A stretch of 64,000 bases of DNA from Amphiplicatus metriothermophilus (GTDB lineage Bacteria; Pseudomonadota; Alphaproteobacteria; Caulobacterales; Parvularculaceae), in NCBI RefSeq assembly GCF_900199215.1, contig NZ_FZQA01000006.1, positions 62,001-126,000 on the forward strand. Direction: 5' to 3'. Under the pieces are notes generated by a model. It was not told the origin of the DNA. It saw only the letters and a list, made by a program, of their open reading frames with translations, and did no database searches. The first letter of the stretch is position 1. Each line of letters begins with the position of its first letter. Shown here one piece after another: positions 1 through 64,000 of the stretch. The translations under genes were made by a program, and so were the position numbers.

Positions 1-2
1 CG

Positions 3-656
3 CTGTCGGTGGGCATCGGCTTCGGCCTGCAGTCGGTCGTCAACAATTTTGTCTCGGGCCTTATCCTGTTGTTCGAACGGCCGATCAAGGCGGGCGACTG
101 GATCATCACCTCCTCGGGCGAGGGTACCGTCAAGAAGATCAGCGTGCGCTCCACCGAGATCGAGACCTTCGACCGTTCTTCCATCATCATTCCGAACTCG
201 GAGCTCATCAGCCAGTCCGTCACCAACTGGACCCACAAGAACAAGATCGGGCGCGTCACCGTGCCGGTGGGGGTCTCCTACAGTTCGGACCCGGAGCTCG
301 TGCGCGACATCCTTCTCAAATGCGCGCGGGAGCATCCGAACGTGCTGCGTTATCCTGAGCCTTTCGTGGTGTGGAAGGATTTCGGAGCCTCCTCGCTCGA
401 CTTCGAAATCCGGGCCTATATTCGCGACATCGGCATGGGGCTGTCGGTCCGCACCGATCTGCGCTTCGCGATTTTCAGGGCGCTCAAGGAAGCCGGCGTT
501 GAAATTCCCTTCCCGCAGCGCGATCTTCATATCAAGACCATGCCGGGAACGGCGCCGCTCGGCGCCCAGGGGCAGCCGGCCGCGGCAAAGCCCGACAGCC
601 CGGGGGCGGGTCCGCCGGCGCCGAAAGGCGAACCCGATCTTGCGGAGGACGACTGA
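3..656 (+). CDS. Mechanosensitive ion channel, MscS family (5'-partial)
   Basis: C-terminal 217 residues of a small-conductance mechanosensitive channel; the N-terminal membrane helices lie left of the window. The visible part begins in the glycine-rich pore-lining TM3 (GIGFGLQSVVNNFVSG) and continues into the beta domain (LLFERPIKAGDWI, then GTVKKISVRSTEIETFD, the PNSE loop and the TNWT segment) and the alpha/beta cytoplasmic vestibule. This order is typical of MscS-type proteins, which sit in the inner membrane and release solutes on hypo-osmotic shock. The tail after about residue 180 is proline/alanine-rich and probably disordered. The stop codon overlaps the start of the next gene by one base, suggesting co-transcription. 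Subfamily cannot be set without the N-terminus. Confidence 0.9.
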   Translation: MSVGIGFGLQSVVNNFVSGLILLFERPIKAGDWIITSSGEGTVKKISVRSTEIETFDRSSIIIPNSELISQSVTNWTHKNKIGRVTVPVGVSYSSDPELVRDILLKCAREHPNVLRYPEPFVVWKDFGASSLDFEIRAYIRDIGMGLSVRTDLRFAIFRALKEAGVEIPFPQRDLHIKTMPGTAPLGAQGQPAAAKPDSPGAGPPAPKGEPDLAEDD

Positions 657-1375
657 TGACGGGCGGGCGCGAAGGCGTGCAAGGCTTCGTCATCGACCCG
701 CCGGCGGTTCCGTCGGTTCCGGTCGAGGGCGGGGGCCGGTTTCCCGTGCGGCGCATCTTTTGCGTGGGGAAGAATTACGCCGAGCATGTGCGCGAGATGG
801 GCGCCGACCCGCGCGAGTCGCCGCCGGTGTTTTTCGCCAAGCCGGCCGACGCCGTAGTCGAATCCGGCGCGACGATCCCATATCCGCCTGGTACGGATAA
901 TCTGCATTATGAAGGAGAGCTCGTGCTGGCGTTGCGGGCGGGCGGGCGCGACATCGCTTCCGTCGAAGAGGCGGATAAGCTCGTCTTCGGTTTCGCGGCC
1001 GGCTGCGACCTGACCCGGCGCGATCTTCAGGCGGCGGCCAAGCACGCCGGCGCGCCGTGGGACGCGGCCAAGGCGTTCGACCGTTCGGCGCCCGTCGGCG
1101 CCGTCGCCCGCAAGGAAGATCGACCGCTTGGCGAGGACGCGCGTCTCGTTCTTTCCGTTAACGGAGAGGTTCGTCAGGCCGCCGCCCTGAGCGAGATGAT
1201 CTGGTCGCCCGCCGAGATCCTCATGGCGCTGTCGCGCCTGTTCGAGCTTAAGCCCGGCGATCTCGTCTTCACCGGCACGCCCGCGGGCGTCGGCCCGCTC
1301 TATCCCGCCGATGAGGTCGAGGTCCGCGTCGGCGCGCTGCCGGCCCTCGGCTTTTCCATTGCCGGGGGCGATTGA
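656..1375 (+). CDS. Fumarylacetoacetate hydrolase (FAH) family protein
   Basis: 239-residue single-domain FAH-fold enzyme. The N-terminal RRIFCVGKNYAEHVREMG segment and the HYEGELVLAL segment, which carries the metal-binding acidic residues, are characteristic of the FAHD1/acylpyruvase/fumarylpyruvate hydrolase group. The conserved GCDLTRRDLQ stretch and the late FTGTPAGVGPL segment are also present. Members cleave or decarboxylate 2-oxo-diacids or acylpyruvates with a Mg2+ or Mn2+ centre in the cytoplasm. Length fits the short FAHD1-like type rather than eukaryotic FAH. The ATG overlaps the stop of the MscS gene. The exact substrate cannot be told from the sequence, and no aromatic-degradation genes are next to it. 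Confidence 0.85.
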   Translation: MTGGREGVQGFVIDPPAVPSVPVEGGGRFPVRRIFCVGKNYAEHVREMGADPRESPPVFFAKPADAVVESGATIPYPPGTDNLHYEGELVLALRAGGRDIASVEEADKLVFGFAAGCDLTRRDLQAAAKHAGAPWDAAKAFDRSAPVGAVARKEDRPLGEDARLVLSVNGEVRQAAALSEMIWSPAEILMALSRLFELKPGDLVFTGTPAGVGPLYPADEVEVRVGALPALGFSIAGGD

Positions 1376-1409
1376 ACTCCGGCGCTGTGTGACCCTGCAT
1401 GATCTTCAT

Positions 1410-1883
1410 ATGATGAACCAGCCTGAAAAAACCGCCCGCTACGCCGAGGCCGAAAAAGAAATCGCCGCCGTTCTGGAAGGCGAGACCAATCTCGTCGCGC
1501 GCATGGCGACGATCGCGACCATCCTTCATCACGCGTTCGACCATTACTTGTGGACCGGCTTTTATCTGGTCGACCCGGAAAAGCCTGACGATCTCGTCAT
1601 CGGTCCCTATCAGGGCGCGCTGGGCTGCCTGCGCATTCCGTTCGGCAAGGGCGTGTGCGGAACGGCGGCCGCCCGGCGCGAGACGGTGATCGTCGGGGAC
1701 GTGCACGAATTTCCCGGCCATATCGCCTGCGACGCGCGCTCGCAATCCGAGATCGTTGTTCCGACGTTCGACCGGCAGGGCCGCCTCATCGCCGTTTTCG
1801 ACGTCGACAGCGACCGCAAAGCGATGTTTGATGAGGCGGACAAGACCGGCCTCGAACGCATACTGAAAGGAGCGGCGTCATGA
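1410..1883 (+). CDS. msrC: Free methionine-(R)-sulfoxide reductase, GAF domain
   Basis: About 157-residue GAF-domain protein of the fRMsr (YebR/MsrC) family, which reduces free L-methionine-(R)-sulfoxide using thioredoxin. The three family cysteines are visible: C73 in GALGCLRIP, C83 in GKGVCGTAA and C107 in HIACDARSQSEI. The WTGFYL and LIAVFDVDS segments are also typical. Start chosen at the ATG at 1410; an ATG immediately follows at 1413. Reading frames further upstream encode proline/arginine-rich sequence unlike the family. Its stop overlaps the next ATG (ATGA), so the two are probably translationally coupled. Confidence 0.9.
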   Translation: MMNQPEKTARYAEAEKEIAAVLEGETNLVARMATIATILHHAFDHYLWTGFYLVDPEKPDDLVIGPYQGALGCLRIPFGKGVCGTAAARRETVIVGDVHEFPGHIACDARSQSEIVVPTFDRQGRLIAVFDVDSDRKAMFDEADKTGLERILKGAAS

Positions 1884-2299
1884 CGAATGCGGAGCTTTGG
1901 CTCTTCAGCGCGGTTCTGGCGCAGATCGCGCTGACCGCGGTTCTGTATCTTGCGTTGGTTCGTGCGCGGTTTTCGGTTCCCAAGGCGGAGCTGCGCCCGG
2001 AGATGGCCTACGATCAGGCCGCCTGGCCGACGAAGGCCCGGCAGGTCTCGAACGCGGTCATCAGCCAGTTCGAACTGCCGGTTCTGTTCTACGCCGGGGC
2101 GCTCTTCGCCTTCGTCCTCGGCGCGGCGAGCTGGACGCTCGTCGCGCTCGCCTGGGCCTTCGTGGCGACCCGCGTCGTTCACGCCGTCATTCACACGGGC
2201 AAGAACGTCATCATGCCCCGCTTTTTCATATTCCTGGCCGGGTTCCTCCTCCTGATCGCGTTCTGGATCGCGCTCGCCGTCAGGGCGTTGGGGGCCTGA
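1880..2299 (+). CDS. MAPEG family membrane protein
   Basis: 139-residue integral membrane protein with four predicted hydrophobic segments (about residues 5-26, 62-82, 85-105 and 113-135). The central QVSNAVISQFELPVLFYAGALFA-type stretch and the RVVHAVIHT turn are typical of the MAPEG superfamily (membrane-associated proteins in eicosanoid and glutathione metabolism). Bacterial members are mostly of unknown substrate; some have glutathione transferase activity. The ATGA overlap with msrC puts it in the same transcript. Its 3' end overlaps the stop of the convergent metallopeptidase gene by 20 bases. Confidence 0.82.
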   Translation: MTNAELWLFSAVLAQIALTAVLYLALVRARFSVPKAELRPEMAYDQAAWPTKARQVSNAVISQFELPVLFYAGALFAFVLGAASWTLVALAWAFVATRVVHAVIHTGKNVIMPRFFIFLAGFLLLIAFWIALAVRALGA

Positions 2300-3677
2300 G
2301 CTTCTCGCGCCGGTCGAGGACGTATCCTGCGCCGCCGAGACCGGCGCGAAGGAAGGCGGCGGGGTCGGGCTGCGGCGTCGTCGCCAGCGACTCGGCGAAC
2401 GCCGCCGCGAACGGCGCGCCCGTTTCTCGGGCTACGGAGAGAAAAGTCTCCTGGTTCGCCGGCGCGCCGCTTTTCAGCCGCTCGCGATAAGCGGTCCAGA
2501 CATCGAAAAGATCGCTCGCGCCGTCGCCGGCGCGCCTGGTTTCCGCGTCGATGGCGAGGTGAATCAAAAGACCGCAGGCGTAGTAATTTCCGAACGCTCC
2601 TGCTCGCGCCGAAGCATTGAGCGGCTCGCCTTCAAGGGCCGTCAGGCCCGCCGCGCAGGCGTCGAATGCAGACCGGATTCGATCCTTGACATATCCTGGC
2701 TCGACCGCGCCGAGCTCGACGAGCGCGAGGGCAGCGAGCGCTTCGGCGCCGCCTTCATGGATCCACGCCTGATCGGTGTTGAAGACGCCGGCCAATCCCT
2801 CCTGCTGGAACAGGTGCGCGGCTTCGTGGGCGAAAAACCACGGAAGCAGGTCGTTGAGGGCTTCGGCCGCGCTTTCCGCCCATTTCTCCCCGTAGAGATG
2901 AATGAAGATCTGATCCGGCAGCGTTCCGCCCTGATGGCTGAACCCGCTGCCGGGCGGCGGATCGGGGTCGAGCGAGGCGAACAGCATCGGCTTTCGCGCC
3001 AGCGCGCCGAGGCGTTCGGCGAACAGGTCCGTCAGGAGCGGCAGCAGGGCGTCGAGGGCCTCGCGGGCTTCTGCGGGAAAGCCGGAGTCGACGACGGCGA
3101 TGAAATGGTCCGTCTCCATCGGATCGGCGTCGCCGACATAGACGTTCCGGCCGTCGCCCCTGCTTGCGAACGTGGTTTCGCCCTCATGAATCCGCCCCGA
3201 GACGATCGCCCGTTCGCCCGCGGGCGGGACGAGCGCGATCGGCTAGGAATCGATTTCAGGGCACGGCGCGGCGCCGGGGCAGGCGTGGAACTGTCCCGTG
3301 TGAATGAGCAGTCCGCCGTCGCTGAACGGCGAGAACGGCGCGTAATCTTTCGGCAAATGACGATAGCGGGCCGGAACGTCGAAGGCGGCGCGCCGGAACG
3401 CGGCGCCGTCCTTGCGCCGCACGAAGCTCTCCCCGTCGACGTGCGCGATCTCCAATGCCTCGTCGGCAGGCTTCCAATGGCGCGCGCGCCAGTCGTTCGG
3501 AATCCGCACGAAGCCCATTCGCGTCGCCGGGCTCGCCAATTCATATTCGACCCGCCAGAATCCGCCTTCGCCGGGCGCCAGCCGAATGCGCGGCGCAGAG
3601 GCGTCATCGCCGGCGGCGCCGTCTGACGGCGCGAGCGCGACGCCCGCCGCGAAAACAAGGGCCGCCAGCATTCGCAT
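2280..3677 (-). pseudogene. Secreted gluzincin-like metallopeptidase gene interrupted by an in-frame TAG
   Basis: One reading frame of about 465 codons with a single internal TAG at 3243-3245 (codon 145). Before it: start ATG at 3677 preceded by GGGAGG, then a signal peptide (MRMLAALVFAAGVALA). After it, with no shift of frame, 320 further codons contain HEAAH (H284, E285, H288) followed 19 residues later by IHEGGAE. This is the zinc-site layout of gluzincin peptidases such as M1/M61. The sequence just after the TAG (PIALVPPAGERAIVSG) reads as normal coding sequence, so the stop looks like a point mutation or an error rather than a real gene end. As written, the product would be a 144-residue fragment without the catalytic site. 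No internal start just after the TAG has a good ribosome site. Substrate unknown. Confidence 0.75.
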
Positions 3678-3780
3678 GTTCGATCCTCCCGCTTGTGAAC
3701 ATGAGCATTCCGGACGGACCTGATTCCCGCCAGGGGCGGGGCGTTCAACGACCATGCGGCGAACGGAGCGAAACCGGCGA

Positions 3781-4308
3781 TCAATCGTCGTCGCGGTCGC
3801 CGCTGTTGCTCCGGCGCAGAGCCGTCTTGGCGTTTTCGATATGGCGACGCACGGTGACCGGGTTGTCGAGGTCGGGAAGCTCGATCACGCCGACGCCGGT
3901 GCCGCGCAGGACAAGCTTGCCGTAGCCGAAAATCCGTCCCAGGATCGACTGGTGCAGGGTGATTTCCTCGATCTTGTTGAGGCTCACCTCCTGCGTGTCG
4001 CGCTTGATCCAGCCGCGCTTGTAGACGAAGCGATAGCTCGTCACCACGAACTCCGTCGTCCACAGCATGATGAGATGGCTGAGCAGGATCAGCGCGCCGC
4101 AGGCGAAGCCGATCCAGGCGGCCCACCAGCCGAAAGTCAACCTCGTCGCCGGTATTTCGGCGAAATACTGCAGATAGACGTACATCGCCAGCGGGGCCGA
4201 GCCGATCGCGAACCACAGAATGGGAAAGAAGCTGTAAGTCCAGTTGAAATGCGCCCGGTAGACGATCTCCTCGCCCCCCGCCAGCGTGCTTTCGACATAC
4301 CCCGCCAT
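3781..4308 (-). CDS. Bacterial PH domain membrane protein (bPH2/YdbS-like)
   Basis: Roughly 175-residue membrane protein. Two hydrophobic spans (about residues 25-47 and 60-82) are followed by a compact beta-rich domain: TTEFVVTSYRFVYKRGW, then VSLNKIEEITLHQSILGRIFGYG, then GVIELPDLDNPV. This is the layout of bacterial PH (bPH2) proteins, where a short membrane anchor precedes a domain reading VT..R...K.G.......I..I..I......I..YG. The function of the family is unclear (envelope stress or membrane organisation has been proposed). Start placed at the ATG at 4308; a GTG lies two codons upstream. The tail is acidic (SGDRDDD). It diverges from ettA. Confidence 0.8.
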   Translation of the reverse strand: MAGYVESTLAGGEEIVYRAHFNWTYSFFPILWFAIGSAPLAMYVYLQYFAEIPATRLTFGWWAAWIGFACGALILLSHLIMLWTTEFVVTSYRFVYKRGWIKRDTQEVSLNKIEEITLHQSILGRIFGYGKLVLRGTGVGVIELPDLDNPVTVRRHIENAKTALRRSNSGDRDDD

Positions 4309-4475
4309 CGACACCCCGCCCGCTGCTCGTTTCGCCCCGCGACAGCCCTATATACCGGCAGGCGCCGCCGCGGCGAAGCCCCGCCGCGTTGAAACGACGC
4401 CCGCGTCGCGATAAGACGCGCGGCTGTTTTCTCCCGTTCGAACCATAGCCCGCTTGAGGAGCCCGCGCACCCGCC

Positions 4476-6143
<1,668 letters not shown>

Positions 6144-6149
6144 AGGGCC

Positions 6150-6202
6150 AGGGTAAAAACTCGATTATCCCGCGACCAGCGCGATAATGGTGTTTTGACC
6201 CT
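6150..6202. repeat. Imperfect inverted repeat between ettA and vapC
   Basis: Two arms of about 24 bases, 6150-6174 and 6180-6202, separated by ACCAG. The left arm begins AGGGTAAAAACTCGATTATC; the reverse complement of the right arm begins AGGGTCAAAACACCATTATC, 17 of 20 positions identical before a shared GCG. It starts six bases after the ettA stop and ends within the vapC stop codon. It could act as a two-way transcription terminator or be a small dispersed palindromic element; no second copy was noticed in this window. Confidence 0.6.
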
Positions 6203-6617
6203 AAGGCTCGCGGAACGGATTGACGATCTCTACGCCGTCCACGACCTGACCATGCGACAGGTCTTCCGTGTAGAGCGTTTTGCATTTCGCATGCCGCGCC
6301 GCAGCGAGAACCAGGCAGTCCCATAGGGAAAAGCCGCGCGCGCTCTTGATCGCGAGCGCGGCCTCAAGAAGCGCGAGCGAGTTCTCGACGACCTGAAATC
6401 TGCGCCAGACTGCAATCAAGGCGCAGGCTTCATCATGGGTTAGGCGGCTGGCCTTCGTCGCACGGGTCGCCTGAACATAGAATTCCTGAAGGACCTGGAC
6501 GGAGAGGACACAATCAGCGCGGCGAAGGAGCGTTTCGGCTCGCGCGCGCTTTTTCCTGTCGCCGGGCGTCAGGCTGATCGAGTAGACAAGGACGTTAGTG
6601 TCCAGGAAGACGGGCAC
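6201..6617 (-). CDS. vapC: PIN-domain ribonuclease toxin, VapC family
   Basis: 138-residue PIN-domain protein. The acidic active-site residues of the fold are in place: FLDTNVLVYS near the N-terminus, the Glu in QVLQEFYVQA, the Asp in GFSLWDCLVLAAA and the acidic YTEDLSHG. VapC-type toxins are Mg2+-dependent RNases that cut tRNA or rRNA when released from the antitoxin. Translation starts at GTG (6617), three bases after the antitoxin stop, with GGAGA inside the antitoxin gene as ribosome site. The next gene upstream is its cognate ribbon-helix-helix antitoxin. The RNA target cannot be told from sequence. Confidence 0.9.
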   Translation of the reverse strand: MPVFLDTNVLVYSISLTPGDRKKRARAETLLRRADCVLSVQVLQEFYVQATRATKASRLTHDEACALIAVWRRFQVVENSLALLEAALAIKSARGFSLWDCLVLAAARHAKCKTLYTEDLSHGQVVDGVEIVNPFREP

Positions 6618-6620
6618 CCG

Positions 6621-6863
6621 TCAGCGATCTCCGGCGCGATCGTAGAGCTCCTCGCGAGACGAGAGGTCGTCGGTGCTGATCCCGCGGATTCGCTTGCGTA
6701 TCTCTTGCTCCAGTCGTTCGAGGCGCTCGAACTCGCTTTCTTCAAAGGCGAGGGACTTCAGAAATTCGCGCACCAGGGCCGAGACGGAAGTGTCGCGTTC
6801 GGCTGCTTTCAGCCGCGCCAGCTTGTAGGTCTCATCATCCACAGTTACTGTGATGTTGCGCAT
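6621..6863 (-). CDS. Ribbon-helix-helix antitoxin of a VapBC-type module
   Basis: 80-residue antitoxin. The N-terminal MRNITVTVDDETYKLARLKAAERDTSVSALVREFL stretch (positions 1-35) has a short beta strand followed by two helices, the MetJ/Arc fold used to bind DNA as a dimer. The C-terminal half is highly charged (EESEFERLERLEQEIRKRI) and is expected to wrap the PIN toxin. It precedes vapC with a three-base gap. A perfect 6+6 palindrome lies just upstream of its start codon, consistent with autoregulation by the toxin-antitoxin complex. Confidence 0.87.
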   Translation of the reverse strand: MRNITVTVDDETYKLARLKAAERDTSVSALVREFLKSLAFEESEFERLERLEQEIRKRIRGISTDDLSSREELYDRAGDR

Positions 6864-6866
6864 GAT

Positions 6867-6881
6867 CGCACAGTATGTGCG
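6867..6881. promoter_or_regulatory. Palindromic operator candidate for the toxin-antitoxin operon
   Basis: CGCACAGTATGTGCG: perfect inverted repeat with six-base arms (CGCACA/TGTGCG) around GTA. It ends three bases upstream of the antitoxin ATG and covers the place where a ribosome site would be. Ribbon-helix-helix antitoxins typically bind such short palindromes to repress their own operon; binding here is inferred. Confidence 0.55.
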
Positions 6882-6966
6882 GGCCTGTCGCCGGTCAAGC
6901 CGCCGCGATTGACGCGCGCCGCGTATCGCGGGAGATCAGCAGAACCGCATCGGAAAGGGCCCATCC

Positions 6967-8258
6967 GTGAGAGAACCGCTCGCAGCCGCTTTGTTTTTCG
7001 CCGCCGCCTGCGCCGCGCCGGCATTCGCCGCGCCTGCCTATCTCGTCGCCGACTCCATGATCGACCCGGCTTCGGGGCGCGTCGTCGCCGCGCCCGCCGT
7101 CATCATCGAGGACGGCGCGATCGTCGCCGTGGGCGAGCAGGCGAGCTTAGCCCGCCCGGAAGGCGCCGAACTCATCGATCTTTCCGGCAAGACCATCCTG
7201 CCGGGCTTCATCGACATGCACGCGCATCTCGTCGGCGACGCCTCCGTCGGGGGCTATAACGCGCTCGCCTTCTCGAAGCATCACCACACCATTCACGGCG
7301 TCGCCAATGCGCGCGCGACGCTGCTGGCGGGCTTCACGACCGTGCGCAATGTGGGGGCGGACGACTATGCGGACGTAGCCCTGCGCGACGCCATAGCGGC
7401 GGGAACCGTGCCCGGTCCGCGCATGTTCGTTTCCGGCCCGCCTGTCGGCATCATCGGCGGGCACTGCTCGGACAACAACCTTCTGCCGCCGGAATATGAG
7501 GATTACGGCGCGAACGTCGCCACAGGCCCGTGGGAGATGCGCGCGAAAGTCCGCGCCAACATCAAATACGGCGTCGATCTCATCAAGACCTGCTCGACCG
7601 GCGGGGTCTTCTCCAAGGGCACGAGCCTGGGCGCCGCGCAGGGGACCGTCGAGGAGCTGACCGCGATCGTCGAAGAGGCCCACGCCCGCGGCCTCAAGGT
7701 CGCCGCCCACGCTCACGGCAATGAGGGAATCAAGAACGCGCTGCGCGCCGGCGTCGACACCATCGAACATGCGAGCTTCCTCGACGACGAGGCGATCCGC
7801 ATGGCCAGGCGTCAGGGCGTCTATCTGTCGATGGACATCTACAACACCGAATACACCCTCGCCGAAGGCGAAAAGAAGGGCGTGCTCCAGGAATCGCTCG
7901 ACAAGGAGCGCGAGGTCGGAACGATCCAGCGCGAAAGCTTCACGAAGGCGGTGAGGGCCGGCGCCAAAGTCGTCTTCGGCTCCGACAGCGGGGTCTATCC
8001 GCATGGCGACAACGCGAAGCAGTTCTCGCGCATGGTCCGCTTCGGCATGACGCCGATCAGGCGATAGAAGCGGCGACGACGCTTGCGGCCGAGGCGCTCG
8101 GGCAGGGCGACAAGCTCGGGCGCATCGCGCCGGGCTACGCCGCCGACATCGTCGCCGTCGAAGGCGATCCGCTGGCGGACATCTCGGTTCTTGAGAACGT
8201 CGATTTCGTGATGAAAGAGGGCGTCGTATACAAACGAGATGGAACGCCGGTCCCCTAA
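6967..8258 (+). pseudogene. Secreted amidohydrolase (imidazolonepropionase/prolidase-like), frameshifted
   Basis: Amidohydrolase-superfamily gene read in two frames. Frame one runs from GTG 6967 (GGAAAGGG upstream) through a signal peptide (residues 1-22, cleaved after AFA), HxH metal site MHAH (H85, H87), the LIKTCSTGG lysine segment, AHAHGNEG, IEHASF and GSDSGVYPHGDN, then stops at 8065-8067. Family members continue MTP(I/M)QAI-AAT at exactly this point. Here ATGACGCCGATCAGGCGATAG lacks one C after ATC. Restoring it gives QAIEAATTLAAEALG and on to LENVDFVMKEGVVYK, ending at TAA 8256-8258, about 430 residues in total. All metal ligands lie before the lesion, but the C-terminal part of the beta sandwich is lost. 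Single-base error or recent inactivation are both possible. Confidence 0.85.
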
Positions 8259-8450
8259 GCGACGCACGCGCATACGTCGAGCGCACACAGAAAGAAGAGA
8301 CCGCAGCATCGATCGACACGGCGCTGCAGTTTACCACCTATTTCATAACGACGTCGCAGTTCTGGCTGAATCGTCAGAAAAACTACGACTTCGCGTGAAC
8401 CGAATCGGCGAGGGAATCAAGCCGCATCCGGAAAAAGGAAGCGCCGCTTG

Positions 8451-8771
8451 ATGTCCAAGCGGCGCATAATGTATGTCGAGCTTAAATCGGGATACGCCGA
8501 TAACGGTCCCGCGTGGATCGCGCGCGTTAGATTCTCCAAGTCAGGGCGGCGAATATATTTTCACGACAAGCAGCTTCAAGCCGTGAAGGGAGGCGGCCTA
8601 TACGGCGGAAATTACTATGATATCGACACTGGCGAGTATTACTGGGTGTCCGGGCCCAAGAAAGATCAGTCGGACAGGCATTGGGCCGGCAGTGGTCCGG
8701 TTGCTATCGACGAAGATGCTCGTGAAGAATACTATGCTTTGATCGGCAAGCGCGAAGGGCGCAAGACTTAA
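8451..8771 (+). CDS. Small conserved protein of unknown function
   Basis: 106-residue soluble protein reading MSKRRIMYVELKSGY, then GPAWIARVRFSKSGR, GGLYGGNYYDIDTGEYYWVSG and DRHWAGSGPVAIDEDAREEY. I recognise this as a widespread short family of unknown function, sometimes mislabelled as 1-deoxyxylulose-5-phosphate synthase, to which it is not related. It is rich in Gly and aromatic residues with alternating beta-like segments. Start set at ATG 8451; a second ATG at 8469 (MYVELK) is possible. The 190 bases upstream show no gene I can support. The stop lies just beyond the end of the convergent arsM gene, and the two overlap by four bases. Confidence 0.72.
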   Translation: MSKRRIMYVELKSGYADNGPAWIARVRFSKSGRRIYFHDKQLQAVKGGGLYGGNYYDIDTGEYYWVSGPKKDQSDRHWAGSGPVAIDEDAREEYYALIGKREGRKT

Positions 8772-9823
8772 CAGCACGCCCCGCTGGTCGCAGCTTCCGC
8801 ATCGGTCCGGCCGAAGGGCAGGGACGCGCCGCACCCCGGAAAGATCCCATAATGGGTCGACCAGTCGCCGATGAAGTCGAACCAGGGGGCGAAGCGGGAC
8901 TCGCGCAGCATCCGGAACGTGTTGCCGCAGACCGGAAAGATGCGGCCCTTCTCGATGACGTGATGGCTGTCAAGGGCGAAGACCTGCTCGGCGTGCGGCA
9001 GGCCGCCCTTGTAGACGACCGCCTGGCCGTAATCCTCGCAGGCCGGCTCAAGCTCCTCGATGCGGAACAGGCGATAGGTCGCCGAATAAAATCGCGCGGG
9101 CGCGACCCTTTCGGCGAGCGCCGCGTCGCCGATGGCGAGCGGACGGTCTGAAACCAGCCGCGGATCGGGGAACCCCGCCGCTTTCGCCATCTGGAGAAAA
9201 TCGTTCCAGTAAAGCGCGCCGGCGAGGCATTCCCCGTGGGCGATCGGGTCCTCGCGCAGGCTCGCCGGCAGGCGGCGGTCGGCGTAGACGTCGGAGAAAT
9301 AGAATTCTCCGCCCGGCTTCAGCAGCGCGTGCGCGGCGGCGAAAACCGCGCGTTTGTCCGTGCAGAGATTGACGACGCAATTGGAGACGATGACGTCGAA
9401 ACTCGCCTCTTCAAGACCAAGTTCGCTGAGCCGTTCGATGTCTCCCTCCAGGAACGTCACATTCGGCTTGGCATAGCCGTATCGCTCGGCGTGCCAGTCC
9501 TCATGCGCGCGCGCGACGGCGAGTTGCGCCGGGGTCATGTCGACGCCGACGACCGATCCGTTCCCGCCGACGAGGCGCGAGAGCACATAGACGTCCTGCC
9601 CGGCGCCGCAGCCGAGGTCGAGCACGCGGCGGCCCTCCAGCGCGAGCGGCGCGATCAGCCCGCAGCCGTAATAGCGCGCCTTCACCTCCGGATGGACGTC
9701 GCGCAGCGCCTCGCGCAGCCAGGCCGGCGCGGCCTCGAGCGTGCAGCAGGCGTCGGTACGCAGATCGGCGGAGGTCTGCAATCTTTCGCCGTAATATTCC
9801 TGGACGTTCTGCCGGATGTTCAT
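8768..9823 (-). CDS. arsM: Arsenite S-adenosylmethionine methyltransferase
   Basis: 351-residue class I methyltransferase. The SAM motif VLDLGCGAGQDVY is at residues 68-80. The As(III)-binding cysteines of ArsM enzymes have counterparts: C26/C27 (TDACC), C54 (YYGCGL), C149 (VSNCVVNL) and C199 (HGECLAGALY). The protein ends in GACC, a vicinal cysteine pair seen at the end of several ArsM proteins. The enzyme methylates arsenite stepwise to mono-, di- and trimethyl arsenicals. Start placed at ATG 9823, preceded by GGAAGGGCG; an upstream extension adds only charged sequence. No arsR, arsB or arsC is adjacent, so it is an orphan. Confidence 0.9.
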   Translation of the reverse strand: MNIRQNVQEYYGERLQTSADLRTDACCTLEAAPAWLREALRDVHPEVKARYYGCGLIAPLALEGRRVLDLGCGAGQDVYVLSRLVGGNGSVVGVDMTPAQLAVARAHEDWHAERYGYAKPNVTFLEGDIERLSELGLEEASFDVIVSNCVVNLCTDKRAVFAAAHALLKPGGEFYFSDVYADRRLPASLREDPIAHGECLAGALYWNDFLQMAKAAGFPDPRLVSDRPLAIGDAALAERVAPARFYSATYRLFRIEELEPACEDYGQAVVYKGGLPHAEQVFALDSHHVIEKGRIFPVCGNTFRMLRESRFAPWFDFIGDWSTHYGIFPGCGASLPFGRTDAEAATSGACC

Positions 9824-9968
9824 GCCGCGCCCTTCCACTCCGAACTCTCCACGCTTCTTCTGTCGCAATCGCTAGCCCCGGCGCAACGGGCTTGCCGGCG
9901 CCTTATCGCCAATGTGATCCGGCGTGAGACGGCCGCGCGGCCCGACTTTCGCTTCAATCCGGGCTAGG

Positions 9969-10928
9969 ATGGGCGAAAGGGGGCGCGGGACGTGGGGCGT
10001 GGCGATGCGGTTTTCCGTGTTTGACACTCCGCTGGCAGGACCGATCGAGGCGCGTCTCGACAGCGCGGCGAAAGCCTTTCTCGACGGGGGCGGGCTCAGG
10101 GTGGATTTTTCCGAGCCCAAAGGCGAGCCGGCGCTGGTCGGTCCCGACTCCGTCTCCTGGCGCGTGTTCAAGAATCCCGTGTCGCTGTTCATCGGCGGGG
10201 TCGCGGCGGTCCTTCTCGAATTCGCCGAGCCGCGCGTGCGCTCGGGCGTGTGGGATCATTCGACCTTCCGGCAGGATCCGGTGACGCGGCTCAAGCGCAC
10301 GGGGCTCGCGGCGATGGTCACCGTCTATGGCGCGCGCAGCGTCGCCGAACAGATGATCGAGGGCGTCAACCGCCGCCATGCGCGCGTCGCCGGGGCGACG
10401 CCCTCGGGCGAGCCCTATTCGGCGACCGATCCCGAGCTTTTGCGCTGGGTGCAGGCGACCGCGAGCTACGGCTTTCTCGAAGCCTATTCGGCCTATGTGA
10501 GTCCCCTCACGGATGCGGATCGCAACCGTTATTACGCCGAAAGCCAGGCGTCGGCGGCGCTCTACGGGGCGGCCGGCGCGCCCGCCAGTCTCGACGAGCA
10601 GAAGGCGCTGTTCGCCCGAATGCTGCCGCGCCTCGAGCCGTCCGGCATCGTGTTCGAATTTTTGCAGATCATGAAGAAAGCGCCGGCGCTGCCGCAGCCG
10701 CTGCAATTGTCGCAGCATTCCTTCGTACGCGCGGCTGTGGACATCACGCCGCCGGAGGTGCGGGCGATCCTCGGCCTGGGCCGGCGTTACGGCCTGCGCC
10801 CGTTCGAGGCCCGCGTCGTGCGCCGGATGGGACGGCGCGCCGACCGCATCGTCCTCAGATCGGCGCCGGCGGCGCAGGCCTGCCGCCGGCTCGGCCTGCC
10901 CGAGGATTATCTCTATCGACCCTGTTAG
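9969..10928 (+). CDS. Oxygenase MpaB family protein (DUF2236)
   Basis: About 319-residue helical protein of the MpaB/latex-clearing-protein superfamily (DUF2236). It contains the conserved N-terminal [35 protein letters not shown] region, the [21 protein letters not shown] helix with its His, and [17 protein letters not shown]. Members are heme b-binding oxygenases or oxidases; the heme-ligand pattern cannot be fully assigned by eye. Start uncertain: ATG 9969 or 10005, neither with a strong ribosome site. It ends 68 bases before purL on the same strand. Substrate unknown. Confidence 0.8.
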
Positions 10929-10996
10929 CGCAGGATTTGCGCGCGCGCCGCAACGGCCTTATGGAGGCGCCTGCCGCATCTCAACGGGCTTTCCCC

Positions 10997-13728
<2,732 letters not shown>

Positions 13729-13729
<1 letters not shown>

Positions 13730-14466
13730 TGCTTCTCCATCTCGCTTCCTGGCCCGAAGTCGAAGCATACCTTGAACGTTCGACGGGCGTCGTCGTGCCC
13801 ATCGGTTCGACCGAGCAGCACGGGCCGAACGGTCTTCTGGGAACGGACGCTCTGTGTCCGGAGATCATCGCGCGCGAGGCGGGCGAGGAGGCGGACTTTC
13901 TCGTCGCGCCGACCTTCAATGTCGGCATGGCGCAGCATCACATGGCCTTTCCGGGTTCGATCACCCTGCGCCCCTCGACCATGATCGCCGCGCTTCAGGA
14001 CTGGATCGCCTCGCTCGCCCGCGCCGGCTTCACGCGCATTTACTTTCTCAACGGGCATGGCGGGAACGTCGCGACCCTTCAGGCAGGGTTTTCCGAAAGC
14101 TATGCGGCGTGGTCGCTCCGGGGCGAGGCGTGCCCCTATCGCCTCAAGGCCGTCAACTGGTGGGATCTGCCGGGCGTTCAGGCCGTCTGCCGCGAACTGT
14201 TTCCGGTCGGCGACGGCGCGCATGCGACGGCCTCGGAAGTGTCCGTCACCTATTACGGCTATCCGCAGGCGGTCAAAACAGCGGACATGAGCCCGAAGAT
14301 CGCGCCGACCGGCTCCTTCGCCGACGCGGCGGACTATCGCGCGCGCTTTCCCGACGGGCGCATCGGCTCCGATCCCGCGCAGGCGAGCCCGGAGAAGGGC
14401 GCCAGGATCGTCGCCGCCGCAAAGGCCGCGCTCATCGGCGAGGTCCGCAAATTCTTCGGCGCGTAG
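13729..14466 (+). CDS. Creatininase family protein
   Basis: 245-residue creatininase-fold amidohydrolase. The metal-site motifs are clear: PIGSTEQHGPNG (Glu and His ligands, residues 25-36), LGTDAL (Asp), the NGHGGNVATLQ loop and the HATASEVS Glu. Family members include creatininase, formamide hydrolases of riboflavin/F420 synthesis and mycofactocin-related peptidases, so the substrate is open. Translation begins with GTG at 13729, sharing a base with the purL stop (TAGTG), so it is probably translated from the purL transcript. Nothing else in the neighbourhood points to creatine metabolism. Confidence 0.85.
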
Positions 14467-14495
14467 CGGGCGCCCCTTTCGCCGCCGCGCGCCCC

Positions 14496-16262
14496 TCAGG
14501 GCGATCTGATGCCGTCGACAAGCGCGCGTATGCGCGCGGGCGTCGGCGTCGTGAAGCGCGACACGGCGAACGCGACGATAAAATTGAGCGCCGTTCCGAC
14601 GACGCCGATCCCCTCCGGCGAGATGCCGAACAGCCAGTATTCCGGACTGTTCGTCGCGCCGAACCAGGGCGACTTGAAATAGGCGATATAGCCGATGGTG
14701 AAGACGAGACCGACGATCATGCCGGCGATCGCGCCCTCCCGGTTCACGTCCTTGAAAAAGATTCCCATCAGGATCGCCGGAAAGAGCGACGCGGCCGCCA
14801 AGCCGAAGGCGAGCGCCACGACCTGCGCCACGAAGCCGGGCGGATTGACGCCGAGATAGCCGGCGACGAGGATCGCGAAAATCGCCGCGCCGCGCGCCGC
14901 GACGAGTTCGCCCCGTTCGGACACGGACGGCAGGAACGTCTTCTTCAACAGGTCGTGGCTGATCGACGACGAGATGACGAGCAGAAGGCCCGCCGCCGTG
15001 GAAAGCGCCGCCGCGACGCCGCCGGCGGCGACAAGCGCGACGACCCATCCGGGCAGGCCGGCGATCTCCGGATTGGCGAGCACCATGATGTCCCTGTCGA
15101 CCTCGACCTCGTTCGCCGTCGCCGTCGGCGGGTTGGCGACCAGACGCTCCCCGCGGGGGCCGGCCTCGCCGGTGAAGACGGGCCTGCCTTCGATGGCGGG
15201 GCCGGCCGCATACTGAATTTTTCCGTCTTCGTTCTTGTCTACCCAGGCGATGAGGCCGATCCGTTCGAAAGTCCTGAAGAAGGACGGAACGCCGCCCGTC
15301 TTGGGCGGCGCGGCGTATTCGGCTCCATGGACCGTCTCGATGAAGTTGAGGCGCGCGAAGGCCCCGACCGCCGGCGCGGTGGTGTAAAGCAAGGCGATGA
15401 ACACAAGGGCGTAGCCGGCCGATTTGCGCGCGTCCGAGACTTTCGGCACGGTGAAGAAGCGAACGATGACGTGGGGAAGGCCGGCGGTGCCGACCATCAG
15501 CGCGAGCGTGATGGCGAAAACGTCGATCCTCGACTTCGCTCCTGTCGTATATTCGTCGAAACCGAGATCGACCAGGGTCGCGTCGAGCTTTTCGAGCACC
15601 GTCAATCCGGATCCGTCGGAAAGGGGCGCGCCGAGTCCGAGCTGAGGAATGGGATTGCCAGTCATCAGCATGGAAATGAAGACGGCCGGCGTCAGATAGG
15701 CGAAGATCAAGACGCAATACTGCGCGACCTGGGTGTAGGTGATCCCTTTCATGCCGCCCAGGGTCGCATAGACGAAAACGATCCCCATGCCGACGACGAC
15801 GCCCCAAGCGATGGGAATGTCGAGGAAGTGCGAGAAGACGACGCCGACGCCGCGCATCTGGCCGGCGATATAGGTGAACGAGATTGCAATGAGGCAGACG
15901 ACGGCCACGACCCGCGCCGCCTTCGAGTAATACCGCTCGCCGATGAAGTCCGGCACAGTGAACTGCCCGAACTTGCGCAAGTAAGGCGCGAGCAGCAGCG
16001 CGAGCAGCACATAGCCGCCGGTCCAGCCCATCAGATAGACCGATCCGTCATAGCCGGCGAAGGCGATGATGCCGGCCATCGAAATGAATGAGGCCGCGCT
16101 CATCCAGTCCGCGGCGGTGGCCATGCCGTTCGCTATGGGATGCACGCCCGCTCCGGCGACATAGAATTCCTTCGTGGTGCCGGCGCGCGACCAGATGGCG
16201 AGCCCGACATAAAGCGCGAAGGAAAGGCCGACGAACAGATAGGTGAGAGCCGTCGTGCTCAT
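14496..16262 (-). CDS. Sodium:solute symporter, VC_2705/ActP-like large subunit
   Basis: 588-residue member of the SSS family with about 13 hydrophobic spans. Early segments DWMSAASFISMAGIIAFAGYDG and IGERYYSKAARVVAVVCLIAISF, then GLPHVIVRFF and GGVAAALSTAAGLLLVISSSISHDLLK, are typical of the acetate/cation symporter group. A large extracytoplasmic loop (about residues 310-395) contains DKNEDGKIQY, an EF-hand-like calcium-binding pattern that this subfamily usually has. The ATG at 16262 overlaps the stop of the DUF4212 gene (ATGA), which matches the standard small-subunit/large-subunit pair. Probable substrate is a short carboxylate such as acetate; this is inferred from the family. Confidence 0.9.
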   Translation of the reverse strand: MSTTALTYLFVGLSFALYVGLAIWSRAGTTKEFYVAGAGVHPIANGMATAADWMSAASFISMAGIIAFAGYDGSVYLMGWTGGYVLLALLLAPYLRKFGQFTVPDFIGERYYSKAARVVAVVCLIAISFTYIAGQMRGVGVVFSHFLDIPIAWGVVVGMGIVFVYATLGGMKGITYTQVAQYCVLIFAYLTPAVFISMLMTGNPIPQLGLGAPLSDGSGLTVLEKLDATLVDLGFDEYTTGAKSRIDVFAITLALMVGTAGLPHVIVRFFTVPKVSDARKSAGYALVFIALLYTTAPAVGAFARLNFIETVHGAEYAAPPKTGGVPSFFRTFERIGLIAWVDKNEDGKIQYAAGPAIEGRPVFTGEAGPRGERLVANPPTATANEVEVDRDIMVLANPEIAGLPGWVVALVAAGGVAAALSTAAGLLLVISSSISHDLLKKTFLPSVSERGELVAARGAAIFAILVAGYLGVNPPGFVAQVVALAFGLAAASLFPAILMGIFFKDVNREGAIAGMIVGLVFTIGYIAYFKSPWFGATNSPEYWLFGISPEGIGVVGTALNFIVAFAVSRFTTPTPARIRALVDGIRSP

Positions 16263-16609
16263 CGCTTCGCCCCCTTCTGGGGCTCGAGGCCGAGCCGGCG
16301 TTCGATGGCGCGCATTCGGGCGGAATAGATGAAGATCAACGCCACGAAGACATAGATCGATCCCTGTTGCGCGAACCAGAAGCCGAGCGGAAAGCCGCCG
16401 AGCGCGACCTTGTTCAGAACGTCCACGAATAATATGCCCGCCCCGAACGAGACCGCGAACCAGATCGCCAGAAGCATTCCGAGAAGGCGGATGTTCTCGC
16501 GCCAATAGATCCGTCGCGTCTCGGCGCCGACTGCGCCGGCCGGCGCCGTTCCGGGCGGGTTCTCCGCGCTCGGAACGCCGTCTTTATCGGTCATCTGATC
16601 TTTCGTCAT
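16259..16609 (-). CDS. DUF4212 protein, small subunit of the sodium:solute symporter
   Basis: 116-residue protein with a polar 40-residue N-terminus, then two membrane spans (about residues 47-68 and 80-100) in the DUF4212 pattern: YWRENIRLLGMLLAIWFAVSFGAGILF, then GGFPLGFWFAQQGSIYVFVALIFIYSARM. These proteins are nearly always encoded just before a VC_2705-type symporter, as here with a four-base overlap. Start chosen at ATG 16609; ATG 16594 is an alternative. The 330 bases between this start and the next gene hold no gene or RNA I can recognise. Confidence 0.88.
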   Translation of the reverse strand: MTKDQMTDKDGVPSAENPPGTAPAGAVGAETRRIYWRENIRLLGMLLAIWFAVSFGAGILFVDVLNKVALGGFPLGFWFAQQGSIYVFVALIFIYSARMRAIERRLGLEPQKGAKR

Positions 16610-16942
16610 GGGCGCGCCCGCCCCCGATTGGTTTGCGCCGGCACTGTTTCCATCCCCTGGACCCAATCGCCGCCGTAGCGGCTTTTTCTGGCAGATGAAA
16701 GCGATCCGCCCCGGCGCGTCAATAAGCGGGCGATTGCGGCGATGTAAAGCCGGCGGGCGGCGGGGAAGGCAAGCGCGTATCGCTGGAAGATTCTTGCGCG
16801 GCGCGAGAATTCGCTCGGCGGCGCCAAACTGCGTTCAGTCGGCGAGCGTTGACGGCTTGTCGCCCCTCCGGCTTAATGCGCCATGCTTGCCGCGCTTTAT
16901 AACGACCGGCGCGAATGACTGCCTGAAAAAGCGGAGGCTGGC

Positions 16943-17224
16943 GTGATCGAGGTCAAGCAAACCAGCGACGGCGACCCGTTCGAGTTCGAGGCGACGATCC
17001 GCGAAGCAGGCGGCGAGAGCCGCCATCATGTGACGATGGGTCAAAAGACATGGAAAAAGCTGACTGGCGAGCGCCATACGCCTGAACGCTGCATCGAGGC
17101 GGCCTTCCGCTTTCTGCTCGATCGCGAGCCCAAGGAATCGATTCTCGGGAGGTTCGACGTCACGGTGATCTCGCGATACTTTCCTGAATTCGAACGCGAG
17201 CTGCCGCGCTATCTTTCGCAGTAA
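16943..17224 (+). CDS. Conserved hypothetical protein
   Basis: 93-residue soluble protein. It starts at GTG preceded by GGAGG at good spacing. Notable stretches are FEFEATIREAGGESRHHVTM, TGERHTPERCIEAAFRFLLDREPKESIL and ISRYFPEFERELPRYL. The pattern of a short beta meander followed by two helices is seen in small alphaproteobacterial proteins of unknown role. No signal peptide or membrane segment. It stands alone between a divergent symporter operon and a convergent esterase gene. I do not recognise a function. Confidence 0.65.
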   Translation: MIEVKQTSDGDPFEFEATIREAGGESRHHVTMGQKTWKKLTGERHTPERCIEAAFRFLLDREPKESILGRFDVTVISRYFPEFERELPRYLSQ

Positions 17225-17319
17225 TAGTCCCGGGGCCGTTTCACGGCGGTCTGATGATGGATCGCAAGGCCCGCGCTCTTGCGAATGACGCGGAAAGCTT
17301 TCGCGCGCGCCGCGCGACG

Positions 17320-18399
17320 TCAGCGGTCGGCGCGGGAGATCTGAAGGAATATCTCCATCATCGGACAGACCATGACATGCCCGTCGAAGACGGCGCCGAC
17401 GATCAGCGTGTCGTCCCAGACCGCGCCGACGCTCGATGCGTTTATGGCGCCGCTTGGATCGACGAAAACCTCGCCGACGTCGCCGGTCTCGGGATTGACC
17501 CGCGCGACATGGGACGGCGAGATCGCGCTCGGGTCTTCCGCGTGCTTAAGGAAATCGAAGACCTTCGGATGGCCGGCGACCCACAGCGCCCCGTCGCGCG
17601 CCACCTCGATGTTATCCGGCCCCGCGTCGAGGCGAACGACGGCGCGCCGGGATAGCGCGCCCGTATTCCGGTCGCGGTCATAGACGCTGATGCGGCGCCT
17701 GAGAAATTCCGCGACGTAGACCGTATCGCCGTCATGGGAGACGTTGATCCCGTTGGCGTAGGCCAGCCCCTTGCGAACGATCCCGTCGTTCTCGCCGTCG
17801 AAATAAACGACGCTGGAAAACGGAAGCGCGAGCCAGGCTTCGAGCGTTCCCATGAGTCCGCCTTCGAAGCCGCGGTCGTTGGTGGCGTAAAACTGGCGCG
17901 GCCCGACGGCGGCGACGTCGTTGGGCGAACGCATCGCTTCGAAGGCTACGGTTTCAAGATGCGTAAGCGAGCCGTCCTGCTCGACGCTGAAAATCTCAAC
18001 GGAATGTCCGCCCGACGCCGGGTGATTGACGACGAACAGCCGCTTTCGGCCGTCCGCGCCCCGCCACAGGCTGATTCCGTGCGGCTGAAAATCCGCCGGC
18101 CAGTCCGGCGAGACCTCGCGGACGGCGTAGTCGGCGGCGAGATCGAGCGCGAAAATCGCCCCCCGCTTCGGCCGGCCGGCGCGCGCCGCGCGTCTGTCGG
18201 TCGCCGATATGTAAGCGAGCTGCGCCTCCGGGTCGATGGTCACGTCCTCCGTGCCCGGAGAAACGTCGACGCGCGTGCAACGGTCCGCCAGCCGGGGCTC
18301 GAGGTTGAGCAGCAGTCCCGATGCCGAGACGAGGTTCGAGATGAAATAGGCGAGCAACGCGACGCCCGCCGCGACGACGATCCAGATGATTGTCCGCAT
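17320..18399 (-). CDS. PON-like arylesterase/lactonase (six-bladed propeller)
   Basis: 359-residue protein. An N-terminal membrane anchor (MRTIIWIVVAAGVALLAYFI) precedes a propeller of the paraoxonase/SMP-30 group. The calcium-site and active-site segments are recognisable: GTEDVTIDP (Glu/Asp), FQPHGISLW (His), MRSPNDVAAV (Asn/Asp), FYATNDRGF and AGPDNIEV (Asp/Asn). Paraoxonase relatives hydrolyse lactones and aryl esters in the periplasm or at the membrane, with one catalytic and one structural Ca2+. The anchor resembles the retained leader of PON1. Length matches PON proteins (about 355 residues). Single-gene unit; convergent with the small gene at 16.9 kb. Confidence 0.83.
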   Translation of the reverse strand: MRTIIWIVVAAGVALLAYFISNLVSASGLLLNLEPRLADRCTRVDVSPGTEDVTIDPEAQLAYISATDRRAARAGRPKRGAIFALDLAADYAVREVSPDWPADFQPHGISLWRGADGRKRLFVVNHPASGGHSVEIFSVEQDGSLTHLETVAFEAMRSPNDVAAVGPRQFYATNDRGFEGGLMGTLEAWLALPFSSVVYFDGENDGIVRKGLAYANGINVSHDGDTVYVAEFLRRRISVYDRDRNTGALSRRAVVRLDAGPDNIEVARDGALWVAGHPKVFDFLKHAEDPSAISPSHVARVNPETGDVGEVFVDPSGAINASSVGAVWDDTLIVGAVFDGHVMVCPMMEIFLQISRADR

Positions 18400-18598
18400 T
18401 GAACGGCCCGCGATCCGCTCCGCGCATGGTCTCAGAACGGCGCGCGCCGCGCAATCGGCCCCGAATGCTGCATTGCGGAAGACGGGGGCTCGGCGCAAGG
18501 GGCGCGCATCTGCCGCCTGCGCTTGCAAGCGCAGGCGCAATCGCTAAGGTCGGCGCGGGTTTTAACGCGCGCGAGGCGCATCGAAAGGGAGAAGTGGG

Positions 18599-18895
18599 AT
18601 GGCCGTTAACGGCAAATGGAATCTCGTCATCAAGACGCCCATGGGCGATCAGCAGGCCGTGCTTTCTCTCAGCCAGGAAGGGGACGCGCTCAACGGCGAA
18701 ATGTCCGGGGCGATGGGCTCGGTCCCGATCCAGAACGGCCGGGTGGAGGGCGAGTCCCTCAAGTGGAGCGCTGCGGTGACCTCTCCCATGCCGATCACGC
18801 TCGAATTTGACGGCAAGCTCGACGGCGGGAATATTGCGGGGAATGTGAAGCTGGGCGCGTTCGGCTCCTCCACCTTCAGCGGGACGCCCGCCTGA
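18599..18895 (+). CDS. Small conserved protein of unknown function
   Basis: 98-residue protein starting at ATG with GGGAGAAG upstream. The sequence MAVNGKWNLVIKTPMGDQQA, then LSQEGDALNGEMSGAMG, GRVEGESLKWSAAVTSPMPI and LDGGNIAGNVKLGAFGSS, forms a regular series of short beta strands with G-x-G turns, like a small lipocalin-type barrel. I recognise it as a recurrent uncharacterised bacterial family. It has no signal peptide. The DUF885 gene follows 19 bases later on the same strand, suggesting co-transcription. Confidence 0.72.
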   Translation: MAVNGKWNLVIKTPMGDQQAVLSLSQEGDALNGEMSGAMGSVPIQNGRVEGESLKWSAAVTSPMPITLEFDGKLDGGNIAGNVKLGAFGSSTFSGTPA

Positions 18896-18914
18896 CGGGC
18901 GCAAGCGAGGTCCC

Positions 18915-20231
18915 ATGAATCTACGGCGCGTCGCCTTTGCGGCCGTCGCGGCGTGCGCGGTCGCCGCGTGCGACGGCGAGCGCGGCGAAAAGGCGCCGTC
19001 TGCGGCGGCGGCCGACCCGGTCGACGAGGTTGCGGAAGGCTTCGTCAGGCTGGCGCTCAGCCTTGGCCGGCACGACAAGGATTACGTGGACGCCTATCAC
19101 GGTCCGCCTGAATGGGCTGAGGCGGCTGCGGCCGAACAGCGCTCCCTGGAGGAGCTCGCCGCCGAGGCGCGCCGGCTGCAAACGCGGCTCGAGACGCTCG
19201 CGTCCAATGAAGGCGACAGTGCGCGTCTTCGCATACTGGACCGACAGCTGACGGCCGCGCTCGCGCGCATCCGCATGACGCAAGGGGAGCGGTTGTCCTT
19301 CGACGAAGAGACCCGGCTCATTTACGACGCCGTCGCGCCGCAATACGACCTCGCTGCGTTTGACGCCGTCCTCGCCGAGATCGACGCGCTGCTGCCGGGC
19401 GAGGCGCCGCTGCATGAGCGGGTCGAGGCGTTCCGCAATTCGCTCGCCGTTCCTCCGGAGCGGATGCAGGCCGTGTTCGACGCGGCCATCGCCGAATGCC
19501 GGCGGCGCACGCTCGCGCATTTCGACCTGCCGGAGAACGAGCGGTTTCGACTGGAATTCGTCAACGACAAGCCGTGGAGCGGCTACAACTGGTATCAGGG
19601 CGATTACGAGAGCCTTATCCAGATCAACACCGATCTGCCGATCGTCATCGACCGCGCCGTCGATCTCGGCTGCCATGAAGGATATCCAGGCCACCATACC
19701 TGGAGTTCGTTGATGGAGCGCGAGCTGCTCAAGGGGGAAGGGTGGATCGAATATTCCGTCTACCCGCTGTTCAGCCCGAAATCCGTGATTGCGGAAGGAT
19801 CGGCGAATTACGGAATCGAGCTCGCCTTTCCGGGCGAGGAAAAGATCGCCTTCGAAAGGGACGTGCTGTTTCCGCTCGCCGGGCTCGATCCCGCGAAAGC
19901 CGAGACTTTCGACAGACTCAATAATCTGCGGCGTAAACTATCGCATGCGGACAATTACGTCGCGCGCGAATATCTCGACGGGCGCATCGACAAGGAGGAA
20001 GCCGTCGCGTTGCTGATGAAGTACAAGCTTTCGAGTCGCGAGCGGGCCGAACAGCGCGTGCGGTTCATCGAGACCTATCGCGGCTATGTCGTCAACTACA
20101 ATCTCGGCCGCGATCTTGTCGAAGCCTATGTTGAGCGCGCCGCCGCGCAAGGCCGCGACAGGTGGGATACGTTCGGTCATCTGCTGACGACGCCCCTCTC
20201 GGCCTCCGATCTTGCGCAAGAGACGCAATGA
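18915..20231 (+). CDS. DUF885 family lipoprotein (putative metallopeptidase)
   Basis: 438 residues. The N-terminus is a lipoprotein signal with cysteine in VAACDG (residue 19). The core carries HEGYPGHHTW, the hallmark HExxxGHH motif of DUF885 proteins, and the downstream VIAEGSANYGIELAF segment with a conserved Glu. This arrangement suggests a zinc-dependent peptidase of the extracytoplasmic space, but activity for most members is not established. Its length is shorter than the usual 550-600 residues of DUF885 proteins; it appears complete, with a compact N-terminal half. ATGA overlap links it to the PepSY gene. Confidence 0.85.
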   Translation: MNLRRVAFAAVAACAVAACDGERGEKAPSAAAADPVDEVAEGFVRLALSLGRHDKDYVDAYHGPPEWAEAAAAEQRSLEELAAEARRLQTRLETLASNEGDSARLRILDRQLTAALARIRMTQGERLSFDEETRLIYDAVAPQYDLAAFDAVLAEIDALLPGEAPLHERVEAFRNSLAVPPERMQAVFDAAIAECRRRTLAHFDLPENERFRLEFVNDKPWSGYNWYQGDYESLIQINTDLPIVIDRAVDLGCHEGYPGHHTWSSLMERELLKGEGWIEYSVYPLFSPKSVIAEGSANYGIELAFPGEEKIAFERDVLFPLAGLDPAKAETFDRLNNLRRKLSHADNYVAREYLDGRIDKEEAVALLMKYKLSSRERAEQRVRFIETYRGYVVNYNLGRDLVEAYVERAAAQGRDRWDTFGHLLTTPLSASDLAQETQ

Positions 20232-20929
20232 AGCGGGCCGCCGCGCTGAAGGCTGTCGGGCTGGGACTCGGCGCTCTGGCCGGCGCGCTGACGATCATAT
20301 GGCTTGCAAGCGGCGCGGCGCTGAGTCTGCTGCCCGCGGACTCCGTGAGCGGGCTCGCGCGGGCGCAGGCGAGTTTTCCGGCGGAACTTGAAACCCGCAG
20401 CTACGCCAATCCCGGCGGGATCGTCGCCCAGGCGCCCGGCGCGACAGAACTGCGCCTCAAGCGTTTTCTCGACCGCGTCGTCTATCAGGCGCGCGGCAGC
20501 GGGGCGGACGCGCTGTTCGACGCCGTCACCGGCGAGCGGTTGTCTCCGCTTTCCGAGGATCTGGTCCGCCAGGTCGCGACGCGCGACTATGTCGGCCCGG
20601 GAGCCCTCGAAACGCTTGAGCGGATCGACGCCGCCGCCGCGCTTCCGGGGCTGCCCGCGCCCTTGTGGCGCGCGCGGTTCGACGACGGTCTCGACACGCA
20701 GCTCTTCATCTCGCCCTTCACCGGCGAGGTCGTGGCGCGGCGCAATCGCCTGACCCGACTCCATGAAACCCTGCGCGCCTGGCATCTTTTGGGCGCGAAC
20801 GGACGCGGCGCATTCGCGCTTTCGCTGGCGGCGATCGGCGTGTTGTCGCTCGCGTTGAGCGGGGCGGTCGCGCTCGGCGTCAGCGCCTGGATGGGCGCTC
20901 GGCGGCGCGCGAAGCCGGCGAAAAAATAA
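20228..20929 (+). CDS. PepSY-domain membrane protein
   Basis: 233-residue protein with an N-terminal span (GLGLGALAGALTIIWLASGAALSLL) and a C-terminal span (ALSLAAIGVLSLALSGAVALGVSAWM), with an extracytoplasmic PepSY-type module between: ALFDAVTGERLSPLSEDLVRQVA and the repeat-like TQLFISPFTGEVVARRNRLTRLHETLRAWH. The FDxxTGE... strand followed by RxxRxxH...H is the signature of PepSY-TM proteins, some of which are linked to siderophore iron reduction or peptidase inhibition. ATG 20228 overlaps the DUF885 stop, so coupling with a putative peptidase is notable, since PepSY domains can act as protease inhibitors. Confidence 0.75.
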   Translation: MKRAAALKAVGLGLGALAGALTIIWLASGAALSLLPADSVSGLARAQASFPAELETRSYANPGGIVAQAPGATELRLKRFLDRVVYQARGSGADALFDAVTGERLSPLSEDLVRQVATRDYVGPGALETLERIDAAAALPGLPAPLWRARFDDGLDTQLFISPFTGEVVARRNRLTRLHETLRAWHLLGANGRGAFALSLAAIGVLSLALSGAVALGVSAWMGARRRAKPAKK

Positions 20930-20931
20930 AA

Positions 20932-20957
20932 CGCGCAAGAGGGTTCTTGCGCGCTTT
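20932..20957 (+). terminator. Rho-independent terminator candidate after the DUF885-PepSY pair
   Basis: Perfect nine-base stem CGCGCAAGA / TCTTGCGCG (20932-20940 and 20945-20953) with loop GGGT, two bases after the PepSY stop. It is followed by CTTT rather than a long T run, so it is of moderate strength. It lies between convergent genes and could serve both. Confidence 0.6.
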
Positions 20958-21003
20958 GCTGTTCCCGACGAGGTTCGCGGGGAAAAGTCCGCCCGGCGGT
21001 CTT

Positions 21004-21348
21004 TCAGAAGGCCAGATAAACCGGCTCGGGGCCGGTCTGCTTGGCGGCGGTCTTCTTCTCGGGTTCTTTCGCAGGGGTCTTGCCTTGCCGCTGCTCCTTG
21101 CACTCCTGATCGTTCGGAGCCGCGGAGGGGCGGACGGTCGCGTCGGCGCCGCCGGCAAGCTCCGAGGAGACGGCTTTCAAACCGATGACACGGGCAAGCT
21201 TCTCGAACAGGCTGAGCTTATCGTTCTCCGAGGCCGCGGACGACGTTTCGCTGTTCACGCTCCAGGAAGAAGCGCCGAGTCCCGGCGCGGCTAGCGCCGG
21301 GCCGGTCATCAGCATCAGCGCCGCGACGGGAATCAGAATTCTGGGCAT
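21004..21348 (-). CDS. Secreted small protein of unknown function
   Basis: 114-residue protein with a clear Sec signal peptide (MPRILIPVAALMLMTGPALA, cleavage after ALA near residue 20) and a strong ribosome site (AGGGAGGG, four bases before the ATG). The mature part contains SENDKLSLFEKLARVIGLKAV, then a Lys/Glu/Pro-rich tail (KTPAKEPEKKTAAKQT) with a single cysteine. No known domain seen. The low-complexity charged tail suggests a flexible periplasmic protein. Monocistronic. Confidence 0.65.
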   Translation of the reverse strand: MPRILIPVAALMLMTGPALAAPGLGASSWSVNSETSSAASENDKLSLFEKLARVIGLKAVSSELAGGADATVRPSAAPNDQECKEQRQGKTPAKEPEKKTAAKQTGPEPVYLAF

Positions 21349-21483
21349 ATTACCCTCCCTGAAGACCGACTATGCGCATGCGCGGCAAGCCGGGGCAAGA
21401 CTTTCTGCGACGAACCGAGCCCTCTCGTCGGCAGACCGGGCGTTTTCCGCGACGGACGGCGCCTCCCGCCGGCCGATTCGCGG

Positions 21484-22602
21484 TCAATGCAGAGCCAGCG
21501 CTTCCTCGGCGGGCGTGTAGGGCAGGCCGTGCGCGGCCGCGACGGCTTCATGCGTGACTTTTCCGCGGTGAACGTTGAGCCCGTTGCGCAGATGCCTGTT
21601 TTCCTTCAGCGCGTCGAGCCCCTTGTCGGCGAGCATCAGCCCGTAGGCGAGGGTCGCGTTGTTGAGCGCGTGCGAGGCGGTGAGCGGCACCGCGCCCGGC
21701 ATGTTGGCCACGCAATAGTGAACGACCCCTTCGACGATATAAGTCGGCTCGGCGTGGGTCGTCGGCTTCGAGGTTTCGAAACAGCCGCCCTGGTCGATCG
21801 AGACGTCGACCAGCACGGCGCCGTCCTTCATGCCTTTCAGCATCTCGCGGGTGACCAGCTTGGGGGCGCTCGCGCCGGGGATCAGCACCGCGCCGATCAC
21901 CACATCGGCCTCGTCGGTCTCTTCGTCGAGGGCCTCATAGGTGGAGTAGCGCGTCTTGACCCGCCCGGCGAAGAGATCGTCGAGTTCGGCGAGACGGCGC
22001 AGATTGCGGTCGAGCACCGTGACGTCCGCGCCGAGGCCGGCGGCCATCTTGGCGGCGTGGGCGCCGACGACGCCTCCGCCGATGACGAGCACTTTCGCGG
22101 GCAGCACGCCCGGCACGCCGCCCATGAGAAGACCGCGCCCGCCCTGCGGCGCCGTCAGCGCATAGGCGGCGGCCTGGATGGCGAGCCGGCCGGCGACCTC
22201 GCTCATCGGCGCGAGCAGGGGAAGGCCGCCGCGATCGTCCGTTACGGTTTCGTAAGCCACGCCCGTCACGCCGGACTTCAGAAGGCCTTTCGTCTGGGGC
22301 TCGTCCGGAGCGAGATGCAGATAGGCGTAAAGGATCTGGCCTTCGCGCAGCCGCTCGATCTCGACCGGCTGGGGCTCCTTCACTTTCACGATCATCTCGG
22401 CTTCGGCGAAGACGCTTGCGGCGTCGGGCGCGATGCGCGCCCCGGCCGCTTCATAGTCCTGGTCGCCGGCGCGAATCCCGGCGCCCGCGCCGGTTTCGAC
22501 GATCACTTCGTGGCCGTGGGCGACATACTCCCGGACGCTGCCGGGGGTCAGTCCGACCCGAAACTCCGAATTCTTGATCTCCTTGGGAACCCCGACCCGC
22601 AT
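21484..22602 (-). CDS. ald: Alanine dehydrogenase
   Basis: 372-residue NAD-dependent L-alanine dehydrogenase, which interconverts alanine and pyruvate plus ammonia. The N-terminus [20 protein letters not shown], the substrate-binding Lys/Arg region (MIVKVKEPQ), the catalytic His region (YLHLAPD), the NAD motif [14 protein letters not shown] and the closing [11 protein letters not shown] segment are all present. Start set at ATG 22602, directly after CAGGAGGCGC; the frame is open upstream but lacks family sequence. Length is typical of Ald. It is transcribed alone, divergent from a membrane-protein gene. Confidence 0.96.
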
Positions 22603-22801
22603 GATGCGCCTCCTGAAATGTCGTCGCGTGATTAGCAGATTGTTGCGCGCAGTAAAATTTATTTCGAAAGCCGGCATTGGCTTGCGCGAGGCGTTGTCGG
22701 GATCGTGAAAAGCCGAGGATCCGGCTTAACCGGCCGCGAATTTTTTCATGGCGGAATCTCCCTCGCTTTCTGGCCGTAACGTTCGCGAAGGAGATTGCGT
22801 C

Positions 22802-23530
22802 ATGCTGAACACTGCGCGGGTGGCGTTGCCTGCGCCGGTAGAGGGGCGTCTGAAGCGCGCGTCCGAATTCGTCGACAATATTTCCGATTTCGTGCGCGAC
22901 GACCTGATCGGATTCCGGCGCCCGCTGGCGGCGACGTTCGCGTTCACGGCGCCGATATTTCTGGCGTTCATGTTCTATGTCGGCGGCGTCGAGGCGCTGG
23001 CGAAATGGGGCGCGCTTTACGCGTTCGTCGCCGGGGTCGGCCTGTTCCTCGTGGGAAGACAGCTATGGCCTTCTCTGGTCGACGAGTTCGAGCGGCGGAC
23101 CGAGGAAAAGCGCAAGGCGATCGCAGATCTGCGCTGTGGGTTCGGCGAGGCGTCTTTCGTCAGCCTCGCGCGCGCGCCGTTTTTCATCGAACATCCTCAT
23201 GGCGTGCTGGTCCTGGCCGACGCTGGGGACTTTCGCACGCTGTTCTTCTCCATCGACAAGGACGAAGACGATCCGCGCTGGCCGCTTTACGTGAACGGCG
23301 AGCTTCAGCGCCGGGTGTGGCGCTGGCTGCGCCTGCCGGTATCCCGCGAGATCGTGAAGTTCTCCACCGAGGGCTCGAAGCTCGCCGGGCTGGGCGCGCC
23401 GCCGACGATCGACTCCATCGACGTGTGGGAGACCGTGAACGTGGCGCTGGGCGAGCCGCTCGACGGGGCGGTCATTCATCGGCCGTTCGACGAAATCGTC
23501 GACATGATCGACCGCATGGCGCGGTTCTAA
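22802..23530 (+). CDS. Hypothetical membrane protein
   Basis: 242-residue protein starting at ATG 22802 after AAGGAGA. N-terminal 50 residues contain [27 protein letters not shown]. They are followed by two membrane spans (about 40-60 and 68-88, [33 protein letters not shown] in part) and then a 150-residue soluble domain: [26 protein letters not shown], then [14 protein letters not shown] and a C-terminal [15 protein letters not shown] do not recognise the soluble domain. It is 71 bases upstream of lipA on the same strand. Confidence 0.6.
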
Positions 23531-23601
23531 GCGGGGCTAGGCGGGCTGGCCTGTTACGACGGGCCTTACAAACCGGCGACCGGACTGCTACATGGCGGGC
23601 C

Positions 23602-24558
23602 ATGGCCACCCTGATCGACACCCTCGCCGGGACCGCCCCGCGGCATCCTGAAAAGCGCAACCGGCCGGACAGCCCGCTCCTGCGCAAGCCCGCGTGGATT
23701 CGCGTCAAGGCGCCGACCTCGGCCGGCTACGCCGAGACCCGCGCCATCGTGCGCGCCAAGAAGCTCCACACCGTCTGCGAGGAGGCGGCCTGCCCGAATA
23801 TCGGCGAGTGCTGGGCGAAGAAGCACGCCACCATGATGATCATGGGCGACACCTGCACGCGGGCCTGCGCCTTCTGCAACGTAAAGACCGGCCTGCCGGG
23901 CCCGCTCGACCCTGACGAGCCCGCCCATGTCGCCGAAGCGGTCGCGCAGATGGGGCTGTCGCACGTCGTCGTCACGTCCGTCGACCGGGACGATCTGGAA
24001 GACGGCGGGGCGGCGCATTTCGCCGCCGTGGTGCGCGCGATCCGGGAAAAGGCGCCGGCGACGACCGTTGAAATTCTGACTCCGGACTTTTTGCGCAAGC
24101 GCGGCGCGGCGGAAGTCGTCATCGACTCGAAGCCGGACGTTTTCAACCACAATCTCGAAACCGTGCCGCGGCTTTATCTGCCGATCCGTCCCGGCGCGCG
24201 CTATTACGCCTCGCTGCGGCTGCTCGAAAAAGTCAAGGAGCGCGACCCCGAAATCTTCACCAAGTCAGGGATCATGGTCGGGCTGGGCGAGACCCGCGAG
24301 GAAGTAATGCAGGTTATGGACGACATGCGCGCGGCCGGCGTCGATTTCATCACCATCGGCCAGTATCTGCAGCCGACGCGCAAGCATGCGCCAGTCGAGC
24401 GGTTCGTCACGCCTGAGGAGTTCAAATCCTACGAGGCGATCGCGCGCGCCAAGGGCTTTTTGATGGTCTCAGCTTCGCCGCTCACGCGCTCGTCGCATCA
24501 TGCAGGCGAAGACTTCGCCCGGCTGAAAGAGGCGCGCGCGAGCGCCGCGTCGCCGTAG
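23602..24558 (+). CDS. lipA: Lipoyl synthase
   Basis: 318-residue radical-SAM enzyme that inserts two sulfurs into protein-bound octanoyl groups to make lipoyl cofactors. The auxiliary cluster motif [12 protein letters not shown] and the radical-SAM motif CTRACAFC are both intact, as is the C-terminal [14 protein letters not shown], whose serine ligates the auxiliary cluster. [17 protein letters not shown] and [16 protein letters not shown] are diagnostic. The ATG at 23602 gives the usual alphaproteobacterial N-terminus. coq10 follows after 76 bases, a common alphaproteobacterial order. Confidence 0.98.
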
Positions 24559-24634
24559 GGGCGGCATTCGGTCCCGCCCGGCTTTTCGACTCATTCCGGG
24601 ACGTCTATGTCGGCGCGGCTCGCGGAATGAAACG

Positions 24635-25105
24635 ATGGCGACGGAGAAACGCACCAAAACATTCGCTCCGTTTCCGCCCGAGGCGATGTTCGATCTCGTC
24701 GCGGATGTGGAGCGCTATCCCGAATTTCTCCCGCATTGCGCGGCGTTGCGCGTCGTCGAGCGCGGCGGGGCGGACCCGCAGGGGCGCGAGACGCTCGTAG
24801 CGGACATGGTCGTCGCCTACCGCGCCTTTCGCGAGACGTTCCGCAGCCGCGTGACGCTCGACCGGCCCGCCTTGCGGATCGAGGCGGAGTATCTGGAGGG
24901 GCCTTTCCGCCATCTGCGCACGGTCTGGCGCTTCGAGCAGGCGCCGGACGGAACTGAAATCGACTTCACGATCTCCTTCGCGTTCAGCAATTTCATCCTA
25001 CAGGCCGCCGCCGCCCCCGTGTTCGAGAAGGTCTTCATGCGGATGACCGACGCCTTCATCCGCCGCGCGCATGACCTGTACGGTTCAGTGGGAATCGAAA
25101 GCTGA
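24635..25105 (+). CDS. coq10: Coenzyme Q-binding protein COQ10-like (START domain, RatA/YfjG family)
   Basis: 156-residue START/SRPBCC protein. MFDLVADVERYPEFLPHCAALRVVER and WRFEQAPDGTEIDFTISFAFSNFILQ are the conserved parts of the polyketide-cyclase/COQ10 family, which binds ubiquinone and helps respiratory-chain function. The E. coli homologue RatA was described as a ribosome-association toxin, but the alphaproteobacterial proteins next to lipA are usually regarded as COQ10-like. It is preceded by lipA and ends convergently with cinA. Confidence 0.88.
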   Translation: MATEKRTKTFAPFPPEAMFDLVADVERYPEFLPHCAALRVVERGGADPQGRETLVADMVVAYRAFRETFRSRVTLDRPALRIEAEYLEGPFRHLRTVWRFEQAPDGTEIDFTISFAFSNFILQAAAAPVFEKVFMRMTDAFIRRAHDLYGSVGIES

Positions 25106-25107
25106 CA

Positions 25108-25133
25108 GGCGGCGCCGTCAAGCTTGCGCCGCC
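25108..25133. terminator. GC-rich hairpin between convergent coq10 and cinA
   Basis: Perfect eight-base stem GGCGGCGC / GCGCCGCC (25108-25115 and 25126-25133) with a ten-base loop, covering the cinA stop codon. There is no T run on either side, so it is at most a weak or bidirectional transcription barrier. Confidence 0.3.
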
Positions 25134-25615
25134 GCGGCGAGCAGAAAGAGCGCCGTTTCGACGGATTTCGCCCGCACGAAAGCGCGCGAAGCCCGTGCGA
25201 ACAGCCGCCGCTCGACGCGCGCTCCGCCGCCGCGCGCGGCGAGTCCGAACCAGACGAGGCCGACGGGTTTTTCCGGGGTTCCGCCGTCGGGACCGGCGAC
25301 GCCGGTGACGGAGACCGCGATGTCGGCATGCGAGCGGGCGCGCGCGCCCTCGGCCATGGCGCGCGCGACCGCGGCGCTGACCGCGCCATGCGCCGCGATG
25401 AGCGACGAGGCGACGCCCAGCAATTCTGTCTTGGCTTGGTTGGAGTAGGTCACGAAGCCGCGCTCGAACGCCGCCGAGGAGCCGGGAATGTCCGTAAGCG
25501 CGGCGGCGATCATGCCGCCGGTGCAGGACTCAGCCGTGGCGATCATGAGGCCCTTCGCGGCCGCTTTTTGAATGACCGTGCGGGCGAGGACGGCTATGCG
25601 CGCGCTCTCCGCCAT
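25118..25615 (-). CDS. pncC: CinA-type nicotinamide-nucleotide amidase
   Basis: 165-residue protein equal to the C-terminal domain of CinA (PncC/YdeJ/YgaD). IATAESCTGGMIAAALTDIPGSSAAFERGFVTYSNQAK holds the catalytic Ser/Lys region and GVAGPDGGTPEKPVGLVW the second conserved loop. The enzyme deamidates nicotinamide mononucleotide to nicotinate mononucleotide in NAD salvage. The start codon directly follows the ispDF stop (TAGATG), the usual alphaproteobacterial order ispDF-cinA. Confidence 0.93.
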   Translation of the reverse strand: MAESARIAVLARTVIQKAAAKGLMIATAESCTGGMIAAALTDIPGSSAAFERGFVTYSNQAKTELLGVASSLIAAHGAVSAAVARAMAEGARARSHADIAVSVTGVAGPDGGTPEKPVGLVWFGLAARGGGARVERRLFARASRAFVRAKSVETALFLLAAAAQA

Positions 25616-26803
25616 CTATCGCGCCGGCAGCCGGATGGTCGCGGTGGCGAAGGCGGCGATTCCTTCCCGTCGTCCCGTGAAGCCCAGTTTCTCCGTCGTC
25701 GTCGCTTTCACGGAGATGCGTGAGGCGTCGAGCTCCATGATCTCGCCCAAGGCTGCGCGCATGGCGTCGCGATGCGGACCAATCTTGGGAGCCTCGCAGA
25801 CGAGCGTCACGTCGCAATGAGTCACTGCGCCGCCGGCCTCGCGCACGAGCTCGCAGGCCTTGCGCAGGAAGATGCTGGACGCCGCGCCCTTCCATTGCGG
25901 GTCGGAAGGCGAAAAGTGGTCGCCGATGTCGCCCGCGCCGAGCGCGCCGAAGATGGCGTCGGTCAAGGCGTGCATGCCGGCGTCGGCGTCGGAGTGGCCT
26001 TTCAGCTTCGCCTCATGCGGGATCGACACGCCGCACAGGATGACGGCCTCGCCCGGCTCGAAAGCGTGAACGTCATAGCCGTGTCCGGTGCGGTATTCGT
26101 GCATGGGCGCCTTCCGTCGCAGCAGGGTCTCGGCCATGCCGAAATCCTCAGCCTGCGTGATCTTCATATTGTCCGGCGAACCGAGCGCAAGAGCGACCTT
26201 GAGGCCCGCGGCTTCGGCGACGGCGGCGTCATCCGTATACGCCTTCCCCGCCGCCTTCCTGTGGGCGTCGAGAATCGCGCGATATCGGAAACCCTGCGGC
26301 GTCTGCGCGCGCCACAGCCGCTCGCGCGGCACGGTCTCGGCGATATGGCCGCCCTCGGCGCGCTTGATGGTGTCGAAAACGGGCAGGGCGGCGATCGCGC
26401 CGTCCGCCGCGCCGAGCGCTTCGATCACGTTGGAGATAACCGCGCCGCTCACGAAGGGCCGCGCCGCGTCATGGATGAGCGCGAGCGTCGGCGGATCGCT
26501 TTCAAGGCTTTCGAGCCCGAGCCGGACCGAATCCTGCCGCTCGGCGCCGCCGTGAACGGGAGCGAGCAGCTTGGGATGCCCGCGAAACTCCGCCATCGCC
26601 TCCGCGTAAGCGTCCCCATCGTCGCTGTGGATGATGACGCGCACGGCGTCGATCTGCGGGTGATCCAGAAAGGCCGCCGCCGCATGCGCCAGGACCGGCT
26701 TGCCGGCGAGCAGGCGATACTGCTTCGGCCCGCCTTCGCCGGCGCGGGTTCCCCGTCCGGCGGCGACGATGAGGGCGACGGCGTGGCGAGGCTTGACGGG
26801 CAA
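25616..26803 (-). CDS. ispDF: Bifunctional MEP cytidylyltransferase / MEcPP synthase
   Basis: 395-residue fusion of two steps of the non-mevalonate isoprenoid pathway, usual in alphaproteobacteria. Residues 1 to about 230 are IspD ([21 protein letters not shown], then [21 protein letters not shown] and AQTPQGFRY). Residues from about 237 are IspF ([11 protein letters not shown] with Asp/His metal ligands, [32 protein letters not shown] and [16 protein letters not shown]). Translation begins at TTG 26803, with AAAGGA in front, giving [18 protein letters not shown]. Divergent from dusB. Confidence 0.96.
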
Positions 26804-26888
26804 GGGGCGTCCTTTCGCGGCTGGCGGCCTTTTCTTTCAGCGCTTTAGCTTCTATCGACAAGCCCTGAAAGCGAGTCCGAGTCAAACC

Positions 26889-27899
26889 ATGCGCGTCGGT
26901 TCCGTTCCGCTCGTCAACAATGTCGCGGCCGCTCCCATGTCAGGGGTGAGCGACCGCGCCTTCCGGCGCGCAGCGGCGCGCGCCGGCGCCGGCCTTGCGG
27001 TCTCGGAAATGGTCGCGAGCCGCGAGCTCGCCCGCGCCCGGCCCGACGTCGTGCGCCGGGCCGAGGGCGATCCGGCCGTTCGGCCTTTTGTGATCCAGCT
27101 CGCCGGCCGCGACCCCCATTGGATGGCCGAAGGCGCGCGGCTCGCCGAAGCGGCCGGCGCCGATATTGTCGACATCAATATGGGCTGTCCTTCGCGCCAG
27201 GTGACGGGCCAGCTTTGCGGCTCGGCGCTGATGCGCGAGCCGAACCTTGCGTTGCGGCTCATCGAGGCGATGGTCGAGGCGACGTCGCGCCCGGTGACGC
27301 TCAAGATGCGTCTCGGTTGGGACTGGGACTGTCTGAATGCGCCGGAGATCGCCCGCCGGGCCGAAGCCGCGGGCGTGCGGATGCTTACGGTGCATGGGCG
27401 CACCCGCAACCAGTTCTACAAAGGCGCGGCGAACTGGGCGGCGATCCGGATGGTCAAGGAAGCCGTGTCCATTCCGGTCCTGGCGAACGGCGACATCGTC
27501 GATCTCGCCTCGGCCCGCCGCGCGCTTCAAGAGTCCGGCGCCGACGGCGTGATGATCGGCCGCGCCGCCGTCGGCCGGCCCTGGCTGCCTGGCGCGATCG
27601 CCCGCGCGCTCGCCGCCGGGGCGGACCGGCTCGACGCGCCCGCGCCCGACGAGCAGCTCGCCATCGCGCTCGCCCATTACGACGACACGCTCGCCCTCTA
27701 TGGCGAGCCGTTGGGCGCGCGCATGGCTCGAAAGCATCTCGCGGCTTATGTGGACCATGCGCCGGTCGCGGTCGATCCCGCCTGCCGCCGCGCGGCGCGG
27801 GCCGCCATCTGCACGCTGAACAGCCCGACGCGCGTGAGAGAGGCGCTGCAGATGTTCTTCGCCGGCGAAGCGGAAGACGTCGTCAGCCGCGCAGCCTGA
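26889..27899 (+). CDS. dusB: tRNA-dihydrouridine synthase
   Basis: 336-residue FMN-dependent TIM-barrel enzyme. [18 protein letters not shown], the catalytic [18 protein letters not shown] loop with its Cys, [22 protein letters not shown] and [15 protein letters not shown] are all typical of DusB (NifR3), which reduces uridines in the tRNA D-loop. In most alphaproteobacteria this gene (nifR3) is followed by ntrB and ntrC; here ntrY comes next. Start taken at ATG 26889. Confidence 0.96.
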
Positions 27900-27976
27900 C
27901 GTCGCCTGCGGCTTTTTCGCAACATTTGTGTTGATTTTTAGCAACAAGCATATCAGCATCCCCGCTGGTTCGGTCG

Positions 27977-30352
27977 TTGCATAAGGGGGAGCCGGCGCGA
28001 ACCGGATGTCGCGCGCCCGAAAGGGCGGCGAAGTACAGGCGTACCGGCGGGCGAGGCGGCTTGGCTACGGGCGACGAGAACAGAAACGTCGATGAGCGGC
28101 CGGCGCGCGCGCCTGCGGCCCAGCGTTTTCTACCGCGATGGATGATGTCGAACGCCATGGCGGCGGCGGCTTTGGCCGGGGCCGTCGGCGTCGCGTTCGT
28201 GACGACGTGGGTGCTGCTGTCGCCGTTCGTCGAGGAGGTCGATCCTGGCCTCCTGACGGGCATGATCGTCGCCAATGTGGTGATCGCGGCGGCCTTCGCC
28301 ATTCTGATCGGCCTGCGGCTCTGGCATGTCTGGTCCGACCGGCGCCATCAGCTCGCCGGATCTCGCACGCACATGCAGCTCGCGACGATGTTCTCCATCG
28401 TCGCGGTCCTGCCGTCGATCATCGCTTTCCTCTTCGCCTTCACCATCCTGCGCACGAGCCTCAACGACGTTTTCAGCGACCGGATCGAGCGGTACCACGA
28501 CACCGCGCGCGACCTCGCCAACGCCCTCGTCGAGGAGAAGGCGGGCGATCTTGAAACGGCGATGCGACTCATCGCTCTCGACATCCGGCGCAATGAGGAA
28601 GCCGGCCTCGGCCTCGAAGCGACGCCGATCAGCTTCCGGCAGTATCTTTATCAGCAGGCCCAGTTTCGCGGGCTTTCCGCGCTCTATCTGCTCGACGGCG
28701 AGGGGCGGCTGCTGGTGCGCGCGGAAGTGGAGGAGGGCGTCTACAATCTTCCTTCGGCCGCCGCGCTCAAGAATCTGAACGTCGGCGGCGCAGCGCCAGG
28801 CGAGCTGTTCCTGTTCGGAGCGAACACGGAATCGCAGTTCGACATCTTTCGCGGCGGGCTCAGTCTCGCTCACTATGGCGGCGGCTATCTCATCGGCTAT
28901 CAGCACGCCGATCCGGAGATTTCGCGGCGACTTTACGCCGTGACGGCCCTGCGTTCGGACTGGCGCGAGGCCGAACTCGGCCGGGCGCGCGCCGAGAACG
29001 TGTTTCTGGCGGGCTATGTCATTCTGGCGATCATCATCCTGTCCGGCGCGATCTGGCTCGGCCTGTGGGCGGCCACGCGAATCGTGCGCCCGATCGGGCG
29101 GCTCGTCGCCATGGCGGACAGGGTCTCCTCCGGCGACCTCGGCGCGCGGGTCGAGGTCTACAAGTCGGACGGCGAGCTCGGCGCGCTGGCGCGCTCCATG
29201 AACCACATGACCGCGCAGCTCCAGACGCAGCGCGACGATCTGATCGAAACGAACCGCCAGTTCGACCGCCGCCGCCGGTTTACCGAAGCCGTGCTGTCGG
29301 GCGTGTCGGCCGGCGTGCTCGGCGTGTCCGCCGAGGGCCGAATCACCATCGCCAACCGGTCGGCGGCGGATCTCCTCGGCGTCGACGGCGACCGGCTCGT
29401 CGGCGCGCGGATCAGCGAGGTGCTGCCTGAGCTCGACTCCATGCTCAACAGCCTGTCGGGCGTGTGCAATGTGGAAGCGGCCGAGCAGATCGAGCTCGTC
29501 CGCAACGACAGGCGGCGCACGTTCAACGTGCGGATCGTCGGCGACGAGGTCGAAGGCGAGCGCAATCTCGTCGTCACGTTCGACGACATCACGCAGCTCA
29601 TCGCCGCCCAGCGCAACGCCGCCTGGGGCGACGTGGCCAGACGCATCGCCCATGAGATCAAGAATCCGCTGACGCCCATTCAGTTGTCCGCCGAGCGGCT
29701 GCGTCGCAAGTATCTCAAAGAAATCAAGGATAACCCGGAAGTTTTCGACCGCTGCACCGACACCATCATCCGGCATGTCGGCGACATCGGCCGCATGGTG
29801 GACGAGTTCACCTCCTTCGCGCGGATGCCCAAGCCGGTGATGGCGCGCGAGGACGTGCGGGAGCTGGCGCGGTCGGCTATCTTCCCGCAGCGCGTCGCCT
29901 TTCCGGATATCGATTTCGCGCTCGAGACCCCGGACGATCCGGCGTGGGCGCGCTGCGACGGCCGCCTGATCGTACAGGCGTTGTCGAATCTTCTGAAAAA
30001 CGCCGCCGAATCGATCGCCGCGCGCGCGAGCGCGGAACCGGACGGCGCGCCCGGCAAGATAAAGGTCGTCGTCGCCCCGGCTCGCGACGGGATCGTCGTC
30101 GACGTGATCGACAACGGCGTCGGTCTTCCGAAGGCGGAGCGTCACCGCCTCACCGAACCCTACATGACTACGCGGGCGAAGGGCACGGGGCTCGGCCTCG
30201 CCATCGTCCGCAAGGTCGCGGAGGAACATGGCGGCAGGCTCGCCTTTGACGACGACGATTCGCTAGGTTCGACCGGCGCCCGCGTATCGCTCCTGCTGCC
30301 GACGGAGGCGCGAAGCGTCGGCGAGGAGCCGGTCAAGGCGGCCGCAGAATAA
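27977..30352 (+). CDS. ntrY: Sensor histidine kinase NtrY
   Basis: About 790-residue membrane kinase. Three or four membrane helices lie in the first 135 residues, followed by a large periplasmic sensor region ending at the span AGYVILAIIILSGAIWLGLWA. Then come HAMP (RIVRPIGRLVAMADRVSSGDLGARVEV), PAS (FTEAVLSGVSAGVLGVSAEGRI), the phospho-acceptor H box (RRIAHEIKNPLTPIQLSAERLRR), N box (LSNLLKNAAESI), G1 (DVIDNGVGLP) and G2 (GTGLGLAIVRKV). It pairs with NtrX in nitrogen, redox and envelope signalling. Start uncertain: TTG 27977 or TTG 28061, while ATG 28142 would trim the N-terminus just before the first span. Confidence 0.95.
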   Translation: MHKGEPARTGCRAPERAAKYRRTGGRGGLATGDENRNVDERPARAPAAQRFLPRWMMSNAMAAAALAGAVGVAFVTTWVLLSPFVEEVDPGLLTGMIVANVVIAAAFAILIGLRLWHVWSDRRHQLAGSRTHMQLATMFSIVAVLPSIIAFLFAFTILRTSLNDVFSDRIERYHDTARDLANALVEEKAGDLETAMRLIALDIRRNEEAGLGLEATPISFRQYLYQQAQFRGLSALYLLDGEGRLLVRAEVEEGVYNLPSAAALKNLNVGGAAPGELFLFGANTESQFDIFRGGLSLAHYGGGYLIGYQHADPEISRRLYAVTALRSDWREAELGRARAENVFLAGYVILAIIILSGAIWLGLWAATRIVRPIGRLVAMADRVSSGDLGARVEVYKSDGELGALARSMNHMTAQLQTQRDDLIETNRQFDRRRRFTEAVLSGVSAGVLGVSAEGRITIANRSAADLLGVDGDRLVGARISEVLPELDSMLNSLSGVCNVEAAEQIELVRNDRRRTFNVRIVGDEVEGERNLVVTFDDITQLIAAQRNAAWGDVARRIAHEIKNPLTPIQLSAERLRRKYLKEIKDNPEVFDRCTDTIIRHVGDIGRMVDEFTSFARMPKPVMAREDVRELARSAIFPQRVAFPDIDFALETPDDPAWARCDGRLIVQALSNLLKNAAESIAARASAEPDGAPGKIKVVVAPARDGIVVDVIDNGVGLPKAERHRLTEPYMTTRAKGTGLGLAIVRKVAEEHGGRLAFDDDDSLGSTGARVSLLLPTEARSVGEEPVKAAAE

Positions 30353-30390
30353 GGGCGTATGGGGAAGAGCGGGGAAGGACTGGGAAGCGT

Positions 30391-31779
30391 ATGAGCGTAG
30401 ACATTCTTATCGTTGACGACGAAGCCGATATCCGCGAGCTCGTGACGGGGCTTCTCGAAGACGAAGGGTTCAGCCCCCGATCTGCGGCCAACTCCGCTGA
30501 AACATTCGCGGCGGTGCGCGAGCGCGTGCCGGCGCTCGTCATTCTCGACGTATGGCTTCAGGGCTCGCAGCTCGACGGCATCGAAATCCTCGAAGAGCTC
30601 AAGCGGATTCATCCTGAGCTTCCCGTCATCATCATATCCGGACACGGAACGATCGAAACCGCGGTCGCCGCCATCAAGAAAGGCGCTTATGATTTCGTCG
30701 AGAAGCCGTTCAACGCGGACAGGCTCATTCTCGCCGTGAACCGGGCTCTGGAGGCCGCCCGTCTCAGGCGCGAGGTCTCGGAGCTGCGCGAGCGAGCGCC
30801 GGACTGGGGCCTGATCGGAAGCTCGTCGAGCGTCAACGCTTTGCGCAACGTCATCGAGCGCGTCGCCGACACGCGCTCGCGCGTGCTCATTTCCGGCCCG
30901 CCCGGCTCGGGCAAGGAGATGATCGCCCGCCTCCTCCACGCCAATTCGAGCCGCGCCGCGCAGCCCTTCATCGTCGCGAGCGCCGCCATGATCGCGCCGG
31001 AACGCATGGAAGAAGAACTCTTCGGCTTCGAGGCGCGCGACGGCAGACCCGGCGCCGTCGGACTTCTGGAGCGCGCCCATGGCGGTACGCTCATGTTCGA
31101 CGAAGTCGGCGACATGCCGCTTGAGACACAAGGCAAGATCCTGCGCGTGCTCGTCGATCAGCGTTTCAAGCGCGTCGGCGGCGACACGCCGGTCTCCGTC
31201 GACGTGCGCATCATCTCCACGACCTCGCGCGACCTTCTGGCCGAGGCGGCGGAGGGGCGGTTCCGCGAAGACCTTTACCATCGGCTCAACGTGGTGCCGA
31301 TCGCCGCGCCGTCGCTCGCCGAGCGGCGCGAGGACATTCCGGCGCTCGTCGCCTATTTCATCAATCGCATCGCCCGCGCCATGACCCTTCCGAAGCGGAC
31401 CTTGACGCCGGAGGCGCTCGCGGCGTTGCAGGCCTATCACTGGCCGGGCAACGTGCGCCAGCTTCGCAACGTCATCGAACGCACCCTCATTCTGATGGGG
31501 CGCGAAGACTGCGGCGACATCACATGCGAGCATCTGCCGCCGGAGATCATCGACGCGGGCCTCTCGATCCCGGCGGGCGAAGGGCTCGAACAGATCATCG
31601 CGCTCCCGCTCAGGGAGGCGCGCGAGCGCTTCGAGCGCGAATATCTTATTGCGCAGATCAACCGATTCGGCGGCAATATCTCGCGCACGGCGGCCTTCAT
31701 CGGCATGGAGCGCTCTGCGCTTCACCGCAAGCTGAAGGCCCTGGGCGTCAACGGGCAGGCGCGGGTGGAAAGCGTTTAG
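30391..31779 (+). CDS. ntrX: Nitrogen-regulation response regulator NtrX
   Basis: 462-residue regulator of the NtrC family. Receiver domain with IVDDEADIRE and phospho-Asp in VILDVWLQGSQLDGIEIL; AAA+ domain with Walker A SGPPGSGKEMIARLLH and Walker B GGTLMFDEVGDM; C-terminal HTH (FGGNISRTAAFIGMERSALHRKLKALG). The GAFTGA loop that contacts sigma-54 is not present: the equivalent stretch reads FEARDGRPGAVGLLERA. This is usual for alphaproteobacterial NtrX and argues against classical sigma-54 activation. ATG 30391 is 38 bases after ntrY. Confidence 0.96.
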   Translation: MSVDILIVDDEADIRELVTGLLEDEGFSPRSAANSAETFAAVRERVPALVILDVWLQGSQLDGIEILEELKRIHPELPVIIISGHGTIETAVAAIKKGAYDFVEKPFNADRLILAVNRALEAARLRREVSELRERAPDWGLIGSSSSVNALRNVIERVADTRSRVLISGPPGSGKEMIARLLHANSSRAAQPFIVASAAMIAPERMEEELFGFEARDGRPGAVGLLERAHGGTLMFDEVGDMPLETQGKILRVLVDQRFKRVGGDTPVSVDVRIISTTSRDLLAEAAEGRFREDLYHRLNVVPIAAPSLAERREDIPALVAYFINRIARAMTLPKRTLTPEALAALQAYHWPGNVRQLRNVIERTLILMGREDCGDITCEHLPPEIIDAGLSIPAGEGLEQIIALPLREARERFEREYLIAQINRFGGNISRTAAFIGMERSALHRKLKALGVNGQARVESV

Positions 31780-31806
31780 CCGGCCCCATCCGGAGCTTGG
31801 AGAATC

Positions 31807-33180
31807 ATGCGCGTAATCGTTTGCGGCGCCGGTCGCGTCGGCTATGGCATCGCGCGGCGGCTGGCGCGTGAGAACAACAGCGTCACGGTCATCGACCAGT
31901 CGAAGGAGCTGGTCAGGACAGTCGTCGAACGACTCGACGTCAGGGGCGTGGTCGGAAACGGTTCGTATCCGGACGTGCTGTCCGAAGCCGGCGCCCGCGA
32001 GGCGGACATGCTCATCGCCGTCACCTATTCCGACGAGGTGAACATGATCGCCTGCCAGATCGCCCACGCGCTATTCAATGTGCCGACGAAGATCGCGCGA
32101 ATCCGCGCTGGCGGCTATCTCGATCCGCGCTACTCCGACCTTTTCAGCCGCAACCAGATACCGATCGACGTCATCATTTCGCCCGAGCGCGAAGTTTCGG
32201 AAGCGATCATGCAGCGCATGTCGACGCCGGGCGCCTTCGAGACGAAATCATTCGTGGACGGCAAGGTCTGGGCCGTGGGCGTGAAGCTGCGCGACGACTG
32301 TCCCATCGTGAATACGCCCTTGCGGCAGGTCGCCGAGCTTTTTCCGGACCTCAAAATCACCATCGTGGCGATCAAACGCGACGATCACATGTGGCGCGCC
32401 CACGCCGAAGATCAGCTCGCCGGCGGGGATGAAATCTATTTCGTCGCTGATCGCGACGATGTCGGCCGCGCGCTCGAAATCATGGGCGAAGCCGAACGCC
32501 AGGCCCGCCGCGTGATCCTCGTCGGCGGAGGCAATATCGGTCTTTACGTGGCGCGCGGTCTCGAAAAGATGGGGGCCATGAAGATCCGCTTGATCGAGCG
32601 CGACCGGAAGCGCGCCGAACAGATCGCCGAAGAGCTCGAACGGGCGGTGGTCCTCCAGGGCGACGGGCTCGACCGCGCCCTGTTACGCGAGGCGGGCGTG
32701 GCGGACGCCGAAACCGTGGTCGCCGTCACTGACAATGATCAGGTCAACATTCTCGCCTCGGTCGTGGCCAAGCGGGAAGGGGCGCGGCGCGCCATGGCGC
32801 TTATCAACGATCAGGACTACGGTCCCGTAGCGGAAGCGGTCGGCGTCGACCGACATATCGACCCGCGGGCGACCACGATCTCGACCATTCTTCAACACAT
32901 ACGACGCGGGCGGATCAAAGGGGTTTACTCCCTATCGGACGGCCAGGCGGAGCTGATCGACGCCGTGGCGCTCGAAACATCGCCGCTCGTGAACAAGCCC
33001 CTGCGCGAGGCGCATCTGCCCGAAGGCGTGATGATCGGCGCCGTCTGTCGCGACGACAAGGTCGTTATGCCCGCCGGCGATACGGTCATCAACCCGGGCG
33101 ACAGGGTCGTGCTGATGGCGCTGCGCGAGCATGTGAAGGACGTCGAGCAGATGTTCCGGGTGAGCCTTGAGTATTTCTGA
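31807..33180 (+). CDS. trkA: Trk potassium uptake protein TrkA
   Basis: 457-residue cytoplasmic regulator of TrkH channels with two RCK units. Each has a Rossmann NAD(H)-binding motif: VCGAGRVGYGIARRLA at the start and LVGGGNIGLYVARGLE near residue 238. Each is followed by a TrkA-C domain (VDGKVWAVGVKLRDDCPIVNTPLR and the one ending at VINPGDRVVLMAL). It gates potassium uptake in response to nucleotides. Position between ntrX and trkH is the standard alphaproteobacterial arrangement. Confidence 0.97.
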   Translation: MRVIVCGAGRVGYGIARRLARENNSVTVIDQSKELVRTVVERLDVRGVVGNGSYPDVLSEAGAREADMLIAVTYSDEVNMIACQIAHALFNVPTKIARIRAGGYLDPRYSDLFSRNQIPIDVIISPEREVSEAIMQRMSTPGAFETKSFVDGKVWAVGVKLRDDCPIVNTPLRQVAELFPDLKITIVAIKRDDHMWRAHAEDQLAGGDEIYFVADRDDVGRALEIMGEAERQARRVILVGGGNIGLYVARGLEKMGAMKIRLIERDRKRAEQIAEELERAVVLQGDGLDRALLREAGVADAETVVAVTDNDQVNILASVVAKREGARRAMALINDQDYGPVAEAVGVDRHIDPRATTISTILQHIRRGRIKGVYSLSDGQAELIDAVALETSPLVNKPLREAHLPEGVMIGAVCRDDKVVMPAGDTVINPGDRVVLMALREHVKDVEQMFRVSLEYF

Positions 33181-33310
33181 TCCCCGCTCCAGCAACATCC
33201 GGGCGTGAGCCTTTAGGTTTCGCTTCAACGATCGCCGAAGGGGGCCGCTCATAGGACTCGTCGCCGTCACCCGCGCTTTCGGCGCCGCCCTGATCGTCCT
33301 TGGGGCCGCC

Positions 33311-34642
33311 ATGCTCGCGCCGTTTCTCATCGCGCTGGCCGAGAACGGGCGCGCAGCGGGCGCATACGGATTCTCCGCCTGCCTGACCGTGCTCGCCGGG
33401 GCGGGCGCCTATATGCTGAGCGCCGGCTGGCGGCGGCGGACGGATTTGCGTTCGGCCTTGCTGGTCGTTCTGCTCTGGTGGGCGGGCGCGCCGGTTTTCG
33501 CCGCCTTGCCGCTGTGGCTGGGCGGGCTTGATTATTTCGACGCCTATTTCGAAGCGGTCTCGGCGCTGACGACGACCGGCGCGTGGCTGTCGCGGGAGGC
33601 TGTCTACGCCGACGCAGCCGGCGCGATCTGGCGGGCCGAGCTGCAATGGCTGGGCGGCCTCGCCTCGATGTCGATCGCGGCGGCCATTTTCATCCGGCCG
33701 GCCTTCATCGGCGTCGACACGCTGCTGCCGCCCTTCTCGCGGGGGGATCGCGATTCCGACCTGCGCGCGCTGCGAAGCGCCGTCGCCGCCTTTTACCGCG
33801 CTTACGCGCTCATAACGTTCGTGTGCTTTCTTCTTCTGCTGGCGGCCGGCGCCGAGGTCTTCGACGCGGCTGTCATGGCGATGTCGGCCGTGGCCTCCGG
33901 CGGCATGATTCCGCATGCGGACGGGCTTTCCGGTTACGTCTCCGCCGTCTCGGGCGTTCTGTTCGCCTTCATTCTCCTGAGCGGGGCGAACTTCATTCTT
34001 GTGGCCCGCCTGTTTCGGGGCGCGCGCCGCCAGATGCGGGACGTCGAGACCGGCGTCTACGTATTGATGGTGCTGATCGTAGGCGTCCTGCTGTGGCTGA
34101 CGTCGGGGGCCGGGGACGTGGATCTCGCGCCGGCGCAGATTTTCAACGCGGCGAGCCTGCTTTCGACCAGCGGCGTGCTGATCGGACGCGAACCGGCGCT
34201 GACGGTCGCGCTCATCACGGCGATCATCGGCGGAGCGGCGGTGTCCACCGCCGGCGGGTTCAAGGTGTTGCGCTGGCTGGTCATCATGCGTCGCGGGCGG
34301 GAGGAGCTGCGGCGGCTGATCTCGCCCAGCGCCGTTTTCGGCGTCTCGCGCGTGGCCGACGAGCTCGGCGTATGGATGCACTTTCTGATGTTCACGATGA
34401 CCCTGGCCGCCCTGCTGCTCGCCGCGACAGCGGCGGGACACGCTTTTGAGACCGCCGCGACGGCGGCCACGGCGGTCCTGAGCAATACCGGTCCCTTGCT
34501 CGCTCTTGCCGAAGGCGGCGCGGAGGATTACGCGATCTTCGACGGCCCCCTGCGCGCGCTTTTCATTATCGGCATGATCCTCGGCCGTCTCGAGGCGGTC
34601 GTGGCCCTGGCGCTCGTCAACCGCGCCTTCTGGAGGAGTTGA
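33311..34642 (+). CDS. trkH: Potassium transporter TrkH
   Basis: 443 residues from the first ATG; an SKT-family channel-like transporter with four pore repeats. Their filter regions are SALTTTGAW, SAVASGGMIPH, SLLSTSGVLIG and VLSNTGPLLA. Coding-like hydrophobic sequence continues upstream in frame (GLVAVTRAFGAALIVLGAA), completing the first membrane span. No ATG, GTG or TTG occurs there; an ATA at 33251 preceded by GAAGGGGG is the only well-placed initiation site. The true start is therefore probably near 33251, possibly on a rare codon, or an upstream start codon has been lost. Works with the TrkA encoded just upstream. Confidence 0.93.
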   Translation: MLAPFLIALAENGRAAGAYGFSACLTVLAGAGAYMLSAGWRRRTDLRSALLVVLLWWAGAPVFAALPLWLGGLDYFDAYFEAVSALTTTGAWLSREAVYADAAGAIWRAELQWLGGLASMSIAAAIFIRPAFIGVDTLLPPFSRGDRDSDLRALRSAVAAFYRAYALITFVCFLLLLAAGAEVFDAAVMAMSAVASGGMIPHADGLSGYVSAVSGVLFAFILLSGANFILVARLFRGARRQMRDVETGVYVLMVLIVGVLLWLTSGAGDVDLAPAQIFNAASLLSTSGVLIGREPALTVALITAIIGGAAVSTAGGFKVLRWLVIMRRGREELRRLISPSAVFGVSRVADELGVWMHFLMFTMTLAALLLAATAAGHAFETAATAATAVLSNTGPLLALAEGGAEDYAIFDGPLRALFIIGMILGRLEAVVALALVNRAFWRS

Positions 34643-34648
34643 ACGCGC

Positions 34649-35503
34649 ATGCCGCGCATCGCTTATGTGAACGGCGCTTATGTTCCGCTGGCCGAGGCGG
34701 CGGTCAATGTCGAGGATCGCGGCTATCAGTTCGCGGACGGCGTCTATGAGGTCTGTCTCGTGGTCGGCGGGCGCTTCTGGGACGAAGAGGGCCATCTCGA
34801 CCGGCTCGACCGATCCCTCGCTGCGCTGGAGATCGCCCCGCCTGTCGGCCGGCGCGCGCTGCGGCTGATTGCAAGCGAAGTCCTGCGCCGCAACCGGCTG
34901 CGCGACGCGCTTGTCTATATTCAGATCACCCGCGGCGTCGCCGCGCGCAATCACGCCTTCCCGATGCGCCCGGTGCCGCCCTCGCTCGTAGTCACGGCGA
35001 AACGGTTCGATCTTGAAAAGAGCGAACGCCTGGCCGCCATCGGCGTGTCCGTCGTCACGGCGCCCGACATCCGATGGGGGCGGGCGGACATCAAATCGGT
35101 CTCGCTGCTGCCGAACGTGCTCGCCAAGCAGGCTGCGGCGAAGGCCGGCGCGACGGAGGCCTGGCTCGTGCGCGACGGCAAGGTGACGGAGGGGGCTTCC
35201 TCCAACGCCTGGATCGTCACCGAGGCGGGCGAGATCGTCACCCACCCGGCGACTCATGAGATCCTCAGCGGCATCACCCGGCGCACGGTGATTGATTGCG
35301 CTGAGGCGCTCCAGCTCAAGGTCGTGGAAAGGCCGTTCTCCGCCGCCGAGGCGCTCCGGGCGCAGGAGGCGTTTCTCACCTCCGCCACCAATCTCGTCAT
35401 GCCGGTGGTCGCCATCGACGGGCGGAAAATCGGCGGCGGGCGGCCCGGACCGATGGCGAGGCGGCTGCGCGAGGCCTATATCCGCCATTGCGCCGGGCGT
35501 TGA
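34649..35503 (+). CDS. dat: D-amino-acid transaminase
   Basis: 284-residue fold-type IV PLP enzyme. YVNGAYVPLAEAAVNVEDRGYQFADGVYEV at the start, the PLP-lysine stretch ADIKSVSLLPNVLAKQAA, EGASSNAWIV and GITRRTVID are typical of D-alanine aminotransferase, which interconverts D-alanine and D-glutamate precursors of peptidoglycan. The gene regularly lies between trk/ntr genes and hfq in alphaproteobacteria. ATG 34649 is six bases after the trkH stop. Confidence 0.93.
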   Translation: MPRIAYVNGAYVPLAEAAVNVEDRGYQFADGVYEVCLVVGGRFWDEEGHLDRLDRSLAALEIAPPVGRRALRLIASEVLRRNRLRDALVYIQITRGVAARNHAFPMRPVPPSLVVTAKRFDLEKSERLAAIGVSVVTAPDIRWGRADIKSVSLLPNVLAKQAAAKAGATEAWLVRDGKVTEGASSNAWIVTEAGEIVTHPATHEILSGITRRTVIDCAEALQLKVVERPFSAAEALRAQEAFLTSATNLVMPVVAIDGRKIGGGRPGPMARRLREAYIRHCAGR

Positions 35504-35602
35504 CGGTCCGCGCCGAGAAGCGGGTTGCCTTCGCCGGGAAGGCGCGCCACTATGATTGTGCGGTGCAAAACTGCGATGGATGACGAATTAGGCGAGTCAA
35601 AA

Positions 35603-35842
35603 ATGACCGAGAAAAAACAAAACCTTCAAGACACATTCCTAAACCATGTCCGGAAGGGAAGAGTGCCCGTCACGATTTTTCTGGTGAACGGCGTGAAGCT
35701 CCAGGGCGTGGTGACCTGGTTCGATAATTTCTGCGTTCTGCTGAAGCGGGACGGCCAATCCCAGCTCGTCTACAAGCACGCGATTTCCACTGTCATGCCG
35801 GCGAGCCCCGTGACATTGTGGGAAGGCGAAGAATCCGAGTAG
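35603..35842 (+). CDS. hfq: RNA chaperone Hfq
   Basis: 79-residue Sm-like protein. [30 protein letters not shown] contains the Sm1 motif and the proximal-face glutamine; [27 protein letters not shown] contains Sm2 with the YKHA RNA-binding motif. It forms a hexamer that pairs small RNAs with mRNAs. Start chosen at ATG 35603 because [14 protein letters not shown] matches the normal N-terminus and AGGCGAG precedes it; longer in-frame starts upstream add non-family residues. hflX follows immediately. Confidence 0.97.
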
Positions 35843-35849
35843 CGAGGCG

Positions 35850-37210
<1,361 letters not shown>

Positions 37211-37214
<4 letters not shown>

Positions 37215-38014
37215 AAGTGGATCCCCAGAAAGTCGCCGCGCTGATAGCCGAGATCGCCGCGGACGTGATCGAGCCGAAATTCGGCCGGCTCGCGCGCAGC
37301 GAAGTCCGGCGGAAATCGAGCGCGGTCGATCTCGTGACCGAGGTCGACGAGGCCGCCGAACGCGCGCTGGAGAAGGGTTTGCACGCGATCCGTCCGGATG
37401 CGGCGTTCGTGGGCGAGGAAAAGGCCGCGCGCGCGCCCGATTGCCTGAAGGCGCTTTCGGGCGAGGACGCGGTCTGGGTGGTCGACCCGCTCGACGGCAC
37501 GCGCAATTTCGTCCAGGGCGTGCGCGAGTTCGGCTCGATCGTCGCCTTTGTCGAAGGGGGCGAGACCCGCATGGGCTGGATCCATGCGATCCCCGATCGG
37601 GTTTGCGCCTTCGCCGTGCGCGGCGAGGGCGCCGTGTTGGACGGCGAGCGGCTCCGTCCGGATGTGAAGCTGCGCCGGCCTTACGCGGGGTTCCGCTCGC
37701 TGGGTTGGCTCGACGAGGCGCGGCGCGAGCGCATCCGGGCCAATCTCGCCCGCCATTTCGAATCGCGACCCGCGCACTGCTCCGCATACGCCTATCTGAA
37801 GCTCGCCAGAGGCGAGGCGGACTTCAAGATTTCAAGCCGAATCCATCCGTGGGATCATCTCGCTGGCGCGCTGCTTCTGGAGGAGGCGGGCGGACGGGCG
37901 TCGTTTCTCGACGACGGGAAACGCCTGTCCCCGATGGCGGGCGTCGACCGGCCGTTTCTCGCCGTCGCGCCCGGCCGGGACTGGGCGGAGATCGCACGGC
38001 TCATTCTCGACTGA
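37211..38014 (+). CDS. Inositol monophosphatase family protein
   Basis: 267-residue Mg2+/Li+-type phosphatase fold. The metal-binding motifs are present: GEE (in FVGEEKAA), VVDPLDGTRNFVQG and PWDHLAGALLLEEAGG. The family includes inositol-1-phosphatase (SuhB), 3'(2'),5'-bisphosphate nucleotidase (CysQ) and histidinol-phosphatase; the sequence does not decide among them. The ATGA overlap with hflX indicates translational coupling to the hfq-hflX operon. Confidence 0.88.
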
Positions 38015-38078
38015 CAAAGACGCTTGCTCACGCCGCGTGGTCGTCGCAACCAGAGGAAAACGCGCGGAAGGGGCAAGG

Positions 38079-38904
38079 ATGGCCTACGAATTTTCCGGCA
38101 GGACATGCGTGGTGACGGGCGCCGGCTCGGGCATCGGGCGGGCGCTGGCGCTGGCGCTCGCTCGCCGCGGGGCTGTGCTCGCGCTGTCGGACGTCAACCC
38201 CGAAACCTTGGCGGAAACCGTCGCCATGGTCGGCGGACCGTCGCAAAAGGCGTTTTCCGAAAAGCTCGATGTGGCGGACGCCGCGGCGGTGGAGGCCTAC
38301 GCCGCGGGGCTGCGCGCGCGTCTCGGCCCGGCCGACTACGTGTTCAACGTGGCGGGGCTGTCGCGCATCGGCCGCTTCCGACATACGCCGCTTGCCTCCT
38401 TCGAGAAGGTTATCGAAGTGAATTTCTGGGGCGTCGTGCGCATGTCGAAAGCGTTCCTGCCGCAGCTTCTCGAAAACGCGCGGCGGGCTCGTGAACATCG
38501 CCAGCATATTCGGCGTCATCGCCGTGCCGGGACAGGCGCACTATTGCGCGTCGAAATTCGCCGTGCGCGGCTTCAGCGAAGCGCTCATGTCCGAGCTCGA
38601 AGAGGACGGCGTGCGCGTGACCTGCGTCATGCCGGGCGGAGTCGACACGAATATCGCGCGCGCGGCGGCGGTCGACTCGCTGCCGCCGGACGCGCGCTCT
38701 CATGAAGACGTGGTCCAATCTTTCAAGAAAATGGCGATCACCAGCCCGGCGGAAGCCGCCGAGCAAATTCTCAAAGGCGTATCGAAAGGCGCCCGCTTCG
38801 TGCCGGTCGGGCGCGACGCGAAACGGGTCATGCTCATCCAGCGGCTTTTCCCGAAGACCTATATGAACATCATCCGTCGGCGCGGCGGCGACGTGCTGGA
38901 CTGA
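38079..38904 (+). pseudogene. Short-chain dehydrogenase/reductase, frameshifted
   Basis: Classical SDR split over two frames. Frame one starts at ATG 38079 (GGAAGGGG upstream) and has the cofactor motif VVTGAGSGIGRALALALARRG, FNVAGLS and VNFWGVVRMSKAFLPQLLEN. Near 38474-38486 the expected G-G-x-L-V-N-I-A-S continuation is found only after a change of frame. There it gives VNIASIFGVIAVPGQ, the catalytic HYCASKFAVRGFSEA (Tyr/Lys) and VMPGGVDTNIA, ending at 38904. The lesion is one extra base or two missing bases in a GCGCGG run. Without it the protein would be about 275 residues. As written, the active site is lost. Error or true pseudogene both possible. Confidence 0.87.
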
Positions 38905-38922
38905 GCGCGCCGCATCGGCCCG

Positions 38923-40131
38923 TCAGATCACGCCGTGCTTTTTTCCGACCCGCCGGAAGGCCTCGACCGCCTGGTCGACCTGCTCGTCCGTGTGCCCCGC
39001 GCACATTTGGGTGCGGATGCGCGCCTGTCCCTTCGGCACGACGGGATAGGAAAAGCCCGTCACATAGACGCCTTCGTCCATCAGGTCCGCGGCCATCGCC
39101 TGGGCGAGCCGCGCGTCGCCAAGCATGACCGGAATGATGGGATGTTCGCCCGGCAAGAGCTCGAAGCCGGCCCCGGCCATTCCTGCGCGAAAGCGCTCGG
39201 CGTTGCGGAACAGCCGCGCGCGCAGATCGTCGCCCTTGCGCACGATCTCGATCGCCCTGATCGATGCGCCGAGCAGAGCCGGGGTCAGCGCGTTGGAGAA
39301 GAGATAAGGCCGCGCGCGGTTGCGCAAAAGGCGGATGACGTCGGCCGAGGCGCAGACATACCCGCCCATGCCGCCGCCGAGCGCCTTGCCCAGCGTGCCG
39401 GTGAGGATGTCCACGCGCCCTTCGACCCCGCAATGGGCGGGCGAGCCGCGCCCTTCAGGCCCCATGAAGCCGGTCGCGTGGCAGTCGTCCACCATCACCA
39501 GGGCCTCGTACTTGTCCGCAAGCTGACAGATGTCTTCGAGTCGGGCGATATAGCCGTCCATCGAGAACACGCCGTCCGTGACGACGAGCTTCGCGCGCGC
39601 CCCGTCGGCGTCGGCCTGTCTGAGTTGACGCTCGAGGTCCTCCATGTCGGAATTGGCGAAACGATAGCGCTTCGCCTTGCACAGGCGCACGCCGTCGATG
39701 ATCGAGGCGTGATTGAGCGCGTCGGAGATGATCGCGTCCTCGGCGCCGAGAAGCGGCTCGAAAACGCCGCCGTTCGCGTCGAAGCACGCGGCGAAAAGGA
39801 TGGCGTCCTCATAGCCGAGAAAATCGGCGATGGCCTTCTCCAGCCGGCGATGGAGATCGAGCGTGCCGCAAATGAAGCGCACCGAGGCCATGCCGAAGCC
39901 GTACGCGTCCATTGTTCGCTTGGCCGCTTCGACGATTTCGGGGTGGTCGGCGAGACCAAGATAGTTGTTCGCGCAGAAATTGAGAACGCGCCGCTTTTCG
40001 CCCTTGTGAATCACTTCGATAACCGGCCCCTGCGGCGAAGCGATCTCGCGTTCGACCTTTTCAAGTCCCTGCTCGCGGATGTCGTCGAGGGTGTCGCGGA
40101 CCCGATCGTAAAAAGCGTCGCGTGCGGTCAT
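38923..40131 (-). CDS. kbl: Glycine C-acetyltransferase (2-amino-3-ketobutyrate CoA ligase)
   Basis: 402-residue PLP enzyme of the alpha-oxoamine synthase family. It starts [25 protein letters not shown], with [32 protein letters not shown] and the PLP-lysine loop [15 protein letters not shown], all matching Kbl. It converts 2-amino-3-oxobutyrate and CoA to glycine and acetyl-CoA, the second step of threonine breakdown. A strong AAGGAGGAA ribosome site precedes the ATG at 40131. The usual partner tdh (threonine dehydrogenase) is not adjacent. Confidence 0.95.
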
Positions 40132-40358
40132 TGGGCGATTCCTCCTTCCATCGGGTCGGGTGTGCCAGCCCCGCCATGAGCGGTCAATCGCGCCCTCGCA
40201 TCCCCGCGAGGCGGGCGAGCGTAACTGGTCGAGGGGGGAGGGCCGCGAGGACCGGGTCTCCTATGCCGGCCGCATTTCGCCCGTTAATGTTTAACGCTGC
40301 GGATACTTCTCGCCGTTAGAGCGGGAAGGAAAGCGGGCGGGGCGAAGGCGAGGACGGG

Positions 40359-42668
40359 ATGAAAGCGCGAAGGGGCCTCTGGCGGGCGGCGGTCGCCGCT
40401 CTGACCCTGGCCGGGCTTGCGGGCTGCAGCTCCAACGGCGGCTCTGCGCCGACGGCGATGAGCCCGCCGCCGACATCTAATTTCCGCACCGCAGAGTTCG
40501 AGCGCAATCAGGGGCTCGAGCAGATCAACGTGGTTCCTGCTTACGAGGCGGGGGCGCTCGGCGCGGGCGTGATCGTGAGCGTCATCGACACCGGCATCGA
40601 CGTGAACCATCCGGAGTTCGCCGGCCGCATCGATCCGCGCAGCGCCGATCTCGTGGTGGCGGGCGTCGTTCCGCCGGAAGAACAGCGCAGCCCAAGCCTG
40701 CAAGACGTCGACGGGCACGGAACATCCGTCGCCGGCATCATCGGCGCGGCGAAAAACGATCTCGGAACGCATGGGGTCGCGCCGGAAGCCACGCTGCTCG
40801 TCTTTCGCGGCGACAAAACCGACGATTCCGACGTCATTCTCGGCGAGGCCATCGCCGAAGGGGCGCAGCGGTCAGCGGATTTCGGCGCAGTCGCGATCAA
40901 CCTGTCGCTGGGATCGAACGAGCCTGGCGCGCGCGACGGTTTTCGCAGCATATTCAATTTCACTTCGCTCAACGACATGGCCGTCGCGATTGCGGCCGGC
41001 AATGAGGGGCTCAGCAATCCGGAAGAGTCGGCCCTGGCGGCGACCGATCCGGAAGCGCGCGGAACCGTCATCGTCGTCGGCGCCGTCGATTTCAATGGCG
41101 TTATCGCGTCCTTCTCCAATCGCGCGGGCGCGGCGGCGGACGTCTATCTGGTCGCCCCGGGAGTGAACATACCGACGCCGGTCATAGGCGGATCGGCGTC
41201 CGATCTGCGCAGCTTCAGCGGCACGAGCGCGGCCACGCCCTTCGTGACGGCGGCGGCGGCGCTCCTGCGCGAGCTCTGGCCGCAGCTTAGCGCGCGGGAA
41301 GTCGTCAGCATACTGCTTGATTCTGCGACCGATCTCGGCGCTCCGGGAACCGACCCTATTTACGGGCGCGGGCTGCTCAATGTCGGGGCCGCGGTTCAAC
41401 CCTCCGGCGCGACCGCCACAGCAAGCGCAAGCGGCGCGGCCATGCCGGTCGATCTCGGCTCGGCCGGGCTTTCCTTCGGACCGGCGTTCGGCTCGGCGCT
41501 CGACGTCTCTGGAGACTTCGTCTTTCTCGACGGCTACGGCCGCGATTTCCGCGCGCCTTTGCGTGCGCTCGTCGGCGCCCCGCGCTCGCTCGCGTTCGAT
41601 CCGGCTGATCGCATTCAGCCTTTCGTGCATTATAAGGTGCAGGCGATGGTCCTTGGGCGGGGGACCGTGCAGTTCCGCCTCCTGCGCGAGGATCGCGCCG
41701 GTCTCGACGCGTCGGCGGGGCTGCGCGCTCGCGCATTCTCGCCGGCGGACGAAGAGATCGAACACCGGCTTCACGCCGCCTTCGCCATGCCGCTCGCGCA
41801 GGATCTGAGCGTCGTCGCCTCGCACGGTTTTTCGCCGCGCGAGGCGGACAGATTCCTCGTCGCGCGCGCCCTGGCGCCGACCGCAAGCCGGGACGGTTTC
41901 GCCGACGCCTATCTTCCCGCAGAAGAAGGGGGGGTGACGGCGGCGCTGCGCTGGTCGCCGGGACGAAACTGGAAACTCGACATCCTGGCGGCGAACGCCG
42001 ATGGGCGCGATGCGGTTTCGAACCATGTAGTCTTCGCCCCTGTCGTCGGGCTCGACGGAATCGCGCGCTCGACTCTCCGGATCGCCGCGACGCGTCGCTT
42101 GCCCTTCGGCGAAGCGCGCATCGAGGCCGGATTGCTTCGCGAGGCGGGCGGGATCCTCGGCGCGCGCATCGGCGGACCGTTCGGCGAAGGCGTGGAGGCC
42201 GTCACCTGGCATCGCGCCTTCGCCTTCGATCTTGCGCTGGCTGACGGCTGGCGCGCGCAAGGGCGCTACGCCGCCGGCGTCACGGAAGCGATTACGGACG
42301 GCGCCGGCTTTCTGGCGGACGCAGACGATCTGACGTCAACCCAATTCGCCTTCGGGCTTTATCGTTCGGGCCTGCTCAGAAAAGGGGACCTTTTTTCCGT
42401 TTCCGCCTTGCAGCCCCTGCGCGTGGAAAGCGGCGCGCTGCTGCTGCTCGCGCCGGAGCGGTACGATTATCGCGCCGACGCCTTTTCCTTCGCCGAGCGC
42501 CGGATCGCGCTTGGCGAAGGGCCGCGGCCATTCGACCTCGAGGCGCGTTACGCCGTCGGCGGTCTTTTCGGGGGCTATATGGAAGCGAACGTCCTGCGCC
42601 AGTTCAACGTCGATGCGGCCGGCGGCGACGCCTGGGCGGGCCTGCTGCGCGCGGCATGGTCGTTCTGA
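40359..42668 (+). CDS. S8 subtilisin-like lipoprotein with autotransporter-like C-terminal region
   Basis: 769 residues. A lipobox AGLAGC (Cys23) follows a basic leader. The S8 catalytic triad is Asp77 (VIDTGID), His120 (VDGHGTSVAGI) and Ser290 (SGTSAATPFV), with oxyanion Asn215 (IAAGNEG). Residues from about 345 to the end lack protease motifs. They read as alternating amphipathic strands rich in Gly/Ala, Arg, Leu and aromatic residues and end in AAWSF, a terminal aromatic typical of outer-membrane barrels. This resembles surface subtilases such as NalP and SphB1, which are autotransporters with lipoprotein signals. Barrel formation is inferred. It converges with a LytTR regulator gene. Confidence 0.85.
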   Translation: MKARRGLWRAAVAALTLAGLAGCSSNGGSAPTAMSPPPTSNFRTAEFERNQGLEQINVVPAYEAGALGAGVIVSVIDTGIDVNHPEFAGRIDPRSADLVVAGVVPPEEQRSPSLQDVDGHGTSVAGIIGAAKNDLGTHGVAPEATLLVFRGDKTDDSDVILGEAIAEGAQRSADFGAVAINLSLGSNEPGARDGFRSIFNFTSLNDMAVAIAAGNEGLSNPEESALAATDPEARGTVIVVGAVDFNGVIASFSNRAGAAADVYLVAPGVNIPTPVIGGSASDLRSFSGTSAATPFVTAAAALLRELWPQLSAREVVSILLDSATDLGAPGTDPIYGRGLLNVGAAVQPSGATATASASGAAMPVDLGSAGLSFGPAFGSALDVSGDFVFLDGYGRDFRAPLRALVGAPRSLAFDPADRIQPFVHYKVQAMVLGRGTVQFRLLREDRAGLDASAGLRARAFSPADEEIEHRLHAAFAMPLAQDLSVVASHGFSPREADRFLVARALAPTASRDGFADAYLPAEEGGVTAALRWSPGRNWKLDILAANADGRDAVSNHVVFAPVVGLDGIARSTLRIAATRRLPFGEARIEAGLLREAGGILGARIGGPFGEGVEAVTWHRAFAFDLALADGWRAQGRYAAGVTEAITDGAGFLADADDLTSTQFAFGLYRSGLLRKGDLFSVSALQPLRVESGALLLLAPERYDYRADAFSFAERRIALGEGPRPFDLEARYAVGGLFGGYMEANVLRQFNVDAAGGDAWAGLLRAAWSF

Positions 42669-42675
42669 GCGCGGA

Positions 42676-43491
42676 TCAAAGGAAACGCGCCACGACGTCC
42701 TTGTAGGATCGCGACAGCTTGAGCTCCACGCCGTTTTCGAGAATGAGAAAGTACTCCCCGTTCGAGTGCGGGTGCAGCTCCTTGACCTTGTTGACATTGA
42801 CGATGGCCGAGCGGTGAATCCGCTGGAAGCGCGCCGGGTCGAGCCGGGCTTCCAGCGTCTTCATTGTCTCACGGATGATGTGCGTCTTGCCGCCGGCGTG
42901 AATGCACATGTAGTCGCCGGCCGCGTCGATCCATTCGACCTCGTCGGCGTTGAGAACGACCACCTTCGAACCGTCCTTGAAGCTTAGCCGCTCCGGATAG
43001 CGCTCCTTCGCCGTCCAGGTCGGATCGTTGATGAGCTCCTTGATGCGGTCGCGTTCGTCGCTGCTGAGCGAGGCGAGCAGCTCGACGAGGCGGGATTCGC
43101 GGCTCGCCGCGGCGCGGGTCTTCAGCGCTTCGCGTGCGCGATGGATCGCGTCTTTCAGCCTTTCGTCCTCGACAGGCTTGACGAGATAGTCGAGCGCGTT
43201 CGCCTCGAAGGCGTCGATGGCATATTTGTCGTAGGCCGTCACGAAAATGAACAGCGGGGCGGGCGCGCCGATGAGCGCGCGCACGACGCCGAAACCGTCG
43301 AGGCCAGGCATTTGGATGTCGAGAAAAACGACATCCGGCGCGAGCTGTTTGACAAGCCTGACCGCCTCGCGCCCGTTCGTCGCCTCGGCGACGATTTCGA
43401 TTTCCGGAAACTCGGCCAGCCGCAGCTTGAGACCCCGCAACGCCAGCGGTTCGTCGTCGACGATGACGACCCTGATCTTCTCCCCGTCCAC
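42676..43491 (-). CDS. LytTR-family response regulator
   Basis: 271-residue regulator. Receiver domain VVIVDDEPLALRGLKLRL with phospho-Asp58 in VVFLDIQMPGLDG and KPVEDERL at its end; the C-terminal LytTR DNA-binding domain has VEWIDAAGDYMCIHAGGKTHIIRETMKTLEARL and FQRIHRSAIVNVNKVKEL. LytTR proteins bind DNA through a beta fold rather than an HTH. Translation starts at GTG 43491, one base after the kinase stop, so it is coupled to the LytS-type kinase gene upstream. Target genes not evident; the adjacent S8 protease gene is convergent. Confidence 0.93.
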   Translation of the reverse strand: MDGEKIRVVIVDDEPLALRGLKLRLAEFPEIEIVAEATNGREAVRLVKQLAPDVVFLDIQMPGLDGFGVVRALIGAPAPLFIFVTAYDKYAIDAFEANALDYLVKPVEDERLKDAIHRAREALKTRAAASRESRLVELLASLSSDERDRIKELINDPTWTAKERYPERLSFKDGSKVVVLNADEVEWIDAAGDYMCIHAGGKTHIIRETMKTLEARLDPARFQRIHRSAIVNVNKVKELHPHSNGEYFLILENGVELKLSRSYKDVVARFL

Positions 43492-43492
43492 T

Positions 43493-44701
43493 TCACTCGC
43501 TCCGTGTTTCGAATGGCATCTTGAGGGTGACGCACAGCCCGGTCGGCTCGAGGCGCGAGAGCAGGAACGCCTGCCGCTCGCCGTAAAGATGCGCGAGCCG
43601 ATCGCGCATGTTGACGAGCCCGACGCCGGATCTGGCGTCGGCGAGCAACGTTTCCGGCGCGGCCGGCGCGTTCGGCCCGTTGTCGCAGACCTCGAGCCGC
43701 AGCACGCCCCCTTCACGCTTGGCGACGATCCGGATTAGTCCGTCCTCCTCCATCTGGGCGATGGCGTATTTGATGGCATTTTCGATGGCGGGCTGGAGAA
43801 TCAGCGACGGGACGAGCGCCTCCTTCGCATCCTCGTCGATATCGAACTCCACCTCGAGCCTATCGCCGAAGCGGGTCTTCTCGATGTCGAGATACAATTG
43901 CAGCGCGCGCAGCTCCTCGGCGAGCGTCGTCTTCTGCAGGGGGTCGCTGTCGAGCGAATAGCGCAGAAAGGCCGAGAGCTTTGTGAGCATGCGATTGGCG
44001 TTCCTGTCGTCCTTTTCGAGGACGAGCGTCGAGATCGCGTTCAGCGTGTTGAACAGGAAATGGGGGTTGAGCTGATAGCGCAGCATTTTCAGCTGCGCCT
44101 GGTCGGCGAGCCGGGCCGAAAGCAGCGCGCGCGCCGTCTCGTCGCGCAAGGTCAGATAATAGTTGATGCCGAAATAGAACCCCGCCCAGGACATCAGCAG
44201 GAACAGATTGACCGGCAGGTCGGGGATGAGAATAAGAAAGAAGTTCTCCGTACCAAGAAGATCCATCCTGCTGCGCATCCATTCGGTTCCGAAAAAGAGT
44301 CCGAAGGCGTGCGCCTTGACCACCGACATGGCGAAGGCCATCACGACCGTGGCGAGAATGGCGATGAAGAGCAGAACGGCGGGACTCTGCCGGCGCGCGA
44401 AACGGAAAATCGGACGAAGAAGAATGCTGGTCGTCAGAAAGCCGATGAGGGAAGAGGCCAGCGAAAAGCCGATGGACTGCGCCGAGCGGCCGCCGATCAG
44501 CGTGGAGACGGTGAAGACGTGCAGGAAAAAGAAGCTTGACCAGCCGGCGACCTGCAGGACCCAGAACAGCCGCTCCTTGTCGGCGAACAGCCAGTTCATC
44601 GCGCGCGCGGTCTTGCCGCCCGCGACGAACGGGCTCGCAGCCGCGACGCGCCGCCCGGCGGCGGGAGAAGCTGCTTTCGCCTGGAAACCGATCGCCGTCA
44701 T
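43493..44701 (-). CDS. LytS-family sensor histidine kinase
   Basis: 402-residue membrane kinase. Four hydrophobic spans fall between residues about 45 and 175 with no large extracytoplasmic domain. The His_kinase motif LKMLRYQLNPHFLFNTLNAIS holds the phospho-acceptor His, followed by the ATPase N box LILQPAIENAIKYAI and a GVGLVNMRDRLAHLYG G box. Start at ATG 44701 with GGAAGG upstream. It forms a two-gene unit with the LytTR regulator, like LytS/LytR or YpdA/YpdB pairs that sense small molecules or membrane state. The signal is unknown. Confidence 0.93.
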   Translation of the reverse strand: MTAIGFQAKAASPAAGRRVAAASPFVAGGKTARAMNWLFADKERLFWVLQVAGWSSFFFLHVFTVSTLIGGRSAQSIGFSLASSLIGFLTTSILLRPIFRFARRQSPAVLLFIAILATVVMAFAMSVVKAHAFGLFFGTEWMRSRMDLLGTENFFLILIPDLPVNLFLLMSWAGFYFGINYYLTLRDETARALLSARLADQAQLKMLRYQLNPHFLFNTLNAISTLVLEKDDRNANRMLTKLSAFLRYSLDSDPLQKTTLAEELRALQLYLDIEKTRFGDRLEVEFDIDEDAKEALVPSLILQPAIENAIKYAIAQMEEDGLIRIVAKREGGVLRLEVCDNGPNAPAAPETLLADARSGVGLVNMRDRLAHLYGERQAFLLSRLEPTGLCVTLKMPFETRSE

Positions 44702-44866
44702 GTCCTTCCCGGATGCGGCGCGCAAATGTCGAAGGCGCGCGCCGGAACGCCGCATCACCATCGTCCCTTTCGATCTGGCGGGGCAAGCCTTGTGCGGCGG
44801 ACAGCCCCCTTTATGCGACGAATATATTGCGTTTCAGCAGGTTAGACGATCCGTCGCCGCCGATGG

Positions 44867-47800
44867 TTAATCGGCCATGGACAAAAGCCGCACGTCGCCG
44901 CCGGCGGCCGTGGTGTTGATGGTCAGCGTCTTCTCGCTGGCGAAGCGCCAGAACTCGTCTGCGGCTGACAGCAAAGGGCAGATCGGACCGGCACGGCCGG
45001 CCAGCGCGCGCCGCAGCGTCAGGCGCGCCGCCGCCGCGCCGTCGAAAACGACGGCCCGAACCCGGCCGTCGGCGAGAAGGCGAGCCGAGACCGCGCCTTC
45101 CTCGACGCCGGCGTGAACGAGCGCCGGCCCGCCGGCCCCTTTCAGCGCGGCGGCGAGCGAACGAACGATCCCCGCCGGCGCGATCACGGCGTTTCCGGCG
45201 GCGAGCGCCTTGGCGAGCTGGCCGAGGAGCGCGGCCTCGCCGCCGAGGCAGAGGACGACGCCGCGACCCTTGAGGCGCAGCGTGTTTGACTCGCCCGTCG
45301 GTCCCGGCAGGCTCGCCGGTTCGGCGAAATGCTCGTGGTGAAGCCGCGCCGCCTGCGCGAGGATGTCGCGCGCGGCTCCCTCGGCCCGCTCGGCGGCGCG
45401 GGCGAGCGCGCCGGCGCGGTCGGCGGCGGTATGAAATTGCAGAAAAGCGTCCTCCGCAGCCTGAAGAAGCGCTTCAGCATCGCCCTTCGACGCGCCTTCG
45501 AGAATATCGACGCCGCCCTGCGCCGCGCCCGCCGCGCGCCGGCGCAGCGCCTTCACGTAATGCGGCCCGCCCGCCTTGGGGCCGGTCCCGGACAGCCCTT
45601 CGCCGCCGAAGGGCTGCACGCCCACCACCGCGCCGATCTGGTTGCGATTCACATAGATGTTGCCGATGCGCGCGCGCGCGGCGATGGCGTGCATGGTCTC
45701 GTCGATGCGCGTGTGCAAGCCGAGGGTGAGGCCGTAGCCGAGGGCGTTGATGCGATCGACGAGGGAATCGAGTTCCTCGGCGCCGTAGCGCATCAGATGC
45801 AGCACGGGACCGAACACCTCGCGCTTTACGTCTTCAAGCCCGGCGATCTCATAGGCGACAGGGCGTACGAAGGTTCCGTCGACGCCGGCGTCTTCTTTCG
45901 GCGCGCGGGCGATAAGGCGCGCGGTCCGCTCCATCTTGGCGCAATGCGCCTCGATCCGCGCGAGCGCCTCGCGGTCGATCACGGGGCCTACGTCGGTCGA
46001 GAGCGCGGCGGGATCGCCGACGGAAAGCTCGGCCATCGCGCCTGCCAGCATTTCGATGAAACGCCCGGCGACGTCTTCCTGCACGCATACGACGCGGCAG
46101 GCCGAGCAGCGCTGGCCGGCGCTCTGGAAGGCCGAGGCGATGACGTCGGCGACCGCCTGCTCCAGAAGCGCCGTCGAGTCCACGATCATGGCGTTTATCC
46201 CGCCGGTCTCGGCGATCAGCGCGGCGTCTGTCTTGCCCTGCTCGGCGAGCGCGCGGTTGATGAGCTGGGCGACCTCGGTGGAGCCGGTGAAAACGACGCC
46301 GCCGACGGCCGGATGCGCGACGAGGGGGCCGCCTACGTCCGGGCCGTCGCCCGGCAGGAAATGCAGGACTTCGGCGGGAACGCCGGCTTCATGCAGAATT
46401 CTCACGCCTTCGAAGGCGATGAGCGGCGTCTGCTCGGCCGGCTTGGCGACGACCGCGTTTCCGGCCGCGAGCGCGCCCGTGATCTGGCCGAGAAAGATCG
46501 CCAGCGGGAAATTCCAGGGAGAGATGCAGGCGACGACGCCCAACGGCTCGCCGGGAAGCCTATCCGTGTACTGAGGATAATAGCGCAGGAAATCGACCGC
46601 CTCGCGCACTTCCGCGACGGCGTCTGGGATGGTCTTGCCCGCCTCGAGAACCGCAAGGCGGATGAAATCCCCGTCGCGCGCTTCGAGGAGATCGGCGGCC
46701 TTGCGCAGAATGGCGGCGCGTTCGCCCGCCGGCCGGGCGGCCCATTGCGGCCAGGCCGCGGCGGCCGCCTCGCAGGCGCGCGCGACCGCTTCGCCGTCGG
46801 CCGAGACGACCTCTCCGACGATGTCGTCGAGCCGCGCCGGATTGCGCACCGGCGCCGCCTGTCCGCCGAGCATCTCGCCATTGACGATCGGGGCCGCGCG
46901 CGGCGGTTCGGACGGACGCGCGGCGATCGCCGCGCCGAGGGCCTCGGCCGTGAGCGGATCGTTGTGGTCCCGGCCTTTGGCGAGCAGCCTTGCGCCGTCG
47001 AAGAGGTCGCGCGGCGCCGGGATCGCCGGATTGGGAAAGACCGCGAGCGCCTTGGCTTCCTCCACCGGATCGGCCACGACTTCGTCCACGGACAGATCCG
47101 GGTCGATGAGCTGGTTCACGAAGGAGGAGTTGGCGCCGTTCTCCAGCAATCGCCGCACCAGATAGGGCAGAAGCTCGCGATGCCCGCCCACCGGCGCGTA
47201 GATGCGCGAGCGCGCGCCCGCCTCCAGAAGCTGGTCGTGCAGCGCCTCGCCCATGCCGTGCAGTCGCTGGAACTCATAGTCGCGATAATCGCCCGCCATT
47301 TCGCGCACCATCGCGGCGGTGAGCGCGTTATGGGTCGCGAACTGCGGATAGAAGACGTCCGTGTCGGCCAGCAGCCGACGGGCGCAGGCGGCGAAGCTCA
47401 CGTCAGTCAGCGCCTTGCGCGTAAATACCGGATAGCTGTCGAGCCCGAGCGTCTGGGCGCGTTTGATCTCGGCGTCCCAATAGGCGCCCTTGACGAGACG
47501 CACCATGATCCGCCGGCCGGTTTCGCGCGCGAGCGCGGCCAGCCAGTCGAGCACGAAGGGGGCGCGGCGCTGATAGGCCTGCACCACGACCCCGAAGCCG
47601 TCCCAGCCGGCGAGCGCGGGATCGCGCATCATCGTCTCGATCAGGTCGAGCGAAAGGTCGAGCCGCGCGGCCTCCTCCGCGTCGATGTTGAAGCCGAGAT
47701 TGGCCTGTCTGGCTTTGACGGCGAGGGCGCGCGCGCGCGCGCCGAGCTCTTTCAGCACCCGCGCGCGCTTGGGATATTCATAGCGCGGATGCAGCGCCGA

Positions 47801-48550
47801 CAGCTTGACCGATATGCCGGGATTGTCGGCGGCCCGGTCGGCCGTCGCTTCCGCCGCGATCGCGTCGATAGCGGCGGCGTAATCCTCGAAATATTTCTCC
47901 GCGTCGGCCGCCGTCAGCGCCGCCTCGCCGAGCATGTCGTAAGAGAAAGCATAGCCCTTGGCCTGATAGCGGCGCGCCCGCCGCAGCGCCGCGTCGATGG
48001 TCTCGCCCAGCACGAAATGCTCGCCCATGATCTTCATGGCCTGGGCGACGGCCGTTCGGATCGCCGGCTCGCCCACGCGGTCGAGCAGGTCCTTCGTCGC
48101 CTTGACGATTCGGCGCGCCGGGTCCTTCGCCTCGACGTCGTCGAGCCAGGCGGCGGCGAGCATCAGCGCCCGCGTCGAGAAATTGACGAGGGGGAAGGGG
48201 CTCTTGCCCTTGTGGGCGGCCCAGTCGCCGGCTTCGACCTTGTCCTTGATGAGGGCGTCGGCGGTGGCCGCGTCGGGGGTGCGCAGCAGCGCCTCGGCGA
48301 GACGCATCAGCGTGACGCCCTCGGCCGTGGACAGCCCGTACTCCTGAAGGAACTTGTCGACGAGGCTGGAGCGTTCGGCCGCCGCGCGCGCGGTGCGCAC
48401 GAAATCCGCCGCTTCGGCCTGAGCGCGCCTGCGCGCCGGCGCGCCGATGTCGGCTTCCTCGATCAACGCCTTCGCGCGCGCGGTCTCGTCAGCGAGATAA
48501 TGGGCGCGGATATCGTGACGGAGCGCGGCGAGGGAGGCGGCCTGGGGCAT
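44867..48550 (-). CDS. putA: Bifunctional proline dehydrogenase / glutamate-semialdehyde dehydrogenase (type B PutA)
   Basis: 1227 residues. N-terminal helical arm and FAD-dependent proline dehydrogenase barrel (ISVKLSALHPRYEYPKR, MVRLVKGAYWDAEIKR, FQRLHGMGEAL and the Arg-rich YAPVGGHRELLPYLVRRLLENGAN stretch). Then an aldehyde dehydrogenase domain with Glu in ALIAETGGINAMIVDS and catalytic Cys in FQSAGQRCSACRVV. The last about 200 residues are an ALDH-superfamily-like C-terminal domain. The N-terminal ribbon-helix-helix DNA-binding module of trifunctional PutA is missing, which makes this type B and not a self-repressor. Oxidises proline to glutamate. Start at ATG 48550 after AAAGGAA. Confidence 0.97.
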   Translation of the reverse strand: MPQAASLAALRHDIRAHYLADETARAKALIEEADIGAPARRRAQAEAADFVRTARAAAERSSLVDKFLQEYGLSTAEGVTLMRLAEALLRTPDAATADALIKDKVEAGDWAAHKGKSPFPLVNFSTRALMLAAAWLDDVEAKDPARRIVKATKDLLDRVGEPAIRTAVAQAMKIMGEHFVLGETIDAALRRARRYQAKGYAFSYDMLGEAALTAADAEKYFEDYAAAIDAIAAEATADRAADNPGISVKLSALHPRYEYPKRARVLKELGARARALAVKARQANLGFNIDAEEAARLDLSLDLIETMMRDPALAGWDGFGVVVQAYQRRAPFVLDWLAALARETGRRIMVRLVKGAYWDAEIKRAQTLGLDSYPVFTRKALTDVSFAACARRLLADTDVFYPQFATHNALTAAMVREMAGDYRDYEFQRLHGMGEALHDQLLEAGARSRIYAPVGGHRELLPYLVRRLLENGANSSFVNQLIDPDLSVDEVVADPVEEAKALAVFPNPAIPAPRDLFDGARLLAKGRDHNDPLTAEALGAAIAARPSEPPRAAPIVNGEMLGGQAAPVRNPARLDDIVGEVVSADGEAVARACEAAAAAWPQWAARPAGERAAILRKAADLLEARDGDFIRLAVLEAGKTIPDAVAEVREAVDFLRYYPQYTDRLPGEPLGVVACISPWNFPLAIFLGQITGALAAGNAVVAKPAEQTPLIAFEGVRILHEAGVPAEVLHFLPGDGPDVGGPLVAHPAVGGVVFTGSTEVAQLINRALAEQGKTDAALIAETGGINAMIVDSTALLEQAVADVIASAFQSAGQRCSACRVVCVQEDVAGRFIEMLAGAMAELSVGDPAALSTDVGPVIDREALARIEAHCAKMERTARLIARAPKEDAGVDGTFVRPVAYEIAGLEDVKREVFGPVLHLMRYGAEELDSLVDRINALGYGLTLGLHTRIDETMHAIAARARIGNIYVNRNQIGAVVGVQPFGGEGLSGTGPKAGGPHYVKALRRRAAGAAQGGVDILEGASKGDAEALLQAAEDAFLQFHTAADRAGALARAAERAEGAARDILAQAARLHHEHFAEPASLPGPTGESNTLRLKGRGVVLCLGGEAALLGQLAKALAAGNAVIAPAGIVRSLAAALKGAGGPALVHAGVEEGAVSARLLADGRVRAVVFDGAAAARLTLRRALAGRAGPICPLLSAADEFWRFASEKTLTINTTAAGGDVRLLSMAD

Positions 48551-48745
48551 AGGGGGCGAGGTTCCTTTCAACGGCGACACGCGCGCCTCGCCTTAGCGCG
48601 AAAGGGGGCGCCCTGTCATGCGCGCGCGAGAGCGCAGCCCCTGCTGCAGCGCGTCGTTGCGCCCGCTCCGGCCGGGGCCTAGGTAGAAGGCGACGCGGCG
48701 GCGCGCCGCGACGGACGACTGGCCTTCATTCGAAAGGACGTCTTT

Positions 48746-49954
48746 ATGACCGACGCATTCATTTACGACGCGGTCCGGACCCCGCGCGGCAAAGGCAAGC
48801 CGGACGGCTCCCTGCATGAGATCACGCCGGTCGAGCTGGCCACGCAGGCGCTGCAGGCCGCGCGCGATCGCAACGGCCTCGACACCGCCCATGTGGACGA
48901 CGTGGTCCTGGGCTGCGTGTCGCCGGTGGGCGAGCAGGGCGCGGTGATCGCGCGCACGGCGGTGATGAACGCCGGTTTTTCCGAGACGACGGCGGGCATT
49001 CAGGTCAACCGCTTCTGCGCCTCGGGCCTCGAGGCGGTGAACATCGCCGCGGCGAAGGTGAAGTCCGGCGAGGCGGACCTGACCATCGGCGGCGGCGTCG
49101 AATCCATGAGCCGCGTGCCCATGGGCTCGGACGGCGGCGCGTGGGCTACCGATCCGGCGGTCGCTTTCAAGACCTATTTCGTGCCGCAGGGGATTTCCGC
49201 CGACCTCATCGCGACCAAATACGGCTTCTCGCGCGACGACGTCGACGCCTATGCGGTCGAGAGCCACAAGCGCGCCGCCAAGGCGTGGGAGGAAGGCCGC
49301 TTCGAGAAATCGGTGGTCGCCGTGAAGGACGTGATCGGCGAGACCGTCCTCGATCGCGACGAGACGGTTCGTCCGAACACGGACATGCAGGCCCTGGGCG
49401 CGTTGCCTCCCTCCTTCGCCATGCTGGGGGAGAATTTCGGCTTCGACGCCGTGGCGCTGCAAAAATATCCCGAGTTCGAGAAGATCAATCACGTCCATCA
49501 CGCCGGCAACTCGTCGGGCATCGTCGACGGCGCGGCGGCGGTCCTCATCGGCAACGAAGAGATCGGCAAGAAGCTCGGACTGAAGCCGCGGGCGCGCATC
49601 CGCGCCTTCGCCTCCGTCGGCTCGGAGCCGACGATCATGCTCACCGGGCCGGAATACGCCGCCCAGAAGGCGTTGAGGCGCGCCGGCATGACGAAGAAAG
49701 ACATCGATCTGTGGGAGCTGAACGAAGCGTTCGCCTCGGTCGTGCTGCGCTTCATGCAGGCGCTCGACATCGACCATGGCGACATCAACGTGAACGGCGG
49801 CGCCATCGCCATGGGCCATCCGCTCGGCGCCACGGGAGCGATGATCCTCGGCGTGGCGCTCGACGAGCTCGAAAGGTCGGGCAAGTCGACCGCGCTCGTC
49901 ACGCTCTGCATCGGCGCCGGCATGGGCACGGCCACGATCATCGAGCGGGTTTAA
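48746..49954 (+). CDS. Acetyl-CoA C-acyltransferase (thiolase)
   Basis: 402-residue degradative-type thiolase. The nucleophile Cys is in [15 protein letters not shown], the catalytic His in [16 protein letters not shown] and the acid/base Cys in [10 protein letters not shown]. The N-terminal [14 protein letters not shown] is the usual beginning for fatty-acid-oxidation thiolases of the FadA/FadI group. Ribosome site AAAGGACG. It is followed 34 bases later by the gene for its multifunctional partner, so the pair makes a complete beta-oxidation enzyme set. Confidence 0.93.
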
Positions 49955-49988
49955 GCGAAACAGCATTTTGAGGATGCGGGAGACCGTC

Positions 49989-52196
49989 ATGACCTACGAA
50001 GCGATGAAAGTTGAGATCGACGGCGACGGGATCGCGCTCGTCACGATCGACCTGCCCGACCGTTCGATGAACGTATGGAACGAGACGCTGATGCGCGACT
50101 TCGCCGCCTTCGTCGACGATTTCTGCGCGAACGACGACATCAAGGGAGCGGTGATCGCTTCGGGCAAGCCGTCAGGCTTTCTCGCCGGCGCCGACCTCAA
50201 CATGCTCGGCCGCGGCGGGCCGGGCGGCGCGCAGAAAGCCTCGAAGCAGGAGCAGTTCGAGGCGGTGTTCGCCCTGAACCGCATGCTGAGGAAGCTGGAG
50301 ACCGGCGGCCATCCGGCCAAGAAGCTTCAGAACGGCGAAGCGTTCGCCAAGCCCGTGGCGGCGGCGGTGGGCGGCCTCGCGCTCGGCGGCGGGCTCGAGC
50401 TCGTGCTCGCCTGCCATTATCGCGTCGTCGCGGACGACCCGAAGATCCAGCTCGGCGTGCCGGAAGTGCAGGTGGGGCTTCTGCCCGGCGGCGGCGGCAC
50501 CCAGCGTCTGCCCCGGCTCGCAGGCCTGCAGAACGCCGCCATGATGGCGACCCAGGGCAAGCCGATCGATCCGAAGACCGCGCATGGCTACGGCCTCGTT
50601 CAGGAGCTCGCCCCGCGCGAGGAGATCGTCGACAAGGCGAAAGCCTGGGTGAAGGCGAACCCGAAGGTCGTCCAGCCCTGGGACAAGAAGGGCTTCAAAT
50701 TTCCGGGCGGCGGCGGCGCGATGGACCCGCGCGCGGCGCAGTTCTTCATGGCCGCCAACGCCATGGCCCAGCGCGAGACCAATCACAACTATCCGGCGGT
50801 GCAGTACATCCTGTCCTGCCTTTATGAGGGCTCGATCGTCCCGTTCGACGTCGCGATCCGCATCGAGTCGAAATATTTCTTCAAGCTGCTGACGAGCCCG
50901 CAGACGCGCAACATGATTCGCACCCTGTTCATAAACAAGCAGGCGGCGGAGAAGGGCGAGCAGCGGCCGAAGAACATTGAGAAGCAGAAAATCGAAAAGG
51001 TCGGCGTGCTCGGCGCCGGCATGATGGGCGCCGGCATCGCCTATGTGACGGCGAAGGCGGGCGTCGAGGTCGTCCTCATCGACCGCGAGCAGGAGTACGC
51101 CGAGAAAGGCAAGGGCTACTCGGTCGGCCTCGTGGAGAAGGCCGTCTCGCGCGGCAAGGCGACGAAGGAGCAGGGCGACGCGCTGCTCGCGCGCATCAAG
51201 CCGACGACGGATTATGACGCGCTCAAGGACGTCGATCTCATCATCGAAGCGGTCTTCGAGGACCCGGACGTCAAGGCCGACGTCATCAAGCGGACCGAAG
51301 CGGCGATCCCGAAGGACGCGATCTTCGCATCGAACACCTCGACCCTGCCGATCACGGGGCTGGCGAAGAATTCCGAACGGCCCGGCCAATTCATTGGGAT
51401 TCACTTCTTCTCGCCGGTCGACAAGATGCCGCTCGTCGAGATCATTCCGGGCGAAAAGACCGGCGACCGCGCGCTCGCCATGGCGCTCGACTATGTGGCG
51501 AAGATCAAAAAGACCCCTATTGTCGTGAAGGACACGCGGGGCTTCTACACCAACCGCGTGGTGCCGCCCTATCTCAACGAGGCGATGCTGCTCGTGAAGG
51601 AGGGCGTCAAGCCGGCGCTCATCGAGAATGCGGCGAAGCTCCTGGGCATGCCGGTCGGTCCGCTCGCGCTGGTCGACGAGACCTCTCTCGAACTGGGCCT
51701 GCGCATCATGAAGGCGACCCGCCGCGAGCTCGGCGACGACTACAAGCCGACGGGCGTCGAAGACCTTCTCGAAACCATGGTGGAGAAGCTCGGCCGCAAG
51801 GGCCGCAAGTCCGGCGGCGGCTTCTATGAGTATCCGAAAGAGGGCAAGAAATATCTCTGGCCCGGCCTCGCCGAGCATTTCCCGCTTGCTGATGAGCAAC
51901 CAGCCGTCGAAGAGGTCAAGGAGCGCCTTCTCTATGCCCAGCTCATCCCAGCCGCCCATTGCTACGCCGAAGGCATCGTGCCCGATCCTCAGTCTGCGGA
52001 TCTTGGCGCGATCTTCGGCTGGGGTTTCGCGCCCTGGACCGGCGGGCCCATGAGCTATGTCGACATGATCGGCGTCGACGCCTTCGTGCGCAAGGCCGAA
52101 AGCCTCGCCCAGAAATACGGGGAGCGCTTCAACCCGCCGCGGAAGTTCCGCGACATGGCGGAGAAGAACGAAGCGCTTTACAAGCAGGCGGCCTGA
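49989..52196 (+). CDS. Fatty-acid oxidation multifunctional protein (enoyl-CoA hydratase / 3-hydroxyacyl-CoA dehydrogenase)
   Basis: 735-residue FadB/FadJ-type alpha subunit. The crotonase half has the oxyanion segments SGFLAGADLNML and GGLALGGGLELVLACHYRV, with the catalytic Glu region VPEVQVGLLPGGGGTQRLPRL. The dehydrogenase half has the NAD motif VGVLGAGMMGAGIAYVTA, the catalytic IGIHFFSPVDKMPLVEII His/Glu pair and GFYTNRVVPPYLNEA. It hydrates enoyl-CoA and oxidises 3-hydroxyacyl-CoA, feeding the thiolase encoded just upstream. Start ATG 49989 with CGGGAG; other in-frame starts lie 15-21 bases upstream. A strong terminator follows. Confidence 0.95.
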   Translation: MTYEAMKVEIDGDGIALVTIDLPDRSMNVWNETLMRDFAAFVDDFCANDDIKGAVIASGKPSGFLAGADLNMLGRGGPGGAQKASKQEQFEAVFALNRMLRKLETGGHPAKKLQNGEAFAKPVAAAVGGLALGGGLELVLACHYRVVADDPKIQLGVPEVQVGLLPGGGGTQRLPRLAGLQNAAMMATQGKPIDPKTAHGYGLVQELAPREEIVDKAKAWVKANPKVVQPWDKKGFKFPGGGGAMDPRAAQFFMAANAMAQRETNHNYPAVQYILSCLYEGSIVPFDVAIRIESKYFFKLLTSPQTRNMIRTLFINKQAAEKGEQRPKNIEKQKIEKVGVLGAGMMGAGIAYVTAKAGVEVVLIDREQEYAEKGKGYSVGLVEKAVSRGKATKEQGDALLARIKPTTDYDALKDVDLIIEAVFEDPDVKADVIKRTEAAIPKDAIFASNTSTLPITGLAKNSERPGQFIGIHFFSPVDKMPLVEIIPGEKTGDRALAMALDYVAKIKKTPIVVKDTRGFYTNRVVPPYLNEAMLLVKEGVKPALIENAAKLLGMPVGPLALVDETSLELGLRIMKATRRELGDDYKPTGVEDLLETMVEKLGRKGRKSGGGFYEYPKEGKKYLWPGLAEHFPLADEQPAVEEVKERLLYAQLIPAAHCYAEGIVPDPQSADLGAIFGWGFAPWTGGPMSYVDMIGVDAFVRKAESLAQKYGERFNPPRKFRDMAEKNEALYKQAA

Positions 52197-52220
52197 CGGC
52201 GCCGGAGAAGAGTCCAGGCG

Positions 52221-52253
52221 AACGCGCCGGCGCTGGACGCCGGCGCGTTTTTG
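52221..52253 (+). terminator. Strong rho-independent terminator after the beta-oxidation operon
   Basis: Twelve-base perfect stem AACGCGCCGGCG / CGCCGGCGCGTT (52221-52232 and 52238-52249) with loop CTGGA and a T-rich end (TTTTTGC). It lies 25 bases after the stop of the multifunctional protein gene and ends just before the next start codon. Confidence 0.88.
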
Positions 52254-52260
52254 CTTTCTA

Positions 52261-52656
52261 GTGCGCGTCATGCTGAGGTCGTTGCTCGCCGTCATCGTGG
52301 CCGTGATCGCCGGGCTGGCCGTCGCAAAACTGGTCGAAAGCGCGGGACTCGCGCTGCGGATTTCGGGCGACGGCGCGGCGGACTTTCATGCCGGCGCGCT
52401 GATCGTCGGCTGGGGGCTGGGCGCCTTCGTCGCTGCGTTTGCGGCGCTTTTGATGGCGCGGCGATGGGCCCCGGTCGGCTGGCTGGCGGCGGCGACGATT
52501 CTCTTTCAGGCCGTCATGACGCTGATGAACGCGGTTTTGCCGCTCTGGGCGTGGCTTGGCGCCGTGTTGACGATCGGCGCGGGCGGCTGGGCGGCGATCC
52601 GTCTGACCAAAGCGAGCCATGCGCGGCCGCCGACCCGGCAGGAGCCTTTCGCATGA
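52261..52656 (+). CDS. Small membrane protein of unknown function
   Basis: 131-residue protein with four hydrophobic spans (about residues 5-27, 44-65, 72-93 and 97-115) and a short polar C-terminus ending RPPTRQEPFA. No motif identifies a function. It begins at GTG 52261 or ATG 52270, right after the T run of the preceding terminator, so its promoter must overlap that hairpin or transcription reads through. The stop overlaps the Nudix start (ATGA), indicating coupling. Confidence 0.65.
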   Translation: MRVMLRSLLAVIVAVIAGLAVAKLVESAGLALRISGDGAADFHAGALIVGWGLGAFVAAFAALLMARRWAPVGWLAAATILFQAVMTLMNAVLPLWAWLGAVLTIGAGGWAAIRLTKASHARPPTRQEPFA

Positions 52657-53450
52657 GCAATGAGCGGCCGATCCCCGCCGCGACGATTCTGATTCTGCGC
52701 GACGCGCCGGCGTTTCAGGTGCTGATGGTCGAGCGGCACGCCGACATCAGCTTCGCGGGCGGGGCGCTGGTGTTTCCGGGAGGCCGGATCGACCCCGGCG
52801 ATCGCGATCCGGCGTGGGCGGCGCATCTCGACGGCTGCGAGACCCGGGACCCGGCGATGCGCGCAGGCATGATCGCCGCCGCGCGTGAAACCTTCGAAGA
52901 GACGGGGATCCTGCTCGCGCGCCAGAAAGGACGCGGGCCTGGCGCGCCCCTCGTGGACGGCGCGCGGGCCGCCGCCCTCGATCCCTTGCGACGGGATGTC
53001 GAGCGCGACGACGGGAGGTTTCTGGAAATGATTCGGGCGGAGAGTCTCGCGCTCGCCTGCGACCGGCTCGTCCTCTTCGCGCGCTGGATCGCGCCGCCGG
53101 GACTGCACAAGCGGTTCGACACCCTGTTCTTCGCCGCCGCCCGCCCCGAAGGCCAGGAAGCGCGCGAGGACGGCGACGAGACGACCGAGGCGCTATGGAT
53201 CGAGCCCGAATCCGCGCTCGCCGCGCGCGAGCGCGGGACGCGGCGCATGATCTTTCCCACCGCGCGCAATGTCGAGCTGCTCGCGGTCAGCCGCTCGACG
53301 GCCGAGGCGCTCGACTGGGCGCGCCGCCGGCGCATCGAGCCGGTGCAGCCGAAAGTCGTCGCGCGCGGCGGCGTCGAATATCTGACGATACCGGACGATC
53401 TCGGCTATCCGGTTACGGAAGAACCGCTCGAGACGGCGCTGCGGGGTTAA
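52653..53450 (+). CDS. Nudix hydrolase (NUDT19/RP2-like)
   Basis: 265-residue Nudix protein. The Nudix box is recognisable but stretched: GGALVFPGGRIDPGD, a loop of about 25 residues, then AAARETFEETGILLARQ with the metal-binding REx2EE core. The insertion between the two halves and the later LFARWIAPPGLHKRFDTLFFAA segment match the NUDT19/RP2 type, some of which hydrolyse acyl-CoA or CoA. Its position one gene after fatty-acid oxidation enzymes fits a CoA-ester role, but this is inference. Stops tail to tail with the CPBP gene. Confidence 0.85.
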   Translation: MSNERPIPAATILILRDAPAFQVLMVERHADISFAGGALVFPGGRIDPGDRDPAWAAHLDGCETRDPAMRAGMIAAARETFEETGILLARQKGRGPGAPLVDGARAAALDPLRRDVERDDGRFLEMIRAESLALACDRLVLFARWIAPPGLHKRFDTLFFAAARPEGQEAREDGDETTEALWIEPESALAARERGTRRMIFPTARNVELLAVSRSTAEALDWARRRRIEPVQPKVVARGGVEYLTIPDDLGYPVTEEPLETALRG

Positions 53451-54068
53451 TCAGCCTTTGCCTTGGTCGTTCCCGATGATGGCGCGGCGGGTGACGTCGA
53501 GCGCGACGAAATCGTAAAGAGCGTGCGCGATGATCGGCGCGATAAGATTCTCCGTCAGCCAGAACAGGACGCCGAGATAGCAGCCGACGAGACCGGCGAT
53601 GGCCGCGTAGGCGATCGTGCGCGCGTGCAAGGCCCCGAACAGGATGTTGGGCAGGACGATCGCGAAGACGAGTGGCAGGAAGCCCTCCGCCCAACTTTGC
53701 AGCACGCCGCGAAAGAGAAGCTCTTCGCCGACCCCCGCGCCGACGGCCATCAGCGCGATCCGCGACGGCGTGAAGGCGAAGCCGATGGTGGAGAAGAATT
53801 CGATCTGCGCCCGGCGAAAGGCCTCGACCGCCGGAATCCGAGAGCGCATGAACCACTGCAGAAGGCCGAGCAGGGGGATCGTGGCGGCGACGCCGATCGC
53901 CGCGTCCCGCCAGCGCCATTGGAATTGAGGGCCAAGCGGCGTGTCGAGCAGCAGGCTCAGCACGACGGCGGCCAGCGCCGTCGCGCCCATGCCGGCGAGA
54001 ACGATCGCGAAGACGCGGTTCTCGCCGGCCGCGCCCCTGCTTTCGAGCTTTCTGAGCGGCCCCTCCAT
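53451..54068 (-). CDS. CPBP family intramembrane glutamic endopeptidase
   Basis: 205-residue membrane protein with about six spans. The three ABI/CPBP motifs are intact: GVGEELLFRGVLQSWAE (EExxxR), PNILFGALHARTIAYA (FxxxH) and LIAPIIAHALYDFVALD (HxxxD/N). Relatives include Rce1-type prenyl-protein proteases and bacteriocin self-immunity proteins. No bacteriocin or CAAX substrate gene is visible nearby. It follows the DUF853 ATPase gene by nine bases on the same strand. Confidence 0.88.
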   Translation of the reverse strand: MEGPLRKLESRGAAGENRVFAIVLAGMGATALAAVVLSLLLDTPLGPQFQWRWRDAAIGVAATIPLLGLLQWFMRSRIPAVEAFRRAQIEFFSTIGFAFTPSRIALMAVGAGVGEELLFRGVLQSWAEGFLPLVFAIVLPNILFGALHARTIAYAAIAGLVGCYLGVLFWLTENLIAPIIAHALYDFVALDVTRRAIIGNDQGKG

Positions 54069-54077
54069 CGCCGCGTC

Positions 54078-55547
54078 CTATCGCGACCCGCGGCGCATGC
54101 CGCCCAGCACGCCGCGCAGGATCGCTCGTCCGAGTCCGGAGGAAAGAGAGCGCAGGAACGATTTGGCGGCCGCTTCGGCGTATGTCTGGCGCGAGGAGCG
54201 CCGTGAACGCGGCTGTTTTGCGCGTCCGCTCCCGGGCGATTTCGCCTCCTCCCGGGCGCGCTTTTCGGCGCTCGCCTTCAACACTTCGTATGCGGACTCC
54301 CTGTCGACGGCCTCGGCGTAGCGCGCGCGCATGGGCGAGGCGGCGATCGCTTCGGCCCGCTCGGCCTCGCTAATCGTCCCGATGCGCGAGGCGGGCGGGC
54401 GAATGAGCGCGCGCTCGACCCTGGAGGGCGCGCCCTTCGCTTCGAGGGTCGAGACCAAGGCCTCGCCGACGCCGAGCTCGGTCAGGACGTCGGCGGCGCG
54501 AAAGGCCGGATTGGGCCGGAACGTCTCGGCGGCGGCCTTGACGACCCGCTGCTCTCGCGGCGTATAGGCGCGCAGCGCGTGCACGATGCGATTGCCGAGC
54601 TGGCTTGAAACGCTGTCCGGCACGTCCAGCGGATTCTGGGTGACGAAAAAGACGCCCACGCCCTTCGAGCGGATGAGGCGAACGACCTGTTCGATCTTCT
54701 CGATCAGCGCCCTGGGCGCCGCGTCGAACAGAAGATGCGCCTCGTCGAAGAAGAAGACGAGCTTCGGCCGGTCGAGATCGCCCGCCTCCGGCAGCTCCTC
54801 GAAAAGCTCCGACAGCAGCCATAGAAGGAAGGTGGCGTAGAGCTTCGGCGCCTGCATCAGCCGGTCGGCGGCGAGGATGTTGACGACGCCGGCCCCGCTT
54901 GCGTCGACGCGCATGAAGTCCGCCAGATCAAGGGCCGGCTCGCCGAAGAATCGATCCGCGCCCTGTTCTTCCAGCGCCAGAAGACGGCGCTGGATGGCGC
55001 CGATGGTCGCTCTGGCCACATGGCCGTAGCGGGTCGCAAGCTCGCGCGCGCGCTCGCCGATCTCGACGAGCAGCGCGCGCAGATCTTTAAGGTCGAGCAG
55101 CAGCAGCCCCTCGTCGTCGGCGTAGCGGAAGGCGAGGGCGAGCGCGCCCTCCTGCGTTTCGTTGAGCTGCAAGAGGCGCGCGAGCAGCAGCGGTCCCATT
55201 TCCGAAACAGTCGCGCGAATCGGCGCGCCCTGCTCTGCGAACAGATCCCAGAAGCAGACCGGGAAGCCGCGCGCCTCGTAAGGCTCGAGGCCGATGGTCC
55301 GCGCTCGCGCAATGAGCTTGTCGCCCAGCGTTCCAGGACGAAGCAGTCCCGCCAGGTCGCCCTTCACGTCGGCGGTGAAGACGGGAACGCCGGCGGCTGA
55401 AAACCCTTCCGCCAGGATCTGCAGGCTCACCGTCTTGCCGGTTCCCGTTGCCCCGGCGATCAGGCCGTGGCGATTCGCATATTTGAGAGAAAGGAAGACC
55501 GGGCGTTCGCCCTTGCCGATAAAGATCCGGGATTCGCTCGACACCAT
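54078..55547 (-). CDS. HerA-like helicase/ATPase, DUF853 (YjgR family)
   Basis: 489-residue RecA-like ATPase. Walker [19 protein letters not shown] near residue 33, Walker [15 protein letters not shown], then the arginine-finger region [35 protein letters not shown]. This is the DUF853 group related to HerA/VirB4 ATPases; the bacterial role is unknown. The C-terminal 80 residues are Arg/Lys/Ser-rich, then end in [25 protein letters not shown], a small amphipathic stretch typical of the family. Starts at ATG 55547. Confidence 0.9.
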
Positions 55548-55673
55548 GGCCTCATCTGCCGCTTACAGCGCCGTGTAAGCGGGCCTGTCGCCGGGGGCAA
55601 GGGCCGAATTATCCAGAATTTTCAAGGGGCAAACGCCGAACATGAGCAAAAATCAAGTAAAAGGACGTTTACT

Positions 55674-55699
55674 GGGAATGATAAAATTCGTAAATTCCC
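55674..55699. promoter_or_regulatory. AT-rich dyad upstream of the acidic membrane-protein gene
   Basis: GGGAAT and ATTCCC (55674-55679 and 55694-55699) form perfect six-base arms around a 14-base AT-rich centre, within a markedly A/T-rich patch (about 55610-55700) in otherwise GC-rich DNA. It lies 78 bases before the start codon at 55777. A regulator-binding site or promoter is plausible; no bound protein is known. Confidence 0.3.
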
Positions 55700-55776
55700 G
55701 CGATGATCAGCCGTCGTCGCGTAACGGGCGCGGCGGCGCTCATCTGCAACGGGGACATCGGAAAGGGACGGGGTGC

Positions 55777-56160
55777 ATGCTTAGAATCTTGCTTATCATC
55801 GTGGTCGCGCTGGCGGTCGTGTACGGCCTGATGCGGCTTACGGGCGGCGACGGCGCCGAGAAGGCCGGGGAGGCCGCTTCGGACGCGACGGAAGCGGCGG
55901 GCGAAGCGATGGAGGACGTCGGCGATGCGCTGTCTGAATCCTCCGAGGACGTCGGCGCGGCCGTGACGGAAGCGGCGGAATCGGCCGACGAGACCATGAC
56001 CGAAATGGGTGAAGCCGCCGAAGAGGCTGTCGGCGCCATGGGCGAAGCCGCGGAAGAAGCGGCGGCGGAAGCCGATGCGGCGGCGGAAGAAGTCGAGGCC
56101 GAGGTCGAAGAGGCGGCGGAAGAGCCGACCGAGGAAGATCCGAGCAATCCGAACGGCTAG
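55777..56160 (+). CDS. Single-span membrane protein with long acidic Ala/Glu repeat
   Basis: 127 residues. The N-terminal span MLRILLIIVVALAVVYGLM is followed by about 100 residues made almost only of Ala, Glu, Asp, Gly and a few Met/Thr/Ser. They are arranged in loose 7-11 residue units (AGEAASDATEAAGEAMEDVG, then AEEAVGAMGEAAEEAAAE), ending in EEPTEEDPSNPNG. The periodicity suggests one long amphipathic, strongly acidic helix on one side of the membrane. No known family assigned; resemblance to apolipoprotein- or LEA-like helical repeats is only in composition. Start at ATG 55777 with AAAGGGACGGGG in front; an upstream ATG at 55642 is less likely. Confidence 0.68.
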   Translation: MLRILLIIVVALAVVYGLMRLTGGDGAEKAGEAASDATEAAGEAMEDVGDALSESSEDVGAAVTEAAESADETMTEMGEAAEEAVGAMGEAAEEAAAEADAAAEEVEAEVEEAAEEPTEEDPSNPNG

Positions 56161-56205
56161 GCGTCGGATCGTTCGGCCGCCGCTCCGGCGGGTTGAAATG
56201 ACGAG

Positions 56206-56236
56206 CGCCGCCCCTCCCTGGGGGCGGCGTTTCTTT
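56206..56236 (+). terminator. Strong rho-independent terminator
   Basis: Perfect nine-base stem CGCCGCCCC / GGGGCGGCG (56206-56214 and 56221-56229), loop TCCCTG, followed by TTTCTTT. It ends the transcript of the acidic membrane protein and insulates the mannan locus. Confidence 0.88.
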
Positions 56237-56402
56237 ACGCCTGTCGGGTTGGGCCGGTTCGTCCGCACCCGGATCGCAAACCGCGAGGACGAAAATGGCC
56301 GCCGAGGGGTTTGGCTTGCGCGCCCCGTCGCGGCGCGACCGCGCGCAGGGCTTGACCTTCCCTGCGACTTACGGTCGGGTCATACGTTCAGCAGGCTGGC
56401 GT

Positions 56403-57662
56403 ATGGACGTGGACGCAGAAAACAAAAAGAATCACGGGGTCCGATCCGGCGTTTCCGGAGAGAATGGGAAGAGACGTCGCTTGGGCGGGCCGGGTTCGTT
56501 CTCGGGCACGAATCTGGAACTGGCCGGCGGACACAACCAGCGCGTCACCCTTCAGGCGATTCGCATAAACAGTCCCATCACCCGCGTCGATCTCGCCGAG
56601 ATGACGGGTCTGACCTCGCCGGCGATCGCCAACATCACCAAAAAGCTGCTCGCCGCCGGCCTGATCGAAGAAGTAGGGCGCGTGCGCGGCGGGCGAGGTC
56701 AGCCGGCGAAAATGCTCGCGATCAACCCGGACGGCTGCTTTTCCATCGGCGTCAATATCGACCGCGACCATATCACCATGGTGGCGCTCGATCTCCTTGG
56801 CCGGGTGCGGGCGCGCGCCGAGCGCGAGGCGGATTTCGCGCTTCCCGCTGCTGTCGCCAGGTTTTTTCGGCAGGAGACGAAGCGCTTTTTCGAGAAGGAA
56901 GGCGTGCCGCGCGACAAGGTGATCGGGATCGGGGTGGCGGCCCCTGACGATCTCGGCAAGGTTGAGCTGCCGCTGCGTCCGGCCAGTTACGGCGCATGGA
57001 ATGATGTCGACGTCGCAGCGCTCTTTGCGAAAATTCTTCCGCTTCCGGTTTATGTGGAGAATGACGCGACGGCTGCGGCCATCGGCGAAATGCAGTTCGG
57101 CGGCGGGCTGCAGCGGTCGAGCTTTTTCTACATTCTCGTATCCTGGGGGCTGGGGGGCGGCCTCGTGCTGGACGGCGCCTATTTCAGGGGCGCGACCGGG
57201 CGCAGCGGCGAGATAGGCTTCCTGCCGCTGCAAGGCGTTAAAACCGGCGGCCAGCTTCAGGACGTCGTGTCGCTCTCCGCGCTCCATCAGCACTTGGCCG
57301 CCAGCGGCGTCGAGGCCGCCTCGCTCAAGGATCTCGACGAGTCCGAACCGCGCATTCAGCGCGCGCTCGACGCGTGGACGAAGCTCGCCGCCAGGCAGCT
57401 TGAAGGGCCGCTCGTCGCCATCAACTGCCTCGTCAACCCTGACGCGATCCTGATCGGAGGGCGGCTTCCTCATTCAGCGGCGAGGGCGTTGACCCAGCAG
57501 CTTAACGCCGCGATCGCCCGCCGCGCGGGGGAGATTCCCGCCGTCTGCCCGGTCGAGCTTGCAGCGATCGCGGAGGACGCGCCGGCGGTGGGCGCGGCGA
57601 TTCTGCCTTTCAGCGATCTCCTGTTCCCCACCCGCGCCGCGCTCCTTAAAACGACCGTCTAG
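56403..57662 (+). CDS. ROK-family transcriptional repressor (NagC/XylR type)
   Basis: 419 residues. Residues about 59-100 are a winged HTH (ITRVDLAEMTGLTSPAIANI, then LIEEVGRVRGGRGQPAK). The rest is a ROK sugar-binding domain with VYVENDATAAAIGEMQFGGG and ILVSWGLGGGLVLDG. The zinc-binding Cys cluster found in ROK kinases is absent (the equivalent stretch reads GEIGFLPLQGVKTGGQ), so it is a sensor, not an obvious kinase. Such repressors release DNA on binding a sugar or sugar phosphate. Position at the head of the mannan genes suggests control of that operon. Start taken at ATG 56403; weaker upstream starts exist. Confidence 0.87.
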   Translation: MDVDAENKKNHGVRSGVSGENGKRRRLGGPGSFSGTNLELAGGHNQRVTLQAIRINSPITRVDLAEMTGLTSPAIANITKKLLAAGLIEEVGRVRGGRGQPAKMLAINPDGCFSIGVNIDRDHITMVALDLLGRVRARAEREADFALPAAVARFFRQETKRFFEKEGVPRDKVIGIGVAAPDDLGKVELPLRPASYGAWNDVDVAALFAKILPLPVYVENDATAAAIGEMQFGGGLQRSSFFYILVSWGLGGGLVLDGAYFRGATGRSGEIGFLPLQGVKTGGQLQDVVSLSALHQHLAASGVEAASLKDLDESEPRIQRALDAWTKLAARQLEGPLVAINCLVNPDAILIGGRLPHSAARALTQQLNAAIARRAGEIPAVCPVELAAIAEDAPAVGAAILPFSDLLFPTRAALLKTTV

Positions 57663-57702
57663 CAGGCGGGAGGGGACGGGTAGGCGGATGGCGAGCAATG
57701 GC

Positions 57703-57734
57703 CAATAGAATATCTTTTTTATTTTTTGTTATTG
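57703..57734. promoter_or_regulatory. AT-rich dyad between the two ROK genes, operator/promoter candidate
   Basis: CAATA and TATTG (57703-57707 and 57730-57734) flank a 22-base A/T-only-like core (GAATATC followed by T-rich sequence). It is the most A/T-rich stretch of the whole region. It sits 215 bases before the kinase start and 41 bases after the repressor stop. NagC-type ROK repressors use A/T-rich palindromes, so this is the best candidate for the operator and promoter of the mannan operon; not proven. Confidence 0.4.
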
Positions 57735-57949
57735 CCACCGCTGTGTGCTTTGGCGAAACTGTCGCGGCGCGGGAGGCGCGCCATGACGCAGCAAGACTGG
57801 CGGACGGGTGAAGAGGCGGCGCGGAACCGGAACGAGCGCAGGGGAACAAGGGCGGTTTGCTCGCCTAAAGGGAGACAGGCGTTCGGCGGCGCGTTGCGCG
57901 CGCGCGCGTCGGCGGGCCTCGTCGTATGTACACAAGACACGGATTGCGG

Positions 57950-58894
57950 ATGCAGATCGGGGTTGATTTCGGGGGAACGAAGATCGAGGTCGCCGCGCTC
58001 GATGCGGACGGGCGGTTTCTGGCGCGCGAGCGCGAACCGAATCCGGGAGATTACGAGGAGGCGATCGCCGCGATCCGCCGGCTTGTCGCGCGTATCGAGC
58101 GCGAGACCGGCCGGACGGGTCTGATCGGCGTCGGCGCGCCAGGGTCGATTTCGCTCCGTTCGAAAACCATGCGCAACGCCAACGCCGTGTGGCTCAACGG
58201 CCGGCGGTTTCGCGAGGATCTTTCCGCCGCGCTCGGCCGCGAAATCCGCCTCGCCAACGATGCGAACTGTCTGGCTTTATCGGAAGCCACTGACGGCGCC
58301 ACGATGGGCGCGAAGGTCGCCTTCGCGGTGATTCTCGGTACAGGCTGCGGCGGCGGGCTCACCGTGGACGGCAGACTCATCGAGGGCGCCAATCATATCG
58401 CCGGCGAGTGGGGACACATGCCGCTTCCCTGGCCGGGCGAAGATGAACTGCCGGGCTCCACGTGCTGGTGCGGCAAGCAGGGCTGCCTTGAGACCTGGAT
58501 ATCCGGCGTGGGCTTCGCTCGCGATTACGAGAGTGCGACAGGCAGGGCGCTGAAGGCCGAGGAAATCGTCGCAGCGGCCCGCAGCGGGGATGACGCGGCC
58601 GCCGCCGCGCTCGACCGTTACATCGATCGCCTCGGCCGCGCGCTCGCGGTTCTGTGCAACATCCTCGATCCCGACGTGATCGTTTTCGGCGGCGGCATGT
58701 CGAACGTCGAGGAGATCTACGAGCGCACGCCCGAAGCGATTGCACGCTATGTTTTTTCCGACGCGTTGAGGACGCGGCTCGTTCCCGCGAAGTGGGGCGA
58801 TTCGTCGGGCGTGCGCGGGGCGGCGCGGCTATGGCCGGCGCCGCGCCCTGTCGAAGCGGCCGCGCGCAGGCCGGCGGCGCAGGAGTGGCGATGA
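57950..58894 (+). CDS. ROK-family sugar kinase (fructokinase/mannokinase type)
   Basis: 314-residue ROK kinase. Phosphate-binding IGVDFGGTKIEVAALD at the N-terminus, catalytic Asp104 in LANDANCLALSE, ATP-binding VILGTGCGGGLTVDG, and the structural zinc site His156 (GEWGHMP), Cys172, Cys174 and Cys179 (CWCGKQGCLETW). Closest in layout to Mak-type fructo/mannokinases and N-acetylglucosamine kinases. In a mannan operon it probably phosphorylates mannose or glucose released by GH130 or by side enzymes. Start at ATG 57950; ATG 57926 adds eight residues. Stop overlaps the GH5 start (ATGA). Confidence 0.9.
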   Translation: MQIGVDFGGTKIEVAALDADGRFLAREREPNPGDYEEAIAAIRRLVARIERETGRTGLIGVGAPGSISLRSKTMRNANAVWLNGRRFREDLSAALGREIRLANDANCLALSEATDGATMGAKVAFAVILGTGCGGGLTVDGRLIEGANHIAGEWGHMPLPWPGEDELPGSTCWCGKQGCLETWISGVGFARDYESATGRALKAEEIVAAARSGDDAAAAALDRYIDRLGRALAVLCNILDPDVIVFGGGMSNVEEIYERTPEAIARYVFSDALRTRLVPAKWGDSSGVRGAARLWPAPRPVEAAARRPAAQEWR

Positions 58895-60264
58895 GCTTGG
58901 GCGACCTGAAGCGCATGGCCGGGCGGAGTCTGCTGGCGATCGCCGGCGCGCTGTGCTGCGCCGTCGCCGCGACGGCCGAAGAAGCGGAGCGCCCGCCCGC
59001 CGGCTTCGTCGCGGTCGAGGGGACGCAGTTCGTCGTGGACGGCGAGCCTTACCGCTTCGCCGGCGTCAATCTGTGGTATGCGGCCTATCTTGGCGCGCCG
59101 GCGGATTATGGCGACCGGGAGCGGCTCAAGAGCGAGCTCGACCGACTGCGGGCGTTAGGCGCGACCAACCTGCGTATTCTCGGCGCTTCGGAAAAGTCCC
59201 CCTTCAAACGATCGCTGTCGGAAACGTTCCGCGACCGGAGCGAGGCCTGTAACGAAACCCTGCTGCAGGGGCTCGATTACGCTCTTGCCGAGATGGAAAA
59301 GCGCGGCATGCGCGCCGTCGTCTTTCTCAACAATTTCTGGGAGTGGTCGGGGGGGATGGGGACCTACCTCTACTGGACGAACGGCGGAACCTTCGTCGAT
59401 CTCGGCGATCCGGCGCATCCCTGGTCGGCCTTTCCGAACTTCACGGCGCAATTCTATGAAAGCGCGGCGGCAAACGCTCTTTACCGGGATTATATCCGGG
59501 CCGTGGTGACGCGCACCAACACGGTGACGGGCCGGCGTTATGTAGATGATCCGACGATCATGGCCTGGCAGCTCGCCAATGAGCCGCGTCCGGCGTTCGA
59601 GGCGCGCGACGGGGACCCCCGCATGGCGGCGTTCCATGACTGGGTTCGGTTGACGGCGGCCTACATAAAATCGCTCGATCCCAACCATCTCGTTTCGACC
59701 GGCAATGAAGGCCTGATGGGCTGCAACGAAAGCGAGCATTGTTTTCTCGGCGCGCATGCGCCGCCTGAGATCGACTATCTCACCTTCCATATCTGGCCTC
59801 GCAACTGGAGCTGGTACGATCCTGCGGACCCGGAAGGAACCTTCGAGCGGACCATCGAGCGCACGAAGGACTATATGCGCCGTCACGTCGATTACGCCCG
59901 CCGGCTGGGAAAACCGGTCGTGCTCGAAGAGTTCGGCCTCGACCGCGACGGCGAAGCGCTTGCGCCGGGAACGCCGACGACCTATCGCGACGCCTATCTG
60001 CGGACCGTTTTTGAAGCCGTGGAAGCCGACGCGCGCGCCGGCGGGCCGTTCGCCGGAACCAACGTCTGGTCCTGGGGCGGGGCCGGGCGCGCCGAGCATG
60101 ACGACTTCGAATGGCGCGTCGGCGACACGCAGTTCACCGGCGACCCGCCGCAGGAGCCGCAGGGGCGCAATTCGATCTTCGACGTCGACGAGTCGACGCT
60201 CGCGCTGATAAAGGCGCATGCGGAACGATTGAGCGCGAAAGAAAAGGGCCGTTCCGCGCAATAG
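58891..60264 (+). CDS. GH5 endo-beta-1,4-mannanase, secreted
   Basis: 457 residues with a Sec signal peptide (cleavage after AATAEEA, near residue 30). The GH5 (subfamily 7-like) barrel is evident: YRFAGVNLWYAAYLGAP, LRALGATNLRILG, RAVVFLNNFWEWSGGMGTYLYW. Acid/base Glu231 is in MAWQLANEPRP, the His/Trp segment is FHIWPRNWSWYD, and the nucleophile is Glu347 in VVLEEFGLDRDG. This pattern is that of bacterial and plant/fungal endomannanases. It should cut mannan or glucomannan in the periplasm or outside. ATGA overlap with the kinase gene. Confidence 0.92.
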   Translation: MSLGDLKRMAGRSLLAIAGALCCAVAATAEEAERPPAGFVAVEGTQFVVDGEPYRFAGVNLWYAAYLGAPADYGDRERLKSELDRLRALGATNLRILGASEKSPFKRSLSETFRDRSEACNETLLQGLDYALAEMEKRGMRAVVFLNNFWEWSGGMGTYLYWTNGGTFVDLGDPAHPWSAFPNFTAQFYESAAANALYRDYIRAVVTRTNTVTGRRYVDDPTIMAWQLANEPRPAFEARDGDPRMAAFHDWVRLTAAYIKSLDPNHLVSTGNEGLMGCNESEHCFLGAHAPPEIDYLTFHIWPRNWSWYDPADPEGTFERTIERTKDYMRRHVDYARRLGKPVVLEEFGLDRDGEALAPGTPTTYRDAYLRTVFEAVEADARAGGPFAGTNVWSWGGAGRAEHDDFEWRVGDTQFTGDPPQEPQGRNSIFDVDESTLALIKAHAERLSAKEKGRSAQ

Positions 60265-60316
60265 AAACCATGACGGCGCCGCGTAAAGCGCCGCGGAAAG
60301 GGAAGGGAACCTGCTC

Positions 60317-62188
60317 GTGGGCTTGAGCGCGATCGACCTCGGCGTCATCCTCGTCTATCTGGCCGCCTCCGTCGGGCTCGGCGTCTGGGTCTCGCGCGCC
60401 GCGGCGAAGAGCACGCGCCATTACTTTCTCGGGGGCAACAAGCTGCCCTGGTACGCGCTCGGCGTGTCGAACGCCTCGGGCATGTTCGACATCTCCGGCA
60501 CCATGTGGCTGGTCCTCCTCCTCTTCGTCTTCGGCCTGAAAAGCCTGTGGATTCCCTGGCTGTGGCCGACCTTCAACCAGATTTTCCTGATGGTGTTCCT
60601 GTCGGCCTGGTTGCGCCGGTCGGGCGTGATGACGGGCGCGGAATGGATCACCTTCCGTTTCGGCGACGGACCGGGCGCGCGGCTTTCCCATCTCGTCGTG
60701 GTGGTGTTCGCCCTGGTCTCGGTGATCGGCTTCCTCGCCTACGGCTTCGTCGGGATCGGAAAGTTCGCGGCGACTTTCCTGCCGTTTCAGCTCAGCGCGG
60801 ATCCCAGGCAGAACGAGATCTTTTACGGCCTGCTCATCGTGGGGGTCACGTCGATCTACGTCATCAAGGGCGGCATGTTCAGCGTGGTGATCACCGAGGT
60901 GATGCAGTTTCTCATCATGACGGTGGCGTGCGTCGCGGTCGCGGTCATCGCCATGAACGCGGTCAGCCCGGAGATGCTCAGGGCCGCCGTGCCGGAGGGC
61001 TGGGCGAATCCGTTTTTCGGCTATGAAGTCGATCTCGACTGGAGCGAAATTCTGCCTCATGCGAACGATCTTCTGGTCAGCGAGGATTATTCGCCCTTCG
61101 CAATCTTCTTCATGCTGACCCTGTTCAAGGGCGTGATGATAAGCCTCGCGGGGCCGGCGCCGAATTACGACATGCAGCGCATCCTTTCGGCGCGCTCGCC
61201 CAGGGAGGCGGCGAAAATGAGCGCGCTCGTCAGCGTAGTGCTAAACCCGCCGCGTTATCTGCTGGTCGCGGGGCTCACCGTGCTGGCGCTCGCCTTCTTC
61301 GCGCCGACGCTGCGCGCGCAGGGGGCGGACGCCGATTTCGAGCTGATCCTGCCGTTCGCGCTCAAAAATTACGTGCCGCCGGGACTTCTTGGCCTGCTCA
61401 TCGCGGGGCTCCTCGCGGCGTTCATGTCCACCTTCGCGGCGACGGTGAACGCCGCGCCGGCCTACGTCGTGCACGACGTATATCGCCGCTATATCAATCC
61501 GAACGCGCCGGAGAAGGTCTATGTCTGGGCGAGTTACGTCACCGCCGCCGTCTTTGTCATCGTCGGCACCCTGATCGGTCTGCAGATGCCCTCGCTCAAC
61601 AAGATCATCCTGTGGATCGTAAGCGCGCTGTGGGGCGGCTATGCGGCGGCGAACGTGCTCAAATGGTACTGGTGGCGCTTCAATGGCTACGGCTATTTCT
61701 GGGGCATGGCGGTGGGGGTCGCCGGCGCGCTGTGGCTCGCCAATCAGCCGAACGTCTCCGCGCTCTATGCGTTTCCGGCGATGTTCGCGCTGACGGTTCT
61801 CGCCTGCGTGCTCGGCGCCAGGCTTACCCCGCCGACCGATATGGAGACGCTGATGAAGTTTTATGAGCGCACGCGGCCCTGGGGCTTCTGGGGCCCGGTG
61901 CGCCGCGCGCTCGACGCCAAAGGAACTCCTGTCGCGCCCAATCGGGACTTCGCGCGCGACATGTTCAACGTCGCGGTCGGGATCGTCTGGCAGACCGCGC
62001 TCGTCGCCGCGCCGGTCTATCTCGTGATCCGCGATATGACGGGCATGTGGATCGCGCTGGCGATCGCGGCGGCCGGCACGGTCATTCTCAAGTTCACCTG
62101 GTACGATCATTTGAAGGACGCGCCGGACGACGCCCCGGCGGGAAAGCGCGCCGGCGCGCCGACCGCCGCGAAAGGAGCGGCCTTGTGA
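60317..62188 (+). CDS. Sodium:solute symporter of the mannan operon
   Basis: 623-residue SSS-family transporter with about 13-14 spans. The family segments YFLGGNKLPWYALGVSNASGMFDISGTMW, FRFGDGPGARLSHLVVV and GLLGLLIAGLLAAFMSTFAATVNAAPAYVVHDVYRR are clear; the last one carries the Ser/Thr residues of the Na2 site. It belongs to the SGLT/sialic-acid-like sugar branch rather than the acetate branch. Genomic position between two mannanases suggests uptake of mannose or short manno-oligosaccharides by sodium symport. GTG start at 60317 with AAGGGAAGGGAA; GTGA overlap with the GH26 gene. Confidence 0.9.
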   Translation: MGLSAIDLGVILVYLAASVGLGVWVSRAAAKSTRHYFLGGNKLPWYALGVSNASGMFDISGTMWLVLLLFVFGLKSLWIPWLWPTFNQIFLMVFLSAWLRRSGVMTGAEWITFRFGDGPGARLSHLVVVVFALVSVIGFLAYGFVGIGKFAATFLPFQLSADPRQNEIFYGLLIVGVTSIYVIKGGMFSVVITEVMQFLIMTVACVAVAVIAMNAVSPEMLRAAVPEGWANPFFGYEVDLDWSEILPHANDLLVSEDYSPFAIFFMLTLFKGVMISLAGPAPNYDMQRILSARSPREAAKMSALVSVVLNPPRYLLVAGLTVLALAFFAPTLRAQGADADFELILPFALKNYVPPGLLGLLIAGLLAAFMSTFAATVNAAPAYVVHDVYRRYINPNAPEKVYVWASYVTAAVFVIVGTLIGLQMPSLNKIILWIVSALWGGYAAANVLKWYWWRFNGYGYFWGMAVGVAGALWLANQPNVSALYAFPAMFALTVLACVLGARLTPPTDMETLMKFYERTRPWGFWGPVRRALDAKGTPVAPNRDFARDMFNVAVGIVWQTALVAAPVYLVIRDMTGMWIALAIAAAGTVILKFTWYDHLKDAPDDAPAGKRAGAPTAAKGAAL

Positions 62189-63288
62189 GTTTGCGCCGAA
62201 CGATCGCCGCCTTTCTGGCGTTCGCCGCGGCCGCCTGCGCGGCGCCGGCGGACCGTCCGGCCTCTGCGCGGGCGGATTACGGCCAGAGCCGCGCCGCGCT
62301 CCTTGCGCTGCTTGAGAAGACGGCGCGGGAGGGCAAATCTCTCTCCGGCCAGCAGGTCAACGAGTACGAGGTCTTCATTCGCTGCACTTCTTTCGAGCGA
62401 ATCCATGAGCTTGTCGGGGCGTGGCCGGCGATCCTGGGCCTCGAGCTCATGTTCATCATCGAAAATCCTTCCTATAAGGACTACTTCCTGGCCCGCGCGC
62501 GCGACCATGCCGCGCGCGGCGGAATCGTCGCGATCACCTGGCATGCGCGGAACCCGATCCGGGTATGCCCGCGCGGGGAGTATTATCGTTGCTCGCAGAC
62601 GCCGATGAGCGAGGAGGAGCTTGCGCGTCTTCTCGATCCGTCAACGAAGGAGCACGCGCTGTGGGCGCGCGACGTCGACGCCGTCGCCGGAGTTCTCAAG
62701 GAAATGCAGGCGATGGGAATCGCGCCGATCTTTCGGCCCTATCATGAGATGAACGGCGGCTGGTTCTGGTGGGGGCGGAAGGATGACTTCCCGCGGTTGT
62801 GGCGGATGCTGCGCGAGCGCCTCGCCGAAACCCACGGCCTTTCGGAGCTCGTCTGGGTCTGGTCGTCCGACAAGGGGTCCGAGGACGCGGCGAAGTATTA
62901 TCCGGGCGACGATTATGTCGACGTCGTCGGCGCCGACATTTATACGGAAGATCGTGACGGCCCCATGTACGAAACGGCGAAAAGCAACATCGCCCCGCTT
63001 CATTCGTCCGGTCTGTTCGCATTCGCCGAGATCGGACTATTGCCGAATGCGGAGATATTCCGGAGCGTGAGGCCCGTCTGGTTCCTGTTATGGGGCGGGG
63101 AGTTCATCGACAAACGATGGGCGCCGGAGCCCTGCGCGCTGTGCAACGAGGCGGAGGATGTCGCCGCCGTTTATGCGCTCGAGGAGACTCTCGCCCTGCA
63201 TGAGGTCGACTGGCCGCCGGCCGCGCGGCTCGATCCCGATTCGCGGCGCGCGCCTGCGGCGGCGCGCTGCCCGGCGAGCCTGTTGTGA
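62185..63288 (+). CDS. GH26 beta-mannanase lipoprotein
   Basis: 367 residues. Lipoprotein signal with Cys18 in [10 protein letters not shown], so probably anchored to the inner face of the outer membrane or the cell surface. GH26 motifs: [21 protein letters not shown], acid/base Glu188 in [43 protein letters not shown], and nucleophile Glu282 in FAEIGLL. GH26 enzymes split beta-1,4-mannan to mannobiose or short oligomers. With the GH5 enzyme it gives two independent mannanase folds in one operon. GTG start overlaps the symporter stop; ribosome site AAAGGAG. Confidence 0.94.
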
Positions 63289-63317
63289 GTGAGGGCGCGT
63301 CTGCGTACGGAGCGGTT

Positions 63318-64000
63318 ATGACGAGCATGTTCGAGACCCGCATTAGGCGACTGAAGGAAGCGCAGGAAGCGCTTTTCGTGCGCAAAAACGCGCCGGTCGA
63401 AGGCGGAAACGGCGTGTTCGAGCGCTGGCGCGATCCGGTGCTGACCGCCGCGCATGTTCCCCTGCACTGGCGTTACGACCTCGATCCGAAGACCAACCCG
63501 CACGGCATGGAGCGACTCGGCGTCAACGCCGTCTTCAATCCGGGCGCGATCAAGATGGACGGGCGCTACGCGCTGGTCGCGCGCGTGGAAGGCGTCGACC
63601 GAAAATCCTTCTTCGCCGTGGCGGAAAGCGCAAGCGGCGTCGACGGCTTCCGCTTCCGCGAGCTGCCGATCGATTTGCCCGAGACTGAAGAGCCGGCGAC
63701 GAACGTTTACGACATGCGGCTGACGCGCCATGAGGACGGCTGGATCTACGGGCTCTTTTGCGTCGAGCGCCATGACGACAGCCGGCCGCGCGATCCTTCC
63801 GCCGCGGTCGCGCAGTGCGGCGTGGCGCGCACCCGCGACCTCGACCGGTGGGAGCGGCTCGCGGACGTCGTCACGCCGGCTTCGCAGCAGCGCAACGTCG
63901 TTCTGCACCCGGAATTCGTGGACGGGCGTTATCTCCTCTACACGCGCCCGCAGGACGGTTTCATCGACGCGGGCTCCGGCGGCGGGCTCGCCTGGGGGCT
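63318..64000 (+). CDS. mgp: GH130 4-O-beta-D-mannosyl-D-glucose phosphorylase (3'-partial)
   Basis: First 227 residues; the gene runs off the right edge. The conserved GH130 subfamily 1 stretches are [59 protein letters not shown] and the catalytic-acid segment [17 protein letters not shown] (Asp132). Later come [29 protein letters not shown]. This matches mannosylglucose phosphorylase (MGP) of Bacteroides type very closely, more than mannobiose phosphorylases. The enzyme uses phosphate to split Man-beta-1,4-Glc to mannose 1-phosphate and glucose in the cytoplasm. Its pathway partner, cellobiose/mannobiose 2-epimerase, would be expected just downstream. Start ATG 63318 with GGAG. Confidence 0.94.

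What the first reader, a model, noticed from the sequence alone, without database searches (positions are those of the whole stretch)
56403..64000. Compact mannan-utilisation operon built around an SSS transporter and a mannosylglucose phosphorylase
Two ROK proteins, GH5 and GH26 mannanases, a sodium symporter and GH130-1 phosphorylase form one overlapping operon. The Man-Glc phosphorylase implies either glucomannan as substrate or a 2-epimerase in the next genes. Known loci of this kind in Bacteroidetes use SusCD and an MFS transporter. Here no TonB receptor is seen inside the window and the only transporter is an SSS protein, not known to me as a manno-oligosaccharide carrier.
Basis: partly seen in the sequence, partly recalled or inferred. 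Interest (0 to 1): 0.62.

Follow-up and report, generated by a model that had tools for sequence, protein, structure and literature searches.

The report
Bacterial glucomannan-eating operon with sodium symporter
This is a complete-looking set of genes with which an alphaproteobacterium probably eats glucomannan by a known pathway, and its sodium-driven importer belongs to a widespread transporter group, of unproven substrate, that most likely carries mannose-containing disaccharides.

Summary
Beyond the window GH130 is completed and followed by a cellobiose 2-epimerase, an aldo/keto reductase and two GH3 genes. So this is the known 2-epimerase / mannosylglucose phosphorylase (MGP) pathway of Bacteroides and Cellvibrio. 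Two corrections. The GH5 is closest to exo-mannosidases, not endo-mannanases. And the SSS symporter is no oddity of this genome: in its family, SSS and MGP occur in the same 5 of 62 genomes; of the 80 closest SSS relatives fetched, 42 have an MGP in the fetched DNA (up to 10 kb each side), in eight named phyla including Bacteroidota, and 27 of those 42 are a contiguous SSS-MGP-epimerase cassette. The SSS is therefore most likely a Na+-coupled carrier of mannobiose / Man-Glc, perhaps of gluco-disaccharides too; inferred, not shown: 11 of 26 SSS genomes without linked mannan genes have no MGP at all. The missing TonB receptor is real: none in or near the operon, and no ortholog of receptors linked to such cassettes elsewhere among 30 of this genome's 35 receptor matches. 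Ordinary pathway; the transporter assignment is the testable novelty.

The parts
56403..57662 (+). ROK-family transcriptional regulator with winged helix (NagC/Mlc-like); an in-frame earlier start exists at 56295
   Evidence: Pfam ROK 5.3e-24 plus HTH_24 9.8e-06; 54% identical regulator sits at the end of the same cluster in G009 and G010, absent from the other 3 of 5 relative loci
57704..57736 (.). AT-rich tract between regulator and kinase, candidate operator/promoter region (weak)
   Evidence: read by eye; an AT-rich stretch also lies before the first operon gene of L043 and L044; no statistical test made
57950..58894 (+). ROK sugar kinase, E. coli Mak (manno/fructokinase)-like
   Evidence: NCBIfam PRK09557 6e-118, 393.6 bits, below its 443-bit cut-off; 'Mak' is a recalled name
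58891..60264 (+). GH5 exo-beta-mannosidase, probably exported (signal-peptide-like N-terminus, by eye)
   Evidence: phmmer to Man5A 1UUQ 1.7e-131, exo-mannosidase 4LYP 4.2e-71; N-terminus
60317..62188 (+). SSS-family (TC 2.A.21) sodium:solute symporter, 623 aa, proposed Na+/mannobiose-ManGlc symporter
   Evidence: Pfam SSF 2e-30; profile match to vSGLT 9.5e-25; AlphaFold2 pLDDT 86, top Foldseek ranks SGLT1/SGLT2
62185..63288 (+). GH26 beta-mannanase, probably exported, possible lipoprotein (by eye); the only PF02156 match of the genome
   Evidence: Pfam 6.8e-45; best PDB 3ZM8 endo-mannanase 2.4e-38; single copy
63285..64000 (+). GH130 mannosylglucose phosphorylase, first 238 codons; the gene ends at 64508 outside the window, followed by cellobiose 2-epimerase 64505-65704, aldo/keto reductase 65701-66570, GH3 66577-69033 and GH3 69088-71631 (window numbering continued through L003)
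   Evidence: 3WAS 2.7e-175, 5AY9 2.1e-157; downstream genes

Best explanation
A beta-1,4-(gluco)mannan catabolic operon of the 2-epimerase / mannosylglucose phosphorylase type. Exported GH26 cuts the polymer; exported GH5 exo-mannosidase and one exported GH3 trim the oligosaccharides; mannobiose and Man-Glc (and some free hexose) cross the inner membrane with sodium through the SSS symporter; in the cytoplasm the epimerase turns Man-Man into Man-Glc, GH130 phosphorolyses Man-Glc to mannose-1-phosphate and glucose, the second GH3 (no signal peptide seen) splits gluco-disaccharides, and the ROK kinase phosphorylates free hexose. Man-1-P enters glycolysis through a phosphomannomutase and the AGE-type domain fused to ManC. 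The ROK regulator controls the operon in answer to a sugar. Shown by sequence: gene content, order, families, conserved linkage. Inferred: every activity, localisation, the transported solute, regulation. Outer-membrane entry is unsolved: no linked TonB receptor; porin diffusion of disaccharides or a receptor encoded elsewhere.
For: MGP: 3WAS 2.7e-175, 5AY9 2.1e-157, Asp131 of 3WAS (catalytic, recalled) kept. Epimerase: NCBIfam EpiA 5.3e-117, RmCE 3WKF 2.8e-89, its His200, His259, His390 (catalytic, recalled) kept. GH5 and GH26. SSS and MGP are in the same 5 of 62 family genomes, with equal copy number (one each in G000, G009, G010, G057, whose two SSS matches are pieces of one open frame; two each in G050); identical sets by chance 1.5e-7 if genomes were independent (printed), which they are not. 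5 of 5 relative loci in the four other genomes have MGP, epimerase and GH5 beside the SSS. 42 of 80 named SSS loci have MGP in the fetched DNA, 27 of 42 contiguous SSS-MGP-epimerase. 15 of 26 SSS loci without any of GH130, epimerase, GH26 or GH5 nearby lie in genomes with an MGP elsewhere. SGLT-like fold and sodium-site Ala368/Ser371/Thr372 aligned to vSGLT Ala361/Ser364/Ser365 (site residues recalled). Genome holds two PGM/PMM-family proteins and a ManC-AGE fusion.
Against: No experiment here, and none found, on any member of this SSS subfamily. 11 of 26 SSS genomes tested have no MGP match (many are draft or metagenome genomes), among them three Hyphomonas genomes where, of the genes searched for, SSS is next to GH3 only. 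Only 16 of 80 SSS loci have a GH26 hit and 23 of 80 a GH5 hit. vSGLT sugar-site residues Lys294 and Gln428 (recalled) are not matched in the profile alignment, and by VIA-align the top solved fold is the choline transporter CHT1 (Z 29.3), just above SGLT2 (28.1), so fold does not settle the solute. Phosphomannose isomerase families PF01238, PF20511, PF01050 gave no match (they rang in 2, 7 and 10 of 14 control genomes). No TonB receptor linked. Epimerase and kinase score below their NCBIfam cut-offs. The locus is patchy: none of the 8 other genomes of the genus has it.
Confidence: 0.72

Rival explanations
1. The SSS protein imports free mannose (or glucose) made in the periplasm by the GH5 exo-mannosidase, and the ROK kinase phosphorylates it; the MGP-epimerase branch handles disaccharides that enter by some other carrier.
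For: GH5 is an exo-mannosidase type, a Mak-like kinase is in the operon, known sugar members of the family move monosaccharides, and a review names a putative SSS mannose carrier, ManPII, of Shewanella (PMC7918813, passages; the Shewanella paper PMC2996990 itself, in the passages seen, puts ManP in the GGP family).
Against: The SSS is the only transporter gene in the operon while MGP and epimerase look cytoplasmic and need disaccharide. The conserved partner of the SSS is MGP, not the kinase: the kinase has no hit in 5 of 5 relative loci and only 29-30% hits in 2 of 80 loci.
Confidence: 0.2
2. The SSS is a general carrier of beta-1,4-linked gluco- and manno-disaccharides (cellobiose included), recruited into mannan operons and into beta-glucan loci. 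This overlaps with the best explanation rather than excluding it.
For: Four alphaproteobacterial loci (L049 and the Hyphomonas loci L067, L068, L070) have SSS directly before a GH3 and none of GH130, epimerase, GH26 or GH5 in the fetched DNA, and no MGP match in the genome; the window operon has two GH3 genes; S. copri EpiA acts on mannobiose, cellobiose and Man-Glc (PMC12704710, passages).
Against: Linkage to MGP dominates in the Proteobacteria clade of the tree (29 of 36 rows), and a fourth Hyphomonas locus, L056, has MGP, epimerase, GH5 and GH26.
Confidence: 0.35
3. The locus serves another beta-mannoside (for example N-glycan Man-GlcNAc or beta-1,2-mannan).
For: GH130 family also holds such phosphorylases (one search lists beta-1,2 types; the table a Man-GlcNAc one).
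Against: MGP structures score 2.1e-157 or better, the other GH130 chains 8.3e-26 or worse; GH26, GH5 and the epimerase point to beta-1,4-mannan.
Confidence: 0.03

Closest known systems
Cellvibrio mannan cluster (Man5A exo-mannosidase, EpiA epimerase, UnkA/CvMGP)
   Same: Same enzyme trio; the window GH5 is closest to Man5A; 4 of 4 Cellvibrio or Cellvibrionaceae loci checked by name (L060, L066, L071, L076) carry contiguous SSS-MGP-epimerase, 3 of these 4 with a GH5 hit.
   Different: GH26, AKR, two GH3 and ROK genes here; no GH27 found here. CvMGP/UnkA and the EpiA reassignment were seen as table and reference entries in PMC8950772; the cluster's layout in print is recalled, not read.
Bacteroides ovatus/fragilis mannan PUL (isomerase-symporter-phosphorylase, GH26)
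   Same: GH26, isomerase/epimerase, MGP and a symporter (PMC5217682, passages); import of mannobiose assigned to the symporter (PMC8002723, passage).
   Different: Those have SusC/SusD-like proteins, an HTCS regulator and GH36; the family of their symporter is not stated in the passages read and I could not test it.
Muricauda sp. [quoted passage not shown]
   Same: GH26 enzymes, GH130, epimerase, and a PUL symporter said to carry manno- and manno-gluco-disaccharides (PMC9860051, passages).
   Different: Two SusC/D pairs (PMC6298971, passage), GH27, GH5_26 glucanase, AraC-type regulator.
Aquisalinus flavus and relatives (Parvularculaceae)
   Same: GH3-SSS-GH26-MGP-epimerase-AKR-GH5-ROK regulator in one run (L043, and L044 = L062).
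   Different: Order permuted: GH3 first, regulator last; no ROK kinase hit.
SGLT/vSGLT sodium-sugar symporters
   Same: Fold and sodium-site positions.
   Different: About 17-21% identity to SGLT rows; sugar-site residues of vSGLT not matched.

Membership tests
2-epimerase / MGP mannan catabolic pathway (Senoura type) | GH130 mannosylglucose phosphorylase | tested here: met
   3WAS 2.7e-175, 5AY9 2.1e-157, next chain 8.3e-26
2-epimerase / MGP mannan catabolic pathway (Senoura type) | cellobiose/mannobiose 2-epimerase in the operon | tested here: met
   next gene; RmCE 3WKF 2.8e-89; EpiA model 391 bits, below its 800-bit equivalog cut-off
2-epimerase / MGP mannan catabolic pathway (Senoura type) | beta-1,4-mannanase | tested here: met
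   GH26, best solved relatives named endo-mannanases; activity untested
2-epimerase / MGP mannan catabolic pathway (Senoura type) | inner-membrane carrier of mannobiose | tested here: inconclusive
   SSS linked to MGP; solute unknown
2-epimerase / MGP mannan catabolic pathway (Senoura type) | enzyme activities and growth on mannan | not testable with these tools
   needs bench work
SSS family (TC 2.A.21) | SSF domain and SGLT-like fold | tested here: met
   SSF 106.5 bits, cut-off 22.8; SGLT1/2 top Foldseek ranks, E 1.8e-16; CHT1 and SGLT2 top by VIA-align, Z 29.3 and 28.1
SSS family (TC 2.A.21) | Na2 sodium-site residues | tested here: met
   Ala368, Ser371, Thr372 align with vSGLT Ala361, Ser364, Ser365 (the vSGLT site is recalled, positions counted by hand)
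SSS family (TC 2.A.21) | sodium-coupled transport | not testable with these tools
   needs uptake assay
Bacteroidota-type PUL | linked SusC/TonB receptor | tested here: not met
   no PF00593 in the window or L003 stretch, none by tblastn in L003
Bacteroidota-type PUL | linked SusD | not tested
   SusD families were not searched for
Man5A-type GH5 exo-mannosidase | closest to exo-mannosidases rather than endo-mannanases | tested here: met
   442 and 243 bits against 128 bits for the best endo-mannanase

The most novel reading that the evidence does not exclude
The window's symporter belongs to an uncharacterised SSS subfamily of Na+-coupled beta-1,4-manno-(gluco-)disaccharide carriers that is linked to MGP in eight named phyla, as a contiguous SSS-MGP-epimerase cassette in five of them, and that may be the commonest solution to mannobiose import outside gut Bacteroides; in this genome it works without a linked TonB receptor.
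Probability: 0.55. Interest if true: 0.5.

Novelty: new member of a known kind. Interest (0 to 1): 0.38.

Why it matters
The passages I read on beta-mannan loci leave the inner-membrane step to a symporter of unstated family or do not name the carrier, and in a 2021 review of prokaryotic SSS transporters the words 'disaccharide' and 'oligosaccharide' do not occur in the main text (PMC7918813, word count). The conserved SSS-MGP-epimerase cassette gives a concrete, easily tested candidate for that step across phyla, and a substrate prediction for a large group of unassigned SSS proteins.

Tried and rejected
Endo-mannanase reading of the GH5: rejected, exo-mannosidases score far higher. A TonB receptor just past the window edge: rejected, none in the next 18 kb (L003); the operon runs into two GH3 genes and then an opposite-strand gene that looks like proC by eye. 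A trans-encoded ortholog of the linked receptors: 13 receptor sequences from SSS loci (11 from MGP loci, namely L042 and 10 of the 11; L103 and L104 have no MGP nearby) were compared with 30 of the 35 own PF00593 matches (some matches are pieces of one gene). Eight of the 13 (L042, L051, L053, L063, L069, L072, L075, L104) resemble each other at over 250 bits in most pairs (for example L069-L075 67% over 1,037 residues, L042-L053 45% over 1,046), while the best summed score of any of the 13 in this genome is 272 bits. So no clear candidate; the five weakest own matches were not compared, and L050, L058, L085 and L103 show no tie over 250 bits to the other receptors either. Missing phosphomannose isomerase as a fatal gap: rejected, an AGE domain fused to ManC exists, though its activity is inferred. 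Operator for the ROK regulator: only an AT-rich tract; my palindrome scan found none in that gap, the repeat finder one 11-nt imperfect inverted repeat at 57761-57787 and short CG palindromes; promoter and terminator matches at or below chance (1 against 1.0, 5 against 7.4). Horizontal gain judged from G+C: operon 66.9% against 66.3% for the window, uninformative. Rfam (gathering threshold) and tRNA scans of the window: nothing. Papers: ten searches showed me no experimental study of an SSS mannobiose carrier in the titles and abstracts listed; not every listed paper was opened and most subscription papers are not held, so this is no proof of absence.

Rows dropped: of the 80 SSS loci, 6 with a distant GH130 and 6 with only an epimerase hit were not tested for MGP elsewhere in their genomes (one search took the 26 with none). 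L062 (Aquisalinus flavus) is the same locus as L044, so it counts both in the family set and in the 80. The alignment for structure prediction used 59 sequences: the window's and 58 of the 80. TonB receptors were sought with proteobacterial queries, which may miss SusC types. Epimerase counts include a few weak hits (25-33%). Several of the 80 loci are short contigs with little flank.
Full report
What was checked. The window is G000:C13:62001-126000 of a 3.16 Mb, 18-contig genome estimated 98.4% complete. G009 of the same family has the Aquisalinus flavus locus (its SSS is identical to that of L062), so this is most likely a Parvularculaceae alphaproteobacterium (taxonomy of Aquisalinus); the organism itself is not named to me.

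What lies beyond the edge. L003 carries the contig on (window position = L003 position + 61999; overlap identical). GH130 ends at 64508; then come cellobiose 2-epimerase (64505-65704), aldo/keto reductase (65701-66570), a GH3 without a signal peptide (66577-69033), a GH3 with a lipoprotein-like start (69088-71631), and an opposite-strand gene resembling proC (the last label and all signal-peptide statements are by eye).

Enzymes. GH130 aligns over nearly its whole length with B. fragilis MGP (2.7e-175) and R. albus MGP (2.1e-157), all other GH130 chains being at 8.3e-26 or worse. The epimerase aligns with solved cellobiose 2-epimerases (best 2.0e-89 and 2.8e-89) with the histidines I recall as catalytic kept. 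The GH5 aligns with Man5A (1.7e-131) and another exo-mannosidase (about 1e-70) before any endo-mannanase (4.1e-36). The GH26 is closest to endo-mannanases and is the only PF02156 match of the genome. No GH27 match (PF16499) was found (GH36 not searched), so galactomannan is a less likely substrate here, whereas G057 has a GH27 and a GDSL esterase in its version of the locus.

From Man-1-P to glycolysis. The isomerase families PF01238, PF20511 and PF01050 gave no match (the same searches rang in 2, 7 and 10 of 14 control genomes). A 742-residue protein on C6 has a nucleotidyltransferase, a ManC beta-helix and a C-terminal AGE-superfamily domain; I recall that rhizobial phosphomannose isomerases are of this superfamily, so it is the likely isomerase. 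Two PGM/PMM-family proteins exist; by eye one is GlmM-like and the other a phosphomannomutase type.

The symporter. It is a 623-residue SSF protein with an SGLT-like predicted fold (pLDDT 86; Foldseek top ranks SGLT1/SGLT2; by VIA-align CHT1 at Z 29.3 stands just above SGLT2 at 28.1) and sodium-site residues in place, but no close solved relative (1.2e-12 to vSGLT by sequence). Linkage is the strong evidence. In the family, 5 of 62 genomes have it and 5 of 62 have MGP, the same five (42 of the 62 are at least 90% complete); none of the 8 other genomes of the genus has either. In the other four genomes 5 of 5 loci carry MGP, epimerase and GH5 beside it; GH26 is in 4 of these 5, GH3 in 4 of 5, a close AKR (48-60%) in 3 of 5, the ROK regulator in 2 of 5, the ROK kinase in 0 of 5. 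Among the 80 best of at least 571 relatives in a one-genome-per-species collection, 42 have an MGP of over 50% identity in the fetched DNA and 38 of these an epimerase hit; 31 of 42 have MGP directly after SSS on the same strand and 27 of 42 the epimerase directly after that. The 42 are Gammaproteobacteria 20, Bacteroidota 6, Acidobacteriota 5, Alphaproteobacteria 3, Gemmatimonadota 2, Ignavibacteriota 2, Rhodothermota 1, Calditrichota 1, Kryptoniota 1, unplaced 1; the contiguous 27 are from Pseudomonadota, Bacteroidota, Rhodothermota, Gemmatimonadota and Ignavibacteriota. The 80 were chosen by likeness to the query, so these shares are not those of the whole family.

Against a strict mannobiose-only role: 26 of 80 loci have none of GH130, epimerase, GH26 or GH5 in the fetched DNA (several are short contigs); 15 of these 26 genomes do hold an MGP elsewhere, 11 do not. 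In the tree (quick method, 87 rows) the MGP label needs 17 changes against a shuffled mean of 28.9: clustered, but not one clade. The window SSS lies in a Proteobacteria group of 36 rows, 29 with MGP. Three of four Hyphomonas loci, and L049, show SSS with GH3 alone among the genes searched for. A carrier for beta-1,4 manno- and perhaps gluco-disaccharides fits all of this best.

Outer membrane. No TonB receptor is linked. The genome has 35 PF00593 matches, some of them pieces of one gene, the only one on this contig about 80 kb before the SSS gene. In one relative, G050, a receptor and a second protein (which I recall as tryptophan-halogenase-like) directly precede the same cassette (L042), and 11 of 42 MGP loci show a receptor in the fetched DNA. 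Eight of 13 receptors taken from SSS loci resemble each other, but none of the 30 own receptor matches compared is nearly as close to them. Since the exported enzymes can produce disaccharides and monosaccharides, diffusion through porins is possible; this is inference.

Literature (passages only, unless said otherwise). The pathway is known: MGPs of B. fragilis, R. albus, Cellvibrio vulgaris, Rhodothermus and Roseburia are tabulated in PMC8950772; S. copri EpiA was assayed, and the inner-membrane carrier is not named in the passages seen (PMC12704710); Bacteroides and Muricauda papers assign import to a 'symporter' (PMC5217682, PMC8002723, PMC9860051). The Shewanella survey PMC2996990 predicts mannoside permeases ManPI and ManPII, the ManP permease being put in the GGP family, while the SSS review calls ManPII a putative SSS mannose carrier still to be tested (PMC7918813). 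I found no assay of an SSS disaccharide carrier in the listings of the ten searches made.

Verdict. The locus is an alphaproteobacterial member of a known pathway. The useful residue is a specific, cross-phylum prediction for an unassigned transporter group.

Noticed in passing
L130:1468-3696 (G000:C6 near 314212-315210): ManC-type nucleotidyltransferase fused to an AGE-superfamily domain in a genome without matches to PF01238, PF20511 and PF01050; candidate fused GDP-mannose pyrophosphorylase / AGE-type phosphomannose isomerase.
   Followed up: partly
L046:9310-15826 (G000:C15:79309-85825): A distant SSS paralogue sits beside a GH43 gene and a TonB receptor whose barrel matches come as two pieces in different open frames, so possibly a frameshifted or mis-assembled receptor.
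   Followed up: no
window 55642-56160: 172-residue protein rich in Ala and Glu with no Pfam match, just before the ROK regulator.
   Followed up: no
L041 and L042 (G050): One relative carries two separate SSS-MGP-epimerase cassettes, one with a GntP permease nearby, the other with a TonB receptor and a regulator that looks LacI-like by eye.
   Followed up: partly
L003:3702-4571 (window numbering 65701-66570): Aldo/keto reductase overlapping the epimerase gene, kept in the same cluster in L041, L043 and L044 (48-60% identity); its role in mannan use is unexplained.
   Followed up: no
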